A stretch of DNA of 64,000 bases from contig NZ_CP060397.1 in the NCBI RefSeq assembly GCF_015840715.1, positions 1,178,001-1,242,000 on the forward strand, written 5' to 3'. Of this stretch, positions 1 through 64,000 are shown in pieces. The stretch's first letter is position 1, and every line of letters begins with the position of its first letter. The translations under genes and the position numbers were made by a program. The notes beneath the pieces were generated by a model. The model saw nothing but the letters and a program-made list of their open reading frames with translations. It had not been told where the DNA came from and ran no database searches. Origin of the DNA: Synechococcus sp. CBW1004 (GTDB lineage Bacteria; Cyanobacteriota; Cyanobacteriia; PCC-6307; Cyanobiaceae).

Positions 1-1
1 C

Positions 2-1288
2 CGGAACGCCCTGGCGGTGATCGGCACCGATGCCGCTGGCCTGGCCGGGCTACCGGCCCGCAGCCTGGATCTGGTGCGGACGGCCGCGTTGCTGGTGGCC
101 CCGCAGCGGCTGCTGGTGGAGCTGGAGACCTGGTGGAGCCAGGAGCAGGAGGCCGGTCGCATCCCCCAGGAGCAGCCCTGTCCCGACGGGCTCGCCAGCG
201 ACCGCCCCGAGCAGATCATGGAGCCCCTGGAGCAGGCCCTGGCGGCGGGCCGTCCGGCGGTGGTGCTGGCCAGCGGCGATCCGCTCTGGTTCGGCATCGG
301 CCGGCTGTTGCTGCAGCGCTTCGGGGCCGAGCGGCTGCGCTTCCACCCGGCGCCCACCTCGCTGCAGCTGGCCTTCGCCCGGATCGGCCGCCCCTGGCAG
401 GACGCCGGCTGGATCAGCCTGCACGGCCGCGAGCCCGAGGCGCTGGCGACACGGCTGCAGCAGCGCCCGGCCGCCCTGGCGGTGCTCACCGACCCCACGC
501 GCGGGGGGGTGAGCGAGGTACGCAGAATCCTGGCGGCGTCGGGGCTGGAGGCGGCCTACGCCCTCTGGCTGTGTGAGCGGCTGGGCCATCCGGCCGAGCG
601 GGTGCAGCGGCTGGCGCCGGCGACCCCCCTGCCCGCCGATCTCGATCCCCTGCATCTGGTGCTGCTGATCGCCGAGCCGCCGCCAGCGCCCGCCGAGCCG
701 GACGCCCTGCCCCTGTTCGGCCTGGCGGACGGCCTCTACCTCCAGCAAGACGATCGGCCCGGCCTGATGACCAAGCGCGAGGTGCGCCTGCAGCTGCTGG
801 CCGACCTGGAGCTGCCCGCCACCGGGGTGCTCTGGGACATCGGCGCCGGCGTGGGCTCGGTGGGCCTCGAGGCGCTGCGGCTGCGGCCGGATCTGGCCCT
901 GTGGGCCCTGGAGCAGCGCGGCGGTTCGGCGGCCCTGATCCGGGCCAATGCCGAACGTCTGGGGGTGCGGCCGGCGGCGGTGCTGGAGGGCCGGGCTCCC
1001 GAGGCCCTCTCGGAACTGCCCGATCCCGACCGGGTGCTGCTCGGCGGCGGTGGGCGTGAGCGGGCAGCGGTGCTCGCGGCGGTGCTGGAGCGCCTGCGGC
1101 CCGGCGGGGTGGTGGTGATCCCGCTGGCCACCATCGAGGCCCTGGCGGAACTGCGGCCGCTGCTGGAGGAGGCTGGCCTGGCGGTGCGGGTGAGTCAGCA
1201 CCAGGCCTGGCGCGGCTCGCCCCTGGCGGACGGCACCCGGCTGGCGCCGCTCAATCCGGTGCTGGTGCTGAGCGGGCGGCGCTGCTGA
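2..1288 (+). CDS. cbiET: Bifunctional cobalt-precorrin C5/C15-methyltransferase CbiE-CbiT (5' end outside window)
   Basis: This enzyme methylates the corrin ring at C5 and C15 and decarboxylates the C12 acetate side chain in cobalamin synthesis, using SAM. The N-terminal half is a tetrapyrrole methylase (CbiE): GTDAAGL at the start and the glycine-rich loop VLASGDPLWFGIGR. The C-terminal half (from about residue 230) is CbiT, with LMTKREVR and the SAM-binding motif DIGAGVGSVGLEAL. The frame is open to the first base and the protein begins only a few residues into the fold (NALAVIGTDA), so the start codon probably lies just upstream of the window; a GTG at 17 is an internal alternative. The fused form is usual in cyanobacteria (CobL-like). 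The domain calls are secure; only the start is uncertain. Confidence 0.93.
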   Translation, partial: RNALAVIGTDAAGLAGLPARSLDLVRTAALLVAPQRLLVELETWWSQEQEAGRIPQEQPCPDGLASDRPEQIMEPLEQALAAGRPAVVLASGDPLWFGIGRLLLQRFGAERLRFHPAPTSLQLAFARIGRPWQDAGWISLHGREPEALATRLQQRPAALAVLTDPTRGGVSEVRRILAASGLEAAYALWLCERLGHPAERVQRLAPATPLPADLDPLHLVLLIAEPPPAPAEPDALPLFGLADGLYLQQDDRPGLMTKREVRLQLLADLELPATGVLWDIGAGVGSVGLEALRLRPDLALWALEQRGGSAALIRANAERLGVRPAAVLEGRAPEALSELPDPDRVLLGGGGRERAAVLAAVLERLRPGGVVVIPLATIEALAELRPLLEEAGLAVRVSQHQAWRGSPLADGTRLAPLNPVLVLSGRRC

Positions 1289-1301
1289 GGGTGGAGGAGC
1301 G

Positions 1302-1661
1302 TCAGCGACGCGGCGCCGCGATCTCTCGGCAGACGCCCACCAATCCGATCACGGCACCCGCATCATCCCGAAGGGGACACTTGCGCGTCTCGAGCAGCGC
1401 ATGACGGCCATCCGGAAACTGCACCGCCTCCTCATTCATGGTGGCGATGCCACCGGCGAGCATCGCCTCATCGTGCCTTCGGAAGCCGGCAGCCACCTCC
1501 GCAGGGAACAGATCCGCATCGGTGCAGCCGATCAGCTCGCCGACACGCCGTCCCAACAGCCTGGCCCAGGCGGCGTTGCCACTGATGTAACGGCCCTCGA
1601 GATCCTTGGCGAACACGATGTCGTCAATGGACGCGAGAACAGCGGCTTCAAGGCTGATCAT
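1302..1661 (-). CDS. Small single-PAS-domain protein
   Basis: This 119-residue protein is essentially one PAS domain. It starts with LEAAVLASIDDIVFAKDLEGRYISGNAAW, typical of PAS_4/PAS_9 folds, continues through ELIGCTDADLFP, and ends in the PAC-like stretch LLETRKCPLRDDAGAVIGLVGVCREI. No kinase, GGDEF or DNA-binding output domain is attached, and no signal peptide or membrane segment is seen. It is convergent with the cobalamin gene, 13 bases away. A free-standing PAS protein could be a sensor subunit acting on a partner encoded elsewhere or a remnant of a larger kinase; the sequence does not decide. The start at 1661 fits the usual beginning of the fold. Confidence 0.8.
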   Translation of the reverse strand: MISLEAAVLASIDDIVFAKDLEGRYISGNAAWARLLGRRVGELIGCTDADLFPAEVAAGFRRHDEAMLAGGIATMNEEAVQFPDGRHALLETRKCPLRDDAGAVIGLVGVCREIAAPRR

Positions 1662-1779
1662 CGGAACCTCATCAAGGTGGAGTGAGACGAGAACATGCGG
1701 CCTGTCACCGAAGAGACTCTAGAGCAGTTCACCCACAACAATCGGCAGAGAATCGGTCACTTCCTGATGATGTCGGGGT

Positions 1780-1802
1780 GAGTGGATCTGAATCATCCAC
1801 TC
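1780..1802. other. 8-bp perfect inverted repeat in intergenic gap
   Basis: GAGTGGAT is followed by a 7-base loop and ATCCACTC, a perfect 8-bp stem in the gap between the PAS gene (start at 1661) and the DUF192 gene (stop at 1894). Both genes are on the minus strand, so the hairpin lies downstream of the DUF192 gene and upstream of the PAS gene. There is no T-run, so it could be a weak terminator, a processing hairpin or an operator. The rest of 1662-1893 shows nothing recognisable. Confidence 0.3.
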
Positions 1803-1893
1803 CCGGCGCTCGACAGCGGCGCAGGGCGTCCGCGGATCGAGATCGCCACACATGACCGATCCGACAGCTGTCGTTGTCCCTGTCATGGAGGGA

Positions 1894-2442
1894 TCATTGG
1901 ATCGGTTCAGGCCTCACTGAGGTGGGGCCAGTTGGCGCCGCCGCTGCCGCCGCAGGCCGCGCCGGCAGCGGCTCGATCCGCACCGGGCTGCCCACGGTGA
2001 TGCCCAGGGCCTCGGCCTGGCCGGCCGCCAGTTCCACCACCCCATCCACCAGCTCGTCGGGCCCGTAGCTGCGGCAGGGCAGCCGCATGCAGGAGGGGAC
2101 ATCAGCCACGATCGCGATCACCCGGCCCTGCCGCACGAACAGCATGTCGAGCGGTTCAGGGGTGCGATGCATCCAGAAGCGCGCCAGCGAAGGCGGGACA
2201 TAGGGGAACCACATGCCATGAAGCGGCAGCAGCGGCGGGCGCAGCTGCAGGCCCATCGCCTGCTCGTGGGGTTCATCGGCCACCTCCAGCTGCAGGCAGG
2301 TGCCCGGCCTCAGACACCACTGCGCCTCGATCGGCAGCTGCTGGGGCGGGGTGGCGGCCCGGACAGACCAGGGCTGCAGCGCACCCAGGGCGGCAAGCGC
2401 CGCGAGGCTGAGTGGGGGCAGGGAGCGCAGGACGGGGGGCAT
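1894..2442 (-). CDS. DUF192 family exported protein
   Basis: This 182-residue protein belongs to the DUF192 family (COG1430). The family core is visible: a strand with LQLEVADEPHEQAMGLQLRPPL, then GMWFPY, then FWMHRTPEPLDMLFVRQGRVIAI, and the late LAAGQAEALGITVGSPV. The first 30 residues are hydrophobic and end in SVRAATPP, consistent with a cleavable signal peptide, so the mature domain is probably periplasmic or membrane-associated. The family's biochemical role is not established. It precedes a response regulator and nadK in a minus-strand run, a neighbourhood I associate with picocyanobacteria from memory. The C-terminal Ala/Pro tail lies beyond the conserved domain. Confidence 0.85.
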   Translation of the reverse strand: MPPVLRSLPPLSLAALAALGALQPWSVRAATPPQQLPIEAQWCLRPGTCLQLEVADEPHEQAMGLQLRPPLLPLHGMWFPYVPPSLARFWMHRTPEPLDMLFVRQGRVIAIVADVPSCMRLPCRSYGPDELVDGVVELAAGQAEALGITVGSPVRIEPLPARPAAAAAAPTGPTSVRPEPIQ

Positions 2443-2463
2443 CGCAGGCGGATGAGGGCGTGG

Positions 2464-3246
2464 TCAGGGGGCGTCGGGGCGGGGCGGCAGGCCCTCGCAC
2501 AGGCAGTAGCCACGGCCGCGCACGGTGTGGATCAGCCGCCGCTCGCCGCCCTGCTCCAGCTTCTGGCGCAGATAGCGCACATACACCTCGATCACGTTGC
2601 TGGCGCTGCCCGGCTGCTGTTCGGGCCAGACCCGCTGCAGGATCTCCTCCCGACTGAGCACCTGGCCGCGGCGCTCCAGCATCAGAAGCAGCAGCTGGTA
2701 TTCCCTGGCGGTGAGGGCGAGGCCGCGGCCACCACGGCTCACCTGGCCGCTGGCGGGCCAGAGCTGCAGATCGGCCACCTGCAGACATTCCGGTCCCTGC
2801 ATCGCCGCCGGCAGCTGACGATGCAGGCGCAGGCGGGTGAGCAGATCGCTCGGTCCCACCTCCGTCAACCAGAAGTCATCGGCGCCGCTCAGCAAGGTGT
2901 GCGAGCGGCCCGCCACCGAGTCATCGGCGAGGCCCAGCAGAATCGGCAGTGCCCCCCAGCGGCGGCGCAGCTCCGGAATGCGCCCCTGCTCGCCGGGAGA
3001 CAGAACCACCGCCAGCGGGGTGGGCGCGGGCGCCTCGGGCGGGGCCGGATCGGCGCCGCGCCCTGGCATGGCAGCAACCGAGGAACGGAGGTCCCGCCCC
3101 GGATCAGCGGCGAGAGGCGGCTCGATCGGCAGGGGCACCGGATCGGCACGGCCCGGCTCGAGCCGCAGCGGCCGATACCCCGAGACGGCCAGCCGTGGTG
3201 CCAGCGCCTCGGCCTCAGCCCCGACCAGCAGCAGCGGCGCCGTCAC
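2464..3246 (-). CDS. Atypical OmpR-type response regulator (degenerate receiver plus winged helix)
   Basis: This is a 260-residue transcription regulator. The C-terminal 100 residues are a clear OmpR/PhoB winged helix: [30 protein letters not shown], then [15 protein letters not shown], and the wing [11 protein letters not shown]. The N-terminal part has a receiver-like layout ([16 protein letters not shown] at the start, [22 protein letters not shown] at the end) but lacks the acidic pocket after strand 1. The strand that should end in the phospho-acceptor Asp reads AVVLSPGE. A Pro/Ala-rich segment of about 50 residues interrupts the receiver. It is therefore likely phosphorylation-independent. 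Its stop overlaps the nadK reading frame by 4 bases, suggesting co-transcription with nadK upstream. Confidence 0.85.
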
Positions 3247-4271
3247 GATGCGGAGCTGGAGGCGGCAGAACCCGGATCGGCGCCGTCGTTGCCGGGCTTG
3301 GCCACGTGCGGCAGGCCCCAGCCGAGCTTGTTGCGCAGCACCTGGAAGAACTCATGGTCAGCCAGGCGCACGAAGCGCACCGGCTGCTCGCTGCGGCGCA
3401 CCAGCACCCGGTCCTCCGGCCAGACGTAGCAGCCGGCACTGCCGTCGACCACCATCATCAGCCGCTCGGGCGTGGCCGGAAACACGGTCACCGGTTCGGC
3501 GTCGCTGAACACCAGCGCCCGGGAGGCCAGCGAGTGGGGCGCGATGGGGGTGAGCTGCAGCACCGGGCAGTCCGGCGTGATCACCGGGCCACCGGCGGAG
3601 AGGGCATAGGCGGTGGAGCCGGTCGGGGTGGAGAGGATGACGCCGTCGGCGGCGATGTCCACCGGGGCGTGGCGGCCGATGGCGATCTCGAAATGGCACA
3701 TCGAGGTGAGCGGCTCACGGTGCAGCGCCATCTCGTTGAGGCAGAGCACCTCCCAGCGGCGCTGCTCGCCCCGCATCACGCTCACCACCAGCATCGAGCG
3801 CTCCTCCACCGTCCAGCGACGGGCGATCACCTGGGCGAGCACGCGGTCGAGATCGCGGAGGTAGGCCTCCGCCAGGAAGCCGAGGTGGCCGGTGTTGATC
3901 GTCAGGATCGGCACGCCGATCGGCGCGGTCATGCGGGCCGCCGACAGCACGGTGCCGTCGCCGCCGAGCACGATCGCCAGATCGAGGCCGCCATCGAAGG
4001 CGGCGGGGACGCAGGCGGTATGGCCGCGGCTACGCAGATGCTGGTCGGGATTGGCGAAGCCCACCACCCCGGAGGCACTGCTGGCGCGCACGGTCTCGAG
4101 GCCCGCGGCCTGCAGACGTGCCTCGATCGCTGCGGCGGTGTCGAGCGCCAGCGACTTGCCGTCATTGATGATCAGACCGATGCGAGCGGCGCGACCGGCA
4201 GGCGGATTTCCGGCGGCAGTCGGGGTCACAGGAGCATCCGGATGGGACGGCGGCAGTCCGGCGCGCGGCAC
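3243..4271 (-). CDS. nadK: NAD kinase
   Basis: NAD kinase phosphorylates NAD to NADP with ATP or polyphosphate in the cytoplasm. The hallmark motifs are present: [13 protein letters not shown] at the start of the fold, the GGDGT phosphate-binding motif ([13 protein letters not shown]), [10 protein letters not shown], and the NAD-site stretch [16 protein letters not shown]. The total of 342 residues exceeds the usual ~300 because of an N-terminal extension of about 30 Pro/Ala-rich residues and a short tail; translation could begin nearer to RIGLIIND at an internal GTG. The stop overlaps the downstream response-regulator start by 4 bases. The pheS gene lies about 85 bases upstream on the same strand. 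Confidence 0.95.
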
Positions 4272-4356
4272 CGATCGCGGCTGGCAGGGTTTCTGAGTTT
4301 ATGGGCAGGCTCCGGGGCGGGGATCAGCCGCAGGGGCCCAGGGCGGAGGATCCAGC

Positions 4357-5379
4357 TCAGAACTGCTCCAGGAAGCGCAGATCGCTGGTGTAGAGGCGGC
4401 GGATGTCGTCGATGCCGTGGCGCACCATGCAGAAGCGCTCCACCCCCAGGCCGGCGGCGAAGCCGCTCCAGCGCTCGGAATCGATGCCGAGCCCCTCGAG
4501 CACCGCCGGATCGACCATGCCGCAGCCCATCACCTCCAGCCAGCGGCCGCGCCACTGCACGTCCACCTCGGCACTGGGCTCGGTGAAGGGGAAGTAGCTG
4601 GCGCGGAAGCGCACCGGCAGGTCGCCGAAGAACTGCTTCAGGAAGGCCATCACCGTGCCGCGCAGATGGCTGAAGTCGAGGCCTTCATCAAGGGCCAGCA
4701 CCTCCACCTGGTGGAACACCGGCGAATGGGTGGCGTCGACGGCATCGCGGCGGAAGACACGGCCCGGGGCGACGATGCGAGCCGGCGGCGGATTGGCCTC
4801 CAGGTGGCGGATCTGAACCGGCGAGGTGTGGGTGCGCAGCAGACGCTCCTGCCCATCAGCGCCGGGGGCCAGATAGAAGGTGTCCTGCATGTCCCGCGCC
4901 GGGTGGTGGGGCGGGATGTTGAGGGCGGTGAAGTTGTAGTGGTCGCTCTCGATCTCCGGTCCCTCGGAGACGCGGTAGCCGAGGCCCGCAAAGATGTCGA
5001 CGATCTCCTCGATCGTGCTGATCAGCGGGTGACGCTGCCCCGGCGGCACATAGCGACAGGGGGCTGTGACATCGAGGCGCTCGCGCTCCAGCCGTTCGCT
5101 AAGCGCCGCCTGCTTGAGACTCTCCAGGCGCTCATGCAACAGGCCCTGCACCTGCTCCTTGAGCACGTTGGCGCGCTGCCCCACCAGCGGCCGCTCCTCG
5201 GCCGAGAGGCGTCCCATGGCCCCGAGCACGGCCGACAGGCGTCCCTTCTTGCCGAGCAGGCCCACCCGCAGCTCCTCGAGGGCGGCGCTGCCATCGGCAG
5301 CGGCGATCGATCGGGCGGCCTCGCGCTCCAGCTCCTCCAGCTGGGCGGTGAGGTCCTGGAGGCTGACGGCGGCGCTCAA
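4357..5379 (-). CDS. pheS: Phenylalanine--tRNA ligase alpha subunit
   Basis: PheS is the catalytic subunit of the alpha2-beta2 phenylalanyl-tRNA synthetase, a class II aminoacyl-tRNA synthetase. The N-terminal coiled coil (about residues 1-90) binds tRNA. Motif 2 and motif 3 are clear: [31 protein letters not shown] and [34 protein letters not shown] and [10 protein letters not shown] are also characteristic. Length (340 residues) is normal. The gene is divergent from surE, with about 80 bases between starts, which must hold promoters for both. The pheT subunit is not in the window, as is common in cyanobacteria where the two subunits are unlinked. Confidence 0.97.
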
Positions 5380-5460
5380 GAGCAGCGAAGGCGGGTGCGG
5401 GCCGTGACTGTAGGCAGCCGCCCCGGAGGCCTAGCTTGCAGGCAACGTCAGCGCTGCCCG

Positions 5461-6285
5461 ATGCCGCCGCTCCGCATCCTGATCAGCAACGACGACGGTG
5501 TCTTCGCGGACGGCATCCAGACCCTGGCCGCGGAGGCCGCCGAACGGGGCCACCGGGTGACGGTGGTCTGCCCCGACCAGGAACGCTCCGCCACCGGCCA
5601 CGGCCTCACCCTGCAGACGCCCCTGCGGGCGGAGCGGGCCGATGAGCTGTTCTCGCCCGGCGTCACGGCCTGGGCCTGCAGCGGCAACCCCTCCGACTGC
5701 GTCAAGCTCGCCCTGTGCTCCCTGCTGGAGGAGCCCCCGGATCTGGTGCTCTCCGGCATCAACCACGGCCCCAACCTCGGCACCGATGTCATGTATTCGG
5801 GCACGGTGGCGGCGGCGATGGAGGGCACGATCGAGGGTCTGCCCTCTCTGGCGGTGAGCAGCGCCGACTTCCGCTGGCGCCAGTTCGGCCCGGCTGCGGC
5901 GCTGGCGCTCGATGTGGCGGAGGCGATGCTGCAGCAGGGCTGGCCCGAGGGGCTGCTGCTCAGCCTCAACGTGCCGCCGCGGCCGGCGGATCAGATCGGG
6001 CCGCTGCGCTGGTGCCGCACCGCCCAGCGGCGCTACGTCGACCAGTTCGACAGACGCGTCGATCCGCGCGGCCGCACCTACTGGTGGCTTGCCGGCGAGG
6101 TGGTGAACGATCTGGAGGCGACGGTCGCCGGCCCCGACGACTGGCCCGTGGACGTGGCCTGGGTCGAGGCCGGCGGCGCCTCGCTGTCGCCGCTGCAGCC
6201 GGAACTGTTCTGGCGGGGCCGCTGCGACACCCTGCCGCAGCTGGGAGCCCTCAGCAGCGGGCGGACGGCCCGGAACGAGGGCTGA
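5461..6285 (+). CDS. surE: 5'/3'-nucleotidase SurE
   Basis: SurE is a metal-dependent nucleoside monophosphate phosphatase linked to stress survival. The start at 5461 is chosen because the fold begins directly with [21 protein letters not shown], whose NDDG supplies the metal-binding aspartates; the open frame runs much further upstream but that part is antisense to pheS. Other family motifs are [29 protein letters not shown] and [24 protein letters not shown]. The length of 274 residues is typical. It is divergent from pheS and convergent with the DUF3611 gene 7 bases downstream. Confidence 0.95.
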
Positions 6286-6292
6286 GCGCGTC

Positions 6293-6874
6293 TCAGATGC
6301 GCTTGTGCACCCGCTGCAGCAGCCACAGGCTCACCCAAAGGCCGATCAGGTGGGCGAACAGCACCTGGGTGTTGCCCAGCACCGAGAGCATCTCGATCGA
6401 GGTGATCGGCAGTCCGATCACCCGACCGGCGGCCCCGGGAGCCTGCTGGATCTGGGCGCCGAAGAAGCCCGGTACCTGCTGGGAGGCCTGCACGAACAGG
6501 CTGCCGGCCATCGCCTGGTAGCCGACCACCGCCAGGGTGACCCCCACCAGATCGGCCAGCACGCCGCGCTTGATCAGCCGCGAGGTTTCACCCTTGCTGG
6601 GGCGCACCGGGCTGGCCAGGGCCCGGCCGCAGCGCACGATCAGCCAGCTGTGCCACAGGCACCAGAGCAGCAGCAGGAAGGAGAAGGTGGTGAGCGAGAT
6701 GCCGGGCCCGAGGCCCAGGGCCCTGGCCGAGTTGGCGGCCAGACGCCCGCCGATGTTGTTGAACAGCAGCACCCCCACCACCACCACCGCCAGCACCAGC
6801 TGGGCCCAGAAGCGCGCCCAGCCCAGGCGGCGCAGGGCGGCGGCGATCAGCTGCAGATCCAGTCGGTCGGCCAT
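6293..6874 (-). CDS. DUF3611 family membrane protein
   Basis: This 193-residue protein has four likely transmembrane segments: FWAQLVLAVVVVGVLLFNN, a second around FSFLLLLWCLWHSWLIV, a third around GVTLAVVGYQAMAG, and a C-terminal one at VLFAHLIGLWVSLWLLQ. The overall pattern, including the N-terminal LRRLGWARFWAQL and GISLTTFSFLLL, matches DUF3611, a family of cyanobacteria and plastids with no assigned biochemical role. It is convergent with surE. The start is chosen as the ATG preceding DRLDLQLIAAALRRLG. A role in thylakoid or envelope membranes is plausible but not shown by the sequence. Confidence 0.85.
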   Translation of the reverse strand: MADRLDLQLIAAALRRLGWARFWAQLVLAVVVVGVLLFNNIGGRLAANSARALGLGPGISLTTFSFLLLLWCLWHSWLIVRCGRALASPVRPSKGETSRLIKRGVLADLVGVTLAVVGYQAMAGSLFVQASQQVPGFFGAQIQQAPGAAGRVIGLPITSIEMLSVLGNTQVLFAHLIGLWVSLWLLQRVHKRI

Positions 6875-7047
6875 GCGTCCGGGAGGCGGGCGAGGGGAGT
6901 GGGGAGCGAAAACCGGGGCCTGGCGCCGGCGGAGACAGCGACAGCGGCGCTGAGAGCGGATGCGCCGCGTGGGACGGGGCGAAAGGGCCTGGGGCCCGCT
7001 GGCTCCAAACTTGCCATGGGAGGATCCACCAGGCGAGGCCCGCGTCG

Positions 7048-8205
7048 TTGATTCCGCTGCACGATCCCCAGCACGCCCAGCGTCCGACCGCCATCGCCCT
7101 GGGAAGTTTCGACGGTCTGCATCAGGGCCACCGGCGGGTGATCGCGGCGATCACCGCCGACCTGGGCGGCTCCGATCAAACCGGATCCGATCCAGACGGG
7201 GCTGCTCCAGACAAGGCGGGTCAAGACAGGCCAGTGCCGACGGTGGTGAGCTTCTGGCCCCATCCGCGCGAGGTGCTGCATGGCGAGACGCGGCTGCGGC
7301 TCGATCTGCCCACCGAGAAGCTGGAGCTGCTGGAGCCCCTGGGCGTGAGGCAGCTGGTGCTGGTGCCCTTCGATGCCGCGCTGGCTGCCTTGAGCCCGGA
7401 GGCCTTCGTCGCGCAGGTGCTGGCGGGCAGCCTGCAGGCCCGCCAGGTGGCGGTGGGCGACAACTTCCGCTTCGGAGCGGGCCGCCGCGGCGACGTGGGC
7501 GATCTGGCCCGGCTGGGGGCACGCCATGGCATCGCCGTCACGGTAGTGCCGATGCTGCATGTCGATGGCGAGCGGGTGAGCAGCAGCCGCATCCGCCGCG
7601 CCCTGGCCGGCGGCGCCCTCGACGAGGCACGGCGCCTGCTGCAGCGCCCCTACCGCTTCAGCGGCCGGGTGGTGCGCGGCCGGGGCCTCGGCCGCGGCCT
7701 GGGCTGGCCCACCGCCAACCTGCGCATCGACGGCCGCAAGTTTCTCCCCCAGGAAGGGGTCTACGCCTGCTGGGTCTGGCGCCACGCCGACGCGATGGCG
7801 CCACGAGCTGGCGCCATCGGCGCGGAGCAGATCCCGCGGTCACGGGAGCCACAGGGGAAGGTACCGGCGGGGCTCCGGCCGGCAGCCGCCTGGAGCGCCG
7901 ATGCCCTCCCGGCGGTGATGAATCTCGGCCCCCAGCCCACCGTCGATCCCGACTCCCCCTCGGCGGTGGAGGTGCATCTTCTGGAGACAGGCCTGAACGG
8001 AGAGCTCGATCTGGCCGGCGCCTGCCTGACGGTGGAGCCGGTGGTGAGGTTGCGGGGTCAGATCCGTTTCTCAGGGCTGGAGGAGCTCAGTGCCCGCATC
8101 GGGGCCGACGCAGCCGAAGCCCGCGCATGGCTGGCGCAACAGGGTCCCGCCGGGCCGGCTCCGGCCATCGCCTGTTCGCCGCTCTCCCCTCAGGAGCTGG
8201 GATAG
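7048..8205 (+). CDS. ribF: Bifunctional riboflavin kinase/FAD synthetase
   Basis: RibF phosphorylates riboflavin to FMN and adenylates FMN to FAD. The N-terminal FAD-synthetase domain has the nucleotidyltransferase signature ALGSFDGLHQGHRRVI, then SFWPHPREVL, VGDNFRFGAGRRGD and SSSRIRRAL. The C-terminal flavokinase domain starts with GRGLGRGLGWPTANLRI and contains VMNLGPQPTVDP and VEVHLLE. Two Ala/Gly/Pro-rich insertions (after the RR/AAITADLGG segment and within the kinase domain) bring it to 385 residues. The start is TTG at 7048, chosen because IPLHDPQHAQRPTAIALGSF follows immediately and no closer ATG exists. It runs into a small minus-strand gene with a 16-base overlap. Confidence 0.94.
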   Translation: MIPLHDPQHAQRPTAIALGSFDGLHQGHRRVIAAITADLGGSDQTGSDPDGAAPDKAGQDRPVPTVVSFWPHPREVLHGETRLRLDLPTEKLELLEPLGVRQLVLVPFDAALAALSPEAFVAQVLAGSLQARQVAVGDNFRFGAGRRGDVGDLARLGARHGIAVTVVPMLHVDGERVSSSRIRRALAGGALDEARRLLQRPYRFSGRVVRGRGLGRGLGWPTANLRIDGRKFLPQEGVYACWVWRHADAMAPRAGAIGAEQIPRSREPQGKVPAGLRPAAAWSADALPAVMNLGPQPTVDPDSPSAVEVHLLETGLNGELDLAGACLTVEPVVRLRGQIRFSGLEELSARIGADAAEARAWLAQQGPAGPAPAIACSPLSPQELG

Positions 8206-8312
8206 GCGTGGGTGAGGCCCCAGGCGATGAAGGCGGCGATGCCTCCCATCAGCAGGATGCCGGAGATGAGCACCAGCATCGGGTTATCGGAGCTGTTGGG
8301 GTCGGGAGCCAT
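8190..8312 (-). CDS. 40-residue single-pass membrane protein
   Basis: A short reading frame encodes 40 residues beginning MAPDPNSSDNPMLVL and ending AWGLTHAYPSS. Residues 12-33 form one clean hydrophobic helix (MLVLISGILLMGGIAAFIAWGL) flanked by a polar N-terminus and a short C-terminus, the layout of the small subunits and assembly factors of photosynthetic complexes. I do not recognise it as a known photosystem, cytochrome b6f or NDH subunit. It is convergent with ribF and overlaps its last 16 bases. Because the frame has a coherent ATG, a single hydrophobic segment and a stop, I consider it real, but expression and function are unknown. Confidence 0.55.
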   Translation of the reverse strand: MAPDPNSSDNPMLVLISGILLMGGIAAFIAWGLTHAYPSS

Positions 8313-8683
8313 CGCTGAGCGGCAGTCGGCGCCACCCTAGTCAGAGGGCCCGGAGCGCCCGGTGCGCAGCGCGACCGACCGAACTGGCCGTCAGGACCCT
8401 CCCTCAAGGCCGGCAGACGCACCGGCGACCTCAGACACGCGATCCCGACACAAGGCGGGGGTTGGCAGGCCCCCGCGCAACTGCCTGGCTGGGCTGCTGG
8501 ATCGGCTGCCTGCCCCCTGCGGCGGTTTCCAGAGGCCCGGTGGTCACACTCCTGAGAGGCTCCGGACGCACCTGCCACGCGCGAAGCTGCAGACACCCCT
8601 GCACGCTCCCTGGCCCCGTGCCCGCCCCGTTTCCCAGCCATCAGGCCGCCCCTGCGGAACCCACCGGCGCAGCTGGCGCCGCT
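8313..8683. other. 371-base gap upstream of thiE with a GC-rich hairpin
   Basis: This stretch separates the divergent small membrane protein and thiE. It contains a hairpin at 8455-8476 (GCGGGGG, 8-base loop, CCCCCGC). An open frame in phase with thiE extends back to 8462, but its residues (Cys/Pro/Arg-rich, WLGCWIGCLPP) look non-coding. I searched by eye for a TPP riboswitch because thiE follows. A CTGAGA occurs near 8550, but the partner elements of the thi-box are not recognisable, so I do not call one. Confidence 0.35.
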
Positions 8684-9889
8684 ATGGAAGCCACCGCCAT
8701 GGCCGGTGACACCGCCTCCCCCAGCGCCTCAGAAGGCGCAGCGGCAGCCGGACGCGATGCCGACATCGCTGCGATCCGACGCCTGCTCGACGCCAATCTC
8801 GATCGTGCCCGCGAGGGCCTGCGGGTGCTGGAGGACTGGAGCCGCTTCGCCCTGGAGCGCACCGATCTGGTGACCACCTGCAAGGACCTGCGTCAGCGTC
8901 TCGGACGTCTGCATCACGCCCGCTACAAGCTGGAGCGTGACACCGCCGGGGATGGCGGCGCCGGCCTCGGCCATCCGGCCCAGCTGCAGCGCCAGGCGCC
9001 CGCCCAGGTGCTGGCGGCCAATGCCGGCCGGGTGCAGGAGGCACTGCGGGTGCTGGAGGAGTTCGGCCGCCTCGAGGATCCCGAGCTGGCGGGTGAGGCG
9101 GCGGCCATCCGCTACCGCCTCTACGACCTGGAGGTGGAGCTGCTGCGGGCCACCGCTGGATCGGGCACGGCGCCGGAGGCTGGGGCGGCAGCGCAGGCGG
9201 AACAGGCGGCCGCAGGGACCCTGCGGGACCGCCTGCAGGCCTGCAGGCTGTATCTGATCACCCGCCCCCTGCCCGATCTTGAGCGTGTGGTGGAGACATC
9301 GCTGCAGGCGGGGGTGCGCCTGGTGCAGTACCGCGCCAAGAAGGCCGACGACCGCAGCCGCCTGGCCGAAGCGCAGGCCCTGCAGGCGTTGTGCAGGCGC
9401 CACGGAGCCCTGTTCCTCGTCAATGACCGCATCGATCTGGCCCTGGCGGTGGACGCCGACGGCGTGCATCTGGGCCAGGACGACCTGCCGCCCGAGCTGG
9501 CACGGCGCCTGCTGGGGCCCGAGAAGCTGATCGGCCGCAGCACCCATGCGCTGGAGCAACTGCAGCAGGCGGAGCGCGACGGCTGCGACTACGTGGGGGT
9601 GGGGCCGGTGAATGCCACGCCCACCAAACCGGGCCGCACACCGGTGGGGCTCGACTACGTGCGCCAGGCCGCCGCGGAGGCCCGCATCCCCTGGTTCGCC
9701 ATCGGCGGCATCGAGTCCTCCAGCCTGGGTCCTGTGCTGGAGGCGGGCGCCAGTCGCGTCGCGGTGGTGCGGGCGATCACCGACGCCAGTGACCCGGCGG
9801 CCGCGACGGCGGAGCTGCTGGCCGCTCTGGGCACAGCGTGGCCGAGCTCAGAGTTGGGATCAACCGGAGAAACACCCACAACCCGCTGA
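8684..9889 (+). CDS. thiE: Thiamine phosphate synthase with N-terminal cyanobacterial domain
   Basis: ThiE joins the hydroxymethylpyrimidine and thiazole phosphates to form thiamine phosphate. The C-terminal half is the TIM-barrel enzyme: LYLITRPLPDLERVVE, GVRLVQYRAKKADDR, FLVNDRIDLALAVDADGVHLGQDDLP, GRSTHALEQL, YVGVGPVNATPTKPGR and IPWFAIGGI. The N-terminal ~150 residues (AAIRRLLDANLDRAREGLRVLEDWSRF) form the extra alpha-helical domain seen in cyanobacterial ThiE proteins. The start at 8684 is chosen because it lies about 20 residues before this domain; the open frame continues upstream without coding character. The thiS gene follows 16 bases later, so the two form an operon. Length is 401 residues with an Ala-rich linker between domains. 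Confidence 0.93.
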   Translation: MEATAMAGDTASPSASEGAAAAGRDADIAAIRRLLDANLDRAREGLRVLEDWSRFALERTDLVTTCKDLRQRLGRLHHARYKLERDTAGDGGAGLGHPAQLQRQAPAQVLAANAGRVQEALRVLEEFGRLEDPELAGEAAAIRYRLYDLEVELLRATAGSGTAPEAGAAAQAEQAAAGTLRDRLQACRLYLITRPLPDLERVVETSLQAGVRLVQYRAKKADDRSRLAEAQALQALCRRHGALFLVNDRIDLALAVDADGVHLGQDDLPPELARRLLGPEKLIGRSTHALEQLQQAERDGCDYVGVGPVNATPTKPGRTPVGLDYVRQAAAEARIPWFAIGGIESSSLGPVLEAGASRVAVVRAITDASDPAAATAELLAALGTAWPSSELGSTGETPTTR

Positions 9890-9905
9890 TGCCTGTGAGG
9901 GTCAG

Positions 9906-10265
9906 ATGAGCGAAACCACGATCAGCGACGATCGATTCAGCAACGCACTGGCGCAGGGGGCCCCTGAGGGAATGGACAGCAGCAGCGACTTCGACAGGCC
10001 GAACCAGCCCGACGCCGCTCCCGCCGACAACGCCTCGATGGCTGAGAGGGTGGGGGAGACGATCACCCTCACGGTCAACGGCGAACCGCGCCGCATCCCC
10101 GCAGGCCTCACACTCCCCGCCGTGCTCGAGGCCCTGGGCTACCGCCCCCAGCTGGTGGTGGTGGAGTTCAACGGCACGATCCTGCCGCGCCAGCGCTGGG
10201 CTGAGCAGAGCGTGGGGGAAACCGACGTGCTCGAGGTGGTCACCATCGTGGGGGGCGGTTCCTAG
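9906..10265 (+). CDS. thiS: Sulfur carrier protein ThiS
   Basis: ThiS carries sulfur as a C-terminal thiocarboxylate for thiazole synthesis. The ubiquitin-like core is ITLTVNGEPRRIPAGLTLPAVLEALGY, VVVEFNGTILPRQRWAEQSVGETDVLEVVTIVGGGS. The C-terminal di-glycine appears as VGGGS, with one Ser after the glycines. From the ATG at 9906 the protein has 119 residues, with a hydrophilic 44-residue extension before the core; an in-frame ATG at 10038 would give a normal 75-residue ThiS. The 16-base gap to thiE implies co-transcription. I favour 9906 because of its position right after thiE, but 10038 is a real alternative. Confidence 0.88.
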   Translation: MSETTISDDRFSNALAQGAPEGMDSSSDFDRPNQPDAAPADNASMAERVGETITLTVNGEPRRIPAGLTLPAVLEALGYRPQLVVVEFNGTILPRQRWAEQSVGETDVLEVVTIVGGGS

Positions 10266-10291
10266 ATTTCAGGCCACTCCAGGCCTGATCC

Positions 10292-11299
10292 ATGGCACTT
10301 ACAGCGCCGCGTCGCCTAGCGGCTCCCCTCGCGTCGCGTCGCACGCCACTTGCCTGCCCATGGCTGCGCCGCAGCTTCACCCTGCTGGTGCTGCCCCTGG
10401 TCGTGGCGGGGCTGCTGCTGATCGGCACCCAGCCCGCTGAGGCGGCGAGCGGCGGCCGCATCGGTGGCGGCAGTTTCCGTTCGGCCCCCTCGATGCCCCG
10501 CAGCTACGGCGGCGGCGGTGGTTACCGGGGTGGTTACAACGGCGGCTACGGAGGCGGTTACCGCGGCGGCTATGGCGGCGGTGGCATCGGCTTCCCATTC
10601 ATCCTGCCGATCTTCGGCTTCGGCGGCGGCCTGTTCGGCTTCCTGGTGCTGATGGCAATCGTCGGGGTGGTGCTCAACGCCCTCCGCGGCGGCGGCGCCT
10701 CGCTGCCGGCCGGCCGCGGCCTCGACACCCGCGCCTCCGTCGATGGGCCGGTGTCGATCGCCCAGCTGCAACTGGGCCTGCTGGCCAGCGCCCGCAATGT
10801 GCAGGAGGACCTCAGGCGCCTGGCCGCCAGTGCCGACACCTCCAGCAGCAGCGGCCTGCAGCAGGTGCTCCAGGAGACCACCCTGTCGCTGCTGCGCCAG
10901 CCGGAGCTGTGGGTCTACGCCAACTCCGAGGTGGGCCAGGTGCCGTTCGCGTCGGCGGAATCCACCTTCAACCGCCTGTCGATGCAGGAGCGCAGCAAGC
11001 TGAAGAGCGAGCTGACCGCCAACGTCGGCGGACGCCGCTCCACCGGCAGCAGCGCCGTGGGCGCCAGCGACGCCACCAGCGACTTCATCGCTGTGACGCT
11101 GCTGGTGGCCAGCCGCAACCGTCTGCCGCTCAAAGGCGCCGACACCGCCGACAACCTGCGCGACAGCCTGCAGCGCCTCGGGGCCGTGGGCGCCGACGAC
11201 CTGCTGGCGCTGGAAGTGATCTGGCAGCCGGAGGGCGCCGGCGAGGTGCTGAGCAGCGAGGAGCTGATCACCGCCTATCCCGACCTGCAGCACCTCTGA
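10292..11299 (+). CDS. DUF1517 family membrane protein with Gly/Tyr-rich segment
   Basis: This 335-residue protein has an N-terminal hydrophobic segment ending in QPAEAASGG (signal peptide or anchor). It continues with SGGRIGGGSFRSAPSMPRSYGGG, a Gly/Tyr repeat of YRGGYNGGYGGG type, and a second transmembrane helix (GFLVLMAIVGVVLNAL). The remaining ~200 residues fit DUF1517: VSIAQLQLGLLASARNVQEDLRRLAA, ELWVYANSEVGQVPF and ITAYPDLQHL. DUF1517 proteins occur in cyanobacteria and plastids; the function is not established. The start at 10292 sits 26 bases after thiS, so it may be read through from the thi operon. Confidence 0.85.
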   Translation: MALTAPRRLAAPLASRRTPLACPWLRRSFTLLVLPLVVAGLLLIGTQPAEAASGGRIGGGSFRSAPSMPRSYGGGGGYRGGYNGGYGGGYRGGYGGGGIGFPFILPIFGFGGGLFGFLVLMAIVGVVLNALRGGGASLPAGRGLDTRASVDGPVSIAQLQLGLLASARNVQEDLRRLAASADTSSSSGLQQVLQETTLSLLRQPELWVYANSEVGQVPFASAESTFNRLSMQERSKLKSELTANVGGRRSTGSSAVGASDATSDFIAVTLLVASRNRLPLKGADTADNLRDSLQRLGAVGADDLLALEVIWQPEGAGEVLSSEELITAYPDLQHL

Positions 11300-11361
11300 G
11301 GTCAGACCATCCCGGATAGGACGAGGTGCCGGGCATCAACGCATCCCGTCGTCCCAGACCT

Positions 11362-11415
11362 CGCCCTCGCATCGGCGGGGCGAGGGCGTCCAACCGTCTC
11401 CGGCCGCAGGCCGGA
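11362..11415. terminator. Two GC-rich hairpins downstream of the DUF1517 gene
   Basis: Two hairpins follow the DUF1517 stop at 11299. The first is CGCCCTCGC at 11362-11370 pairing with GCGAGGGCG at 11380-11388. The second is TCCGGCC at 11399-11405 pairing with GGCCGGA at 11409-11415 around a 3-base loop. Neither is followed by a clear T-run, so they could act as factor-assisted terminators or RNA 3'-end stabilisers. The call is from structure and position only. Confidence 0.4.
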
Positions 11416-11508
11416 CCTGAATGATCCACATCGGTGGCCGCCCACGCCGGTGGCGCCCTTGCCGGCGACGCCCCACCCCGTGACACTGCCCCCAGCTGCA
11501 GCACCGCC

Positions 11509-11676
11509 GTGGCCAGTCGCCGGATTCAGTGGGTGAACACCCCCGTCCTGATCGAGGCGATGGAGCGGCACCGCCAGGGCCTGCTGCCCCGCTCGATGCA
11601 GCTGTGGCTGCAGCAGCTGCTGGAGCTGCCCCCGGGCAACCCTCCACCGGAGCTGCCGGGCGGGCCGCGTCATTAG
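11509..11676 (+). CDS. Small hypothetical protein (about 55 residues)
   Basis: From a GTG at 11509 the frame encodes RRIQWVNTPVLIEAMERHR followed by GLLPRSMQLWLQQLLELPPG and a Pro-rich tail. The segment has a balanced amphipathic composition (Trp, Met, Leu, Glu) unlike the Arg/Pro/Ala-rich shadow frames around it, which argues for a real small protein. It looks like two short helices; no motif is recognised. The frame is open further upstream to 11434 but that part is low-quality. It lies after the hairpins and convergent with larB. Real coding status is uncertain. Confidence 0.4.
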   Translation: MASRRIQWVNTPVLIEAMERHRQGLLPRSMQLWLQQLLELPPGNPPPELPGGPRH

Positions 11677-11861
11677 CCACGGGCGCCCAGCAGCCACGGT
11701 CGCCCAGCAGGCACCGTCGCTCAGCGGATGCATCCGGGGAGCCGCTCGGCACGCCACAGCCATAGCCACAGCCAGAACGCCCATCGGCGTTGCAGGCGAC
11801 AGACGGGTGTGGCAGCGTCCACCGGCCCTCCAACCGACGCAGGCGCCCGTTCCTGCCGGGC

Positions 11862-12752
11862 TCAGCTCCGGGCCCCGAGGATGCGTAGGGCAGCCATCGC
11901 CGCCCCATAGCCGTTGTCGATGTTGACCACCGTCAGGCCCGGAGCGCAGCTGGCGAGCATGCCGTGCAGGGCCGCCACACCGCCGGCACTCACCCCGTAG
12001 CCCACCGACACCGGCACGGCGATCACCGGCTGGGGCAACAGGCCGGCCAGCACCGTGGGCAACGCCCCCTCCATGCCGGCACAGGCGATCAGCACCCGGG
12101 CCGAGCGCAGCTGATCGAGCCGCTCGAGCAGGCGATGCAGGCCGGAAACGCCGACATCGAGCAGCAGCTGCGCCGTCACCCCATGGCAGTGCAGGGCCAG
12201 CAGCGCCTCGCTGGCCACCGTGAGGTCACTGCTGCCGCCACCAAGCACGCACACCTCAGGAGGCACGGAACCACCCTCCCCAGCCGATGCGCCGGGCGGC
12301 TCAGACACCGAAGCCGGCAAGGGGGTGGTGAGGCAGGCGGCCTGCGGGTGGTAGACGAGTGACGGCCTCAGAACGGCGTCCGAGCCCTGCGGCCCGGGCC
12401 CGCCGGCTGGACCATCACCCTCCAGCGGCTGGCCGGAGACACCTGCAACCCTCTCGAGAGACACAACACTCTCGAGAGGCACGACAGTGTCGGGACGCGC
12501 ATCGCCGTCGGGACACCCAAGCCTCTCGAGACCGGCCAGCACCGCATCGGCCTTGGCCGGGGTGACGCGGGTGACCAGCACGGTTTCGCCGGCGGCCAGC
12601 AGCTCCCGGGCGATGCACACGATCTGGTCCGGGCTCTTGTGCTCGCCCCACACCGCCTCCGCCATCCCAAGCCGCTGGCGGCGGCCCAGATCGAGAATGG
12701 CGCCGGGCTCTGTGGAGCTTGGATCGGTGGGGCTGGGCGGGAGCTGGCTCAC
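11862..12752 (-). CDS. larB: Nickel pincer cofactor biosynthesis protein LarB
   Basis: LarB carboxylates nicotinic acid adenine dinucleotide in the first step of nickel-pincer nucleotide synthesis and resembles PurE. Diagnostic stretches are DLGRRQRLGMAEAVWGEHKSPDQI, VLGGGSSDLTVASEA, DVGVSGLHRLLERLDQL, IACAGMEGALPTVLAGL, VPVSVGYGVSAGGVAALHGMLASCAPGLTVVNIDNGYGAA. About 75 residues of low-complexity Pro/Gly/Ser sequence replace the usual short loop between the two halves. In this segment the DNA holds three CTCTCGAG palindromes. The downstream start at 12752 precedes a typical N-terminus. No larC or larE is in the window; free-standing larB genes are common in cyanobacteria. The TIGR03792 gene ends 6 bases upstream on the same strand. 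Confidence 0.92.
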   Translation of the reverse strand: MSQLPPSPTDPSSTEPGAILDLGRRQRLGMAEAVWGEHKSPDQIVCIARELLAAGETVLVTRVTPAKADAVLAGLERLGCPDGDARPDTVVPLESVVSLERVAGVSGQPLEGDGPAGGPGPQGSDAVLRPSLVYHPQAACLTTPLPASVSEPPGASAGEGGSVPPEVCVLGGGSSDLTVASEALLALHCHGVTAQLLLDVGVSGLHRLLERLDQLRSARVLIACAGMEGALPTVLAGLLPQPVIAVPVSVGYGVSAGGVAALHGMLASCAPGLTVVNIDNGYGAAMAALRILGARS

Positions 12753-12758
12753 AGGGCT

Positions 12759-13397
12759 TCAGGGAACGACATCGGGAGGCAGCTCGCCCGCATAGACCAG
12801 CGGGAAGGGATTCGGGGGCGTCGCCTGGGGTGCGGCGGCAGGGGCCTGGACGCCCGGGCTCTCACTGCCGGAGGTCTGGTCTCCGGAGACTGGGGATGGG
12901 GAAACCGGGGATCCGGGGACTGGAGCAGCCGTGGCTGGTGATGCGGTGGCTGCGGATGGAGTGGCTGCGGATGCGGTGGCTGCAGCGAAGCGTTCCGACT
13001 CAGCGATGGCCTCCAAGGGCCCCACCACACCCAGGCGCTCCAGAGCAGCGTGGGCCAGCCGCTCGAAGCGCTCCTGCACCTGCTCGATCTCATCGCGGGG
13101 GATGGCATGCCACTGGGCGCGGCTGGCCCAGTGGATCAGCAGCTGGCCCTCCTCACGCTCGCCATCCCAGCGCAGCTCGCGGCCCAGGAAGCCGGCCTGG
13201 GAGCGCAGCCAGGGCTCCCAGGTGGCCTGCTCGGCCTCATACCAGGCCTGGCGCGCCGCCGCCGGCACGCTCACGCGCAGGTGCTCGATCACCTCGACCT
13301 GAACGCGCCCATCGCTGCCAACCCGGCTGGTGAGTTCACCGTCGACCTCGGGAATACCCGGAGCGTCGAGGGGGCTACGGCGCTGGTTCAGATCCAT
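12759..13397 (-). CDS. TIGR03792 family uncharacterised cyanobacterial protein
   Basis: This 212-residue protein contains the ~90-residue TIGR03792 domain: VEVIEHLRVSVPAAARQAWYEAEQATWEPWLRSQAGFLGRELRW, then QLLIHWASRAQWHAIPRDEIEQVQERF. The fold resembles ferredoxin-like stress/monooxygenase-type domains; its function is unknown. The N-terminus has about 35 extra residues, and the C-terminus carries about 80 residues of Ala/Thr/Pro-rich repeats (ATASAATPSAATASPATAAP), ending in the better-ordered NPFPLVYAGELPPDVVP. It lies 6 bases upstream of larB on the same strand, so the two are probably co-transcribed. Confidence 0.8.
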   Translation of the reverse strand: MDLNQRRSPLDAPGIPEVDGELTSRVGSDGRVQVEVIEHLRVSVPAAARQAWYEAEQATWEPWLRSQAGFLGRELRWDGEREEGQLLIHWASRAQWHAIPRDEIEQVQERFERLAHAALERLGVVGPLEAIAESERFAAATASAATPSAATASPATAAPVPGSPVSPSPVSGDQTSGSESPGVQAPAAAPQATPPNPFPLVYAGELPPDVVP

Positions 13398-13494
13398 GGC
13401 AGGGCGATCAGCGGTGGGGCGGGGATGGAACGCAATCCCTGAGGAGGATCAACGTACGGCGGATGGCCCTCGGGCAGCCGACCCGTTGGCCTCC

Positions 13495-13986
13495 TCATCC
13501 CCGCTGCAGCAGCGCCACGGCGTGGCAGGCGATGCCCTCCTCGCGGCCGGTGGGGCCCAGCTGTTCGTTGGTGGTGGCCTTGACGCCCACCTGATCAGGC
13601 TCGAGGCCCATGCGCAAGGCGATCGCGGCCCGCATGGTTTCGATGTGGGGCCTGAGCTTCGGCCGCTCGGCCACGATCACCGTGTCCACGTTCACCACCT
13701 GCCAGCCGCGCTCGCGGATCAGGCCCATCACCTGCTCGAGAAGCACCAGGCTGTCGGCGCCCTTCCAGCGGGGGTCATCGGGCGGGAAGTACTGGCCGAT
13801 GTCGCCGAGCGAGATGGCGCCGAGCAGGGCATCCATCAGGGCATGCACCAGCACGTCGGCGTCGCTGTGGCCATCGAGCCCGAGCCCTGCGGGGTGCTCC
13901 AGGGTCTGCCCGCCGAGGATCAGGGGCCGGCCGGGCACGAGCCGGTGGATGTCGTATCCGTTGCCGATGCGGAGCTGAGGGACCAT
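13495..13986 (-). CDS. ispF: 2-C-methyl-D-erythritol 2,4-cyclodiphosphate synthase
   Basis: IspF forms the cyclic diphosphate intermediate of the non-mevalonate isoprenoid pathway, supplying carotenoid, chlorophyll phytyl and quinone synthesis. The start is set at 13986 so the protein begins [19 protein letters not shown] provides two of the metal ligands. Family motifs [36 protein letters not shown] and [27 protein letters not shown] are complete. At 163 residues the length is normal. An ATG at 14013 would add nine residues without support. The gene is monocistronic in appearance. Confidence 0.95.
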
Positions 13987-14121
13987 GGCGCCTGGATCCA
14001 GGGTGAAACGCAATCCCTAACCAGTGTCCGTGACCGGGGGGCCGGAATCGGGCTGCAACCCTGCCGCCGAGCGCTCAGTGCGGCATCACAACCGCTAGAG
14101 GCTGACGGCCTGTCTGACGAA

Positions 14122-14640
14122 TCAGTCAGGACCTGGCTGCTCCAGCAGCATCGCCACCGCCTCACTCAGTCGCAGCCTGCTTCGGGGGGTGTCGAGGAGG
14201 AGGAATCGGGAGAGCGCAACAAGGCATCGAGCCTGGAGTTGAGCTCCTTCAGCCGCTTGTTCTCGCGCCTCAGCTTCTCGGTTTCTCTCTCGATCTGCTC
14301 GGTTTCGCTCCTCAACGCGTGCATGCGCGTCTCGAAGTCGGGATCGCGATGCCAATTGAGCATCGACAAGAACTGTCGCCACCGAGGCAACGATGAAAAC
14401 GACGCCCCACTGCTGCTGGAGGGGGACGCTGGCGCCGGCGAGGGTGATGTGGTCATAGGACGAGAACAGGGCGATCAGGCCGAGGGCCAGACCGCCGATG
14501 GCCTGGGTGAAACCGAGGCGGTCAAGGCCGAGACGGTCGAGCCCTGGGAAGGGGCGTGGAGATAGCGGCAAGTCTGGCGGAACCTGCGGGTCAGCGCTGT
14601 CGCCGCCTGGTGTGTTGGGTGGTGGAGTGGAGGAGGTCAT
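14122..14640 (-). CDS. Hypothetical membrane protein with two TM helices and a coiled coil
   Basis: This 172-residue protein has a Pro-rich N-terminus, two hydrophobic segments (FTQAIGGLALGLIALFSSY and WGVVFIVASVATVLVDAQL), then a charged coiled coil (SRLRDAHARVEERNRADRERNREAEAREQAAEG) and a C-terminal helical part ending LLEQPGPD. The pattern FSSYDHITLAG plus the coiled coil looks like conserved cyanobacterial proteins of unknown function. A second minus-strand frame (14166-14456) inside it encodes a leucine-zipper-like sequence, but I take this frame as real because of its membrane segments. No partner is evident; trmD starts 240 bases away on the same strand. Confidence 0.65.
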   Translation of the reverse strand: MTSSTPPPNTPGGDSADPQVPPDLPLSPRPFPGLDRLGLDRLGFTQAIGGLALGLIALFSSYDHITLAGASVPLQQQWGVVFIVASVATVLVDAQLASRSRLRDAHARVEERNRADRERNREAEAREQAAEGAQLQARCLVALSRFLLLDTPRSRLRLSEAVAMLLEQPGPD

Positions 14641-14879
14641 CGGCCGGTCGGAAGGCCCTCTCCACCAGTGCCACCCTTGCGGTGGTCTGTCTCACGGCGG
14701 CGATTGATCTCATGCCGCGGCCTCCGCTGCAGCCAGGCCCACGGGCGCGGGTTGAAGGGGTCTGACCCCGGCCCGTTGGCAGGAATCCCCGGTCGACGGC
14801 AGGCACCGTGCGCACAGGGCCGTGGGTCTCCAGCTCAGGTGGCGCCATCACCACCTGCCATCGGCGGCTGAAGGACTCC

Positions 14880-15707
14880 TCAGCCCTGCTGTTGCTCCTC
14901 CTGCTGTTCCTGCCAGCGGGCGTGGAGATCGGGCCGGCGCTCTCGGGTGCGCGCGATCTGCTGCTCGAGGCGCCAGCGGGCGATGGCGCCGTGGTCGCCG
15001 CTGCGCAGCACCTCCGGCACAGCCATGCCGCGGAACTCCGGCGGACGCGTGTAGTGGGGATGCTCCAGCAGCAGGTCGCTGTGGCTCTCGTGTTCGAGCG
15101 ATTCGGCGGTGCCGACGGTGCCGGGCAGCAGCCGGATGACGCCGTTGATGATCACCATCGCCGGCAGCTCGCCGCCGGTGAGCACGAAGTCGCCCAGCGA
15201 CACCTCCTCATCGGCCAGGCTGCGGATGCGCTCATCGAACCCCTCGTAGTGGCCGCAGAGCAGCACCAGCTGATCGCAGGTGGTGGCCCAGCGCTGCAGG
15301 TCGCGCTGATGCAGCGGCCTGCCCTGGGGGCTCATCAGCAGCACGCGCCGCCGCGGCCGCACCGGCACCGCCTCGAAGGCGGCGAACACCGGCTCGGGCT
15401 TAAGCACCATGCCGGCGCCGCCGCCGTAGGGCACGTCGTCCACCTTGCGGTAGCGGTCGGTGGCGAAGTCGCGGGGATTGTGCAGATGGACCTCGGCGAT
15501 GCCGGCCCGCAGGGCGCGGCCGATCACGCCGAGGCCGTGCAGGGGCACGAAGGCCTCAGGCACCAGGCTGATCACATCAAGGCGCAGGCGGCAGAGAGCG
15601 TCGCCGCCCTCGGGCTCGACCTGCGCCGCCGCGCTGGTCGGCTCGGCGCGATCGGCAGGGCCGCCGCTGGCGCTGGTGGAGGGGATGGCGATCGGCTCCG
15701 AACTCAT
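14880..15707 (-). CDS. trmD: tRNA (guanine(37)-N1)-methyltransferase
   Basis: TrmD methylates G37 of tRNAs with SAM, preventing frameshifting. The SPOUT trefoil-knot motifs are seen: LDVISLVPEAFVPL, DDVPYGGGAGMVLKPEPVF, VLLMSPQGRPLHQRDLQRW, LLCGHYEGFDERI, EEVSLGDFVLTGGELPAMVIINGVIRLLPG and ESLEHESHSDLLLEHPHYTRPPEF. From the ATG at 15707 there are 275 residues, including about 35 low-complexity residues before the fold and a Gln/Glu-rich tail. The start ATG overlaps the lyase stop in ATGA, so translation is probably coupled to the upstream lyase. Confidence 0.95.
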   Translation of the reverse strand: MSSEPIAIPSTSASGGPADRAEPTSAAAQVEPEGGDALCRLRLDVISLVPEAFVPLHGLGVIGRALRAGIAEVHLHNPRDFATDRYRKVDDVPYGGGAGMVLKPEPVFAAFEAVPVRPRRRVLLMSPQGRPLHQRDLQRWATTCDQLVLLCGHYEGFDERIRSLADEEVSLGDFVLTGGELPAMVIINGVIRLLPGTVGTAESLEHESHSDLLLEHPHYTRPPEFRGMAVPEVLRSGDHGAIARWRLEQQIARTRERRPDLHARWQEQQEEQQQG

Positions 15708-16465
15708 GCGGCCGGCTTGCGCACGCGGCGGATCTCGGAGCTGAAGCGGGCGCGGCCCGGCTGACCGCCGGTGGCGTGTTCGACGCTGCTGCGCAGGCGC
15801 AGGTTCGGCTGGGTGAACCAGATGCGCTCGCGCAGCACCCGGCCCGGGGCCTCGAGGATCAGCTCCAGGCTGCCGTCGGGCCACAGCTGCCACTGCCCGG
15901 CCGGGACCGGGGCCTGATCCGCGGCGCCGGCGAAGGAGCCGTCGGCGCGGAAGTGCAGCTCGCGGCTGCCGCCACCGGGTGGCGTGACGCGCAGGCCACC
16001 GGGCTGATCCGCCTGCTCAGGCGCCAGAAAGGCCACCAGCAGCTCCGCACGCTCGGAGCTGTGCCAGGCCTCCTCGCTGGGGGCCTCCTCCACCTCGGCG
16101 CGGGCCTGCTGCAGCAGCGCCGCGAAATCGGGCAGGCCGTCGATGCCGGAATCGGCGGCTGCATTGGACGCGGCGCCGGCCCCAGCGGAGGTCCCCACTG
16201 TGTCAGTGACACTCTGGCCGGCGGAGGGCTCCCCGGAATTGTCAGCGCCCCCTCCCTGCCCAGGGGAGACCGCAACGGCGCCCGCCTCAGGAGCGGAAAC
16301 CGCCGCTGTCTGCGCGGAACCGTCAGCCGTCATGGCCGGATCAGGAGCGGCATCCTCCACCAGGGCCAGATCGAAATGGCTGCGAAGGGCCAGCCATTCG
16401 CCGTCGCAGAGCTCCAGAAAGCTGCGGAGATCCTGGGGCGGGAAGCCCTCGGGGCTGGCGGTCAC
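15704..16465 (-). CDS. CpcS/CpeS-type phycobiliprotein lyase family protein
   Basis: Members of this family attach bilin chromophores to cysteines of phycobiliproteins or act as bilin-binding lipocalin-like proteins. The N-terminal signature is DLRSFLELCDGEWLALRSHFDL; the C-terminal beta-barrel strands read RERIWFTQPNLRLRSSVEHA and ARFSSEIRRVRKP, as in CpcS/CpeS. Between them lies an Ala/Ser/Gly-rich insertion of about 70 residues before GLPDFAALLQQARAEVE. The start is set at a GTG (16465), giving 253 residues that begin TASPEGFPPQDL; an ATG at 16543 would add unstructured sequence. It overlaps trmD by 4 bases. The bilin and target subunit cannot be deduced. Confidence 0.82.
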   Translation of the reverse strand: MTASPEGFPPQDLRSFLELCDGEWLALRSHFDLALVEDAAPDPAMTADGSAQTAAVSAPEAGAVAVSPGQGGGADNSGEPSAGQSVTDTVGTSAGAGAASNAAADSGIDGLPDFAALLQQARAEVEEAPSEEAWHSSERAELLVAFLAPEQADQPGGLRVTPPGGGSRELHFRADGSFAGAADQAPVPAGQWQLWPDGSLELILEAPGRVLRERIWFTQPNLRLRSSVEHATGGQPGRARFSSEIRRVRKPAA

Positions 16466-16643
16466 GGCGGCAGAGATGGCTGCAGGGATCCTGGCAGGTG
16501 CCGCCCCCCGGCTCAGGGCCCCGGCTGCGGGGCCTGACGGCACCGCGGCTCAGCGGCTGTGCAGCTGCAACCCACCGTTGCCTCGCCGCAGCTCCGCCCA
16601 CAACCCCGAACACGGATCCTCAACCTGGTGACAAGAGGCTGCC

Positions 16644-16886
16644 CTTCGAACGCGGGTTCAGCACCGGGGTGACAGCCTTGGGGTGCGCAGCCTGCGAGAC
16701 CTGGTGGAGCAGATCGGTCTGGGTGCTGGTTCCGAGGTAAGCCTGAGAGCCGAGGATGGGGCGATCGTCGTCAGACCAGCCAGTCTGGCGCCGTTGAACC
16801 TGGATGCTCTGCTGGCGGGCGTGAAGGCTGAAAATCTCCACACGTCAGTCGACACAGGAGAGGCCGTCGGGTTGGAGATCGTCTGA
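16644..16886 (+). pseudogene. MazE/AbrB-type antitoxin remnant
   Basis: The frame encodes an AbrB-fold antitoxin: RTRVQHRGDSLGVRSLRDLV followed by EQIGLGAGSEVSLRAEDGAIVVRP and the MazF-binding tail LNLDALLAGVKAENLH. The family normally starts MRTRVQRWGNSLGVRIP, but here the codon at the expected start (16644) is CTT and the conserved Trp and Asn have become Arg and Asp. The only later start is a GTG at 16683, which would remove half of the DNA-binding strand pair. The C-terminus is intact and its TGA overlaps the ATG of the toxin remnant, as in functional mazEF operons. I infer a decayed antitoxin, though a shortened protein from 16683 is possible. Confidence 0.6.
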
Positions 16887-17009
16887 TGTCCCGTCCCCCA
16901 AGCCCTGACCGTGGTGAGCTGGGAGTGACTGGAGTTCAAGCCGCATCCCTGAAGCGCGCAGGCGGGGAGGCGTCCGGCCCTGGGATGGAGGCGGGATGCA
17001 CCTCCCTGA
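16886..17009 (+). pseudogene. MazF/PemK-type toxin remnant (frameshifted, stop codon)
   Basis: The ATG at 16886 overlaps the antitoxin stop. The first frame reads MSRPPSPDRGELGV, matching the beginning of MazF-type endoribonucleases (PDRGDLVWL). Homology then continues in another frame from 16929: LEFKPHP, a TGA stop, then SAQAGRRPALGW, equivalent to the usual WLDFDPQAGHEQAGRRPALVLSP. The rest of the toxin is not recognisable. The gene is therefore inactivated by a frameshift, a nonsense codon and 3' loss. Between 17010 and 17361 I see no other gene. Confidence 0.6.
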
Positions 17010-17361
17010 ACGCCTTGTCCTCGCTCCGCCGTTGCACCACACCACCGGTAGCGTCCCGGAACGCCGCTGGATGGAGACTCCTGTGACCGTTGCATCCGCA
17101 GGATGGCTGGTCCAGCGAGCGAACACCCGGCGGACCGGGAACGCCCGCGACTGATCCAGCTGCGGGACTCGTTGGCGTGCATGCCCTGCGGCTGAATCAC
17201 CCGGGCTGAGACACGCCGGGGCGCACCGGTGCATGGCCTCCAGCCACAGGCCTCTCCAGTGCCGAACACGCACCAGCCGTGGCGGGCAAAGCCTTCGACC
17301 TGAAGGGGCCCCTCTGGCGAGGCCCCCATCGACGACCGGCCCAGCTCTGGATCGCCGCGCC

Positions 17362-18834
17362 TCAATCCCCCCGGTAGCCCAGCTCCGAGAGGCGGCCGGG
17401 GTGGCTGCGCCAGCCGGGCACCACCTTGACGAACAGCTCCAGATAGACCGGGCCTGCGATCAGTTTCTGCATCTGCAGGCGCGCACCCTGGCCGATGGTG
17501 CGCAGCATGCTGCCGCCCTTGCCGATCAGGATCCCCTTCTGGCTGCTGCGCTCCACGAGCACCGTGGCGAGCACGGCGGTGCGCGGTCCGTCCTCGACGA
17601 TGCGATCGATCATCACTGCCACCGAGTGGGGCACCTCCTCGCGGGTGTGCTGCAGCACCTGCTCGCGGATCAGCTCCGCCAGCAGCAGCCGCTCAGGCTG
17701 ATCGCTGACGGCATCGGGCGGATAGAGGTGGGGCCCCGGTGGCAGCGCGGCGCTGAGGGCCTGCACCAGGGATTCGGTGCCTTCACCCGTCAGGGCGCTC
17801 ACCTGGAACAGCGGCCAGGGCAGGGCGGTGGTGGCAGGCTCGGCGGCGGCGGTGCTCCAGGGGGAGGACTGCCCCTCCGCGAACGCATCCGCGGCTGGGT
17901 ACGAGGCACTGGCCCCTGAACCGGCAGGCGCAACCGCCGGGGAGCCATCAGGCCCCGAACCGGGGTCCCGGGCCGGAGAGGGTGTCCCGCCCCGAGACGG
18001 CTCAGCCTCTGGGGCCAGGTCGCTGCGGGCATGCTGGGTGGCCGTGCCATGGGCCACCGGGCCCTGCGTTGCGGCGGCCTCCTTCTCAGCCCCGGCGGCG
18101 GCCTGCGGGGCCGCCTCCAGTGGCACCCGCAGCATCTCGCGGTACGACTCCAGCAGCGCCTCGGCCTGGCCGGGCTCCACCTGGTCCCACTTGTTGAGGG
18201 CCACCATCACGGGCATGCCGCTGCGCCGCAGCAGCTCGACGATGAAGGCATCGCCGCGGCCGGCCGGCTTGCTGCCATCCACCAGCAACAGCACCACATC
18301 CACCTCACCGATGGCGCCGCGGGCGCTCTGCACCAGGCGCTGGCCGAGCAGGTGATGAGGCTTGTGGATGCCCGGCGTGTCGAGCAGCACCAGCTGGGCC
18401 TCAGACGTGGTGAGGATCGCCCGCAAACGGTTGCGGGTGGTCTGGGCCACCGGCGAGGTGATCGCCACCTTCTGGCCCACCAGCTGGTTGAGCAGGGTCG
18501 ACTTGCCGACGTTGGGGCGACCGATCAGGGCCACGAAGCCGGAGCGGAAGGGTGCGTCAGCCCGTTGTGGCAACGTGCTTCCCGTGGAGCCTCCAGGGGT
18601 GGATCTTCCGTTCGGCGCGGCATCGGCCGGCGGCGCGGACCTGGCCTGAGCCCCGCCCGATGCCAGCTCCGGCGCGACAGCCGCGCCGAGGCCCGCCAGC
18701 AGACGCCTGGACTCCTCGGGATCGGGGATCGGCAGGAGGGTGCCTTCCTGGGCGGCCGTGTCCTGATCTGGGCTCAACAGGTCGAGCCCCTCGCGTTCGG
18801 GACGGGCGGGCGGATGCGATGGGGATGGTTCCAT
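17362..18834 (-). CDS. era: GTPase Era with large low-complexity insertions
   Basis: Era is a KH-domain GTPase that helps 16S rRNA maturation and 30S assembly. G motifs are intact: GRPNVGKST (residues 105-113), the switch QTTRNR, DTPG (153-156) and NKWD (214-217), with SALTGEG as G5. The KH domain carries GILIGKGGSMLRTIG near the C-terminus. The protein has 490 residues instead of about 300: roughly 95 extra N-terminal residues and about 100 Ala/Pro/Ser-rich residues (239-338) inserted inside the G domain between NKWD and SAL. The start ATG is 18834; a GTG at 18843 would add three residues. Upstream 18835-19428 lacks genes and holds tandem repeats. Confidence 0.93.
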   Translation of the reverse strand: MEPSPSHPPARPEREGLDLLSPDQDTAAQEGTLLPIPDPEESRRLLAGLGAAVAPELASGGAQARSAPPADAAPNGRSTPGGSTGSTLPQRADAPFRSGFVALIGRPNVGKSTLLNQLVGQKVAITSPVAQTTRNRLRAILTTSEAQLVLLDTPGIHKPHHLLGQRLVQSARGAIGEVDVVLLLVDGSKPAGRGDAFIVELLRRSGMPVMVALNKWDQVEPGQAEALLESYREMLRVPLEAAPQAAAGAEKEAAATQGPVAHGTATQHARSDLAPEAEPSRGGTPSPARDPGSGPDGSPAVAPAGSGASASYPAADAFAEGQSSPWSTAAAEPATTALPWPLFQVSALTGEGTESLVQALSAALPPGPHLYPPDAVSDQPERLLLAELIREQVLQHTREEVPHSVAVMIDRIVEDGPRTAVLATVLVERSSQKGILIGKGGSMLRTIGQGARLQMQKLIAGPVYLELFVKVVPGWRSHPGRLSELGYRGD

Positions 18835-19060
18835 TGCCTTCACCCTGACAGAAGAGCGGGGTCGGGTGAAGCAGCATCGCGCCAGGCGCAGGGGCATGCC
18901 GCCAGCCGGAGAACACCGGCGCCCGCCGAACTCTGCCGGCGCAACGGTGCCGAGGGGGCCGATCCAGGGCAAGGCCAGGCCCAGAACGCTGCCGGTCAGC
19001 CCCTCCCAGGACAATCGATCGGCAGGGAGAGACGTTCCCGGGGGGAGGCACCCTCTGAAC

Positions 19061-19156
19061 GGTGTCCATTGAAGGCGGCGTCCAATGAAGACAGCTTTCC
19101 TTTGAGACAGCGTCCCTTGGAGACGATTTCCCTTGGAAACAGTGTCCTTTGAAGGC
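19061..19156. repeat. Six tandem copies of a 16-bp degenerate repeat
   Basis: Six adjacent 16-base units begin at 19061, 19077, 19093, 19109, 19125 and 19141. Their shared form is roughly RGYGTCCYTTGAAGAC. Examples are AGCGTCCCTTGGAGAC and AGTGTCCTTTGAAGGC. The period is exact while the sequence varies, and 16 is not a multiple of three, so it is not a coding repeat. The array lies between era (start 18834, minus) and the 182-residue gene (start 19429, plus) in a 594-base gene-free gap. It could be a cluster of protein-binding sites or a minisatellite-like array. Confidence 0.8.
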
Positions 19157-19428
19157 TGCGGCGCCACACCACAGGTAGCGTCCGGCAAGGGCACAGGAAG
19201 GAGACGAGCGGAGGCCTCGCGGCCGCCCTTCCGCGCTGCCACCGTTCCACGCTGCTCATGCCCCCGTGCCCACCCCGCTCGCCCCTCTCCGCGACTGTGG
19301 AATGAACTGCAGCCCCGCTGACAGTCCAGCCGGGTCAACGCCGCCCGGCAGCCGGAGCGGAGTTGACCTGCCAGGGCATGGGTTCCATAGCCTGGAGCCC
19401 CGTCATCCCGCCCCGGGAGTCCACCGCG

Positions 19429-19977
19429 ATGAATGCCGCCGCCGAACCGACCTTCCAGCAGGCGATGGAGATCACGGCCCAGTGGCTGGCGCTGTGGGAG
19501 GCCGGCGAACTGAGCGAGGAGGTGCTGGCCGACCGCGTCGGCGAGCTGGTGTGCAGCCGCGACGGTGCCCGCGGCTTCTTCGTGGTGGCGCTGGCGGGCG
19601 AGAGCCCGCTGCTGGATCGGCTGCCTGAAGCGCTTCTGCTGCAGCTGCGCCGCGCCGGTGCACCGGTGGTGGATCTCACCGCCCGCAACCTGGCGATGAG
19701 CACGGCGATGGTGCTGGCCCACGGCCGCAGCGGCGACAGCGACCAGCAGGCGGGTTCGCGGCGGGTGCAGGCGCGGGCCACCGAGCTGCTGCGCCATCTG
19801 GAACCCCAGGCGGTGCTCCTGCGGCTGAAGACGCTGCTCGACGCGACCCGCGATGGCGAAGGCGAGGACGACAACGCCGTCACCGCCGACCGCGCCTTCC
19901 TGGAACGCTGGGGCTACGACAGGGAGCAGCGACAGGCGATCGCCGCGGCGATTGAGGCCGTGGCGGAGCCCTGCTGA
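19429..19977 (+). CDS. Hypothetical protein, conserved-looking, 182 residues
   Basis: The protein begins MNAAAEPTFQQAMEITAQWLALWEAGELSEEVLADRVGEL and is mostly alpha-helical and soluble. Noticeable stretches are ARGFFVVALAGESPLLDRLPEALLLQLR, VVDLTARNLAMSTAMVLAH and DRAFLERWGYDREQRQAIAAAIEAV. There is no signal peptide, membrane segment or known catalytic motif. Its normal composition shows it is a real gene. The start is the ATG at 19429; an earlier in-frame start at 19363 would add poorly supported residues. A TAG-containing promoter-like stretch lies about 40 bases upstream. It is divergent from era and its function is not recognised. Confidence 0.7.
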   Translation: MNAAAEPTFQQAMEITAQWLALWEAGELSEEVLADRVGELVCSRDGARGFFVVALAGESPLLDRLPEALLLQLRRAGAPVVDLTARNLAMSTAMVLAHGRSGDSDQQAGSRRVQARATELLRHLEPQAVLLRLKTLLDATRDGEGEDDNAVTADRAFLERWGYDREQRQAIAAAIEAVAEPC

Positions 19978-20074
19978 AGCCGACATCGCTCTGGGCGTGA
20001 AGCCGGCCACCACCGGCGGGAGACATGTGCCGCAGACCACTGAGCAGCCGCCGCAAGGCGGGGTAGCGGCGATC

Positions 20075-21337
20075 TCAGGGCATGGGAACCGGAACAGCAG
20101 CCTCTGGGGCCTCGGCGAGCACCGAAGCAGTGGACGTCATCGGTTCAACGACGGCTGCTGCCTCCACCGCAGGAGCCGGGGCGACCGATCCCGATGCGGC
20201 CGGCGGCAGGGGCGGCAGCTCGGGAGGGGGCGTCAGGGCGGCGGGCTCGACGGAACGGCCGGCCTTCGGCACAGGCGGCTGGGAAACGCCCTGGAGAGCG
20301 GCGGCGCTGGCCGGCCGTGAGGTGGCCGAGGGTGCCCCTGAGGCCTCGCGGCGGCCGGAGCGTGCCGCTTCCGGGATCACAGGGAGCTCGGGGCCTCCGC
20401 CGGCTGCTGCGGTCGCTGTGGGCCTGGCGGCGGCAGGTCTTGCGCTGGCAGACGGTATAACCGGTGCGGCGGAAGGCAGGGGATGCAGATGCACCACCGC
20501 CGGCACCAGGGAGCCACGGGCTGGGAGGCGCTGCTGACGCGACCAGCCATCGATCTCGTGCAGCACCGCCGGATCGGCTGGCGCCTCGAGGATGTCGACG
20601 GAGCCATCGCTCTGCAGCGCCAGCGGCACAACCACCGGCTCGGTGACCGCCTGACTGGGCACATGCACCAGGCGGGCGGGACTGAGCTGCAGAGGGGCGT
20701 CCGGCAGCTTGAGCAGCGCCTGGCGCATCGGCTCGCGCCAGGGCGATGGCAGAGGTGCGAGCGGATCGCCACTGCCGCGGAGCACCGCCCGCTCAGCCAG
20801 GGCCAGGGGGGCCATCGGACCCTCCTGCAGGTCTTCCAGACCGATGCTGCCGCCGAGCAGCTGGGCGCGGGTGAAGGCGCGGCCGAGGAGGGTGTTGGCC
20901 GGGGAGGTGGCCGTGGCCCCTGCAGCGGCCTGGGATCCGCCCAATGCTGTTGCCGGCGGGGGGGTGGCCGCGTCAAGGCTCGCCGAGTAGGGCCTATCGA
21001 GCAGGGAGGAGGCATGGGAGCCGGCGCTGCTCAGCAGCACGCCGACACCGCTCACGGCACCCTGCGCGGCCTGGCCGAGGGCACCGCTCACCGCCTGGTT
21101 GGCCTGACCCGCCAGCTGCTGCACCGGTCGGGCCGCCCCCAGCAGTTCGTTGATGCTCAAGGGTGTGGCGCGGGCGAGGGGCGAGGGCGGCAGCGAACGG
21201 CCCGGCGGAGTGATCTCGCGCTGGTGGGCGATCCAGCGGTCATGCAGATCGATGGCGACAAGGGGAACCCAGAACACCTGACTGAGCAGCGCCCAGGCGA
21301 TGGCTTTGGGGGAGATGCCTGAGCCGGAGGGTTGCAT
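20075..21337 (-). CDS. Hypothetical Ala/Pro-rich protein with N-terminal membrane segment
   Basis: The 420-residue protein begins MQPSGSGISPKAIAWALLSQVFWVPLVAIDLHDRWI, with one hydrophobic segment (residues 11-29) that could anchor it or serve as a signal. A moderately structured middle follows (SINELLGAARPVQQLAGQANQAVSGALGQ, LHEIDGWSRQQRLPARGSLVPAVVHLHPLP), and a long Pro/Ala/Ser-rich C-terminal tail. No family is recognised. It stands directly downstream of the SLBB export gene on the same strand, with about 90 bases between, suggesting a link to polysaccharide export or to the cell envelope. The opposite strand also has long open frames because of GC bias, but this one has the better composition. 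Confidence 0.6.
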   Translation of the reverse strand: MQPSGSGISPKAIAWALLSQVFWVPLVAIDLHDRWIAHQREITPPGRSLPPSPLARATPLSINELLGAARPVQQLAGQANQAVSGALGQAAQGAVSGVGVLLSSAGSHASSLLDRPYSASLDAATPPPATALGGSQAAAGATATSPANTLLGRAFTRAQLLGGSIGLEDLQEGPMAPLALAERAVLRGSGDPLAPLPSPWREPMRQALLKLPDAPLQLSPARLVHVPSQAVTEPVVVPLALQSDGSVDILEAPADPAVLHEIDGWSRQQRLPARGSLVPAVVHLHPLPSAAPVIPSASARPAAARPTATAAAGGGPELPVIPEAARSGRREASGAPSATSRPASAAALQGVSQPPVPKAGRSVEPAALTPPPELPPLPPAASGSVAPAPAVEAAAVVEPMTSTASVLAEAPEAAVPVPMP

Positions 21338-21429
21338 GGGCTTTAAGGGAATGCAGTCGCGGGGAGTCGTGGTCCGGAAGACTGGGGCGCCCTAATGCGT
21401 AGGACGTAGGACTGTGGCGCCGAGCCAGA

Positions 21430-22638
21430 TCAACGGTTGAAGCGGTCGTAAAGGTAAAATGTATTCACAATCGAGGTCAAAGGCGCCACCAATTCATTAA
21501 CGAGATCTACTGTCTTGCCATAATAGCTACGCCGCACTATTACGGTGTCACGATCCCTCAAGGGGGGATTAAAGCCTTGGGAGATATCCTTGCCGGGCTG
21601 ATAGTCGTAAAATTCCGAGGTAGTAGTGCCGTTGCGGTTGAGGCGCACCAGCTCAATGCGGCCCTTGTTGGCACGCCACGGAGTGGGCCCACCGGCCCGC
21701 ATCAGCACCTCCTGCAGCGGCGTGTTGGATGGCACCGCCAGGGTCCCGGGAGTCTTCACCTCACCCAGCACCGTGACGTTGATGGTGGCTGGGGACAGGT
21801 TGGAGATGCCGATCTGAATCACCTCGCTGGGCAGCGGCTTCTCCGCCCGGGTGACGATCAGGGTGTCCCCATCGAAGAGGATGGGGTTCTGGCGCTGGTT
21901 GCCCACCTGCAGCAGCTGGGCGAGATCGAGCACCGTCTGCTTCTCCCCACCGCCGGGGCCGGCGACACGCCGCAGGATCACGCGGCGGATGTCGGCATTG
22001 AGAGTGATGCCGCCGGCCGCCTGGATCGCGGAAACGGGCGTGGTGAGCCCACCGCCGCCCCCCCCCGAGCCGGCTCCACCGCCGCTGGAAGTGGCGGGCC
22101 CAGCGCCAGCACCACCACCTCCGAAGGAATAGAGGCCGGGACGCCCAACCTCACCCAGCACGCTGACCTGCACGGGCCTCGCGGAGGTGAGGCTGAGGAT
22201 CAGCTGCGGCCGCACAAGGTGACGGGCATACAGGGAGGTCAGCCAGCGGCTGGCCTGACCTAGCGTGAGACCGCTGAGCTGAACGGAGCCGAGCAGCGCC
22301 AGAGTGGTAGTGCCATCCGGCAGAATCACCACGGTCCCGCCCACCTCCTTGGCGGAGGGATCGAGGAAACCCAGCTGCAGCTGATCACCGGGGCCGAGGG
22401 TGTAGAGATCGCTGTAGACCGTCGGCAGGGAGGCGTCGGCGGACGGAGCGGGGGCAGCTGCGGCAGGAGATCGAAGGTCACGGGCCTGCTGAGCCTGGGC
22501 AACGTCTGCGGCCAGTGGAATTGTGGCGGTCAGCACGGCCGCTACTCCGGCGACCCACCGCCGGGAAGGAGCACCGCGGCTGGGGAGGAAGCGTCGGAAG
22601 CGATCCACGGTTGCGAGGCATAGGCTGACGTCTACCAA
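21430..22638 (-). CDS. Polysaccharide biosynthesis/export protein with SLBB domains (Wza-like)
   Basis: This is an outer-membrane polysaccharide export family protein. An N-terminal signal-like segment (VAGVAAVLTATIPLAADVAQAQQ) is followed by the Poly_export motif YTLGPGDQLQLGFLDPSAKEVGG, GTTTLALLGSVQLSGLTLGQASRWLTSLYARHLVRPQLIL, then SLBB domains (VSVLGEVGRPGLYSF and a second around VTVLGEVKTPGTLAVPSNTPLQEVLMRAGG). A Gly/Ala/Ser-rich loop separates strands of the first SLBB. The C-terminus, LVNELVAPLTSIVNTFYLYDRFNR, is a possible membrane helix. It is divergent from the tyrosine autokinase gene with a 231-base shared intergenic region, the classical Wza-Wzc pairing of capsule or exopolysaccharide export. 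Confidence 0.9.
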   Translation of the reverse strand: MVDVSLCLATVDRFRRFLPSRGAPSRRWVAGVAAVLTATIPLAADVAQAQQARDLRSPAAAAPAPSADASLPTVYSDLYTLGPGDQLQLGFLDPSAKEVGGTVVILPDGTTTLALLGSVQLSGLTLGQASRWLTSLYARHLVRPQLILSLTSARPVQVSVLGEVGRPGLYSFGGGGAGAGPATSSGGGAGSGGGGGGLTTPVSAIQAAGGITLNADIRRVILRRVAGPGGGEKQTVLDLAQLLQVGNQRQNPILFDGDTLIVTRAEKPLPSEVIQIGISNLSPATINVTVLGEVKTPGTLAVPSNTPLQEVLMRAGGPTPWRANKGRIELVRLNRNGTTTSEFYDYQPGKDISQGFNPPLRDRDTVIVRRSYYGKTVDLVNELVAPLTSIVNTFYLYDRFNR

Positions 22639-22869
22639 CCCTACCGGTGATCGGAGGTGATCCGGGCCTCTCCGCTAAAGCTTGTTGATCGCGAAACATG
22701 GCGCGACGCAAGGTCTCGCGCTCAGATCAGGCGCCGATGCCGACATCCTGACCGCAGACCGTTCACCCCGTCCGCATCCGGTGTCAATCGTGGCATTTCA
22801 GCAGGATGAAGGGGCGCATGAGGCAGATCGGCCTAGGATCACCGCCAACGCAAAAGGAGCGAATTCGCT

Positions 22870-25470
22870 GTGACTCAGGTGGGAGCGCCGACTGATCCAG
22901 GCCTCAGCGGCGGCAGCCCTAACAGCCTGCAGCCTGGCGCTCCCTCGGCCCTGACCATGGCCTACAGGGGTTCCCCACTGTCGGCGGACCTGGGGGTTGC
23001 GGGGACGGGCGACCAGGGGAGCGACTTCAACTTCGCCTCGCTGCTGCGCACGATCAAGCGGCGGCAGGGTCTGTTTCTATTCACGTTCGCGGTGGTCACC
23101 GGCGCCCTGGCGGCCAACACACTGCGACAGCGCATTTTCTCACCCGTCTATCGGGGTGGCTTCCTGATTCAGGTGAGGAATCCGTTCGAATCACGAACGG
23201 CCGGCACCAATCAAGCCGAGGGTATGGTGGGAGCTATCGCCCGCAGCAATTACAACGCAGATACCAACAGCCTCACCGTGCTGCTCCGCAGTCCCCTGCT
23301 GATCCGCCCGCTGGCTGAACAACAGGGGGTGCGCATGAACGAGCTCATCAACAACCTCAGAATTTCGCCGGCCTCAACCGGCAGCGGCGGGGGAGACGCC
23401 TCCACCGAGAATGTGCTCAACGTCACCCTGAACTGGTCGAATCCGGTGCAGGGCCGTCAGATTCTCTCGGAACTCTCCAAGATCTACACCCGATTCTCGC
23501 TGATACAACGCCAGGAGGCTCTGGATTCAGGCATCAAGTTCCTTGATCGTCAGGCACCCGAGATCCAGCAGCGCGTGGCTCTCCTCCAGAACGACATGCT
23601 GCGCTTCCGGGAGCGCAACAACAATCTCGACCCTTCCGCAAATGCCCAGGCGATTCTGGCGACCCGCGAAGGACTGCTGCAGCAGCTTCGCGCGTTGCAG
23701 ACCCAGCAGGTGGAACTGAACAGCCGCCTGGCCTCGATCGCCTCAGGCCGGTTGCAGTGGTCGCCCAGCGGCGCTCCCACGGCGGTTGAACAGCTGGGCC
23801 GCCAGGGCATTGCCACCCCGGGCCGAGGGGCGGGGGCTGAGGTCGCCGCCGGAACCCCGACGCCGCTGGAGCAGCTCAATCAGTTCGAGACGGACCTGGC
23901 CACGGCACGCGCCACCTATCGGGAGGATTCGCCGATCGTGCAGTCCATCCTGGCTCGTCGCAATTCTCTCCTTCCGGTGGTACGGCGCCAGGCGGCCGAT
24001 AACGTGCGGGCCCAGCTGCTGGCCAACGTGGCCCAGCAGGACGAGATCAACCGTCAGATCCTGTTGCTGAATCAGAACTTCCGCAACAACCCGCAGAAGA
24101 TGCGTGAGTTTGAGGATCTGCAGAGTCGTCTCAATCTTGCGCGCGAGCACTACATCTCCTACATACAGGCCCGCGAGAGCTTCCGCCTGGAGCTAGCACG
24201 CTCCACCACCCCCTGGCAGGTGATCAGTCCGGCCGAATTCGCCGACATCCCGGTGGAGCCCAACATCCAGCGCAGCCTGCTCAAAGCCCTGCTGATCGGG
24301 CTGCTCGCCGGCTTCGGTGCCGCCCTGATCCGCGAGCGCACCGACCACGTTTTCTACACGCCGATGGACGCGGAGCGGGATCTTCAGCTACCTGTGCTCG
24401 GCCTGATCCCGTTCCTGCCCCTGGATCCGGGCGTGGAGATCTCAAGCAGCATTGCCAAGATGTCCTCGAGCGAACGCTTCGCGATCAAGGAATCCCTACG
24501 CAGCCTGTTCACCACCTTCCGGTTGCTGCGGGCCGATCGCAACATCCGCATGGTAGGCGTCACCTCATCCACCCAGGGAGAGGGAAAGTCGACGGCCGTG
24601 ACGATCTTTGCGCGCACCTTGGCGGATCTCGGCCTGAAGGTGCTGGTGATCGATGCCGATATGCGCCTGCCGATGCAAAGCCGCTATGTGGGCGTTGAGC
24701 AGGGCGAAGGACTCTCCAACCTGCTCTCCGATTCGACCCTGCGTGCCAGCGAACTGATCCTGACAGTGGCCGACAACTTCGACATCCTGCCGGCAGGCCC
24801 GAAGCCCCCTGATCCGGCCAAGCTGCTCAACTCCAACCGCTGCCAGGAAGTGGTCGAAGAGGTACGCAACCTCCCCGGCTACGACATGGTTCTCTGGGAC
24901 GCGCCCCCCTGCCTGATGCTGGCGGATCCCATCCTGCTCGGCGAGAAGCTTGACGGCATCCTCTTCCTGGTGGGCCTGGGCAAGGTGAACCGGGAGCTGG
25001 CACCGCAGGCCTGCCGCCGCATCAAAGCCACCGGTGTGGATGTGCTGGGTTTGATCTGCAATCAGGTGACATTCCCGAGCCGCCTCAACGACTACGGCTA
25101 CGAATACGGTTATTACTATCACTATGCCTATTCGGATTCTTACTCTAACTCCACATTTGGCAACTACGAGCGCAACCTGAAGGGCTACATCAAAAGCTAT
25201 CGCGACTCCTATCTGCGCCGGGATGGCAACGGATCCGGCAGTTCCTACATCAGCAATCGCTATCTGCGTGATGTGGACACCGTCCAGTCCTACCAACAGG
25301 CCGACAGCGACAGCTTCGAAGCTGGTGGCCGAATCAGCGACACCGAAACCTCCCCACCGCCCCGATCAGAAGCCGGCACGAGGCGTCACCGCCACCGACG
25401 ACGCACGCGACTGCAACGGGCTGTCGGCTGGCTGCGAGAGCGGCTGCCTCTGCCAGGTCAACGCCGCTGA
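22870..25470 (+). CDS. Wzc-type polysaccharide chain-length protein / tyrosine autokinase (BY-kinase)
   Basis: The 866-residue protein combines a Wzz domain and a BY-kinase. The first membrane helix (residues ~70-90, LFLFTFAVVTGALAANTL) and the second (~475) flank a periplasmic coiled-coil region. The cytoplasmic kinase carries Walker A STQGEGKST (about 567-575), Walker A' VLVIDADMRLP (about 591) and Walker B MVLWDAPP. The C-terminus has a Tyr cluster around DYGYEYGYYYHYAYSDSY (about 740-760) and further Tyr beyond, the expected autophosphorylation sites. The start is a GTG at 22870. Its phosphorylation state would control chain length and export; a dual-specificity phosphatase gene sits convergently 150 bases downstream. 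Confidence 0.94.
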   Translation: MTQVGAPTDPGLSGGSPNSLQPGAPSALTMAYRGSPLSADLGVAGTGDQGSDFNFASLLRTIKRRQGLFLFTFAVVTGALAANTLRQRIFSPVYRGGFLIQVRNPFESRTAGTNQAEGMVGAIARSNYNADTNSLTVLLRSPLLIRPLAEQQGVRMNELINNLRISPASTGSGGGDASTENVLNVTLNWSNPVQGRQILSELSKIYTRFSLIQRQEALDSGIKFLDRQAPEIQQRVALLQNDMLRFRERNNNLDPSANAQAILATREGLLQQLRALQTQQVELNSRLASIASGRLQWSPSGAPTAVEQLGRQGIATPGRGAGAEVAAGTPTPLEQLNQFETDLATARATYREDSPIVQSILARRNSLLPVVRRQAADNVRAQLLANVAQQDEINRQILLLNQNFRNNPQKMREFEDLQSRLNLAREHYISYIQARESFRLELARSTTPWQVISPAEFADIPVEPNIQRSLLKALLIGLLAGFGAALIRERTDHVFYTPMDAERDLQLPVLGLIPFLPLDPGVEISSSIAKMSSSERFAIKESLRSLFTTFRLLRADRNIRMVGVTSSTQGEGKSTAVTIFARTLADLGLKVLVIDADMRLPMQSRYVGVEQGEGLSNLLSDSTLRASELILTVADNFDILPAGPKPPDPAKLLNSNRCQEVVEEVRNLPGYDMVLWDAPPCLMLADPILLGEKLDGILFLVGLGKVNRELAPQACRRIKATGVDVLGLICNQVTFPSRLNDYGYEYGYYYHYAYSDSYSNSTFGNYERNLKGYIKSYRDSYLRRDGNGSGSSYISNRYLRDVDTVQSYQQADSDSFEAGGRISDTETSPPPRSEAGTRRHRHRRRTRLQRAVGWLRERLPLPGQRR

Positions 25471-25619
25471 ATCATCAACAGCCTTGACCGGCCGTCTGGA
25501 CGCAACAAACTCTGTGAATCAGAAGCCGCAACGCCGGTTCTCAGAAGCGTCCGCAAGACACCATCCCCGCTGACAGCGGTGATGCAGGCCGCTGAGCGAG
25601 GCCAGTGGCCTGGCAGCTG

Positions 25620-26171
25620 TCACTTGGCCAGGAGCCGCTCCAGCAGTTCAAGGTGCGAGACGATCGGCCGTGCGGCCGGATGGCAGCGGCGTACCCAGTC
25701 GAGGGCATCGAACAAAGACATGTTGCGCGCTCGGGCGGTGAGCCCCACGGCGATCAGGGGAGAGCGCTCGATGCCGGCCATGCAATGCACATAGACGGGC
25801 CGCCCCTGATCGAGCAGCTGCTGGGCAAGGTCCAGGCCGGCCGCCAGCCTGGCGGCATCGAGGGGCTCCTGACGGCGGTGATCGGGCAAGGGAACGCCTG
25901 CACTCAACCAGTGAGGCGGCACGGGCGCCGCTCGCTCCTCATGGGGGTAGCAGCAGCTGAACCGACTCTGCATGCCGGCCTGCTCCAGCTGCTTCCAGTG
26001 GGCCTCGCCCGCAGGCATCGGCCCTACTGCCAGCCGGTTGGTGAGCACCCAGCTGTAGGGGAGCGGCCACTCCGGGGGGATCAGGGAGGGCGGCCGCGGG
26101 GCGCGATCTTCGCCGGGAGGGCCCTCGCCATCGGAGAGTGGCAGCAGGCGTCGCAGCAGTCGTCTCATCAC
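25620..26171 (-). CDS. Dual-specificity/tyrosine phosphatase family protein
   Basis: This 183-residue protein carries the PTP signature HCMAGIERS (Cys130, Arg136) in the context DQGRPVYVHCMAGIERSPLIAVG, with an earlier SWVLTNRLAVGPMPAGEAHWKQL that is typical of atypical DSPs, and an Asp-containing loop (VPLPDHRRQEPL) that could supply the general acid. No signal peptide is seen, so it acts in the cytoplasm. It is convergent with the BY-kinase gene, 150 bases away. The natural inference is that it dephosphorylates the kinase's Tyr cluster, although most systems use a low-molecular-weight or PHP-type phosphatase instead. Confidence 0.82.
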   Translation of the reverse strand: MMRRLLRRLLPLSDGEGPPGEDRAPRPPSLIPPEWPLPYSWVLTNRLAVGPMPAGEAHWKQLEQAGMQSRFSCCYPHEERAAPVPPHWLSAGVPLPDHRRQEPLDAARLAAGLDLAQQLLDQGRPVYVHCMAGIERSPLIAVGLTARARNMSLFDALDWVRRCHPAARPIVSHLELLERLLAK

Positions 26172-26181
26172 AAAGCGCGCA

Positions 26182-26513
26182 TCAAGGCCGTCGGAGCCAT
26201 CGGGACAGCAGCATGAACGGGAGCAGCCGCAGGTCGCCGGGGCTGCGGTTCAGTTTGCAAGGGCGGCCGGTGCCGAGCACCACCACGTGCGCCACCGGTG
26301 CGGAGCACCGGCCGAGCACGGCTGCGGCGCTCTGACGTTGATAGGGTCGCTCCAGCCAGCGCGAGAGTCCCTCGGTGGTGAGGGGCGTGGAGAACAGCCA
26401 TTAGGATCCCGAGCGTCGCGATCACCGGCGCACTCGCCCCGGATGACGGCCCAGAGCAGAACCATCCCCAGGGGCAACAGCAGCAGGGGGAGGAGTTTGC
26501 TGAGCAGAAACAC
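26182..26513 (-). pseudogene. YdcF/ElyC-type DUF218 protein remnant
   Basis: From a GTG at 26513 the frame reads VFLLSKLLPLLLLPLGMVLLWAVIRG, the typical membrane start of DUF218 proteins. Homology then shifts frame, and from about 26400 to 26260 reads WLFSTPLTTEGLSRWLERPYQRQ followed by HVVVLGTGR, the usual YdcF continuation. The frame joining the two parts contains TGA and TAA stops. The rest of the catalytic DUF218 domain is missing and the frame ends at 26182. The gene is inactive unless the shift is a sequencing error, and the missing C-terminus argues against that. It lies between the phosphatase gene and the EpsI-like gene. Confidence 0.6.
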
Positions 26514-26628
26514 GCGCCGAGGACCCCGAAGGCCGAGAGGAAGGCCGCATGCTGCGGCTGGGCTGCAGGCTGACCTCCAGCCCCCAGGCCCGCAAAACCG
26601 CACAATCCAAACAGGGCCGGCGCACGCC

Positions 26629-27357
26629 TTAGCTGCCACTCTTTGGGAGAGGCGGAACCGACTGAGAGCGCTGCAGGGATGCGATGAGCGAATTCCAGGC
26701 CTGGACCGGTGGCGGCTGGGCTGTGGTGCTCCGCAAGGTGACCAGCAGACAACGGAATTCTCGGTTGCGGCTGAAGCCCACCAAGCTGCGCAGGCGATCG
26801 GTGCGCGTGCGGAGTTGACGATCGACAGCACCCTGAAGCGCGGCAAGCGTGACGGCGGAATCGGCCGAAGAATGGCCCTGGAAGACAAGGCAGGTCTGGT
26901 AGGCAGGTCGTCCCTGAATCGTTCCGGAAGCGACACCGGGCAGGGGAACATCGAGCCTCCTCCTGGTGAGAGACAGTTGCGGCAGATCGCTGGTGATCCA
27001 GGCCACCTGAAAGTCATCCCTGCGGCGCACATGCACAGAGACCAGCTGCAACTGGCCGGCTTCCGGTAGACGCCAGGCCAGCAGCTCAGACAACCCCAGC
27101 CCCTCAGCCTGTTGCATGGGCCTGGAGGGGAGAGGCCTCGGATCAAGACCCACCTGGCTCAGACGCAGGGCAATCCGTTCCGGGCTGACTGGCTGTGCCT
27201 GCGGCCAGGGCGGCAGAACGAGCGCGCGCACACAGGCCAGGGCCGCGAGGGCAGCAAGGACCGCAAACCACACCTGGAGGAAAGAAGGGGCATCGGGAAT
27301 GAAATGTCCGTCGGGATCTGTTGCCTTCGAGCGGCCAGAGAAAGCAGACATCTTCAA
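26629..27357 (-). CDS. Cyanoexosortase-associated EpsI-like protein
   Basis: This 242-residue protein has a single N-terminal membrane segment (FLQVWFAVLAALAALACVRALVL) and a periplasmic domain containing LAWRLPEAGQLQLVSVHVRRRDDFQVAWIT and RPAYQTCLVFQG. Size, topology and its place directly after the exosortase fit the EpsI-like protein that accompanies cyanoexosortase A. The assignment is mainly by context plus topology. Its TTG start overlaps the exosortase stop (TTGA), so translation is coupled; an ATG six bases further in (27351) is an alternative. Its role in exosortase systems is unproven, possibly a periplasmic assembly or polysaccharide-related factor. Confidence 0.72.
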   Translation of the reverse strand: MKMSAFSGRSKATDPDGHFIPDAPSFLQVWFAVLAALAALACVRALVLPPWPQAQPVSPERIALRLSQVGLDPRPLPSRPMQQAEGLGLSELLAWRLPEAGQLQLVSVHVRRRDDFQVAWITSDLPQLSLTRRRLDVPLPGVASGTIQGRPAYQTCLVFQGHSSADSAVTLAALQGAVDRQLRTRTDRLRSLVGFSRNREFRCLLVTLRSTTAQPPPVQAWNSLIASLQRSQSVPPLPKSGS

Positions 27358-28358
27358 GGCTGCGATGCGGTGTCAGCGCCTGATTCAAGAGGAGGAAGTT
27401 CCCGTTCAAGCAAGTTCATGTAGAGCACTCCATAGGCAAAGACAGCGACTCCGGAGAACACCAAAGAACCAGTATCGTCGTGAAAGAAAGTAAACAGAGG
27501 AGTCCCCTTCCCCTGCCCCATGCCTGCTACTGCGGAAAGAAGAGCAATACGAAGAGTATTGCAAATCAGGCCGATCACTGGTGCGGCCGCAAACAGGAGC
27601 AGCCTGCTAGGCAAGGACCTGATGCGAAACGCCAGCATAAAGATTAGCCCTACACAGAGGATCTGTGCCATCATGTCCAAGCCATTGCACTCCGCCAGCA
27701 CCTGAACGCCTCCACCTGGGAGAGACACACTGCGCCCATTGACGACAACATCGAGTCCAAGAATCGACAACCAGAAGCCAGCACCCTGAGCGGTGATCAG
27801 ACTTAGCGGCTCTTCGGGTAACACCCGCATCAGCAGCGCAAAGGCGGGCAGCAGCATCAGGCAGAGAAGCGGATCACGGAAACGGGACAGGTGGGTCAGG
27901 GGCAGACACAGCAAGGTCAGAGCCAGACCGGCTAGCGGCGCGAGCGCGAAGATCATGCCGTCCCAGTGCAGAATGATCGCGGTGCGCGCCAGGACCCAGA
28001 TCAGCAGAACCGTGCCGGTAATGAGCCCGATGATTCCTGGACGGGGCAGGAGATCCTCCAGTTGATCCTCAATGCAGATGAGAGCCCCCCCCCAGATCAT
28101 CAGAGCCAACACCGAGATGTTGGCTGACTGGCTGGTGTAGAAGACGGAGCAGCTCTGAGTGGCTACAAGCAGGGCAAGCAAAAGCCACAGATTGCGAGGC
28201 GTGGCAGGTGGAATGGACGGCAGCCAACCCTGGAGGCGGGCGGGAAGACGATCACGGAGCTGGTCCAGGCGACGGTTGAGCGGTCTGATGAAGGGAGGAA
28301 GGTGTCCCGCCGGACATCGCTGGGTGCCGGCAGGCGGGCGTAAATCGGCTTCCGCCAT
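27354..28358 (-). CDS. crtA: Cyanoexosortase A-type membrane transpeptidase
   Basis: This 334-residue protein has about eight transmembrane helices. The three exosortase active-site residues are present: Cys224 in LAECNGLDMM, Arg270 in CNTLRIALL and His293 in FFHDDTGSLVF. Exosortases cleave and transfer PEP-CTERM-like tailed proteins in the cytoplasmic membrane, usually in exopolysaccharide producers. The cyanobacterial subtype is inferred from the host and the associated EpsI-like partner immediately downstream. No PEP-CTERM substrate is visible in this window. The gene follows a GT4 gene by 8 bases and overlaps the next gene by 4, so it belongs to the polysaccharide operon. Confidence 0.87.
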   Translation of the reverse strand: MAEADLRPPAGTQRCPAGHLPPFIRPLNRRLDQLRDRLPARLQGWLPSIPPATPRNLWLLLALLVATQSCSVFYTSQSANISVLALMIWGGALICIEDQLEDLLPRPGIIGLITGTVLLIWVLARTAIILHWDGMIFALAPLAGLALTLLCLPLTHLSRFRDPLLCLMLLPAFALLMRVLPEEPLSLITAQGAGFWLSILGLDVVVNGRSVSLPGGGVQVLAECNGLDMMAQILCVGLIFMLAFRIRSLPSRLLLFAAAPVIGLICNTLRIALLSAVAGMGQGKGTPLFTFFHDDTGSLVFSGVAVFAYGVLYMNLLERELPPLESGADTASQP

Positions 28359-28366
28359 GGCTCGAC

Positions 28367-29698
28367 TCAGGAGGAACGTGAGAGTAAGTCTGGCTGGGAA
28401 GACAGCGGCGCATCCCGCAGTGGATCGGGCAACGGCTCGAGCTCCTCGCTCAGGGGTGGAGCGTAGGTCTTGCGAGCGAGGGGGAGGTGACGGGAGAGCA
28501 CTTCGGCATAAGCCTGGACGACGATCGCAGGAGTGGCGGTGGCCTGCAGGTAGCGACGTCCGGAGGCTCCCAGCCGCTGGGCCCTTTGCGGATCGGCAGC
28601 CAGCTCGCCGATGAAGGCGGCAAGGCCCTCGCTGTCACCGCTGCGGAAGGCTCTGCCGCAATCGGCTCGGGCCAGCTCGGTGCGCAGATAGGAGTGAGGG
28701 GCGCAGATCGCTGCCACCGGGGTGGCAGCCGCCAGGTGGCCATACAGCTTGCTGGGGGCCACCTGGCCCTCGGCGGCCTCCAGAAGGCTGACGATCGCCA
28801 GGTCGGCGGAGGCCAGCAGGGAGGGGAGCTGGTCGGCCTCCTGATAAGGCAGGAAGCGCACGTGGCTGAGCCCCTGCTGCTGCACCTTTTCCACCAGAGA
28901 CTTGTGCTGGGCGCCGGCGCCCACGATCAGAAACAGGATGTCGCTGCGATCACGAAGGCGCACGGCGGCGTCGATGAGCGTGGTGAGGTCGTGGCAGCGG
29001 CCCTGATTGCCCGAATAGAGCACCACGAAGCGATCTGCGAGCCCATGCCGCTGGGCGAAGAGATTCTCCGCCCGGGGGAGCGGCGTGATGCGCTCAGGAT
29101 CCGCCCAGCTGGGAATCACGGTGATGGGGGTGTGCACCTGGGGATAGTGATGACGCAGGTACGACAGCATCGTGGTGCTCAAAACGATAATCTCGTTGGC
29201 GCACTCGAGAGCCTGGGCCTGGAGCAGTCGCCAGAGCTTCACGATGGGTTGGTCGGCTGTGACGACCCCGAGCGAGACGGCGATATCGGGGTAGAGGTCG
29301 TAGACGAGCACCACATAGGGTGCCCGGGTGAGCAGGTGAGCCAGCCAGCCGACGATCGGCAGATAGGCGGGCTCAGTGCTGAACAACAGCAGATCTCCGC
29401 GTCGCCCCTGGCGAAGAAGCCGCAGCAGGGTACGCAGACAGAAGAGGAGGCTGTTGACGACACGGCCGCGGATGCGCTCCGGCCAGAAGCGCGACATGGC
29501 AGTACGACGGATGCAGCGATTGGGGAAGAACTCGATGCGTTCCGCCTCCTCGCGGCTGAAGGCATAGCCCGGCTGGCCGGTGAGCACGAGATTCTGAAGG
29601 CCTCGCTCCGCGAGGCGAGAGGACAGATCGCCGATGAACTGGCCGGTGGCGGCGAAATCGGGAGGGTGGTACTGGGAAACGATCGTCAGCCTGGCCAT
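28367..29698 (-). CDS. GT4 glycosyltransferase (WbuB-like)
   Basis: This GT-B enzyme transfers a sugar from an activated donor, probably to a lipid-linked glycan. The N-terminal half reads MARLTIVSQYHPPDFAATGQFIGDLSSRLAERG and PYVVLVYDLYPDIAVSLGV; the C-terminal half reads RFVVLYSGNQGRCHDLTTLIDAA, GAGAQHKSLV, and ASADLAIVSLLEAAEGQVAPSKLYGHLAAATPVAAI, as in WbuB/WcaI-type transferases. I set the start at 29698 (MARL), where the fold begins; an ATG at 29779 would add 27 basic residues. It heads the short operon with the exosortase and EpsI-like genes. Donor and acceptor are unknown. Confidence 0.88.
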   Translation of the reverse strand: MARLTIVSQYHPPDFAATGQFIGDLSSRLAERGLQNLVLTGQPGYAFSREEAERIEFFPNRCIRRTAMSRFWPERIRGRVVNSLLFCLRTLLRLLRQGRRGDLLLFSTEPAYLPIVGWLAHLLTRAPYVVLVYDLYPDIAVSLGVVTADQPIVKLWRLLQAQALECANEIIVLSTTMLSYLRHHYPQVHTPITVIPSWADPERITPLPRAENLFAQRHGLADRFVVLYSGNQGRCHDLTTLIDAAVRLRDRSDILFLIVGAGAQHKSLVEKVQQQGLSHVRFLPYQEADQLPSLLASADLAIVSLLEAAEGQVAPSKLYGHLAAATPVAAICAPHSYLRTELARADCGRAFRSGDSEGLAAFIGELAADPQRAQRLGASGRRYLQATATPAIVVQAYAEVLSRHLPLARKTYAPPLSEELEPLPDPLRDAPLSSQPDLLSRSS

Positions 29699-29928
29699 AC
29701 GCGAGCGCTCCACCCGCCAGCGCAGGCGCTCTGCGAAAAAACGCAGGGGACGTCGCGACAGGAGAAGCTGAATTGGCATGCAGGCGTGAACGCCGAAAGG
29801 TAAGCGAGTCGGAGTGGAGCCATGACGACAGGGTCATGCGGTCAACCAGGCAGAGTCTGACGGGCGTGGCAGCAGGCGAACACGCCGAGGGGGCGGGCTT
29901 GTGAGTGGACGGCTGGGCCCCGCAGGGT

Positions 29929-30513
29929 CTACCGATCCCCCACCTGCACCGCCGGATTGCCGCGCATGATGGCCCCATGGGGCACCTCGCCGCTGACGAC
30001 GGCGCCAAGGGTGATCACGGCGCCGGAGCCGACATGGGTACCGGGTGAGAGCACCGCACGGGCGGCGATCCAGCTGTCGGAACCGATTGTGATCGGGCCG
30101 AGGCGCAGGTCGAAGGCGGGCGAGCGGAAATCATGGTTTCCGGTACACAGATAGGTGCCCTGCGAGAGGCAGACGCGATCGCCCAGGGTGACCTGGGAGA
30201 GATTGTCGATCCAGGCATCCTCCGCTAGCCAACAGGCCTGGCCCACCTGCAGCCGCCAGGGAAACTTGACGCGCAGACCGGGCTTAAGGCGGCAATCACT
30301 GCCAATCCGGGCACCGAAGCAGCGCAGGAGGCCCACCCGCCAGGCGGAGCCTGGCAGCCAGCGGGCCGCCAGCAGGGGAGCACCGAGGCCGAACCAGAGG
30401 ATCTGGATCTGCAGAGGGGCGCCGGGGTGCCAGTCGGGTGGGGTGCGGTAACTCGCGAGATCCTGCCTTGTCACACCAAGGGCTTGCGCGCCGCGATCAG
30501 CATCGATTTCCAT
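29929..30513 (-). CDS. WcaF-type sugar O-acetyltransferase (left-handed beta-helix)
   Basis: This 194-residue protein has an N-terminal segment (LASYRTPPDWHPGAPLQIQILWFGLGAPLL) typical of putative colanic acid acetyltransferases, followed by hexapeptide repeats: IGSDCRLKPGLRVKFPWRL, AWIDNLSQVTLGDRVCLSQGTYLCTGNHD, then IGSDSWIAARAVLSPGTHVGSGAVITLGAVVSG. GNHDF matches the catalytic His region of the family. It would acetylate a sugar of the polysaccharide with acetyl-CoA. Its first 43 bases overlap the end of the upstream methyltransferase gene, in a different frame. Confidence 0.87.
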   Translation of the reverse strand: MEIDADRGAQALGVTRQDLASYRTPPDWHPGAPLQIQILWFGLGAPLLAARWLPGSAWRVGLLRCFGARIGSDCRLKPGLRVKFPWRLQVGQACWLAEDAWIDNLSQVTLGDRVCLSQGTYLCTGNHDFRSPAFDLRLGPITIGSDSWIAARAVLSPGTHVGSGAVITLGAVVSGEVPHGAIMRGNPAVQVGDR

Positions 30514-31115
30514 AGCCAGGGCACTCGGCCGGCCCCTCGAAACGCGACGACCTCGAAGCCTGCTTCCTGCAGCAGACGAGAGAGAGTGCGGCGACTCCAG
30601 AACTTGATGTGGCCACCGTCCCAGAGCGCAGTAAAGTGATTTTCAAGCTTACCGGTGATTGCGAGGGTCAGGTTCTTAAGATAGCCGTGGTAAGGGGTGG
30701 AGGCGATCAACAAACCGCCGGGGCGGAGAGCTGCGAATGCTGAGGCTGCCCACAGTCGCGGCGCATAGCAATGCTCGACCACTTCGGTGCTCACCACCAC
30801 GTCGAAGGGGCCGAGCCCCAGGGCCTTGATCTCAGCGGGTGTGGCCGTGGCCTGGTGAAACCGCATCTCTGGGTTGCGCTGGCGGGAAGCCGTGATACCG
30901 CTGGCACTCGGGTCGACTCCAACCACTCTGTAGCCCCATTGATCAAGTTGCTGGGCGAGGGCTCCGTTACCGCAGCCGAGATCGAGCACCTGACGAGAGT
31001 GCGGGTGATCATCAAGCAGCTGTTGCAGCGGCTGTAGAAGATAGGCATGGGTGTGGGGGGTACCTATTGTCCATCTGTAATCGGGAATGACAACATCAAT
31101 GCCCATGACGTTCAT
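30471..31115 (-). CDS. Class I SAM-dependent methyltransferase
   Basis: This 214-residue protein has motif I VLDLGCGNGALAQQL, the acidic motif VVGVDPS, post-motif FDVVVSTEVVEHCYAP and LRPGGLLIASTPYHGYLKNLTLAITG, followed by HIKFWSRRTLSRLLQEAGF. This pattern (UbiG/Methyltransf_11-like) is common in polysaccharide clusters, where such enzymes methylate sugars or lipid carriers; the substrate is unknown. The GT2 pseudogene stop at 31096 lies inside its first codons and its own stop overlaps the WcaF gene, so it belonged to one operon before the IS630 insertion upstream. Confidence 0.85.
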   Translation of the reverse strand: MNVMGIDVVIPDYRWTIGTPHTHAYLLQPLQQLLDDHPHSRQVLDLGCGNGALAQQLDQWGYRVVGVDPSASGITASRQRNPEMRFHQATATPAEIKALGLGPFDVVVSTEVVEHCYAPRLWAASAFAALRPGGLLIASTPYHGYLKNLTLAITGKLENHFTALWDGGHIKFWSRRTLSRLLQEAGFEVVAFRGAGRVPWLWKSMLIAARKPLV

Positions 31116-31589
31116 CCCACAACATCAAACTGAGCAGAATCTCCACATACATCCTCTGGAAAGCATAGAACCAGCCGCGCCAGCCGTCGAGCAAACCGCC
31201 GCGCAAAATCAGGCAGATCGCCAGGGCGGCAAAGGGAGCGATGACATGTTTCCTGCGTAACCGGTCGCTGAACGAAAGCCGCTCAGGTGGTGTGGTGCAA
31301 AGCTTGTGGCACTCCTGCTGGAGGTAGCGCTGCTGGGCTTCGAACCAGCGACTGAGGGGTTTGCGATCGTCGTGGAGAATCGGCTGCCGCATCGCCAGCG
31401 TGCGGCCGCGGGGCTTGAACTGATGGGCGTGGCCATCGTCGACGTAGTGGCCGCCGCCGGGCCGGATCAGGTTGTAGCGGGGCGGAAGCAGGGTGCCACG
31501 CAGAGGTTTTCCATAGACCAGGTAGCGGAAAGGCGTGAGCACCGCATCCACCTCCGGGCCGGCCTGAGCGAGGAGGGCGGCCATCTCGC

Positions 31590-32740
31590 TAGTGTGCCGT
31601 CCCGCAAATAGCCGCTACAATATGAAGTGTCTCCCGAGGGGGTCGTTTCATGCCAAGCGGGCGCCCCATGGCTCCTCTGGAGCTGTCGGCTGATGAGGCC
31701 AGCCAGCTCCAGAGCCTGGCTGGATCAAGGTCCTTGCCCCATTCGATCGTTCAGCGGGCGCAGATCGTCCTGGCCTGCGCAGCTGGTGACACCAACACCT
31801 CAGTTGCCAAGCGATTTGGCGTTCGCAGCGCAACGGTGGGCAAATGGCGGCAGCGCTACCTCGATCTGGGGATCGAGGGGCTGCACGACGAGCTCCGTTC
31901 AGGCCGCCCGCGGACCTATGAGGACGACACGGTGGCGGAGGTGATCAACCGAGCCCTGCAGAGCAAGCCAACCGATGGCAGCACGCACTGGAGCGCTCGG
32001 ACTTTGGCCGCAGAAACAGGGATCTCCAAGTCCACGGTTCACCGCTGGCTGCAGACCTTCTCGCTCCAGCCCCACCGGCAGAAATCGTTCAAGCTCTCCA
32101 CCGATCCGTTCTTTGTGGAGAAGGTTCGGGACATCGTTGGCCTGTACCTGAACCCGCCCGACAAGGCGATGGTGCTCTGCGTCGACGAGAAGACGCAGAT
32201 CCAGGCCCTCGACCGCACCCAACCGCTGCTGCCCATGGGGCTGGGCTACGTGGAGGGTGTGACGCATGACTACATCCGCCACGGCACCACGACCCTGTTT
32301 GCCGCGCTGGACGTGGCGACCGGTGAGGTAATCACTCAGTGCAAACCCCGGCACCGCCACCAGGAGTTCCTGGGGTTCCTCAGGCAGATCGAGAAGTCCG
32401 TCCCCGAGGATCTGGACCTGCACTTGATCGTGGACAACTACTGCACCCACAAGCACGCCAAGGTGCGTGCCTGGCTGGCCCAGCGTCCCCGTTTCCACGT
32501 CCACTACACCCCCACCTACGCCTCCTGGCTCAACCAGGTGGAGCGCTGGTTTGGACTGATCACCCAGCGGGCAATCCGGCGCGGCAGCTTCTCCAGCGTC
32601 AAAGAGCTGATCGCCAGGATCGAGCAGTTTGTGGCCGCCTACAACACGACCAAGGCCCCGTTCAACTGGACGGCGACAGCTGACTCAATCCTGGAGAAGC
32701 TCCAGCGGCTTTGTGCGCAAATCTCTGGGACGGCACACTA
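31590..32740 (+). mobile_element. IS630-family insertion sequence, copy 1
   Basis: A 1151-bp element (counting the flanking TA dinucleotides) lies inside the GT2 gene. Its ends are inverted repeats: TAGTGTGCCGTCCC on the left and GGGACGGCACACTA on the right, with TA as the target duplication, as expected for IS630/Tc1. It carries one transposase gene with almost no spare sequence. It matches a second copy at 40853-42003; the only difference I noticed is T at 31630 versus C at 40893. Confidence 0.95.
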
Positions 32741-32741
32741 G
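31650..32741 (+). CDS. IS630-family transposase, copy 1
   Basis: The 363-residue DDE transposase begins with a helix-turn-helix region (NTSVAKRFGVRSATVGKWRQRY, then GISKSTVHRWLQTF). The catalytic core has Asp in MVLCVDEKTQIQALD, Asp in DLHLIVDNYCTH and Glu in YASWLNQVERWFG, the D-D-E spacing of the IS630 superfamily. The protein appears complete. Its stop codon TAG is made from the duplicated target TA plus the first G of the flanking gene, so the element does not encode its own full stop. A second copy with the same protein sequence is at 40913. Confidence 0.95.
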   Translation: MPSGRPMAPLELSADEASQLQSLAGSRSLPHSIVQRAQIVLACAAGDTNTSVAKRFGVRSATVGKWRQRYLDLGIEGLHDELRSGRPRTYEDDTVAEVINRALQSKPTDGSTHWSARTLAAETGISKSTVHRWLQTFSLQPHRQKSFKLSTDPFFVEKVRDIVGLYLNPPDKAMVLCVDEKTQIQALDRTQPLLPMGLGYVEGVTHDYIRHGTTTLFAALDVATGEVITQCKPRHRHQEFLGFLRQIEKSVPEDLDLHLIVDNYCTHKHAKVRAWLAQRPRFHVHYTPTYASWLNQVERWFGLITQRAIRRGSFSSVKELIARIEQFVAAYNTTKAPFNWTATADSILEKLQRLCAQISGTAH

Positions 32742-33016
32742 TGAAGGCGGACGTAATGCCGTGATCGGCATCGAGGCTGAGGCACCAGGGGGTGGTGATC
32801 AGCCCAAGGCCGAAATTGCACTGGCGGGCGAAGGAGTCGAATGGGCGCTGCACCACCTCCACCTGAGGGCACTGCGCCAGGATCTCAAGGGTGCGGTCGC
32901 TGCTGCCGCTGTCAACCACCACGATCCGACGAGCCCAGCGGAGGCCCTCGAGGGTGCGGCCGATGTTGGCCTCCTCGTTGAAGGTGAGGATCAACGGGGT
33001 GACTTGATTAAGTGCC

Positions 33017-34237
33017 TCAGCCATCCAGGTCTCGCAAGGCGGGGAAGCAGGCACGCAGGTGATGGTGAAGACGACGGCGGGCCTGGTTGGCATCGGCATT
33101 GGCGGCCATCCAGGCCAGGGCTCCTTCGCTGAGGCGTTGCCGCCGGTCGGGCTGGCTGCAGATGGCGGCGATCGCCGATGCGAGGGCCGGAGCCTCGTGG
33201 GGCACCAGCTGGCCGGTGCGATCGGGGATCACGAAATCCTCCGGGCCACCGCAGCGGGTGCTGACCACCGGCACGCCGCAGGCCATGGCTTCGAGCGCCG
33301 AAATGCAGAGCCCCTCCTGGTGGGAGGGAATCACGAACAGATCCCAGCGCTGCATCACGTCAGCCAGTTGGGCCTGACTCAGATAGGGGTGACAGTGCAC
33401 CGCGTCGTTCAGACCGCGAAGCTGAACAGCGTCAGCGATCAGCCGCAGGCCCTGACGCTCGCCGGTGAGCTCGAGCTGCACCGGATGGCCTTGCCGATGC
33501 AGCAGGGCCACGGCATCCAGCAGCAGGCCCAGCTGCTTGCGCGGATCGCCATAGCGCCCCGCAAAGCCAAGGCGCCAGGACACCCGGGCCTCCGGCTGGG
33601 GGCGATACAGGGCAGGATCGGGAGGCAGATACAGCACCCCATCGGTGTTGCGGCCTGAGATCTGGGCCAGCTCGCCAGCGGTGTGCTGGCTGATCGTGAG
33701 AATCCGCCCCTGAGGCGCGCGCAACACCCGGCGTTCCATGCGACGGAGCACCGGTGCGTTGAGGCTGCGGTCGAGGAGGCGGCGATGCCAGGGAAACGTG
33801 CGCAGGCGTGCATCCCGATCACCGTGCCAGGGGGTGCCCACCCAGGCCAGAAAGGGCACCGCCGCCCTCAGGTAGCGATAGGCGCAGAGGGGATTGCCAG
33901 TGGTGACCAGATGCAGATCCGCCGAGGCGATGAGGCGGCGCCAGGGGCGTGTCTCCCAGTAGTGGCTGAATTCCAGCTCCGGCAGCCAGGCTCCGACAGC
34001 TTCACCTGGAACCTGCGGCCACACCGGCTCGTGGCGTCTCCCGGGACGCCGACCGTAGAGCACACGCCACAACGGCACCGAAAGCTCCGGGCTGCAGCTC
34101 CATGGCTCGTACCAGGCGAGGGTGCTGGAGATGCCGAGAGCCGCCAGCTGCTCCACCAGCCAGCGGGTTTTGGCCGGCACTCCCCCATTGGAGGGCTGGA
34201 TGGTGCTGATCAGGGCTCGCAAGGGGGCCGGAGACAT
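33017..34237 (-). CDS. GT4 glycosyltransferase
   Basis: This 406-residue GT-B enzyme begins PLRALISTIQPSNGGVPAKTRWLVEQL. It contains ILTISQHTAGELAQISGR, LGFAGRYGDPRKQLGLLLDAVALLHRQGHPVQLELTGE, and the EX7E region SHQEGLCISALEAMACGVPVVSTRCGGPEDFV. The final DLDG overlaps the start of the interrupted GT2 gene by 8 bases, so both were translated from one transcript. It is divergent from the ABC transporter gene at 34282, with 44 bases between. The sugar is not predictable. Confidence 0.9.
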   Translation of the reverse strand: MSPAPLRALISTIQPSNGGVPAKTRWLVEQLAALGISSTLAWYEPWSCSPELSVPLWRVLYGRRPGRRHEPVWPQVPGEAVGAWLPELEFSHYWETRPWRRLIASADLHLVTTGNPLCAYRYLRAAVPFLAWVGTPWHGDRDARLRTFPWHRRLLDRSLNAPVLRRMERRVLRAPQGRILTISQHTAGELAQISGRNTDGVLYLPPDPALYRPQPEARVSWRLGFAGRYGDPRKQLGLLLDAVALLHRQGHPVQLELTGERQGLRLIADAVQLRGLNDAVHCHPYLSQAQLADVMQRWDLFVIPSHQEGLCISALEAMACGVPVVSTRCGGPEDFVIPDRTGQLVPHEAPALASAIAAICSQPDRRQRLSEGALAWMAANADANQARRRLHHHLRACFPALRDLDG

Positions 34238-34281
34238 CGGAGACTGGCGGCTGATATCGATCGGCGAACCAGGGGAACCCT

Positions 34282-36192
34282 ATGACTGCACAGGGGGTGA
34301 GCAGCCACGAAGGACGCTGGCGAGCCTCGCAGAGTTTTGCTCTGCTGCGGCGTCTCCTGCGCAGGTTGCCCCGGGCTCAGCAGCGGCAGCTGCAGGCTCT
34401 GGCCCCTAGTGCCGTGCTGGTGGCGGCTCTGGATCTCAGCCTGATCGTGCTGATCGCGCGGCTGGTGGGGGTGCTCGGCCTCGGTGGCGGCCAGCCCCTG
34501 CAGAAGCTGGTACTGGCGGTGATCACCCTGGGCTGGAGCGTGTCGCTGCTCAAGGCGGGGCTGCGGTTGTGGCAGTACCGGCTCGGTGGGCAGATCTGGC
34601 AGCAGCTGAGCAACGGCATGCTGGAGCGGCTGCTGAATCAGCCGTATCTGTTTCACCTGAACCGGAGCCGTGCCGAGCTGAGCACCCGGCTGCTTCAGCA
34701 GTTGTCGCAGGTCAGCCGCCTGGTGGTTCTGCCGGCGGTGCTTTCGATCGGCAGCGCCGCCACGGTGCTGTTGCTGGTGGCCGGGCTGCTGTGGCTGGCC
34801 GGTCCGATAGCGCTGTTGCTGATGCTGTTGGTGGCAGGCCTGTATGGCCTGTTGGTGCTGCTGTTGCGCCAACCGCTGAGGCAGCTGCAGGAGCGACAAA
34901 TGCAGGCGGAGGTGGCCGCCACAACCGAAATCCAGGAGGCTCTGGCCGCGATTCGCAGCGTGCTGCTGGAAGGGGCGCAGCCACAGGTGCTCGAGCGATT
35001 CGGACGCCTCGCCCACCAGATCGAGCAGAGCCTGGCCCTGAGCGAGGCGCTACCGCAGCTACCGAGGCTGGTGGTGGAGCCGGCGGGACTCACCGGTGTG
35101 CTGCTGCTGCTGCTGATCCCGGAGATCCGCAGCACCGGTGCGAGCACGCTGCCCTGGCTGGCGCTGATGACGGTAGCGATGCTGCGACTGGCCCAACCCT
35201 TGCAGGAACTTTCAAGAGCTCTCAACCAGTTGCAGGGGAGCGTGCCCCTGTTGCGGGAGTGCCTGGCCCTGCTCGAGCTTCCACTGCAGGAACCGATGAC
35301 CTCTGGTGCGTTGCCTGCCCGTCTGACCGTGCTTGCAACACCCAGAGCTGAACCTGAGGCAGGCATGGAGGCGAGGCAGCGCCAGAAATCCGGAAGGGAC
35401 AGGCTGCAGCAGAGAGGATCAGAGACATGGCCCGACTCCAAACCTCAATGGCGTCGACTGCAGCTGTTGGATGTGCACCTGCGCTATCCGGGCCCGAACG
35501 ACTGGATTCTGCGGGGACTCAACCTTGAGATCCGCCGGGGGGAACGGCTGGGCCTGGTGGGTGCCAGTGGGAGCGGCAAGAGCACGCTGGCTGGAGTGAT
35601 TCTCGGACTTCTGGAGCCACAAGAAGGACAACTCCTGCTGGATGGCCAACCACTGGAGGGAGCCAGGCGGCGCCACTGGCAAAGGCAATGCGCCGAAGTC
35701 AGTCAGCCGATTCGGCTCCGACACGGCAGCCTGGCAGACAACCTCTGGGGCTGGCAGGAACCCGGCGAGGACAGACGGTTGTGGGATGTATTGGCAGAGG
35801 TCGGTCTAATGGAGCTTGTGCGCCGACTTCCCCATGGTTTACAGACGGAGCTGGGCGATGAAGCCCTGCATCTCAGCGGAGGCCAACGCCAGCGGCTTGC
35901 CTTGGCCCGGGCCTTGCTGCGCCGGCCTGGTCTGCTCGTGCTGGATGAAGCCACCAGTGGCCTCGACCAGGCCGGGGAATCGGCGCTACTTGCAGACCTG
36001 GAGTCCACCACAGCTGGAAGCAGTGTGTTGGTGATCGCCCATCGGGAAATCACCATGCGACGCTGTCCGCGGCTCGCCTTGCTGCACGGCGGCGAGATCC
36101 TGACCGAAGGCCCATTTGAGGAGCTTCTGCAAGACGGCGTGAGGCTGCAGGAATTGCTGGCCCGCAGACCGAATGCATCGTCTGGCAGATAA
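34282..36192 (+). CDS. ABC transporter, fused permease and ATPase (flippase-like)
   Basis: This 636-residue protein fuses a six-helix ABC exporter membrane domain (residues ~35-330; VAALDLSLIVLIARLVGVLG, VLSIGSAATVLLLVAGLLWLA) with an ATPase. The ATPase has Walker A GASGSGKST (~427), the LSGGQRQR signature, Walker B LLVLDEATSGLD and the H-loop VIAHRE. A charged linker precedes LQLLDVHLRYPGPNDWILRGL. Such half-transporters flip lipid-linked oligosaccharides (PglK type). No Wzx flippase is visible in the window, so this is the best candidate for the translocation step. It is the only plus-strand gene among its neighbours, divergent from the GT4 gene and convergent with the membrane protein downstream. 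Confidence 0.9.
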   Translation: MTAQGVSSHEGRWRASQSFALLRRLLRRLPRAQQRQLQALAPSAVLVAALDLSLIVLIARLVGVLGLGGGQPLQKLVLAVITLGWSVSLLKAGLRLWQYRLGGQIWQQLSNGMLERLLNQPYLFHLNRSRAELSTRLLQQLSQVSRLVVLPAVLSIGSAATVLLLVAGLLWLAGPIALLLMLLVAGLYGLLVLLLRQPLRQLQERQMQAEVAATTEIQEALAAIRSVLLEGAQPQVLERFGRLAHQIEQSLALSEALPQLPRLVVEPAGLTGVLLLLLIPEIRSTGASTLPWLALMTVAMLRLAQPLQELSRALNQLQGSVPLLRECLALLELPLQEPMTSGALPARLTVLATPRAEPEAGMEARQRQKSGRDRLQQRGSETWPDSKPQWRRLQLLDVHLRYPGPNDWILRGLNLEIRRGERLGLVGASGSGKSTLAGVILGLLEPQEGQLLLDGQPLEGARRRHWQRQCAEVSQPIRLRHGSLADNLWGWQEPGEDRRLWDVLAEVGLMELVRRLPHGLQTELGDEALHLSGGQRQRLALARALLRRPGLLVLDEATSGLDQAGESALLADLESTTAGSSVLVIAHREITMRRCPRLALLHGGEILTEGPFEELLQDGVRLQELLARRPNASSGR

Positions 36193-36246
36193 TGTTGAGA
36201 GCACCCCACAACAGAAAGATCTTCAAGACAAGAGTTGAGACTCAGA

Positions 36247-37890
36247 TCACGACTTCACTGGAAGCATGGATTGAGGCGATGGGGCAAGCAACCCGGCCAA
36301 ACCGAAAGCCAACAATAGATTGATGGGAAACAACTCGGTGATGTTGAGAGTGAGACTGACGATGCCCACTGCCATCAGGAAAGGGCGAGACACAGGATCG
36401 CGGTTCCATGCCCAGAGCAGTAGTCCGTAAAAGGCCGCGACCCCGAACAGACCGCTCTGCAGCAACAGCAGCACTGGCATACCATCACTTGATCCGGAAT
36501 GGAGGGCAGACTGGGGGCCAAGGAGACTGATCAGCTGGTTGCTGTTAGCAGCAAGTCCCTGGCCGAACAACCATTGCAGCGGGCCGGCCTGAGTCATGCC
36601 CTCGACCGCAGCCTGCCAACGGCCAAGAGGCGACCGCCAAAGATCCGGGCGGCCGAGGAGGTTGGGCAGAAAAGTCATCAGAAGCACTGTCGTGGCTGCC
36701 AAGGCGAGGCGGCTCCGATGGAAGAGAGCAGGCCACTGCTGTGAAGCAGACCAGAGGAAAAGGGCCAGCAAAACGATCAGGCCGGTGCCGGAACGGGCGA
36801 GCAGCACCGAGAGCAAGGCGACGATCCACAGGCCCCGAAGCGAAACAGAAGGATCTGAACGAGTGCCCGACTGATCGATTGCAGGGCTATCCAGGCCTTC
36901 CCCAACAGAACGGTTGAGAGGTTCAGCTGAGTAGAGTCCTCCCCGATAAACTGAATCTGAGCCCATGGGTACGGCCATGAAACGTGACGAAGCTCGCGGC
37001 GGGCCGGTCTTGTGGTGGGGAAGGTAACTGATAGCGAACGCCAGCAACACGACGGCAGCCACGCCAAGGCTGTTCGGTTGTGTGAAACTGCCAACCAGCC
37101 TTGACGGGATGGCAAGACCCGCCTGCACAGATGTTCCGACTGCACTCCCCCCTACCAGTGCAGGACCGAAGGGCATGGGAAGGCCCCGCAGTGCCTCGAA
37201 CATCAGCAACGGGAGCTGCAACCAAAGCAGCCAGGATGAAGCGCGGGCCCAGTGGTGGAGCCAGTCCCGGGTTGAGAAAGGCCCGGCAGCCAACAGGGGT
37301 AGCAACCACAGCCCAGGCAAGGCGCTGACCAACAGAACCTGAACTGCCCCGAGCAGGCCGGAAGCCAGCTGATGAGCTGGAGCTTGCGGGGATTGGGCCA
37401 GCTGCAGAAGGCTAATCAGGGCCGCAAGGGCAGTGCTGATGAGCAATGGCAAAACGGGTCGAAGGCCGATCCAGCTCGGCAGGCAGGCTCGACCCATGGC
37501 GATCGAGGCGGCGAGTGGGAGGCCCAGCAATAAGAGGAATCTGGATAACTTCCAAGGCCTCCAGGGCTCTGTCGCCTCATGCAGGCGACCAAAAGATAAA
37601 GACTGAAGGCGACGAGGGCGCCATGGATGGGGACGGCGTGCGGGGCAGGCACTCACAAGGCCGGCGGGCGGACCTGCCTCAGGGCAGAACGCCTGACGTT
37701 CACGCTGATAGGGCGCAGGGTCGATCAGGCCGGTGCGTGCCAAGAAAAAAGGAGCTCCGTTGACCAGACTGATCACAACAAAGAGAAGTGCCAACAGCGT
37801 GCCGAGGCCGGATTCTGGCCGCATTCGAAGTCTGGATCTCCGGTCGCCTGTGGCGTCAGCCTCGATGGCAATCCGCTTCATCGGACGCAA
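36247..37890 (-). CDS. Polytopic membrane protein, O-antigen ligase/polymerase-like
   Basis: The 547-residue protein has about ten transmembrane segments. It has the layout of Wzy/O-antigen ligase proteins: many helices, a long periplasmic loop region and the stretch GSFTQPNSLGVAAVVLLAFAISYL, which resembles the ligase-family motif GTFGNPNxxG. Late parts such as LLQSGLFGVAAFYGLLLWAWNR also fit. A Wzy-type polymerase is the other reading; sequence alone does not separate the two. Between 36960 and 36830 lies a variable loop without hydrophobic pattern. The next gene upstream (37906) is also ligase/polymerase-like and 15 bases away. Confidence 0.75.
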   Translation of the reverse strand: MRPMKRIAIEADATGDRRSRLRMRPESGLGTLLALLFVVISLVNGAPFFLARTGLIDPAPYQRERQAFCPEAGPPAGLVSACPARRPHPWRPRRLQSLSFGRLHEATEPWRPWKLSRFLLLLGLPLAASIAMGRACLPSWIGLRPVLPLLISTALAALISLLQLAQSPQAPAHQLASGLLGAVQVLLVSALPGLWLLPLLAAGPFSTRDWLHHWARASSWLLWLQLPLLMFEALRGLPMPFGPALVGGSAVGTSVQAGLAIPSRLVGSFTQPNSLGVAAVVLLAFAISYLPHHKTGPPRASSRFMAVPMGSDSVYRGGLYSAEPLNRSVGEGLDSPAIDQSGTRSDPSVSLRGLWIVALLSVLLARSGTGLIVLLALFLWSASQQWPALFHRSRLALAATTVLLMTFLPNLLGRPDLWRSPLGRWQAAVEGMTQAGPLQWLFGQGLAANSNQLISLLGPQSALHSGSSDGMPVLLLLQSGLFGVAAFYGLLLWAWNRDPVSRPFLMAVGIVSLTLNITELFPINLLLAFGLAGLLAPSPQSMLPVKS

Positions 37891-37905
37891 CCAAACACAT
37901 GTGGA

Positions 37906-39396
37906 TCAGATGGCATCCCCTGCGCCCGGGCCGTAACCCTGCGTTTGACGAGGGAGCAAAGTGGTGGTCGGGTATGCCTGCCTTTCAAGGGCCTCCTGCT
38001 GAACCCTCAAGATCTCGGACTGTTGGTGGAGCAGACAGGGAATCGCCAGCACCGAGCCAAGGCTGATGCTGCAGAGAATCAGCACGAAGGGATCGCCATA
38101 GACCCCGGCGGCAGAGGTGAAGAAGGGGAGGTTGGAGAGGGCGAAGGCAAGTAAACCAATCTCGAACACGGCGATCGGCTTCGGCAGCAGGCGAATGAAG
38201 CGAAGATTGCGGAGTACCACCTGAAACAGTCCCGCGATGATTCCGATGATCAAGATCAGCCCCGGAATGCCAAGCTCCGCAACAACTTTACCGATGCCAC
38301 TCTCACTCACATAGATCAGGTTTGCTCCCTGAACCTGCACCTGGCCGACCTGGGCTGCACCCGTCTGGGCGAGGGAACCGACGCCGAGGCCGAGGCCACC
38401 GGAGACGTTGAGACCGGTCAGGAAGGCCCTGAGACCCAGTGCATTGAAACGCTCCCAGAGGTCGCGCGGGGCCGTGGCGGCGCGACCCACATATTCGCTG
38501 AAATCGTCTCCCAGGAGTTCAGAAGGGTCGAGAAGCAAGATGATTGCAGCCAGGCCAGCGGAGGCCACCACCGCACCGAGCAGCTGGCGACGACTGCTGG
38601 TGCTGCCGTATCGGCTCAGCAGCAAGACAAACAAACCAATGAAAACAACAAACTGCACAATGGCCTTGCGTCGGCCAGTGAATAAACTGATTGTGGCGAG
38701 ACTTGCCGCAAGGATGAGCCACCGGTTGCGGGAGGCTCCTCTGAAACCGGAAAAGGCGAAGATCACCGCTATGCAGGCGGCGATGGTGAGGTGAATCGCG
38801 GCGATGTCTGTACTGCGCCAAAGGCCGATAGCACCAGTTGTGTAAAATCCGTAGCGGAAATGAATCAACTGGGCGCCGCCGATGGCGTCAAAAAGAGGCA
38901 CATCGACCCCGCGATAATCAAGCAGCGCGGTGAACGCGAACAGGGAGGAGAACGTGAGATAAAGCTGCAGCAGCCGGCGCAGCATGAGCTGATCACGGCC
39001 CAGCTGGAATCCCACCCAGAGGCCCAGCAGCGGAGCCAGGTAGAAGCCCATCCCGATCATCACACGGATCGGCAAGCCCCAGCGAAGCAGGCCATTGAGC
39101 GCCTGAAGAGCCAGGAACAATAGAAGCGGCGTCACCCAGGCGACGAGGCCAGGCTTGCTGGCAAACATGAGGGGCAGCTCCAGGCTGCCGCGTCTCTGAT
39201 ACAGCACAATGGCGCTGCCGACAAAAGCGATCAGAGCGAGGCCCACATACAGGGCAGGCTGATCGGGGGTGAGCTTGCGGATCGGATCCTGGGCGAAGCC
39301 CATCACAACAGTGAGAAGAAGCCCCTTACGCCAGTCGCCGCTGACCAGAACCAGGGCGAGGGAGGCCAGCAGAAGGGCAAGCAGAAGGTTGATCAC
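37906..39396 (-). CDS. Polytopic membrane protein, O-antigen polymerase-like
   Basis: The start is a GTG at 39396 that overlaps the stop of the upstream GT4 gene (GTGA); the longer open frame adds Arg-rich residues with no support. The resulting 496-residue protein has about 11 membrane helices beginning INLLLALLLASLALVLVS. It includes SLATISLFTGRRKAIVQFVVFIGLFVLLL with the charged GRRK loop, and a periplasmic loop of about 70 residues containing GLGVGSLAQTG. Topology and position fit an exopolysaccharide polymerase or ligase (EpsG/Wzy type). The charged C-terminal tail is cytoplasmic. Confidence 0.75.
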   Translation of the reverse strand: MINLLLALLLASLALVLVSGDWRKGLLLTVVMGFAQDPIRKLTPDQPALYVGLALIAFVGSAIVLYQRRGSLELPLMFASKPGLVAWVTPLLLFLALQALNGLLRWGLPIRVMIGMGFYLAPLLGLWVGFQLGRDQLMLRRLLQLYLTFSSLFAFTALLDYRGVDVPLFDAIGGAQLIHFRYGFYTTGAIGLWRSTDIAAIHLTIAACIAVIFAFSGFRGASRNRWLILAASLATISLFTGRRKAIVQFVVFIGLFVLLLSRYGSTSSRRQLLGAVVASAGLAAIILLLDPSELLGDDFSEYVGRAATAPRDLWERFNALGLRAFLTGLNVSGGLGLGVGSLAQTGAAQVGQVQVQGANLIYVSESGIGKVVAELGIPGLILIIGIIAGLFQVVLRNLRFIRLLPKPIAVFEIGLLAFALSNLPFFTSAAGVYGDPFVLILCSISLGSVLAIPCLLHQQSEILRVQQEALERQAYPTTTLLPRQTQGYGPGAGDAI

Positions 39397-40646
39397 GGCG
39401 TCGGCGCTGGTCTTGCAATCTCGGCGCCATCCTCGATGGCTGAGGCAGAGCGGAGAGGTCTCTCGCCTGAGAGGATGGAAAGGTAGGTTTCTTCCAGCCT
39501 CATGGCGATGGCTGGCCAACTGTAGGCACGGGTGGCGAGGTCAAGGGCGGCGGCTCGCATTGCCGCTGGCGGGCCCGCCAGGGCCGCCTCCAGCGCCTGG
39601 CTGAGCGCGAGAGGCTCGCTGTCGCAGACATGCCCTGCCTGGGCAGCGGCAATGGCCTCGGACACGGCCACACCTGGACTGAGAATCGTGGGCGTACCTG
39701 CAGCCAGGGCCTCGATGGCAGCAATTCCGAAGTTTTCCGAGGCAGAGGGCAGGACGAACCAGTCGGCCCGGCGCAGGGCCTGCCATTTGGCCTCACCCTC
39801 CAGGAAGCCCAGCCACCGGCAGCGGCCGGCAAGGCCGAGAGCTGCAGCCTGCCTGTGCAGGGTGTTGAGATAGGAGGGCTCACCAGTGCCCGCAATCTGA
39901 AGCTGCCAGGCAGCCTCGGGCTGACGCTGTTGCAGGAGGGCTAGGGCCTCCAGCAGCATCTCCAGCTGCTTCTTGGGATGCAGGCGTGAGAGAAACAGAA
40001 ACACCGGCCCTATCAGGGGATCACGAAGGCCGGCAGCTGGTGTCTGATTGGGGGCGTTGGTCGGCGAGGAAGGCGGCAGTACACCCAGCGGCAACACGAA
40101 GCTGGGGCTTCCAAGGCCTAGATCCGCGGCCTCCTCGCGCTCTGCTTCGGTGGTGAAGTGCAAGGCGGCGGCACCTTCAAGGTTGCGACGCTCGATCAGG
40201 CGCAGCAGGAGCTGCTTGCGCCGCGGGCTGCGGGCCAGGCTCCAGCGACACAACTGGCCGATGGTGCTGACCACGTAAGGAACTCCAGCTCGGCGGGCCT
40301 GAGCCATTGCCGAAGTAGACGGCCACGAGAACATGGCATGCACGTGCAGCAGGTCGTAGTCCCGCAGGTGGGCGGCCAGCCATCGATTGAGCGCCGGGCT
40401 GACGGCATACTCGCGCAGGGGTTGCAGCGGCGGGCTCCAGCGGTTGAAGGCCAACACCGGCACGCCATTGCGTTCAGACCAGTGGCCATGCGGAAGGGAT
40501 GTGTCTAAGCCCGGGCCATCGTCGTTGGTGGTGAGAATACTGACATCACACCCAATAAAGCTCAGCTCCGAAGCCATCTCTAAAACCGCAACACTGGGTC
40601 CACCACGACGGAGACTAATTGAGGGAATCACATGAAGAATTCTCAT
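39393..40646 (-). CDS. GT4 glycosyltransferase
   Basis: The start at 40646 gives MRILHVIPSISLRRGGPSVAVLEMASELS, the standard opening of the family. Further motifs are DYDLLHVHAMFSWPSTSAMAQARRAGVPYVVSTIGQL, FLFLSRLHPKKQLEMLLEAL and the EX7E region SASENFGIAAIEALAAGTPTILSPGVAV. The ATG at 40718 would add 24 residues without support. The stop overlaps the downstream membrane protein start by 4 bases. The 206 bases upstream (to the IS630 at 40853) contain the promoter region and a HIP1 site at 40812; no gene is seen there. Confidence 0.92.
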   Translation of the reverse strand: MRILHVIPSISLRRGGPSVAVLEMASELSFIGCDVSILTTNDDGPGLDTSLPHGHWSERNGVPVLAFNRWSPPLQPLREYAVSPALNRWLAAHLRDYDLLHVHAMFSWPSTSAMAQARRAGVPYVVSTIGQLCRWSLARSPRRKQLLLRLIERRNLEGAAALHFTTEAEREEAADLGLGSPSFVLPLGVLPPSSPTNAPNQTPAAGLRDPLIGPVFLFLSRLHPKKQLEMLLEALALLQQRQPEAAWQLQIAGTGEPSYLNTLHRQAAALGLAGRCRWLGFLEGEAKWQALRRADWFVLPSASENFGIAAIEALAAGTPTILSPGVAVSEAIAAAQAGHVCDSEPLALSQALEAALAGPPAAMRAAALDLATRAYSWPAIAMRLEETYLSILSGERPLRSASAIEDGAEIARPAPTP

Positions 40647-40852
40647 CAATTCCTCAGCAAAGCAAGCGAACCATTGAAATACGTTGCCGGACCACGCATG
40701 GAAAAAGTGTCGGCACAATGCCCGACAAGAGACATTGGAACGAGGCTTTCAGCATACAGCGATCAAGTCGATTTAGCGCATAAAGTAATACAAAAGGCTA
40801 ACAGGCACGCAAGCGATCGCACAAATCAGCGTTAGGCCCTAACATTCAGCGC

Positions 40853-42003
40853 TAGTGTGCCGTCCCGCAAATAGCCGCTACAATATGAAGTGCCTCCCGA
40901 GGGGGTCGTTTCATGCCAAGCGGGCGCCCCATGGCTCCTCTGGAGCTGTCGGCTGATGAGGCCAGCCAGCTCCAGAGCCTGGCTGGATCAAGGTCCTTGC
41001 CCCATTCGATCGTTCAGCGGGCGCAGATCGTCCTGGCCTGCGCAGCTGGTGACACCAACACCTCAGTTGCCAAGCGATTTGGCGTTCGCAGCGCAACGGT
41101 GGGCAAATGGCGGCAGCGCTACCTCGATCTGGGGATCGAGGGGCTGCACGACGAGCTCCGTTCAGGCCGCCCGCGGACCTATGAGGACGACACGGTGGCG
41201 GAGGTGATCAACCGAGCCCTGCAGAGCAAGCCAACCGATGGCAGCACGCACTGGAGCGCTCGGACTTTGGCCGCAGAAACAGGGATCTCCAAGTCCACGG
41301 TTCACCGCTGGCTGCAGACCTTCTCGCTCCAGCCCCACCGGCAGAAATCGTTCAAGCTCTCCACCGATCCGTTCTTTGTGGAGAAGGTTCGGGACATCGT
41401 TGGCCTGTACCTGAACCCGCCCGACAAGGCGATGGTGCTCTGCGTCGACGAGAAGACGCAGATCCAGGCCCTCGACCGCACCCAACCGCTGCTGCCCATG
41501 GGGCTGGGCTACGTGGAGGGTGTGACGCATGACTACATCCGCCACGGCACCACGACCCTGTTTGCCGCGCTGGACGTGGCGACCGGTGAGGTAATCACTC
41601 AGTGCAAACCCCGGCACCGCCACCAGGAGTTCCTGGGGTTCCTCAGGCAGATCGAGAAGTCCGTCCCCGAGGATCTGGACCTGCACTTGATCGTGGACAA
41701 CTACTGCACCCACAAGCACGCCAAGGTGCGTGCCTGGCTGGCCCAGCGTCCCCGTTTCCACGTCCACTACACCCCCACCTACGCCTCCTGGCTCAACCAG
41801 GTGGAGCGCTGGTTTGGACTGATCACCCAGCGGGCAATCCGGCGCGGCAGCTTCTCCAGCGTCAAAGAGCTGATCGCCAGGATCGAGCAGTTTGTGGCCG
41901 CCTACAACACGACCAAGGCCCCGTTCAACTGGACGGCGACAGCTGACTCAATCCTGGAGAAGCTCCAGCGGCTTTGTGCGCAAATCTCTGGGACGGCACA
42001 CTA
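40853..42003 (+). mobile_element. IS630-family insertion sequence, copy 2
   Basis: The same 1151-bp element as at 31590, in the same orientation, with matching inverted repeats. It lies between the GT4 gene and an IS5 element. The left flank reads ...AGCGC before the TA. The right TA is now followed by a G that belongs to the CTAG target of IS5. It appears intact, so it may be the source or a product of recent transposition. Confidence 0.95.
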
Positions 42004-42004
42004 G
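40913..42004 (+). CDS. IS630-family transposase, copy 2
   Basis: This 363-residue protein has the same sequence as copy 1, including the two helix-turn-helix regions and the D-D-E residues (VDEKTQ, IVDNYCTH, NQVERWFG). Again the stop TAG is composed of the target TA and a flanking G (42004). The upstream leader differs from copy 1 by one base. Confidence 0.95.
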   Translation: MPSGRPMAPLELSADEASQLQSLAGSRSLPHSIVQRAQIVLACAAGDTNTSVAKRFGVRSATVGKWRQRYLDLGIEGLHDELRSGRPRTYEDDTVAEVINRALQSKPTDGSTHWSARTLAAETGISKSTVHRWLQTFSLQPHRQKSFKLSTDPFFVEKVRDIVGLYLNPPDKAMVLCVDEKTQIQALDRTQPLLPMGLGYVEGVTHDYIRHGTTTLFAALDVATGEVITQCKPRHRHQEFLGFLRQIEKSVPEDLDLHLIVDNYCTHKHAKVRAWLAQRPRFHVHYTPTYASWLNQVERWFGLITQRAIRRGSFSSVKELIARIEQFVAAYNTTKAPFNWTATADSILEKLQRLCAQISGTAH

Positions 42005-43235
42005 GGAACCCCTGAAAAACCCGATAGAATCAGTACAGTTCCAATAATGAGACTGGCAGCGGATGGCGGCCCCCCTCCAGTTGGGTTTCACGGACTACGA
42101 GCAGACCTACGCCAAGAAGAAAACGCGCCGGCAGCGCTTCCTCGATGAGATGGAAGCCACAGTGCCCTGGGATCCTTTCCTGGCCTTGATTTCGCCTGTG
42201 TACCACAGGCCTTCTGCCAAGGGCGGGCGCCCACCGTTTCCGCTGGAGGTGATGCTGCGCATCCACCTGCTGCAGCAGTGGTTCACGCTTTCCGATCCCT
42301 TGATGGAGGAGATGCTGATCGATACCCCCTGCTTCCGCCGCTTTGCTGGGATCGACATGGTTGAGGACCGGATCCCTGACGAGACGACGATCCTGAACTT
42401 CCGCCACCTCCTGGAAGAGAATCGGATAGCAGAGCAGATCCTGGAGACGGTGAACCAGAGCCTGCGGGAGAAGGGCGTGATGCTTAAGGAGGGCACGATC
42501 CTCGATGCCACAATCATCAACGCTCCCAGTTCAACCAAGAACAAGACGGGCGAGCGGGATCCTGAAATGCACTCGGTGGCCAAAGGCAACCAGTGGTTCT
42601 TTGGGATGCGGTGCCACATCGGTGTGGATGCAGCCTCGGGTCTGGTCCATTCCGTGGTGAGCACGGCTGCCAACGTCCATGAGCTGAACACGGCACCCGA
42701 TCGCGTCCATGGCGAGGAACGCGTGATCTACGGCGACTCTGGCCACATCGGCATCGAAAAGCGTGAGGCGTTCAAGGACTGCGAAGCAGAGATGCGCATC
42801 GCCATGAAGCCCGGACAGCGCCGAGTTCTACCGGACACCCCAGAGGGAAGACTGCTGGATCTGATGGAGGCGGCGAAAGCACATGTCAGGGCAAAGGTGG
42901 AGCATCCATTTCGGATCATCAAGTGCCAGTTTGGATTTCGGAAGGTCTTCTACCGAGGCATCCGCAAGAACAACCTCAAGCTGACGATGCTGTTTGCCCT
43001 CGCCAATCTCTGGATGGTGCGCGAACGTTGTCCTTCTACAGCGTAAATGACAGAATAAGTGTGCCATCTTGAGGGTGAGCAGCCAAAAATGATCGGGGAA
43101 CTCACGAGAAATAAGCCAGTCAGGCCCTGGATTGGAGCACCTGGCGAGTAGCCAAGGACAAAATACCCCACTTGTGTCTCATTGACGAGAATGAGACACG
43201 CTTGCGCTCAATTCCCGGTCTTGATCAGAGCTTCC
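42005..43235 (+). mobile_element. IS5-family insertion sequence nested against IS630 copy 2
   Basis: A 1231-bp element is flanked by CTAG at 42001-42004 and 43236-43239. Its ends are imperfect inverted repeats: GGAACCCCTGAAAAAC at the left, and the reverse complement of the right end is GGAAGCTCTGATCAAG. CTAG is the YTAR-type target typical of IS5. The right 190 bases after the transposase carry no gene. The left CTAG is partly formed by the terminal C and TA of the IS630 element, so IS5 arrived after it. Confidence 0.85.
42063..43046 (+). CDS. IS5-family transposase
   Basis: This 327-residue transposase aligns by eye with IS5 InsH along its length: GRPPFPLEVMLRIHLLQQWFTLSDPLMEEML, IPDETTILNFRHLLEE, then the catalytic stretches GTILDATIINAPSSTKNK (Asp), ERVIYGDSGHIG (Asp) and KVEHPFRIIKCQFGF (Glu). 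The Tyr-Arg region YRGIRKNNLKLTMLFALANLW closes the protein. It appears complete and functional. The ATG at 42063 lies 58 bases from the left inverted repeat, close to the arrangement in IS5. Confidence 0.95.
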   Translation: MAAPLQLGFTDYEQTYAKKKTRRQRFLDEMEATVPWDPFLALISPVYHRPSAKGGRPPFPLEVMLRIHLLQQWFTLSDPLMEEMLIDTPCFRRFAGIDMVEDRIPDETTILNFRHLLEENRIAEQILETVNQSLREKGVMLKEGTILDATIINAPSSTKNKTGERDPEMHSVAKGNQWFFGMRCHIGVDAASGLVHSVVSTAANVHELNTAPDRVHGEERVIYGDSGHIGIEKREAFKDCEAEMRIAMKPGQRRVLPDTPEGRLLDLMEAAKAHVRAKVEHPFRIIKCQFGFRKVFYRGIRKNNLKLTMLFALANLWMVRERCPSTA

Positions 43236-43281
43236 CTAGGTCTTAACATACTTACTAACACATCAAGAGGCAACCGGACCC

Positions 43282-44607
43282 ATGACACCAAAAACACAAG
43301 AGGTAGCAAAATCATCCCACGGCCGCGAGGGCACATCTCGAATGAGTAAACATATACTTGTTTTTCTACTTGCAGCCACATCTTCGCTGACTGCGATTAT
43401 ATCAATCAATCTAGCCCTAAGGAGCAACTATGGTGGTCATCACGATATCTACTTGATGCTCGGATCATTCCTATCAGTCATTCACGATGGAGTTTACAAA
43501 CCATCAAGGTTCACTGGATACCCAGTGGCTGAAATCGCTGTAGGCGCCAGTGCATGGCTCGGGGGCAGCAGTCTGTCGAATACAGTTAACTATGGTATTT
43601 TCCTGATCACGGCATTGACATTTCCGTTCTGCTTTGACACGAAACCCAGTCCAATACGATATCTTCTATTTACATGCATGGCACTTACTTCAACCGTGCT
43701 AGCTTTTGATAATATTATTTCGATAGACTACCCCTGGGCAACATTTTTCTGGGTCATTGGTTGCGCAACTCTTAAAAATTCAAAAGCACGATCAAATTCT
43801 ATCATTCCTATGGCCCTTGCAATCGGGAGCAGACCCATATTTGCGCTGTTTGCAATCTCATCCATTTATTTGATAGATCATAAGTTTTCGCGTGAGCCGG
43901 CCAACTGGATTGTAAGATTCAAAGAAAGATTGAGCACAATAATAACAACAACCTTTGCAGGTGGACTTTTTTATCTTCCTGCTTGGTTCTGGCACAACTT
44001 TGGACTTTCATGGATTAGTGCTGAGCCACCTGACAATCAAGGACTGATTGGACTCGCCGGCAGATTCATATTGAAACTCATTCAAGCTTTTGGGCTTGTT
44101 CAAACCCTGATTATCATTGTCATCGTCGTACTGCTGGTGATGGCAAAGCGAAACAGGAATCATACATTATTAATAATGTCTAAGCATGATGCTAATTTTT
44201 TGGGCGCAATAGTGATATCAAATCTACTCATTTTTGCGCGGATGCCAGTGCAATTATCTTACTTGCAACCACTCTTGCTCTGTTGCTTTTATATTCTTTC
44301 ACGCTTAAGAAACTCAAAACTTTTAATTGCAGCCTTGATGATAATCGGCTTCAACTTAATAAATTGGACTTGGCAACCAAGAATTGTCAAGATTGACTAC
44401 GAGTCTGACGATATTTGCAGTAAAACAGTGGCAACAGGAGCAAAAATACAATTATGGGTTGATGATGGTCGCATCCTTGAATTTGAAAAGGGCTCAAGGA
44501 AAGCAAAATGCTACCGGGGATGGTTCGGACAAATCAAGCAGGCTGACTACTCACCAGTGATCATCAATGGACAACCTCTCAGGCTGGCAATAGATAATGG
44601 CAAATAA
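43282..44607 (+). CDS. Polytopic membrane protein, GT-C-like
   Basis: The 441-residue protein has about ten membrane helices (HILVFLLAATSSLTAIISINLAL is the first). The first outside loop has YGGHHDIYLMLGSFLSVIHDGVYKPSRFTGYPVAE, reminiscent of GT-C mannosyl/glucosyltransferases, where an acidic residue in loop 1 is catalytic. The last 80 residues form a soluble domain (KIQLWVDDGRILEFEKGSRKAKCYRGW). The gene is much richer in A/T than its surroundings and uses A/T-ending codons, a sign of transfer. An ATG at 43342 (MSKHIL) may be the true start. It stands alone on the plus strand after the IS5 element; function is a guess. Confidence 0.65.
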   Translation: MTPKTQEVAKSSHGREGTSRMSKHILVFLLAATSSLTAIISINLALRSNYGGHHDIYLMLGSFLSVIHDGVYKPSRFTGYPVAEIAVGASAWLGGSSLSNTVNYGIFLITALTFPFCFDTKPSPIRYLLFTCMALTSTVLAFDNIISIDYPWATFFWVIGCATLKNSKARSNSIIPMALAIGSRPIFALFAISSIYLIDHKFSREPANWIVRFKERLSTIITTTFAGGLFYLPAWFWHNFGLSWISAEPPDNQGLIGLAGRFILKLIQAFGLVQTLIIIVIVVLLVMAKRNRNHTLLIMSKHDANFLGAIVISNLLIFARMPVQLSYLQPLLLCCFYILSRLRNSKLLIAALMIIGFNLINWTWQPRIVKIDYESDDICSKTVATGAKIQLWVDDGRILEFEKGSRKAKCYRGWFGQIKQADYSPVIINGQPLRLAIDNGK

Positions 44608-44941
44608 GGTCTAATGAATAGCCTACACAAAGAGTTAAGTCAATACTCACAGCGAAGGCAGCTAGTCACTACAATATAGAATAGTTTTGGATTCTAGGAA
44701 TTTTAGAAATAGTAGATATTAGATATTAACAACATAGAAAGTATTAGAATTTATCTAGTACAATCAAGGGGGTTCTGGTTGCGGAAAGGTTGTAGCCGGA
44801 AACAACATTTTAACTGGCATGGCAGTAGATGCTCCACGGACAGAAAGTTAGAAATTTATGAACTATTGTTTGACGTGGATGAATGTCAGATCCCGAGCGA
44901 CAAAAGATCAAGGAACAGGCATGTATATGTGCAGTCAGCGA
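44608..44941. other. AT-rich intergenic stretch without recognisable gene
   Basis: The 334 bases between the membrane protein and the convergent glycosyltransferase are strongly A/T-rich, with many short TAGAA/ATATT runs near 44690-44760. A short frame around 44779-44967 encodes no recognisable protein. I see no RNA gene or element boundary. Confidence 0.4.
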
Positions 44942-45913
44942 TTAAGCCAAGACTGCAGAGAGATTAAAGGCCTTGATTACTTCCGAAGCACAAGATTTAG
45001 TTGAGTATTGGCAATACCAGGAGCGACAGTTTACCCATACAGCATCAGAACGCAAGAGAAAGTCGGGTGAATCAGTGATCTGTGATAGAGACAGGAAATG
45101 ATCGCAATGTTGATGAGTTCGCAAGGAGATAATTGGGACGACTCCAGACGCGCAGTAAGCAGCAAAAACACCGGATTTGGAAAACTGATAAGGCTCGGAA
45201 TAAAAGAGTCCATATCGACTTTGCACAAGATGCGCGAACACCTGTTCTGCTGGCAGCAGTCCGAGGATGTCAACCTCCTCATGCAGAGACGATGGCAAAG
45301 CCAAAGGCTCTCCGATATCGAGAACCGTTACCGTGGGACCGAAGAGCTGTCTGTAGCCGCCCAGCTCGGCCACCAGCTGATGGGCATGCCGGCGCTTGCC
45401 CGCTGATCCGAAGATCACCACCTGCAAGGGCCTGTCGCTGGGCTCCGACACGTGATCGCTCTCGCCCACATTGGAGAAGGAGGGCAGGAAGAGGGGGGGC
45501 GATTGTGGCCGGAGCCATGAAAGCCAGCGAACACCATCCTGCTGGTTGACCACAGCCTGATGGCTGAGCCCGGCAAACAGAATGCAGAAGAATTGTTGCA
45601 GGAGAACGGCTACCTGACGCTTCCAGGTGTTGCCGTTAGTGAAGGGAAGCTCATGGAAATAAGTGACAACCCGTCCACCGCGGAGCCGGCGCAACAGCAC
45701 CCGCAGCAGCAAGCGCCAGGGGAGAGCGACGCGGCTGTAGGCGAGTGGGGTGAACTCCAGCAGAACGGGAGTGTTTGGTGATGGCAGCCAGGGCTGCGGC
45801 CAGGGGCAGACGTGCGCAGGGATGCCCCGCCGGCTCGCCTCAGCGGCGATCACCCGGGCATGGTCGGCCAGCCCGCAGGAGGCGCCGTCTGGCCTGGGGA
45901 TGACGATCAACAC
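44942..45913 (-). CDS. Putative GT-B glycosyltransferase
   Basis: The start is a GTG at 45913 that overlaps the stop of the upstream GT4 gene; the protein is then 323 residues beginning LIVIPRPDGASCGLADHARVIAAEA. Further stretches are FHELPFTNGNTWKRQVAVLLQQFF, LQVVIFGSAGKRRHAHQLVAELG and SRYGLFYSEPYQFSKSGVFAAYCASGVVPI, which hold the place of the EX7E motif without the second Glu. It is thus a divergent GT4-like protein. Its 3' part is more A/T-rich than its 5' part. Convergent with the plus-strand membrane protein. Confidence 0.7.
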   Translation of the reverse strand: MLIVIPRPDGASCGLADHARVIAAEASRRGIPAHVCPWPQPWLPSPNTPVLLEFTPLAYSRVALPWRLLLRVLLRRLRGGRVVTYFHELPFTNGNTWKRQVAVLLQQFFCILFAGLSHQAVVNQQDGVRWLSWLRPQSPPLFLPSFSNVGESDHVSEPSDRPLQVVIFGSAGKRRHAHQLVAELGGYRQLFGPTVTVLDIGEPLALPSSLHEEVDILGLLPAEQVFAHLVQSRYGLFYSEPYQFSKSGVFAAYCASGVVPIISLRTHQHCDHFLSLSQITDSPDFLLRSDAVWVNCRSWYCQYSTKSCASEVIKAFNLSAVLA

Positions 45914-47115
45914 GTCGCCAGCGCATCCTGAAAAGCCTTGATGGTGTGCCGGTAGTGCCAACGATCTGCTGCGCAGCGGCAGGCTGAGCGCTGCTGATCG
46001 GTGAGCCTGCTGGATCGTTCGATCAGCATGGAAGCCAGGTGATCGGAAGCTCCATTCGGGAAGATTCCACCGCAATCAGAGGATGGGAGCACTTCGGCGG
46101 CGGCACCCACCCCCTCGGCCGCAAGGACCGGCACGCCGCAGGCGAGGGCTTCCGTGACGGAGACTCCCCACGGCTCATCCGGCGCCGGATGGACGAACAC
46201 ATCGGTGCGGCCATACCAAAGCGGTAGCTGGGAGTAGGGCACATAGCCGGGCCTGAGAACCGCATTGCCAAGTGGATCGCAGGCGGATTCGACGATCTGC
46301 CGGAGTGGTCCATCACCGATGAGAATCAGACGGGCGTGCGGTTGGGTCAACAAAACCTGCTGGAAGGCAGCTATCAAGGTCAGGGGGTCTTCACGGCTGG
46401 TCCATTTCATGATGCCCAGTACCACGTAGGCATCGGCAGGCCAGCCCTGCTGCTCCAGAAAGACTGAACGCTGCTGACGCGCCTGGTCGGATCGCTCGGC
46501 GAACCAGTCGTTATCGACGGCGTAGGCGAAGCGATAGGTGGGTCGCTCGACGCCGGAAAGAGTGCGGAGATAGGCATGAGCCTGTTGGCCCACAGGATGC
46601 CAGGTGTGAAACAGCTTTTGAATCCCGCCTACACTCATCCGACGGAGATGTCCACGCCATCCGTGTAAAGGGGTATGGGTGAGGGTGTTGTCGCTGCGTA
46701 GACCGATGCGATGCCCCATCAGCCGAAGCAGGACAGCGAGAAACAGATGGCTGCGGGGGTAGTAGCCGCAGATCACTACGAGATCCGGCTGTTGCCTTCG
46801 CAAGTGTCTCGCGAGCTTTACAAGCGCCCAGACATTCGTGCGAGGCAGGGCAAGCACGGGATAGGAACCACTGGTCAGATGGTCCCATTGCGGCGATCGG
46901 CTGATTTCCTGATCGCAATGAGCAGCAGCGGAAGACATCTGGGTATAGATCACCATGAGCTGCATCAAGCACCGTGAATGGATATCGGCATACAAAGGTG
47001 CATCAAACTGGGTTTCACAATTCTGGATAATGACCAGGCGATGACGCTCAACCACGCACGCTACCGGCAACGAACGAAAGGACTGCTCAGCACTCAAGCG
47101 AGAAAACTCAGCCAT
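45907..47115 (-). CDS. GT4 glycosyltransferase
   Basis: This 402-residue enzyme has an N-terminal domain with HRLVIIQNCETQFDAPLY and QPDLVVICGYYPRSHLFLAVLLRLMGHRIGLRSD, then DAYVVLGIMKWTSREDPLTLIAAFQQVL, ARLILIGDGPLRQIVE and VFVHPAPDEPWGVSVTEALACGVPVLAAEGVGAAAEV with the EX7E motif. The ~25 residues before HRLVII may be surplus. Its start overlaps the end of the methyltransferase gene by 8 bases, and its stop overlaps the next gene's GTG, which indicates coupled translation. Confidence 0.9.
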   Translation of the reverse strand: MAEFSRLSAEQSFRSLPVACVVERHRLVIIQNCETQFDAPLYADIHSRCLMQLMVIYTQMSSAAAHCDQEISRSPQWDHLTSGSYPVLALPRTNVWALVKLARHLRRQQPDLVVICGYYPRSHLFLAVLLRLMGHRIGLRSDNTLTHTPLHGWRGHLRRMSVGGIQKLFHTWHPVGQQAHAYLRTLSGVERPTYRFAYAVDNDWFAERSDQARQQRSVFLEQQGWPADAYVVLGIMKWTSREDPLTLIAAFQQVLLTQPHARLILIGDGPLRQIVESACDPLGNAVLRPGYVPYSQLPLWYGRTDVFVHPAPDEPWGVSVTEALACGVPVLAAEGVGAAAEVLPSSDCGGIFPNGASDHLASMLIERSSRLTDQQRSACRCAADRWHYRHTIKAFQDALATC

Positions 47116-47839
47116 GAGACGAAGAACCGTGCTCCTTCAGCGATAAGGGCTTGCGGGCCTCCATGTAGAGACTTTCCCATGCGCGCTCCCACAGGTTGAG
47201 TTCTTCGCAGTATGGAATGGTTGTTTGGCCAGGCAGAAGCTTGGTCGGCTGCTCAAATCCAGCTTCCAACAAAGTAGTAGACAGCGAAGCTTCGTTGTAA
47301 ATCCACTGATGCAAGGTACGATGACCAGTCAATGCATTCAGAAGCGAACTCCAGTCGACTTGAGAACGGGAAGGCACAACATTCAGCCTGCTCACAAAGC
47401 CATTGCCATCCCCATCCGCATTGTATAAGTCAACCAAGATCTGCAGATCAGGGACGACCAAACGGAGGGTGCCCCCGGGAGAGAAAATCCTGAGAACCTC
47501 AGCGAGAAACAAGCGTACACCATGTGCATCGAGATGTTCCAGCACGTGAGATGCATACACAACGCCACATGATGACGCGCGAAGCGGGAGGCCCTTGGTG
47601 GCATCACCAAAAAGAAGACGATTACTTCTCGCAAAAGCAATGAAGTCGCTCTGATCCCTGGAAATCAACTTCTCGGCGACCGGCTTTACCACAGACCACA
47701 GGAAAGGGAGCCTGGCGATGAAGACAGAAGGTGAGGAATCAAAATTCAGCCATCGAGGAGTAGGAGATCTTCCACAGCCAATGTTAATCCTGAGAAGCCT
47801 ATGATCCACTTGATGCATGGTCGTGTCAGAGCAAGGCAA
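47108..47839 (-). CDS. SAM-dependent methyltransferase
   Basis: This 243-residue protein begins with INIGCGRSPTPRWLNFDSSP (motif I with INIGCG), then YASHVLEHLDAHGVRLFLAEVLRIFSPGGTLRLVVPDLQILVDLY, the pattern of Methyltransf_11 proteins found in polysaccharide clusters. The C-terminus contains HQWIYNEASLSTTLLEAGF. Substrate unknown. The start region overlaps the end of the GT2 gene (47826) by 14 bases and the gene runs into the GT4 gene, keeping the operon contiguous. Confidence 0.87.
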   Translation of the reverse strand: MPCSDTTMHQVDHRLLRINIGCGRSPTPRWLNFDSSPSVFIARLPFLWSVVKPVAEKLISRDQSDFIAFARSNRLLFGDATKGLPLRASSCGVVYASHVLEHLDAHGVRLFLAEVLRIFSPGGTLRLVVPDLQILVDLYNADGDGNGFVSRLNVVPSRSQVDWSSLLNALTGHRTLHQWIYNEASLSTTLLEAGFEQPTKLLPGQTTIPYCEELNLWERAWESLYMEARKPLSLKEHGSSSHG

Positions 47840-48776
47840 GAGAATGAGCCGCTCTCACCCAGATCCTTGGCTTCCAGAAGCCATAGCGAAGGGCTTCGCC
47901 AAAGTAATGGTGGCATCGCCGGTCTCCTTGGCGGCGCAGGGCCTCTGCGATGAAGTAAGCACCCTCGGCTCGGCGACCATCCCATGGAAGATTCAGCCTC
48001 GACGGCGGCCTGGGCAGGATCGAAGCAGCCTGCTGGAGCAGGGAGGTTTCAGGCCTGCCGGTACAACGAGCCTGATGACAGGCCAACGACAGCCGGGCGA
48101 TCAGCCGCTGCTCCCGCCAATGGCGGGACGACAAGCCGTCACTGAACAGTCGCACGCGCGTCAGTACCTCAGGCAGATGCACAAAGGTACCCTGGCTGGC
48201 GAGCCGGTACCACAGGTCCCAGTCTTGGCCGAAATAGAAGTGGAACCGATAGCCTCCAACGGCCTCATAGGCGTCCCGACGGAAGGTCACTGAGGCATGG
48301 TGAGGGATATCGATGGCGATGCCTTTCTCGGCCGGCACCGTGTCGACCCGCATCGGCTTGCCTGTGGCGGCGGGCTGGCTGTCGGTGCGCAGAGGCTCCC
48401 AGGCCGGTCCGCAGATCTCGACGTCGCTGGTGGCCAGCACAAGATCAGGATGCTGCGCGAAGATCCGCCATTGGCGCTGCAGTCGTGCTGGGGCCATGGC
48501 ATCGCCCACGTCCAGACGCGCGATCAACGGGGATTGGGCCTGCCCGCATCCAAGAGCAAGCGCGTGGGTGAGGCCTGGCTTGTCGCTCTCCAGAACACGG
48601 AAGCGCCGATCCGCCTGGAGCAGGCTGGTGCAGGCCTGGTCAGGCTGAAATCCCCCATTGGCAACGATCAGGCACTCCCAACGGAGATCTCCCTGCTGTT
48701 GTCGCAGGGATTCCAGGGTGTGAAGCAGACGGTCGGGATGGGCATGCACCCCGATCACGACGGAGACATCCGGCAT
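47826..48776 (-). CDS. GT2 glycosyltransferase
   Basis: This GT-A transferase of 316 residues opens MPDVSVVIGVHAHPDRLLHTLESLRQQ. The nucleotide-sugar/metal region reads LIARLDVGDAMAP, where DVGD takes the place of the DXD motif, and the acceptor-side acidic region is FGQDWDLWYRLA. HHASVTFRRDAYEAVGGY is also typical. The length is at the long end for a simple GT2. Start and stop touch the neighbouring genes (48776 and 47839), so it is in the same operon. Confidence 0.9.
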   Translation of the reverse strand: MPDVSVVIGVHAHPDRLLHTLESLRQQQGDLRWECLIVANGGFQPDQACTSLLQADRRFRVLESDKPGLTHALALGCGQAQSPLIARLDVGDAMAPARLQRQWRIFAQHPDLVLATSDVEICGPAWEPLRTDSQPAATGKPMRVDTVPAEKGIAIDIPHHASVTFRRDAYEAVGGYRFHFYFGQDWDLWYRLASQGTFVHLPEVLTRVRLFSDGLSSRHWREQRLIARLSLACHQARCTGRPETSLLQQAASILPRPPSRLNLPWDGRRAEGAYFIAEALRRQGDRRCHHYFGEALRYGFWKPRIWVRAAHSLALL

Positions 48777-49822
48777 CAGGCCTGAAAATAGCGGATCTGA
48801 CCACCCCGGAAGCGAAACTGGTCAGGCAGAAGCAACAGCCAGCGGTAGAGCCGCAGGCTCCCCTTGAGACTGAACCAAGCTGAAACCATGCGAAACCAAC
48901 GGTTAGCCTCCAGGGCTGCATCGGGCTGAAAGCCGGGCTGAAGCTCCTGGATGCGGCGCAGGGTTCGCCAGCAGCGAGCGGGGGCGAAACGGGCCAGCAC
49001 CCGCAGATCTCGGTAGAGCTGAGCGGCCAGCAGCCGCCGGAAATGGGCTGTGAGGCGCTGTTGATCGCTGAGCGTGACGACAATGTCGCTGTAGATCTGG
49101 TTGTGGATCAGCACGGATTCCACGAACGCCTGGGCATTGAACTGTTGGCTGCCCTGGATCGATCTAGGATGGAGGCGCCAGTAGTAGCTCACGTGATCCA
49201 GCCGGATGATGCGCTCGGTGCGCAGCGCGTTGCGGCAGAACCAGTCGAAGTCGTCGTTGATTGTAAGCTGAGAATTCCAGAGTTGGTCAGCGATGAAGCT
49301 GCGGCGGTAGAGAACACCAGCCGTATAGGGAACCTTCTCGCCTAGCAAGATCGCTTCCAGAAGTCGCTCTGGTTCAGGGGGGATGAAGGCGCGGCGGGAC
49401 GCTTCCATCGGTTCCCCCTGGGCATCGGTGCGTACATCACCCCAGCGGCTCATCACCATGTCAGCCTGATGCTTCTCCGCCGCGGCAACCTCAAGGGATA
49501 AGCTGCCGGGTTCGAGGCGATCATCGTGGTCGAGAAATTTGACATATCGACCTCGCGACAGCTCCAGCCCTGTGTTGCGACCGGCGGCGCCACTACCGCT
49601 GTTGCTGGCCTGTTGGATCAGGCGCACCTGAGGATAGGCCGAGGCAACTCGCTCAGGGGTGTCATCGCTGGAGGCATCGTCCACCACGATCACCTCCAAA
49701 CTCACTCCATGTTGATCCAGGCAGGAGGAGATAGTGTCAAGCAACCAATCGCCACCGTTGTAGGTGGGAATGATCACAGAGACCAATGGAGAGAGATTTC
49801 CCGACGACAGAGACATATCCAT
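48776..49822 (-). CDS. GT2 glycosyltransferase
   Basis: The GT-A core reads LVSVIIPTYNGGDWLLDTISSCLDQHGVSLEVIVVDDASSDDT, then KFLDHDDRLEP (DXD) and TINDDFDWFCRNAL. C-terminal basic helices (FHRRLLAAQLYRDLRVLARF type) and a tail RWLLLLPDQFRFRGGQ follow. I set the start at 49822 (MDMSLSSG); the ATG at 49864 would add 14 residues. A truncated relative of its first 55 residues is at 51328-51522. The 285 bases upstream, up to 50108, hold no recognisable gene and are A/T-rich. Confidence 0.9.
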   Translation of the reverse strand: MDMSLSSGNLSPLVSVIIPTYNGGDWLLDTISSCLDQHGVSLEVIVVDDASSDDTPERVASAYPQVRLIQQASNSGSGAAGRNTGLELSRGRYVKFLDHDDRLEPGSLSLEVAAAEKHQADMVMSRWGDVRTDAQGEPMEASRRAFIPPEPERLLEAILLGEKVPYTAGVLYRRSFIADQLWNSQLTINDDFDWFCRNALRTERIIRLDHVSYYWRLHPRSIQGSQQFNAQAFVESVLIHNQIYSDIVVTLSDQQRLTAHFRRLLAAQLYRDLRVLARFAPARCWRTLRRIQELQPGFQPDAALEANRWFRMVSAWFSLKGSLRLYRWLLLLPDQFRFRGGQIRYFQA

Positions 49823-50107
49823 TGTAACGGAGCTACTGAAGACACCATCTGCTATCAAAAGCAAATGTAGGCCGCAGAGGTAGAGGGCTCATAGACATAG
49901 CCATGCGAAGCTATATTCGCTACAGCTTTTGGACCTTAGCAATCATGAGAGACCAAATGGAATTAATGACAGGCCTTCGACGGGTTGCACATGGACACGA
50001 TAATCAAACCCAAGGGAAGCAAGATCAGACATGACGAGAATGCATGCGTTCCAGGGAAGACATCACCTAAGAGATTTTAACCAGGGTGTCGTGCTTGACC
50101 TGTCATG

Positions 50108-51040
50108 TTAGTCAACCCAATGGACTCGACGGCCGCGGCGCAATGTATTAACCAAGTACGAAACATTTGTTGTTCGAGTTGCAAAGAAAGAGCGAGCAGC
50201 TTTTAAAATTTCCACCTGAGCAAGGAATCGCAAAAGAGCATCTTTGCGGAGATCGACAGTCATTGCATGAAAAGCCCGATTGCTGTACCCTCTCTTAAAG
50301 TAAGGGTGGAGGTAAAAGCATTGATAGCCAGGGAGGCGCCTCTCCAGTTCATAAATTGCGCCGATATCATCACTCGCGATGAAGACAGGCGCATTCTTGC
50401 CTACGAAAGAAGAAATAGAGTCGACATACAAATCTAGTTGTGCATAATTTGATTCCAGAATTTTGTCGCCACGTCTAATAACTGCGGCACAGAAGTCGGA
50501 GGAGATATCAAAACCAACGAGGGAAGTGATAATCCTCTTTATGGATGCATCAATATCGGGACGGAATTTCCAAAGAGCATTTGCAAGTTCAGCTCTCAAT
50601 ATGAAATCATCATATTTGTACATTTCCAATGTTTGCGGCAAGCTCACGTCTGGTAGATGCGAGAGCTTAGACGAGAACAAGAAATATTGAGCGCTTGAAG
50701 TTGTAGTTTGGCGCAAAAGCGCAGATACAACATCCTTGATAAAGGGCAGTTTAGCCTGAAAAGGCAAGGGATCTCGATTGAATTGTCGAAGAAAGAAACC
50801 AGAGACTTCGTCGCACACTGGGAGAAAAAAATCATTGTATCCATTTTCCAAGACAATACCCCGAGGATTGGATACCCTCACAAACCGATAGCCAACTCCT
50901 TTTTTGATGCAAAGGGTTAATGACTTTATAAATCCAGAATACACGGCTGCAAACCCGTATGATGGATTCGTGCCCCAAGGATAAACAAAGTAAGGTTCTT
51001 TCTTGCAGAGATTAGCAACATTAGAGAGCTGTAGACTCAT
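50108..51040 (-). CDS. Fucosyltransferase-like protein (GT23/O-FucT fold)
   Basis: This 310-residue protein has the GDP-fucose-binding arginine motif as CAAVIRRGDKILESNYAQLDLYVDSI, followed by PVFIASDDIGAIYELERRLPGYQ and the late motif RSFFATRTTNVSYLVNTLRRG, typical of alpha-1,6-fucosyltransferase/NodZ-like enzymes. It would add a fucose-like sugar from GDP. The gene is A/T-rich compared with both neighbours, suggesting it was acquired separately. The ATG at 51040 is chosen; no closer candidate. Neither a fucose synthesis gene (gmd, fcl) nor an acceptor gene is in the window. Confidence 0.7.
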   Translation of the reverse strand: MSLQLSNVANLCKKEPYFVYPWGTNPSYGFAAVYSGFIKSLTLCIKKGVGYRFVRVSNPRGIVLENGYNDFFLPVCDEVSGFFLRQFNRDPLPFQAKLPFIKDVVSALLRQTTTSSAQYFLFSSKLSHLPDVSLPQTLEMYKYDDFILRAELANALWKFRPDIDASIKRIITSLVGFDISSDFCAAVIRRGDKILESNYAQLDLYVDSISSFVGKNAPVFIASDDIGAIYELERRLPGYQCFYLHPYFKRGYSNRAFHAMTVDLRKDALLRFLAQVEILKAARSFFATRTTNVSYLVNTLRRGRRVHWVD

Positions 51041-51327
51041 AAGATTGGCTTCTGCAACAGGGACATTGGCCGTCCTCTAGCCCACCATGATTGCTTTAAG
51101 TGGATGCGCCAGGGGCTGAAGCTGGGGAGCCTCATCTGCACCAAACAGCGCAACGAGGTTTGAGATGGCTCGGTGCGTGAGGGATCAGCGAATGAGAGCT
51201 CCCTCGATGCGGGCTGCGTGAAGGTGAACACCCCGAAGCCTGAGGCAGGGTCCCTCGTCAGGGGCCTGGAGGCGAGCAATCGGGCCAATTTCACAGGCGG
51301 CTCCCTCGAGCAGCTCAGCCCAAAAAA
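51041..51327. other. Gene-free stretch between fucosyltransferase-like gene and GT2 stub
   Basis: These 287 bases show no coherent coding sequence on either strand. TCCCTCG is repeated three times (near 51201, 51252 and 51303). Given the GT2 stub next to it, this is probably leftover from a deletion. No insertion-sequence ends were recognised. Confidence 0.35.
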
Positions 51328-51522
51328 TCACATCCTTGGGGAATCAGCGGCCACACGATCAGGGGCATCGTCGCTCGAGCCATTGTCGACCACGATCATT
51401 TCCAGGCTCATGGCTTGCTGCTTCAGGCAGGATGCGATGCTTTCCAGAAGCCAATCGCCACCGTTGTAGGTGGGGATCACCACCGTGATCAGTGGAGACT
51501 CAAAGGCGCTGGTGATCACCAT
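51328..51522 (-). pseudogene. Truncated GT2 glycosyltransferase (N-terminal stub)
   Basis: The frame encodes only about 64 residues: ITVVIPTYNGGDWLLESIASCLKQQAMSLEMIVVDNGSSDDAPDRVAA and then a short unrelated end. This is the first nucleotide-binding strand of a GT2 enzyme, without the DXD region, and it closely resembles the start of the gene at 48776-49822 (TYNGGDWLLDTISSCLDQ). It is a duplicated or deleted remnant. Its first codon touches the stop of the upstream GT4 gene (51522). Confidence 0.75.
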
Positions 51523-52688
51523 CAGCCTGCTGATGGAGTGATCAACTGTTCCAGGGCCTTCACGTTGGAATCCCAGCTGAACTGATGGCTGAGCATCTGG
51601 GCACCCTCGCCGAGGCTGGCTGTTGTGGAACGATCGCGATCCACTCGCGCCATGGCCTCAGCGAGCGCATGAGGGTTTGCCGGCGGAATCAGAAGACCGC
51701 TCACACCATCGTGAACAAGGAAGCTGATTCCCCCCACGGAGCTTGCCAGCACCGGCCGACCACAGGCCATCGCTTCCAGAATCACGGTAGGAAGTGGATC
51801 ATCAAGGGAGGGCACCACCACCACATGACAGATTCGGTAGTGCTCAGCGAGACTGGATCGTGGCTGGGGGCCATGCCATGTCACAACCTTGCTTAGGCCC
51901 AGCTGGCTGATCTGTGTGACGAGTTCACGCTCATAAAAAGGTGTTCCCTCACCCAACAGATCCAGCAGGATCTCAAAGCCTGCTTGCCTGGTCTGGGCCA
52001 GTGCTTTGAGCAGGATGTCCACACCCTTGACCGGATCCAGCCGGCCCACAAAAAGTAGCCGGAGCGGCTTCTGCTGCCAGTGTTCCTCCAGTGTGATGCT
52101 GGGTTCCTTCAAGCCAATCTCGGGTGGATCCAGGCCGTTGGGGATCAGTGCGATGCGCTCCGGTGGCACGCCATGGGCCTGGATGCGTTCCGCCATGACA
52201 GGAGAAAGGGCCACCGATACCGCGGCTCGGCGATGGGCATAGCCGGTGGTGCGACGATAGAGCCAGCTGACAGCAGGGTCGTAACTACCAGGCGGGCGGT
52301 GAAAGATGTCGCCGTGGCTGATCATCAGCAGACGTACCCTTGGGCCAAACCACCACGCCACCGCTGCCGCCAGCGGGTGGCTATGGCAGATCACAGTTGC
52401 TGGTGGATTCTTCAGTTCGCGATGCGTTTCTCGCAAGGCCAGCAGGATCCACAACAATTGCCGGGGGAGATGGGCGAAGCGGCGTAGAGAAGAGAGGTTG
52501 GGTATCTGGAGAAGACGAAGACGCAGCTGCATTTGGCTGCTCGCCAATTGCTGTCTGCGCTCGCGGGTCAGCCCATCGCTGATCAGGCACACCGCTTGGT
52601 GGCGGCTGAGGCCGAGAGCCTGCTGCCAGGCCACATTGGCGACGGCACCACCGGATCCGAGCCCCTCGCAGATCACAATCACGCCCAT
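51522..52688 (-). CDS. GT4 glycosyltransferase
   Basis: This 388-residue enzyme opens MGVIVICEGLGSGGAVANVAWQQALGLSRHQAV, a typical WcaL/RfaB-like start. Further motifs are VICHSHPLAAAVAWWFGPRVRLLMISHGDIFH, LALIPNGLDP-like IALIPNGLDPPEIGL, LRLLFVGRLDPVKGVDILLKAL and the EX7E region DPLPTVILEAMACGRPVLASSVGGI. The stop overlaps the GT2 stub start. Its start overlaps the end of the GT2 gene at 52679 by 10 bases. Confidence 0.92.
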   Translation of the reverse strand: MGVIVICEGLGSGGAVANVAWQQALGLSRHQAVCLISDGLTRERRQQLASSQMQLRLRLLQIPNLSSLRRFAHLPRQLLWILLALRETHRELKNPPATVICHSHPLAAAVAWWFGPRVRLLMISHGDIFHRPPGSYDPAVSWLYRRTTGYAHRRAAVSVALSPVMAERIQAHGVPPERIALIPNGLDPPEIGLKEPSITLEEHWQQKPLRLLFVGRLDPVKGVDILLKALAQTRQAGFEILLDLLGEGTPFYERELVTQISQLGLSKVVTWHGPQPRSSLAEHYRICHVVVVPSLDDPLPTVILEAMACGRPVLASSVGGISFLVHDGVSGLLIPPANPHALAEAMARVDRDRSTTASLGEGAQMLSHQFSWDSNVKALEQLITPSAG

Positions 52689-53626
52689 GATTGGCCGTTG
52701 GGCAGAGGCAAAAGAGCCCGTGCGAGAGATCCCATGGTGGGCCTCGGATGGCGGAGCAATCGCAGAGCGGGGGCTGCTTGAATGCCCATCATCACGATGA
52801 CCAGGATCTGCCAGCGGCGCTGTTGGCGGATCGCCTCAGCAAGATAACTCCAGAGAATATGGCTGAGGGAAAGGCGAAAGTGGCGCCGATAGAGGCTGGG
52901 GAAATGCACACAGAAAGCGCTAAACAGGGCACGGCTGCGACAAGCCTTCTGCAGTGGTGTCAGAGGTGCCCAGACGCCTCCCTGGTGCAGGCGATACACG
53001 CTGAGCTCGCCGGTGATCACACCGGCATCCCCGTGGCAGGCGCCCAGAAGATACAGCGGACGATCCAGACAGTACTGACGAAAGATCCACTCCGGTAGCT
53101 GTATGACTTCGCGGCGCATCAACACGCTGGAGAAATGGAAGCTGTAGCCATCGATCAGCTGCGCAAAGCTGATGCGCTGACAACCGGCTGGCGGTCCGAT
53201 CCGCTCCGCATGCGGAGCGGGTGTGGGCCGCTGATCGACCACCCGGGTCGATCCTCCGCAGAACGACAGGCTGGCGTCGTGCGCGAGCAGTGCCACCTGA
53301 AGCTCCAGCTTGCCTGGCTCGCTCCACCAGTCGTCGCCCTCGAGAAAGGCCACATAGGAAGCCTGGGCCGCCTGCAGCAGACGGGCAAAGTTGCGGTGGA
53401 AACCGAGGGCACCGCCGGGGCTGGAGAACACGCGGATGCGGTGATCGAGGGCTGCTGCCTGACTGGCGATCGCTGCGGTGTTGTCGCTGGAGTCGTCTTC
53501 GCCGATCAGCAGCTCCCAGGCCTGCAGAGTCTGCGCCTGCACCGAAGCAATGGCCTGCTGCAGGTAGGAGCCGTGATTGCGGGTGAGCATCAGCACGCTC
53601 ACCAGGGGGGGGGCGGCTGCCATCAC
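52679..53626 (-). CDS. GT2 glycosyltransferase
   Basis: This 315-residue GT-A enzyme begins PLVSVLMLTRNHGSYLQQAIASVQAQTLQAWELLIGEDDSSDNT, with ASYVAFLEGDDWWSEPGKLELQ (DXD as EGDD). It belongs to the subgroup with VLMLTRNH starts, shared with the gene at 59034 (ISVLMMTRNHQAYLEQAVMSVL), so the two are paralogues. The C-terminal part (RRHFRLSLSHILWSYLAEAIRQQ) is helical. The stop lies 4 bases into the GT4 gene upstream region; the start (53626) overlaps the preceding gene's stop at 53623. Confidence 0.9.
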   Translation of the reverse strand: MMAAAPPLVSVLMLTRNHGSYLQQAIASVQAQTLQAWELLIGEDDSSDNTAAIASQAAALDHRIRVFSSPGGALGFHRNFARLLQAAQASYVAFLEGDDWWSEPGKLELQVALLAHDASLSFCGGSTRVVDQRPTPAPHAERIGPPAGCQRISFAQLIDGYSFHFSSVLMRREVIQLPEWIFRQYCLDRPLYLLGACHGDAGVITGELSVYRLHQGGVWAPLTPLQKACRSRALFSAFCVHFPSLYRRHFRLSLSHILWSYLAEAIRQQRRWQILVIVMMGIQAAPALRLLRHPRPTMGSLARALLPLPNGQSWA

Positions 53627-54618
53627 CCGGAGGCCACCTGGGGATGACGCGGATGATGAAGGGCTGCGAGAGACCCAACCGTTCGCGGACCCAGGAGGCG
53701 GCGCAGGCTCTGATAGGCGGGCAGCTGCCAGGCTGCCGATCCGGGAGGATCAGCGCTGCCGCTGTAGCGGGCCAGGGCCAACAGGCCATCCGCCAGGGCA
53801 CCTTCGCCGATGGCATCCAGCTGGCGGGCTCTGAGAAAGCACCAGCGGGAGAAGAGCGCCAGCTCCGGAACCTGCCGATCCATCCCCGCCAGCAGCGCAC
53901 AGGCGTGAAGACGCGGCAGGAAGATCGCTTCATCGCGCAGAAAGGCGGCCTCGGCGCCGCGGGTGACGCGGTTGGGAGAATCGTGGTCGACCTGCACCGA
54001 GACCGTGGTGCCACAGTGAATCAGCTGGGGGCGCAGGGCGCCCATGCGTGCCTCCAGATCCCAGTCTTCCGGGCGGTAACTCGGCCAGGGGCCGGCTGCA
54101 TCGCTAATCCAGCGGCGAAACAGGGGCGTGTGGGTGTGCCACCAGCGCTCCAGCAACAGCAGAGGAAACAGGCTTGCAATCGCTTCATCGGTGCGCCGGC
54201 TGGCCGGATCCAGCACCTGGCCTGCAGCCGTCTCCAGACGCGAGGTGCCATAGGCAATCGCGCACTCGGGATGCGCCTTGAGAGCTGCCACCTGATCGGT
54301 GAATTTGTTGGGCAGGAGGTAGTCATCGCTGTCGAGGTACTGGATGTAGGCACCGTGGGCCTGCAGGCGGCCGGTTTCGCGGGCCGGGCCGGCACCGGCA
54401 TTGGCCTGGCGGATTACACGGATCTCCTCGGGATGGGCAGTCTGCAGCTCGGCCAGCACCTCAGGTGTGGCATCCGTGGAGCCGTCGTCGACCAGCAGGA
54501 TCTCGATCGGGCGATATGTCTGCGCCAGCACCGAAGCCACGGCCCGGCGCACCATCTTCGGCCGGTTGTACACCGGGATGATGGTGGAAACGAGATCGGG
54601 CTGGATCACTGCTTGCAC
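53623..54618 (-). CDS. GT2 glycosyltransferase
   Basis: This 331-residue GT-A enzyme has LVSTIIPVYNRPKMVRRAVASVLAQTYRPIEILLVDDGSTDATPEVL, AYIQYLDSDDYLLPNKF (DXD) and the acidic YRPEDWDLEARMGAL. About 70 C-terminal helical residues end HHPRHPQVASG. Start and stop junctions with the neighbours are 4-base overlaps or short gaps, consistent with one operon. Donor and acceptor are unknown. Confidence 0.92.
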   Translation of the reverse strand: MQAVIQPDLVSTIIPVYNRPKMVRRAVASVLAQTYRPIEILLVDDGSTDATPEVLAELQTAHPEEIRVIRQANAGAGPARETGRLQAHGAYIQYLDSDDYLLPNKFTDQVAALKAHPECAIAYGTSRLETAAGQVLDPASRRTDEAIASLFPLLLLERWWHTHTPLFRRWISDAAGPWPSYRPEDWDLEARMGALRPQLIHCGTTVSVQVDHDSPNRVTRGAEAAFLRDEAIFLPRLHACALLAGMDRQVPELALFSRWCFLRARQLDAIGEGALADGLLALARYSGSADPPGSAAWQLPAYQSLRRLLGPRTVGSLAALHHPRHPQVASG

Positions 54619-54630
54619 GGCACGATTCGC

Positions 54631-55299
54631 TCAGAGATAGGGTTCATCAGGTTGGCGGCTCCGCACCACACGGGCAGGAGCGCCATAGGTGAGAACCCTT
54701 TCGGGCATATCCGAAAGCACCAGGGCGCCAGCGCCAACCACGGTGTCCTGGCCGATCTGGATTCGTTGGATCAGCTGAGCGCCAAGGCCGACGAAGCTGC
54801 GGGCACCGATCCGTACGCGCCCGCCCGTGACCACCCCTGGCGCGAGGCTGGCGTAGGGGCTCATCGTGGAGTCGTGGTCGAGACTTGCTCGGGTGTTCAG
54901 CAGAGCTCCTTCCTCCAGCATGCAGCCTGCGCCCACATGGGCCTGTGCCATCACCACAACGCCTGCGACCAGATGGGCATCGGGCGCCACCACGGCTGAG
55001 GGATCTACCAGGGTGGGAAAGATCGCGGTGGGCAGCTCTCTCCGGATACGTTCACTGATCGCCTGGCGCTGAAAGTTATCGCCGATGGCCACCAGCAGGT
55101 GTTGCACGCCATGGCACCCGCACAACCGGGGCAGATCAGTCTCACCGCCGAGGATGGGCAGGCCATGCACCTGGGATCCGGGCGCCTTAAAGGAATCGAT
55201 CAGGCCCACGGGCTGGAAACCGCCGTGGCGCTGCAGCAGGGCCAGCAGGGCATGGGCATGGCCGCTGGCACCGATGATCAGCAAGGGAGCAGCCATCAA
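54631..55299 (-). CDS. NeuD/PglD-type sugar O- or N-acyltransferase
   Basis: This 222-residue protein has the N-terminal Rossmann-like half PLLIIGASGHAHALLALLQRHGGFQPVGLIDS and HLLVAIGDNFQRQAISERIRREL, then the left-handed beta-helix: VDPSAVVAPDAHLVAGVVVMAQAHVGAGCMLEEG, and a catalytic His in NTRASLDHDSTMSPYASLAPG. Such enzymes acetylate bacillosamine, perosamine or sialic acid. A decayed copy lies at 58765-59020. It overlaps the start of the following gene by 4 bases. Confidence 0.9.
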   Translation of the reverse strand: MMAAPLLIIGASGHAHALLALLQRHGGFQPVGLIDSFKAPGSQVHGLPILGGETDLPRLCGCHGVQHLLVAIGDNFQRQAISERIRRELPTAIFPTLVDPSAVVAPDAHLVAGVVVMAQAHVGAGCMLEEGALLNTRASLDHDSTMSPYASLAPGVVTGGRVRIGARSFVGLGAQLIQRIQIGQDTVVGAGALVLSDMPERVLTYGAPARVVRSRQPDEPYL

Positions 55300-56264
55300 G
55301 CGGGGAGGGAATCTGCCGGTACCGATTCCGGCGGTGGATAGAGGGCGGCGATGCTGGCGACCGCGGGCGGATGGCGGTCGTACTGATGCAGGATGGCCGG
55401 CACCGCATCATCAACGGCGATGCGGCCGTCGTCCTCCACGGACAGGGCTTCGGGGGGGACCTCCCCCACCGTGGCGAGCTGGGAGTGCCAGGGCATCAGC
55501 ACCAGATCCGCGGGTGGATCCCGGCGCAGGATCATGTTGTGATAGGCCTGATCCCAGATGGGAATCAGCACGCTGCGCCGCTCCACGGCACGGCGGCCTA
55601 TTTCAGCGCAGAACTGATCGAGATAGGCGAGAACGGAGCGGAAGCTGCCGATGGTGACGCCGGAGCAGAGCACAGGGAGATCGACGAGCCGCTCGAAACC
55701 GGATTCGCCATAGGTGGAGCGGATCCAGTGGGCATTGATCGGGCTCTCGTCCATTGTGTTGTACTCCTGCCCGGTGCAACAGCCGCTGTGCATCGAGGCG
55801 AACGGATCAGCCTGAAAGACCACATCGCGGCTGTCGCTGAGCAGGACGGCATCGGGCGGCGCAGAGAGGGAGCGCAACAGGCGACGTGCAATAAAGAAAC
55901 GGCGGTTGAGGATGAACATGCGCTGGCTGCTCAGGCCGAGCGGCGAGGGCTTTTCATCCGCCAGACTGAGGTGTTCCGACATACCCGGCAGAAGCGCCAG
56001 AGCCCGCGAGCGCAACCGGGCCAGACCGCGCTGCAGCTTGAAGCGGAGCCCCTGGGCGTGCTGAATATCTCTGATAGTAGTGCGAAGCGGATGCAGCGTG
56101 AGGGCCGGGAAGCGGGCGCAGCAGGGCGCGAGCACCGGCAGATCTCGTTGGTGAACAATGGCGAGGATCGAGGCCTCCGGGCAGAACCGGGCTGCCGAGG
56201 CCAGAAAGGGCCAGATGTCTGCCGGGCGGTAGCTCACGGCCGTCGTGATGATCAGAGAGTTCAT
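55296..56264 (-). CDS. Putative glycosyltransferase, unassigned family
   Basis: This protein of 322 residues begins MNSLIITTAVSYRPADIWPFLASAARFCP. It includes PDAVLLSDSRDVVFQADPFASMHSG (a DXD-like acidic cluster at the end of a strand), a VLCSGVTIGSFRSVLAYLDQF segment and PIWDQAYHNMILRR, features of GT-A enzymes in which DQ and LHQYDRH close the site. No specific CAZy family is recognised with confidence. The start at 56264 overlaps the upstream GT2 stop (ATGA); an earlier ATG at 56288 would overlap more. Confidence 0.65.
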   Translation of the reverse strand: MNSLIITTAVSYRPADIWPFLASAARFCPEASILAIVHQRDLPVLAPCCARFPALTLHPLRTTIRDIQHAQGLRFKLQRGLARLRSRALALLPGMSEHLSLADEKPSPLGLSSQRMFILNRRFFIARRLLRSLSAPPDAVLLSDSRDVVFQADPFASMHSGCCTGQEYNTMDESPINAHWIRSTYGESGFERLVDLPVLCSGVTIGSFRSVLAYLDQFCAEIGRRAVERRSVLIPIWDQAYHNMILRRDPPADLVLMPWHSQLATVGEVPPEALSVEDDGRIAVDDAVPAILHQYDRHPPAVASIAALYPPPESVPADSLPA

Positions 56265-56998
56265 CGATGGTGGCCGATCGGAGAGCAATGCAGGTAACGG
56301 GCAGGCGCCACGCTGGCCGCCTGATGCAGCAGATCAAAATCAGCGAAGTAAGAATCGCCCCAGCCCCGGCACTGCACCGCCAGCGAACGGCGGATCATGG
56401 CGTTGAGTGAATCCACCTCGCCGCGTTTGAAACCCACCTTTGGCATCAGTACCTGGCCATGCACGCCATGCTTGGCATGGTCGTAATCAATAGGACAGAA
56501 CACAAGATCACAATCACCACCAGCAAACCCATCGACCATGGCGGCGAGAGCCTCAGGATAGAGCACATTATCGTCGTCGAGAAAAACTAGATATTCACCG
56601 CGTGCCTGGAAGATGCCTACATTGCGCTGGTGGTTTCCATAGTGGCGGATCGGCGGAGTACTGAAGAAACGACGGCGGGACTCCTGATTGGAGGCGGCTA
56701 GCTGACGCAAAGATGGGTACATGCCGTCGCTGACAATCACGTGCTCCCAGTGGGAATAGGACTGAGTATCCACTGAGGCGATGGCCTCCTGCAAGGTTTG
56801 CAGACGTCCGCAGGTGGGAGTGATGACAGTAATCAGGCCGGGCACAGGGGTGCGACGTTGGAGATAGCAGACGCGAAAGAGCAGAGGTCGATTATAGAAC
56901 TCAAAGCGCAGATGGCGCCAAGTTTCGGCGTGCCCGGCAAGCAACCTACCCAGAATACGCCTTAAACGCTGAAACTTGATAATCGCATGACTCAGCAT
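56261..56998 (-). CDS. GT2 glycosyltransferase
   Basis: This 245-residue enzyme has an N-terminal extension (~50 residues) and then LITVITPTCGRLQTLQEAIASVDTQSYSHWEHVIVSDG, then YLVFLDDDNVLYPEALAAMVDGF (DXD), with a conserved HRRNVGI-like HQRNVGIFQA. The short C-terminus contains GWGDSYFADFDLLHQA. It seems complete for a small GT2. Its stop overlaps the start of the next gene by 4 bases. The 5' end lies in A/T-richer sequence close to the membrane protein at 57059. Confidence 0.88.
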   Translation of the reverse strand: MLSHAIIKFQRLRRILGRLLAGHAETWRHLRFEFYNRPLLFRVCYLQRRTPVPGLITVITPTCGRLQTLQEAIASVDTQSYSHWEHVIVSDGMYPSLRQLAASNQESRRRFFSTPPIRHYGNHQRNVGIFQARGEYLVFLDDDNVLYPEALAAMVDGFAGGDCDLVFCPIDYDHAKHGVHGQVLMPKVGFKRGEVDSLNAMIRRSLAVQCRGWGDSYFADFDLLHQAASVAPARYLHCSPIGHHR

Positions 56999-57058
56999 AG
57001 ATAAACAGCAGGCTCTTGCAGGAAGAAAGTCGGAAAGGATAAAATTAAGAAGCTACGA

Positions 57059-58684
57059 TCAGTTAGAACTACAAAGCCCTATGAATTCCATTGGATTTCC
57101 AATTGAATCATTGCTAAGCTCGTTAGTAGCAAAAAGCTTTTGACCAGGATTGCCTTCCAAGGCAAAGTGGGACAGTACTTGGTTGTGATACTGAGGGGGA
57201 TAAATCACACAGGTTGATGATGTATCAATAGAACTTAGCTTCGCAACCGAAACGGATGGTCCTCTGCCGTCAGGAAAATGGATGAACCTGTAAAATCCAG
57301 CATGCGCATATATGAAAGGATTCTCTATATCAAGAAGATAAATAGAGCGCGGCATTAATCGTTTTGAAGCGTCAAATGATTGACTTAATCCATGGCTTCC
57401 CATATAAGATCGACTGCGCTCTGCATATCTCACAAAGTAATCATATTGAAAGCAAATGATTTGATAAGAAAGCAAGAGGATCAACGAAAAAACAACGAGT
57501 ACTCGGAGCCGCCCTTGAGAAATGCGGCAAACAATGGCAAGGCCATAGCAAGAAAGTAGGAAAATATAATAACCAAGCAAGATAGATCGCAATGAATGAG
57601 GCGTACCTTCGGCGGTTAAAGCAGCTGCTATGGGCGAGAAAATTAAACCAACAATAAGAAGTTTTAGAAATTTATCATTACGCGGAAAGCCTTTTGCTAT
57701 TAAGGTTAATAGCAAGAAAATAAAAAGTAGAAATGTAATCCAAAGAACAATTCCGCCATATCCAGTTGAATGGCGAAGATTCGGATCACCACGAAAGACA
57801 AGAAAATCAGGGGACCAATAACTAAGATAGTTTCGAAGAAAATAATAAGCTTTCTTTAAGGGAGATATATTGGAGTAGAGATAAGAGACAGACCTGAATC
57901 TAATAAGTAGAGCTTGACCATTGATCAATGCAAATATTGAATACGGAATCAGGGCAATCAAGAAGCCAGCAGTTAATGCTAGCAAGCGGCGCAAAGTTGA
58001 CTGATTATAATAGAGAGCCCAAATTGAAAGGATCGACAAGAATGACAACAGTCGTCCAGTCGGGTACGAATAAACTGATAAAGCGAGTGATATGCCAGCG
58101 ATTATAGATGAAATGTAGTAAAAAGATGAACTATACGAATGAGCTGAAGACCGATGTATTTCAAAGGCCTTGTAAACGAAAAGAAGGCATACAGAAAAAA
58201 GGGCTAACTGGGAAATTACCTCAAAAGCAAGTCGAGAAACGACAAATATAGAAGGTAGAAAAGAAAAGGATAGAATTGAGTAGATAAGTATGATTTTAGA
58301 GCCGTTAAAGATCCTCCAAACTAGTCGGCATGTAGCCAATAAAGCCAGAGAGAAAAAGAGAGAGCTTGTGAGCCGAAGGGTGAACTCTGAGGGGGGGAGA
58401 AGCTTAAAGAGGAGGGCGGCACTATAAATGTAGATAGGGGCCTTAAAGTCATTAAAGCTTTGGAAATAAAGAGGAAATAAGTGGCCGTATTCATCTCTGC
58501 CAGATGTGGCGACTAAGCCGGCATTATAGCCAATAGCAGACTCGTCAATGTAGAGACCCAGCGGAACAGAGTCGAGCCGATAATAATGAGCGAAAATGAC
58601 CAGAAGCAAAAGCAGAACGACGCAAGGCCACGCAGCGCGTGAACGAAAATAAGTTATTGATGCTGAGAATCTTTGCGGAAGCAC
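57059..58684 (-). CDS. GT39/PMT-like membrane glycosyltransferase
   Basis: This 541-residue protein has about 11 membrane segments and the first-loop motif GLYIDESAIGYNAGL, in which the DE pair fits the catalytic Asp of the ArnT/PMT (GT-C) fold. The extracellular C-terminal part (from MPRSIYLLDIENPFIYAHAG) is soluble. It would transfer a sugar from a lipid-linked donor to a lipid or protein acceptor in the periplasm. It is A/T-rich with unusual codons compared with neighbours, so it may have been acquired horizontally. Its start at 58684 borders the NeuD relic. Confidence 0.85.
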   Translation of the reverse strand: MLPQRFSASITYFRSRAAWPCVVLLLLLVIFAHYYRLDSVPLGLYIDESAIGYNAGLVATSGRDEYGHLFPLYFQSFNDFKAPIYIYSAALLFKLLPPSEFTLRLTSSLFFSLALLATCRLVWRIFNGSKIILIYSILSFSFLPSIFVVSRLAFEVISQLALFSVCLLFVYKAFEIHRSSAHSYSSSFYYISSIIAGISLALSVYSYPTGRLLSFLSILSIWALYYNQSTLRRLLALTAGFLIALIPYSIFALINGQALLIRFRSVSYLYSNISPLKKAYYFLRNYLSYWSPDFLVFRGDPNLRHSTGYGGIVLWITFLLFIFLLLTLIAKGFPRNDKFLKLLIVGLIFSPIAAALTAEGTPHSLRSILLGYYIFLLSCYGLAIVCRISQGRLRVLVVFSLILLLSYQIICFQYDYFVRYAERSRSYMGSHGLSQSFDASKRLMPRSIYLLDIENPFIYAHAGFYRFIHFPDGRGPSVSVAKLSSIDTSSTCVIYPPQYHNQVLSHFALEGNPGQKLFATNELSNDSIGNPMEFIGLCSSN

Positions 58685-58764
58685 TATTTAGCAGGATTGC
58701 TATGAGATGTTTGGCTAAACATAAAGACTGAGCAGATGATGCAGCCCGAATTTAGGGATTGTGG

Positions 58765-59020
58765 CTCCAGAGATGCTTTTGAAACAACGACGGCAGACGG
58801 ATCCAACAGCACAGCGATGCGAGAGGAAGGCAGCAGTTGCGAAAATAGCCGAATCAACCGCTGCCTTTGGGCGTCATCGGCCGATTGCAATGGCCAGATG
58901 TGCTTTTTTTTGCCCTTCTCGGATCGTTGGCATATCGACCTCGCGGCTAAGCACGGGCAGACCATGCACGTGGAGAGCAACCGGATGGGCCGAATCGATC
59001 AGCCCGATCGGTTCAAGAGG
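58765..59020 (-). pseudogene. NeuD-type acyltransferase remnant (frameshifted)
   Basis: Reading from right to left, one frame gives LEPIGLIDSAHPVALHVHGL and PVLSREVDMPTIREGQKKAHLAIAIGR. The homology then shifts by one base, to DDAQRQRLIRLFSQLLPSSR and IAVLLDPSAVVVSKASLE. The intact NeuD protein at 54631-55299 contains GLIDSFKAPGSQVHGLPIL, VAIGDNFQRQAISERIRREL and LVDPSAVVAPDAHL in the same order. The beta-helix is missing after SKASLE. This is a paralogous relic between two glycosyltransferases. Confidence 0.75.
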
Positions 59021-59033
59021 AGCAGCAAAGAGC

Positions 59034-60107
59034 TCATCGGGGAACAGGAGCACTGGACACCAAGGCCCGTAGGCGCATACCGAGCGCAAGCCGCCTGCGC
59101 AACAGCATTGTTATGTATGCAAGTGGTTGAAACCCAAGGCTTGCCAGCAGCAGGCAGAAGCCCAGCGGCGCCCGGCGCAGCAGTCGGGGCGCCTGGCCGA
59201 TCAGGATTGTCCAGCTCTGGTACCAGTGCCGCCGGCGACCTCGCTGCGGCAGGGCCTGGTCCATGCCGAGGATCCAGAGCTCGCGACTGCTCAGCTCGGG
59301 GGTGAAGCGATGGAAGAAATAGGCATCGAGGGCATCGATGCACTGGCGGCTGCGGCGCAGGCGGTTGAGCCGGTCGGCATTGTGCCAGAGGCCGCCTTCG
59401 TGGCGCCGGTAGAAAGAAACTGTGAGGTCAAGAACCACGCAGGATCCTCGCGCCACTAGGTAGCCCATCAACATGGTGATCCAGCCGATGATGTCGGGAA
59501 AACGCGGGTAGGTGAGCAGGTGTTCAGCGCGAATCACCAAGGTGGAGGTGTGTACCGGGTAACGGCGCAGGATGTCGCGAAGAGTATAACTGGGCTTTAC
59601 CGGTAGGCATGGGGTGCGGTTGGCCGTAGCCGCCGCGACGCAGGCAGCTTCAGGGTGGCGATGCAGGAGGTCAAGCTGAAGAGTGAGTTTCTCGGGATGG
59701 ATCCAGTAGTCATCGCCCTCGAGAAGAGCCAGATGGGGAGCGCGGGCATGGGCCACCAGGCGCAGAAAATTGGCCGTGATGCCAACGTTGCGCTCCGCAT
59801 GCAACACGCGGATGTGCTCGGGATGCTGCTGCTGCAGGCGATGGGCCACCTGAAGAGTCTGGTCGCTTGAGGCGTCATCGCCGATCAGCAGTTCGAATGG
59901 CTCCGTGAACTGCTGGGTGAGCACACTCATCACTGCCTGCTCGAGATAGGCCTGGTGATTGCGAGTCATCATCAGCACGCTGATGACGGGTTGCTGCATC
60001 AGGCGGCCTGGCTCCGAAATTTCTATGGCGGGAATCGCAAGCATCTGCTCACGGGTGATCCAGCCGGCCTCAGGCCACGACCAGGCCCTATCACGTTGGC
60101 TGATCAT
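59034..60107 (-). CDS. GT2 glycosyltransferase
   Basis: From the ATG at 60107 the protein has 357 residues. The first ~45 residues precede the core ISVLMMTRNHQAYLEQAVMSVLTQQFTEPFELLIGDDASSDQT; then ALLEGDDYWIHPEKLTLQLDL (DXD) and RRHEGGLWHNADRLNRLRRS. Its C-terminal basic helices LGFCLLLASLGFQPLAYITMLLRR may lie at the membrane. The start overlaps the downstream gene's stop (ATGA at 60104). It resembles the gene at 52679-53626 closely in its first half. Confidence 0.9.
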   Translation of the reverse strand: MISQRDRAWSWPEAGWITREQMLAIPAIEISEPGRLMQQPVISVLMMTRNHQAYLEQAVMSVLTQQFTEPFELLIGDDASSDQTLQVAHRLQQQHPEHIRVLHAERNVGITANFLRLVAHARAPHLALLEGDDYWIHPEKLTLQLDLLHRHPEAACVAAATANRTPCLPVKPSYTLRDILRRYPVHTSTLVIRAEHLLTYPRFPDIIGWITMLMGYLVARGSCVVLDLTVSFYRRHEGGLWHNADRLNRLRRSRQCIDALDAYFFHRFTPELSSRELWILGMDQALPQRGRRRHWYQSWTILIGQAPRLLRRAPLGFCLLLASLGFQPLAYITMLLRRRLALGMRLRALVSSAPVPR

Positions 60108-60937
60108 GAGACCACCTTGCCATCGGGTGGAACGACAATGGAAATTGGCACGCTGCCAATGCGGGCCGCCAGCAGGCTGAAAGAGGACTGAAGGGAGCCA
60201 AGGATGGCATCGCAGCCAGCCAGGGTGAGAAATTCCACAAACGCATCGATGCCGGCCTGGGGGTGTGATCGATCCAGACAAGCGGGGGGCGACGCAAAAA
60301 GCCGTTCACCGAATTCAGCGCGCAGAGGGCCAACCTCCAGAGGGTCGTCGGTGCAGAGCAGAAAGTGGGTGGTGGGGCTTGCGATCAGTCTCTCATGCAT
60401 TGCTGTAAGGAAGGCGGAGGTGGTGCTGTTGGCAATGGCATGTCGGTGGTCACCCCTACGGATATGCACGCCCACCAGAGGAGCGTTTGTGTGGCGAGCC
60501 TGTGCCAGACGGGCTGTGCTTAGACGCTGGATTGAGGGGAGGGGGTGAAAGGGAGCTGGCTGATCGCCACAGTCTTCGAATTCCGCGCAGGTCTGGATCC
60601 ATTGGAATGGCATCCAGAGGGGAGCAAAGCGAAGCGGACGGCCCCAGGCCTCTCCGGGGTCAACGGGGCGATTGAGACCGAGGCGGAAACTGGAGAACAG
60701 CCAACGCGACAGCCGCAGGGCCAGGCGCTGGAGAGGGCGCGATGGGTTCACGGTGATCAGCCGTACGGGGCTGACAAGGTTGAACAGCTGCCCGTTGAGG
60801 GTGGCCAGCTCAGCGGTGAGCGGCCAGAGCACCACCACTGCCCGGCGGTAGCGGAGAGCGAAGGCATGGGCTGACCAGAGGGCACGCAGCCGATTGGCCA
60901 GGCCGCCCTTGAGTTCAACGACGAACAGCAGGGTCAA
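60104..60937 (-). CDS. Fucosyltransferase-like protein (HxRRGD motif)
   Basis: With a TTG start at 60937 (overlapping the upstream stop as TTGA) the protein has 277 residues. It opens LLFVVELKGGLANRLRALWSAHAFAL, where GGLANRLR is characteristic, and carries VGVHIRRGDHRHAI, the GDP-sugar-binding arginine motif seen in GT11/GT23-type fucosyltransferases. The region GCDAILGSLQSSFSLLAARIG resembles their C-terminus. A longer start at 61009 would add Arg-rich residues. The gene is transcribed with the GT4 gene upstream. The transferred sugar is a guess. Confidence 0.72.
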   Translation of the reverse strand: MTLLFVVELKGGLANRLRALWSAHAFALRYRRAVVVLWPLTAELATLNGQLFNLVSPVRLITVNPSRPLQRLALRLSRWLFSSFRLGLNRPVDPGEAWGRPLRFAPLWMPFQWIQTCAEFEDCGDQPAPFHPLPSIQRLSTARLAQARHTNAPLVGVHIRRGDHRHAIANSTTSAFLTAMHERLIASPTTHFLLCTDDPLEVGPLRAEFGERLFASPPACLDRSHPQAGIDAFVEFLTLAGCDAILGSLQSSFSLLAARIGSVPISIVVPPDGKVVS

Positions 60938-62310
60938 CGATGCTCCTCGTGGGCGAGTACGGAGCGATACAGCTCGGCGTGGCGGCCTGCAATGTGCCTG
61001 GGATGCCACTCGCGAACAGCACGCTTCCTGGCCTCATGAGCGAGCGAGGAGCTACGAGTGGAATCCGCCAAAACCCAGTGAATGCTGCTAGCCAGGGATG
61101 CGGGATCGAAAGGCTCAGCGAGGGCACCGCTTATCCCATCTGCCACTATATCGGGAAGACCACCGATGCGGAAGCCAACCACGGGGAGTCCGCAGGCCTG
61201 GGCCTCCAGGCCGGTGTTGGGCAAATTGTCCTGCCGGGATGGAATCACCAGCACATCGCAGGCGGCGTAGTGGAGACGAAGAATTTGGTTGTCGGTGATG
61301 ACGCCTCGGTAGTGAACGGGAAAGGGGTGTGGCCAGGCTGATTCCGTGGTATCAGCACCAACAATCACGAGCTCTGGAGACACATCATCTGGACTCTGCT
61401 GAGCCGAGAGTTCGACGAGTGCAGCTTGCAGCAGATCAGCACCTTTGCGAGGGTCGCTGGTGCCGGCAAGGGCGGTGAACAGGATCAGAGGGCGGTCTGC
61501 CGGTAGGCCCAAGCGTTTCCGAGCCTGTGATCGGTCAAGTGGCGCCCAAAGATCACAGTCGATCGGATAGGGGATGACCTCGATCGGCCAGTTTTGCATC
61601 AGGGCGCTGGAGCGAGCTTCTGAAGCGAGCCAACGACTCGGACACACAATATGGATCGGCCGTCGCCAGGCGCGACGCTTGCGCTCCCATGTGTAGCGGT
61701 TCAGATCGGGGCCACGTTCGTGTGCCGGTCGGTTGCTGGGAAGGTAACCCTGCTTAAAGCGGTGATCGTTTGCAGGAGGAAGGCGCACATAGTGCTCAGC
61801 ACCGAGGAAGGCCCACTGATCATGAAGCGTCCAGACCAAGGGTTGTGGTAGTCGCCCCACCTCTTCGACCGAGAGCCCGGCTCTGCCGATCCAGTGAAGG
61901 TGGATCAGCTGTGCATCACAACGTGCCAGCTCGTTACCCACTCCTGAATCGGGCCAACAGGTGCTGTGCAGCACGGTGTTGCCGTCATTAAATCCACGTG
62001 GGTAGCGGGAAGCCAGGCGAGGCCGAATTCGTCGCCAAAAGGGATTCAGGGTGTGCGGCGGCCCAGATTGAACGGTGGAATCGGAGGAACACCCATAGAT
62101 AACACGTAGGCGGGATTTAATTCTGGAGTTTGCAGCATGATCCACCAGTGCTCGGTGAATACGGTACGCTGCACGGCCAGCACCACCGCCTTCAAAAGTT
62201 GTGAAGTGCGTAACAGGAAGGCAGCTGACTGATTTCTCTGTTTCAGTAGGAGAAATGATGATTTCCTCGCTACAGCGTGTAGCAATACTTTTGAATACTT
62301 TTGACTTCAA
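60934..62310 (-). CDS. GT4 glycosyltransferase (WcaC-like)
   Basis: This 458-residue protein has HFTTFEGGGAGRAAYRIHRAL, CDAQLIHLHWIGRAGLSVEEVGRLPQPLVWTLHDQWAF, then IHIVCPSRWLASEARSSALM, LILFTALAGTSDPRKGADLLQAALVEL, and PSRQDNLPNTGLEAQACGLPVVGFRIGGLPDIV. The pattern (LHWI, TLHDQWAFLGAEHY) is that of WcaC-type GT4 enzymes. The N-terminal ~35 residues come from A/T-rich sequence and could be surplus. It overlaps the next gene by 4 bases at the 3' end. Confidence 0.9.
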   Translation of the reverse strand: MKSKVFKSIATRCSEEIIISPTETEKSVSCLPVTHFTTFEGGGAGRAAYRIHRALVDHAANSRIKSRLRVIYGCSSDSTVQSGPPHTLNPFWRRIRPRLASRYPRGFNDGNTVLHSTCWPDSGVGNELARCDAQLIHLHWIGRAGLSVEEVGRLPQPLVWTLHDQWAFLGAEHYVRLPPANDHRFKQGYLPSNRPAHERGPDLNRYTWERKRRAWRRPIHIVCPSRWLASEARSSALMQNWPIEVIPYPIDCDLWAPLDRSQARKRLGLPADRPLILFTALAGTSDPRKGADLLQAALVELSAQQSPDDVSPELVIVGADTTESAWPHPFPVHYRGVITDNQILRLHYAACDVLVIPSRQDNLPNTGLEAQACGLPVVGFRIGGLPDIVADGISGALAEPFDPASLASSIHWVLADSTRSSSLAHEARKRAVREWHPRHIAGRHAELYRSVLAHEEHR

Positions 62311-62353
62311 TGGCTATGAAATACTCAAGGAATCTTGCTTATGTTGGAATCAT

Positions 62354-63103
62354 TTATTTTGCAAGTTTTTTATAGGCTACCGCGTAGATTGATACAAATC
62401 TTCGCTCATGTAAATCTAAGTTATCCTCAAAGTCTCTGGCTGCTGTTTGTTCAAAGCCTGCCCGATTTAGCATACCTATTAAACTGGCTTGATCGAACAT
62501 GAATTTGTGTTCTCCTCCCATGTAAGCGATATAATTTAACTGATCAATTGGAGATCCACTTTCAACCCATCCTCGACGCCAGCAATGATCTGAGGATGGT
62601 GTTACAAAGTATCGACCTTGTATATATGCCTCAATAAAAAGTCTTGCATTCGGCACGCATACCGAAATACTCCCACCTGGTTTCAGACATCGTAGACAAT
62701 CTCTTAGGAGCGTTTCAAGGGAACCGGGAGTAATATGTTCCAAGACGTGAGAAGAATATATGGATGTTACTGTATTGTCAGGAAACGGAATGCCATCGCT
62801 TAGATCCCAGTAGAGGTCACAGCAGCGATTTTTGTCTAGAGTAAGCCAATCTGCAGTTCGCTTTGTTTGTCCTGCACCAATATCTAATTTAATTTGCAGA
62901 TCTTTTTGTAGCAGTTTATCAATTTCTTTGAGTGTTCGCTTCTTTGTGATTGCGTGCGCTTGACGAAGCTGAATATTCCGAAACTTTCTTGTAAAATGGT
63001 TATAGACTAAGCCAAAAGGGTTTTGATTAAAACTTGAGTGCATGACTAGGTCGTTAGTTGATTTAATGGATAGCCGTGGCTGCCAAGAGTCCGTTCGTAT
63101 CAT
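62354..63103 (-). CDS. SAM-dependent methyltransferase
   Basis: This 249-residue protein has IKLDIGAGQTKRTADWLTLD (motif I), YWDLSDGIPFPDNTVTSIYSSHVLEH and LEPGGSISVCVPNARLFIEAY-like KPGGSISVCVPNARLFIEAY, then EHKFMFDQASLIGMLNRAGFEQ. It is A/T-rich. A start at 63046 (MHSSFNQ) is possible instead of the ATG at 63103. Its relation to the neighbouring polysaccharide genes is by location only. Upstream (63104-63290) there is no gene, only A/T-rich sequence. Confidence 0.85.
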   Translation of the reverse strand: MIRTDSWQPRLSIKSTNDLVMHSSFNQNPFGLVYNHFTRKFRNIQLRQAHAITKKRTLKEIDKLLQKDLQIKLDIGAGQTKRTADWLTLDKNRCCDLYWDLSDGIPFPDNTVTSIYSSHVLEHITPGSLETLLRDCLRCLKPGGSISVCVPNARLFIEAYIQGRYFVTPSSDHCWRRGWVESGSPIDQLNYIAYMGGEHKFMFDQASLIGMLNRAGFEQTAARDFEDNLDLHERRFVSIYAVAYKKLAK

Positions 63104-63291
63104 GGAATCGGTTCATTGATGTGATATTAAATGTTTTATGATGATGCTTGTTTGTCTTTTTGATTTACCGAAAGTTAAGCCGCTGTTCTGAAAACTGCAA
63201 ATTGTGGGCAAAGTAAGGTAACAACTTTCGCTGCCTTGATTACTATTTCTCTTGGCAAGGGCTACCAGAACAGTCCTCTTCATGATTCTAG

Positions 63292-64000
63292 GAGCCTGTC
63301 GTTCATAACCCCGCTGCCGCCCTTTCCACAGAATACCTCAAATAAGCCCCTATCGCAGTGATGGCAAAGGACTTGGGCGATATCACGGGGCATGAGAATA
63401 GCCAAGGCCTCCCGCCCCTGAATCCGCAGCAAACGTTGCAGCTGCCTCCTTCGCCTGTGGAGTGGCTGCCGGCGAACCATCTGGTGTTCTTCTTTCTGGA
63501 TCTGGACGCGGAGCTGGATTACTCGTGGATCTATGCGGTCTACGAGAACAGAGTTCCTCGCGGGGTCAAGGCCTATGAGCCGCGGATGATGTTGGTGCTG
63601 CTCTTGTACGTCTCCTGCGTCAGCATCCTCTGCTCTCGGCGGATCGAGAGGGCCTGCTGTGAGGAAGTGGCCTTTCGGGTGCTCATTGGCAACCAGCAGC
63701 CCGACCACAGCCGTATCAGTGATTTCCGCCTCGTGCATCTCGATGCCTTGGCGGTCCTGTTTCTGCAGGTGCTGCGGCTGTGCCAGAAGGCAGGGCTGGT
63801 GAGCCTGGGCAACGTTGCTCTTGATGGCACCAAGGTCAACGCCAATGCCTCTAGGTACAAGGCGATGAGCCATGAGCGGATGCTCAAAACCTAGGCCCAG
63901 CGGGAGGAGGTGATCGAAGCGCTGCTGCGCAAGGCCGAGTTGATCGACGCGCAGGAGGACGCACGCTACGGCAAAGGCAAGCGTAGCGATGAGCTGACCA
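63292..64000 (+). mobile_element. IS1182-family insertion sequence, left part (cut by window edge)
   Basis: The element begins near GAGCCTGTCGTTCATAACCCCG (63292), which resembles left ends of IS1182-type elements, and continues to the window edge with the transposase. The base composition rises sharply compared with the preceding A/T-rich 200 bases. The right end is outside the window, so target duplication cannot be tested. Confidence 0.6.
63358..64000 (+). pseudogene. IS1182-family transposase with internal stop (5' part)
   Basis: The N-terminal part reads VEWLPANHLVFFFLDLDAELDYS, RGVKAYEPRMMLVLLLYVSCVS, LIGNQQPDHSRISDFRLVHLDALAVLF, NVALDGTKVNANASRYKAMSHERML, typical of IS1182 transposases. 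A TAG at 63892-63894 interrupts the frame after MLKT; the same frame then continues with AQREEVIEALLRKAELIDAQEDARYGKGKRSDEL, the expected continuation, where a Glu normally replaces the stop. So it is a nonsense-mutated transposase. The 3' half is outside the window. Confidence 0.8.

Follow-up and report, generated by a model that had tools for sequence, protein, structure and literature searches.

The exosortase gene and its partner

The window, by which we mean the whole 64,000-nucleotide stretch of Synechococcus sp. CBW1004 DNA analysed here (C1:1178001–1242000), carries an exosortase gene and a small partner gene set among genes for polysaccharide synthesis and export (Table 1). The exosortase scored well above the gathering cut-off of the Pfam family Exosortase_EpsH (PF09721; 97.4 bits, cut-off 25.7) and above that of the NCBIfam exosortase/archaeosortase signature (47.8 bits, cut-off 23). 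Its best NCBIfam model was cyanoexo_CrtA (TIGR03763), and because the score of 106 bits falls under the cut-off of 150, the enzyme is called CrtA-like here rather than CrtA.

Table 1. Features of the exosortase locus and positions of the tagged genes (window numbering, except where C1 is given)
Feature	Position	Strand	Basis or remark
Exosortase, cyanoexosortase-A-like, 334 aa	27354..28358	-	Pfam, NCBIfam, Cys224/Arg270/His293
Exosortase partner	26629..27357	-	start TTG 27357 (overlap) or ATG 27351
TTGA stop/start overlap, exosortase/partner	27354..27357	-	read in sequence
457-base stretch between partner and phosphatase, holding a frame-broken remnant	26172..26628	-	three-frame translation
Dual-specificity-type phosphatase, third gene of conserved block	25620..26171	-	Pfam DSPc
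Wzc-type polysaccharide chain-length/tyrosine autokinase	22870..25470	+	TIGR01007, 123.6 bits (cut-off 108)
Wza-type polysaccharide export protein	21430..22638	-	Poly_export and SLBB domains
Conserved protein, end of block	20075..21337	-	no family match (NCBIfam, Pfam)
Family-4 glycosyltransferase, 8 bases upstream of exosortase	28367..29779	-	NCBIfam and Pfam matches
Tagged genes (profile A1 matches)	C1 1989471, 2268750, 2288683, 2342391, 2771513, 2983305, 3459846, 3503888		outside window

The catalytic motifs of exosortases are given as Cys-x-Gly, Asn-x-x-Arg and His-x-x-x-Gly in PMC1569441. All three motifs of PF09721 enzymes were found in the window protein, as C224-N-G, N267-T-L-R270 and H293-D-D-T-G297. 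The preliminary description of this DNA had credited the enzyme with Cys224, Arg270 and His293 and had named mutation of these residues as grounds for rejecting it; all three are present, and they were invariant wherever an aligned row could be judged. The alignment, with 58 rows judged and 3 gapped, spanned the genus and reached into other cyanobacterial families; the three residues were identical in 21/21 rows of the genus, in 20/20 from the family's other genera and in 17/20 from outside the family, where the remaining three were gapped at these sites. An AlphaFold2 model of the enzyme (pLDDT 85.5) was mainly helical. Searches of the PDB gave no match by sequence to a solved exosortase relative (E ≤ 10) and none by Foldseek with the model (E ≤ 0.001). 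Within the genus, which is Cyanobium-like, 34 of the 37 genomes examined yielded an exosortase, and among named records the close relatives include Cyanobium, Synechococcus, Aphanothece and Microcystis elabens. An exosortase 40% identical to that of the window is also encoded on a contig (L228) that bears the label of a Thiodictyon metagenome bin, as a result of either mis-binning or transfer.

The partner gene overlaps the end of the exosortase gene by TTGA, as had been described, and an alternative ATG start lies two codons downstream of the TTG. An overlapping in-frame partner start at the exosortase stop was found in 18 of 20 relatives, and the junction reads ATGA, GTGA or TTGA in 19 of them; the exceptions to the overlap are L141, with CTGA, and L148, in which the overlap is kept and the partner is not open. 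In L148 and in L206 (from genome G002) the exosortase is open, and an open partner longer than 190 residues is missing directly downstream. The AlphaFold2 model of the window partner (pLDDT 87.6) consists of an N-terminal helix (residues 24–45), which is taken to cross the membrane, and an alpha/beta domain. Two cysteines, C154 and C201, were invariant in 30 aligned rows.

The description of the partner as EpsI-like found no support. The window protein gave no Pfam match at E ≤ 1, and searching 12 partner proteins against NCBIfam at E ≤ 10 returned only stray, unrelated models (E 0.13–0.26), each matched by one member; the EpsI model (TIGR02914) was not matched by any of the 12 in this search, although the library is not known to include it. 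Nor did TIGR04153, a family that sits downstream of exosortases in other cyanobacteria (G037, G040), match any of the 12 partners at E ≤ 10 or any protein of this genome at E ≤ 1e-6. Profile comparison of the partner with three TIGR04153 proteins gave P = 0.0062, and a genus-wide partner profile against 33 TIGR04153 sequences (one protein being represented twice) gave P = 0.021. After seven partners from other genera were added, the comparison with TIGR04153 reached P = 3.2e-5 (probability 72.5%) with both conserved cysteines aligned. The partner is taken as a probable divergent counterpart of TIGR04153, at most a remote relative, rather than as EpsI. Foldseek found no PDB match to the partner fold at E ≤ 0.001. 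The top rows of a second fold search were SciW (Z 7.2), EagT6 (6.5), LpqN (5.6) and PsbP (5.4), all at chance level for that tool (Z < 8); these proteins may share one alpha/beta fold, and no function of the partner is deduced from them.

The pair is intact, and its probable role is to trim proteins that are then displayed on the outside of the cell.

A conserved polysaccharide-export locus

The genes downstream of the exosortase were compared with those of 20 fetched relatives. The phosphatase, whose DSPc match (E = 8.8e-8, 32.5 bits) lies slightly below the cut-off of 33.5, was present downstream of the exosortase in 20/20, and the partner in 19/20. The wzc gene (on the opposite strand), wza and the gene at 20075 adjoin the exosortase in 19 of the 20, the twentieth being a short contig stretch. 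The genes upstream differ between these 20 neighbourhoods; the glycosyltransferase was found in only five (L135–L139), where it lies directly upstream of the exosortase as it does here. Given that phosphatase, partner, wzc, wza and the 20075 gene are conserved in 19 or 20 of the 20 loci, the pair forms part of a conserved locus for polysaccharide export, which supports the earlier reading of the exosortase as tied to polysaccharide genes.

The gap between partner and phosphatase does not exceed 187 bases in 18 of the 19 relatives measured, and in the other, L144, it holds a different ORF of ~0.9 kb. In the window the gap spans 457 bases and contains the frame-broken remnant, two pieces of which gave no Pfam match; our guess is that it resembles the start of a YdcF/DUF218 protein. 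Elsewhere in the polysaccharide cluster, an ORF at 31650–32741 (+) reads by eye like an IS630-type transposase.

Tagged proteins elsewhere in the genome

The preliminary description had found no substrate in the 64 kb, had expected the targets to be PEP-CTERM-tailed proteins and had proposed a genome-wide search for such tails. Searching the whole genome with the published tag models TIGR02595 and TIGR04155 (E ≤ 10) revealed no true tail above cut-off and no C-terminal Pro-Glu-Pro tag. TIGR02595 gave nine weak matches. The only one above its cut-off (17.1 bits, C1:3128860) falls within an ORF that runs on for another 164 residues, and it lacks a PEP motif; the single Pro-Glu-Pro hit (C1:996739) sits in the interior of a protein that by eye resembles a permease. 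Two secreted-looking proteins among the nine, with tails PVPGPLPILGAATAFSFSRRLRSR and PAPGPLPVLGAGAMFGFSRKLRRR, both scored below the cut-off, and tails of this kind also stood among weak hits in relatives.

A profile was built from 11 variant tails (A1), all from the genus and two of them from this genome. When used to search the genome, it matched at least eight genes (E 1.4e-17 to 3.2e-11; next match E = 1.02), a number that may be a lower bound, since scoring covered 150 of the 298 initial candidates. Six of these genes are independent of A1 and the other two are among its rows. All eight lie outside the window, the nearest ~0.75 Mb away, and the window searched alone gave a best E of 0.056, in keeping with the earlier report that it holds no substrate. 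The expectation of tailed targets elsewhere in the genome thus held as to their existence and failed as to the tag, which is Pro-Gly-Pro rather than strict PEP-CTERM. The suggested search succeeded solely through A1, and through this profile alone does the genome escape the objection, raised in advance, that it might hold no PEP-CTERM-like proteins.

The tagged ORFs are 189–525 residues long, and in 8/8 the tail lies within 29–40 residues of the ORF end. A start and a hydrophobic, signal-peptide-like segment are intact in seven; the other (L074, C1:2268750-2268842, -) has an apparent in-frame stop inside the signal peptide and is probably broken. Once the tails are stripped, the eight proteins have no clear likeness to one another (best BLASTP E = 0.033). 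Pfam gave a single weak match among them, Tachylectin on L077 (15.4 bits of 29.8), and in NCBIfam one protein weakly resembled a ‘choice-of-anchor Q’ domain (14.1 bits of 25).

The consensus of the variant tail is VPGPLPLLGAGAAFGWSRRLRRR. It begins with the motif x-P-G-P-L-P-(L/I/V)-L-G, continues with a short hydrophobic stretch and ends in SRRLRRR, so that all eight tails have the PEP-CTERM layout of motif, hydrophobic stretch and C-terminal basic cluster. The hydrophobic stretch is short and weak, with mean Kyte-Doolittle values of -0.02 to 0.48 over 18 residues. P-G-P replaces the P-E-P of PEP-CTERM in 8/8 tails, and the near-invariant Pro-Glu-Pro of TIGR02595 is absent from them. An alignment made by eye sets the variant tail against Pro-Glu-Pro tails of cyanobacteria, for example VPEPTTMLGLALAGAGLVYSRRRR, and the first positions of the TIGR04155 model align with VPGPLP. 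Among 41 distinct tails from fetched loci, the Glu position is held by Gly in 39, Ala in one, Ser in one and Glu in none, a count that taken alone is biased, the tails having been collected with a Glu-less model. Evidence independent of that model comes from TIGR02595 and TIGR04155, neither of which finds a Pro-Glu-Pro tag at any C-terminus in this genome.

With Gly in place of the PEP-CTERM Glu, all eight tags of this genome fall short of the cut-offs of the published models: one of the eight tagged proteins scored 12.6 bits with NCBIfam PEP-CTERM (cut-off 16), and seven gave no match at E ≤ 10. The standard TIGR02595 model can pick up the variant tail, and in some relatives such tails pass its cut-off of 16 (19.1 bits in G015, 18.7 in G031). 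In a literature search that covered few subscription papers, titles and abstract openings on exosortases and PEP-CTERM made no mention of a Pro-Gly-Pro variant, and nothing was found on PEP-CTERM in Cyanobium or on PGP-CTERM.

Co-occurrence of the variant tail and the exosortase

The variant tail was present in 42/42 genomes of the genus that were searched, with 3–53 matches each (E ≤ 0.01). The survey was extended to 300 genomes of the family, the exosortase and tail surveys being taken as covering the same genomes (their handles agree) and at most 26 tail candidates being scored per genome. An exosortase was found in 54 and the tail in 44; 42 genomes have both, 12 the exosortase only, two the tail only and 244 neither. 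The tail was thus detected in 42/54 exosortase-positive vs 2/246 exosortase-negative genomes. Outside the genus the corresponding figures are 17/29 and 2/246 (Fisher P = 1.6e-17); as the genomes are related and not independent, Fisher P values here overstate the evidence and serve as guides only.

In a tree of 72 exosortases, the enzymes of the family form two clades, that of the window with moderate SH-aLRT support (87%) and the second with a value of 100. Far from both stands a third group, which comes from other families and is presumed to be CrtB-type. Outside the genus, the tail occurs in 15/17 genomes with the window's clade vs 2/12 in which the second clade occurs alone (P = 3e-4). The two second-clade-only genomes with a tail (G100, G145) have a single copy each, and the two genomes with the window's clade and no tail are G129 and G225; of the 15 that carry it, two rest on weak matches (G095, best E 1.6e-5; G136, 7.1e-7).

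Five tail-bearing genomes yielded no convincing exosortase. Three belong to the genus, namely G005 (17 tails), G021 (6) and G030 (53), which are 84, 91 and 95% complete and split into 250–340 contigs; the two outside it are G157 (85% complete) and G164 (88%). Searching the five with PF09721 at E ≤ 10 gave one match, at E = 9.9. G030 stands out in having 53 tails and no exosortase even at E ≤ 10 in an assembly of ~340 contigs that is 95% complete, a pattern that reflects either an assembly gap or a lost enzyme.

In the 12 genomes that have an exosortase and lack the variant tail, TIGR02595 gave 14 matches at E ≤ 1; of the ten that were read, one resembles a genuine tag (L280, G146:C2:389571-389636). 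It belongs to a secreted-looking protein ~6 kb from a second-clade exosortase, which ends in APAPTSWLGLIVLAPLFALRRR plus 15 residues. The APAPTSWLGLIVLAPLFALRRR tail is possibly the tag of the family's second exosortase clade, again without Glu.

A charge swap beside the catalytic Cys, from Lys to the Asp found here, was tested as an explanation and dropped, since other enzymes, from the Pro-Glu-Pro genomes G037, G040, G059 and G044, have Glu, Asn or Gln at this position; the Lys-bearing enzyme group in that comparison is only presumed to be CrtB-type.

Proposed sorting system and alternative explanations

Taken together, these results make it very likely that the genome encodes a complete protein-sorting system with a single exosortase and a variant Pro-Gly-Pro tag. 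Secreted proteins would be made with an N-terminal signal peptide and the C-terminal variant tag, and after Sec export the tail would keep them in the inner membrane. The exosortase, acting through Cys224, Arg270 and His293, would cut near Pro-Gly-Pro and pass the protein on, with the partner assisting from the periplasm. Once mature, the proteins would probably leave together with the polysaccharide that the adjacent Wza and Wzc export, or become attached to it. This scheme of export, retention by the tail, cleavage, outward movement and a polysaccharide tied to the cell is modelled on Nostoc CrtB. Because the nearest tagged gene is so distant, nothing links the substrates to the neighbouring polysaccharide in preference to another.

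That the tail is a mere C-terminal membrane anchor or a lineage-specific module, with the exosortase acting on other targets, appears unlikely. Hydrophobic residues with a basic cluster behind them could indeed serve as an anchor on their own, and the five fragmentary genomes with tails and no convincing exosortase fit such a function; conserved prolines and a short, weakly hydrophobic stretch on eight otherwise unlike proteins are, however, the pattern of a sorting tag, and the tail is nearly absent where there is no exosortase (2/246) and tracks one exosortase clade. It is very unlikely that the pair is a degenerating relic with few working targets. Eight tails are fewer than in many relatives (range 3–53), one tagged gene has an apparent stop in its signal peptide and a broken gene remnant lies directly downstream of the partner, all of which would suit decay, but exosortase and partner are both open with the three catalytic residues kept, the seven other targets look intact, and the overlap is retained in the nearest five relatives at identities of 71–79% (exosortase) and 38–41% (partner). 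An ordinary cyanoexosortase A system with overlooked canonical PEP-CTERM substrates is what the best NCBIfam model would suggest, and we regard it as very unlikely: TIGR02595 and TIGR04155 recovered no true tail above cut-off from the whole genome even at E ≤ 10, and the 41 tails have Gly (39), Ala (1) or Ser (1) and never Glu, though they were found with a Glu-less model.

A complete system with a Pro-Gly-Pro tag is therefore the reading we adopt; it largely accounts for the missing substrates, which appear to lie elsewhere in the genome under a recoded tag. We also lean towards a broader proposal, that the exosortase clade of the freshwater picocyanobacteria around Cyanobium and its tags changed together, the PEP-CTERM Glu becoming Gly (rarely Ala or Ser). 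The Glu would then be a matter of clade-specific recognition and not of universal chemistry, and the second clade may read yet another tag. If this is so, hundreds of tagged proteins (804 matches in 42 genomes) would mostly escape current models. The results already show that published tag models miss candidate surface proteins in freshwater picocyanobacteria. An enzyme that appeared to lack substrates becomes part of a complete system, and its clade, together with the Glu-less tag, would offer a natural experiment on exosortase recognition.

Comparison with known systems

One of the closest known systems is that of CrtA (TIGR03763 with TIGR04153). The window enzyme has its top NCBIfam score with CrtA, at 106 bits, a small partner gene lies just downstream, and TIGR04153 proteins align with the window partner at the two conserved cysteines. 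It differs in that the exosortase falls under the cut-off of 150 and the partner matches no model, and genomes with TIGR04153 beside the exosortase, such as G037 and G040, carry Pro-Glu-Pro tails where the window genome has Pro-Gly-Pro.

CrtB of Nostoc punctiforme (TIGR04156 with TIGR04533) offers a parallel in gene arrangement. According to PMC12188702, the locus of this related exosortase gene, crtB, holds Wzy, Wza and Wzc homologs with an associated protein just downstream, so that both loci combine a downstream associated protein with Wza/Wzc polysaccharide genes. The same study reports that deletion of crtB abolished motility, biofilm and scytonemin and altered several PEP-CTERM proteins of the exoproteome. 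The window enzyme differs in reaching only 43 bits with the CrtB model (cut-off 300), and CrtB is reported to act on Pro-Glu-Pro proteins.

With the PEP-CTERM/EpsH system of Haft 2006, as set out in PMC1569441, the present system shares a tripartite C-terminal tag, many copies per genome and an exosortase amid polysaccharide genes; the near-invariant Glu of that tag is Gly in the tails of the window genome. XrtD (VPLPA-CTERM) and XrtC (VPDSG-CTERM) are set beside the window exosortase by their names, its scores with their models being only 30.3 and 10.9 bits, and those NCBIfam names show that the tag can differ when the enzyme differs.
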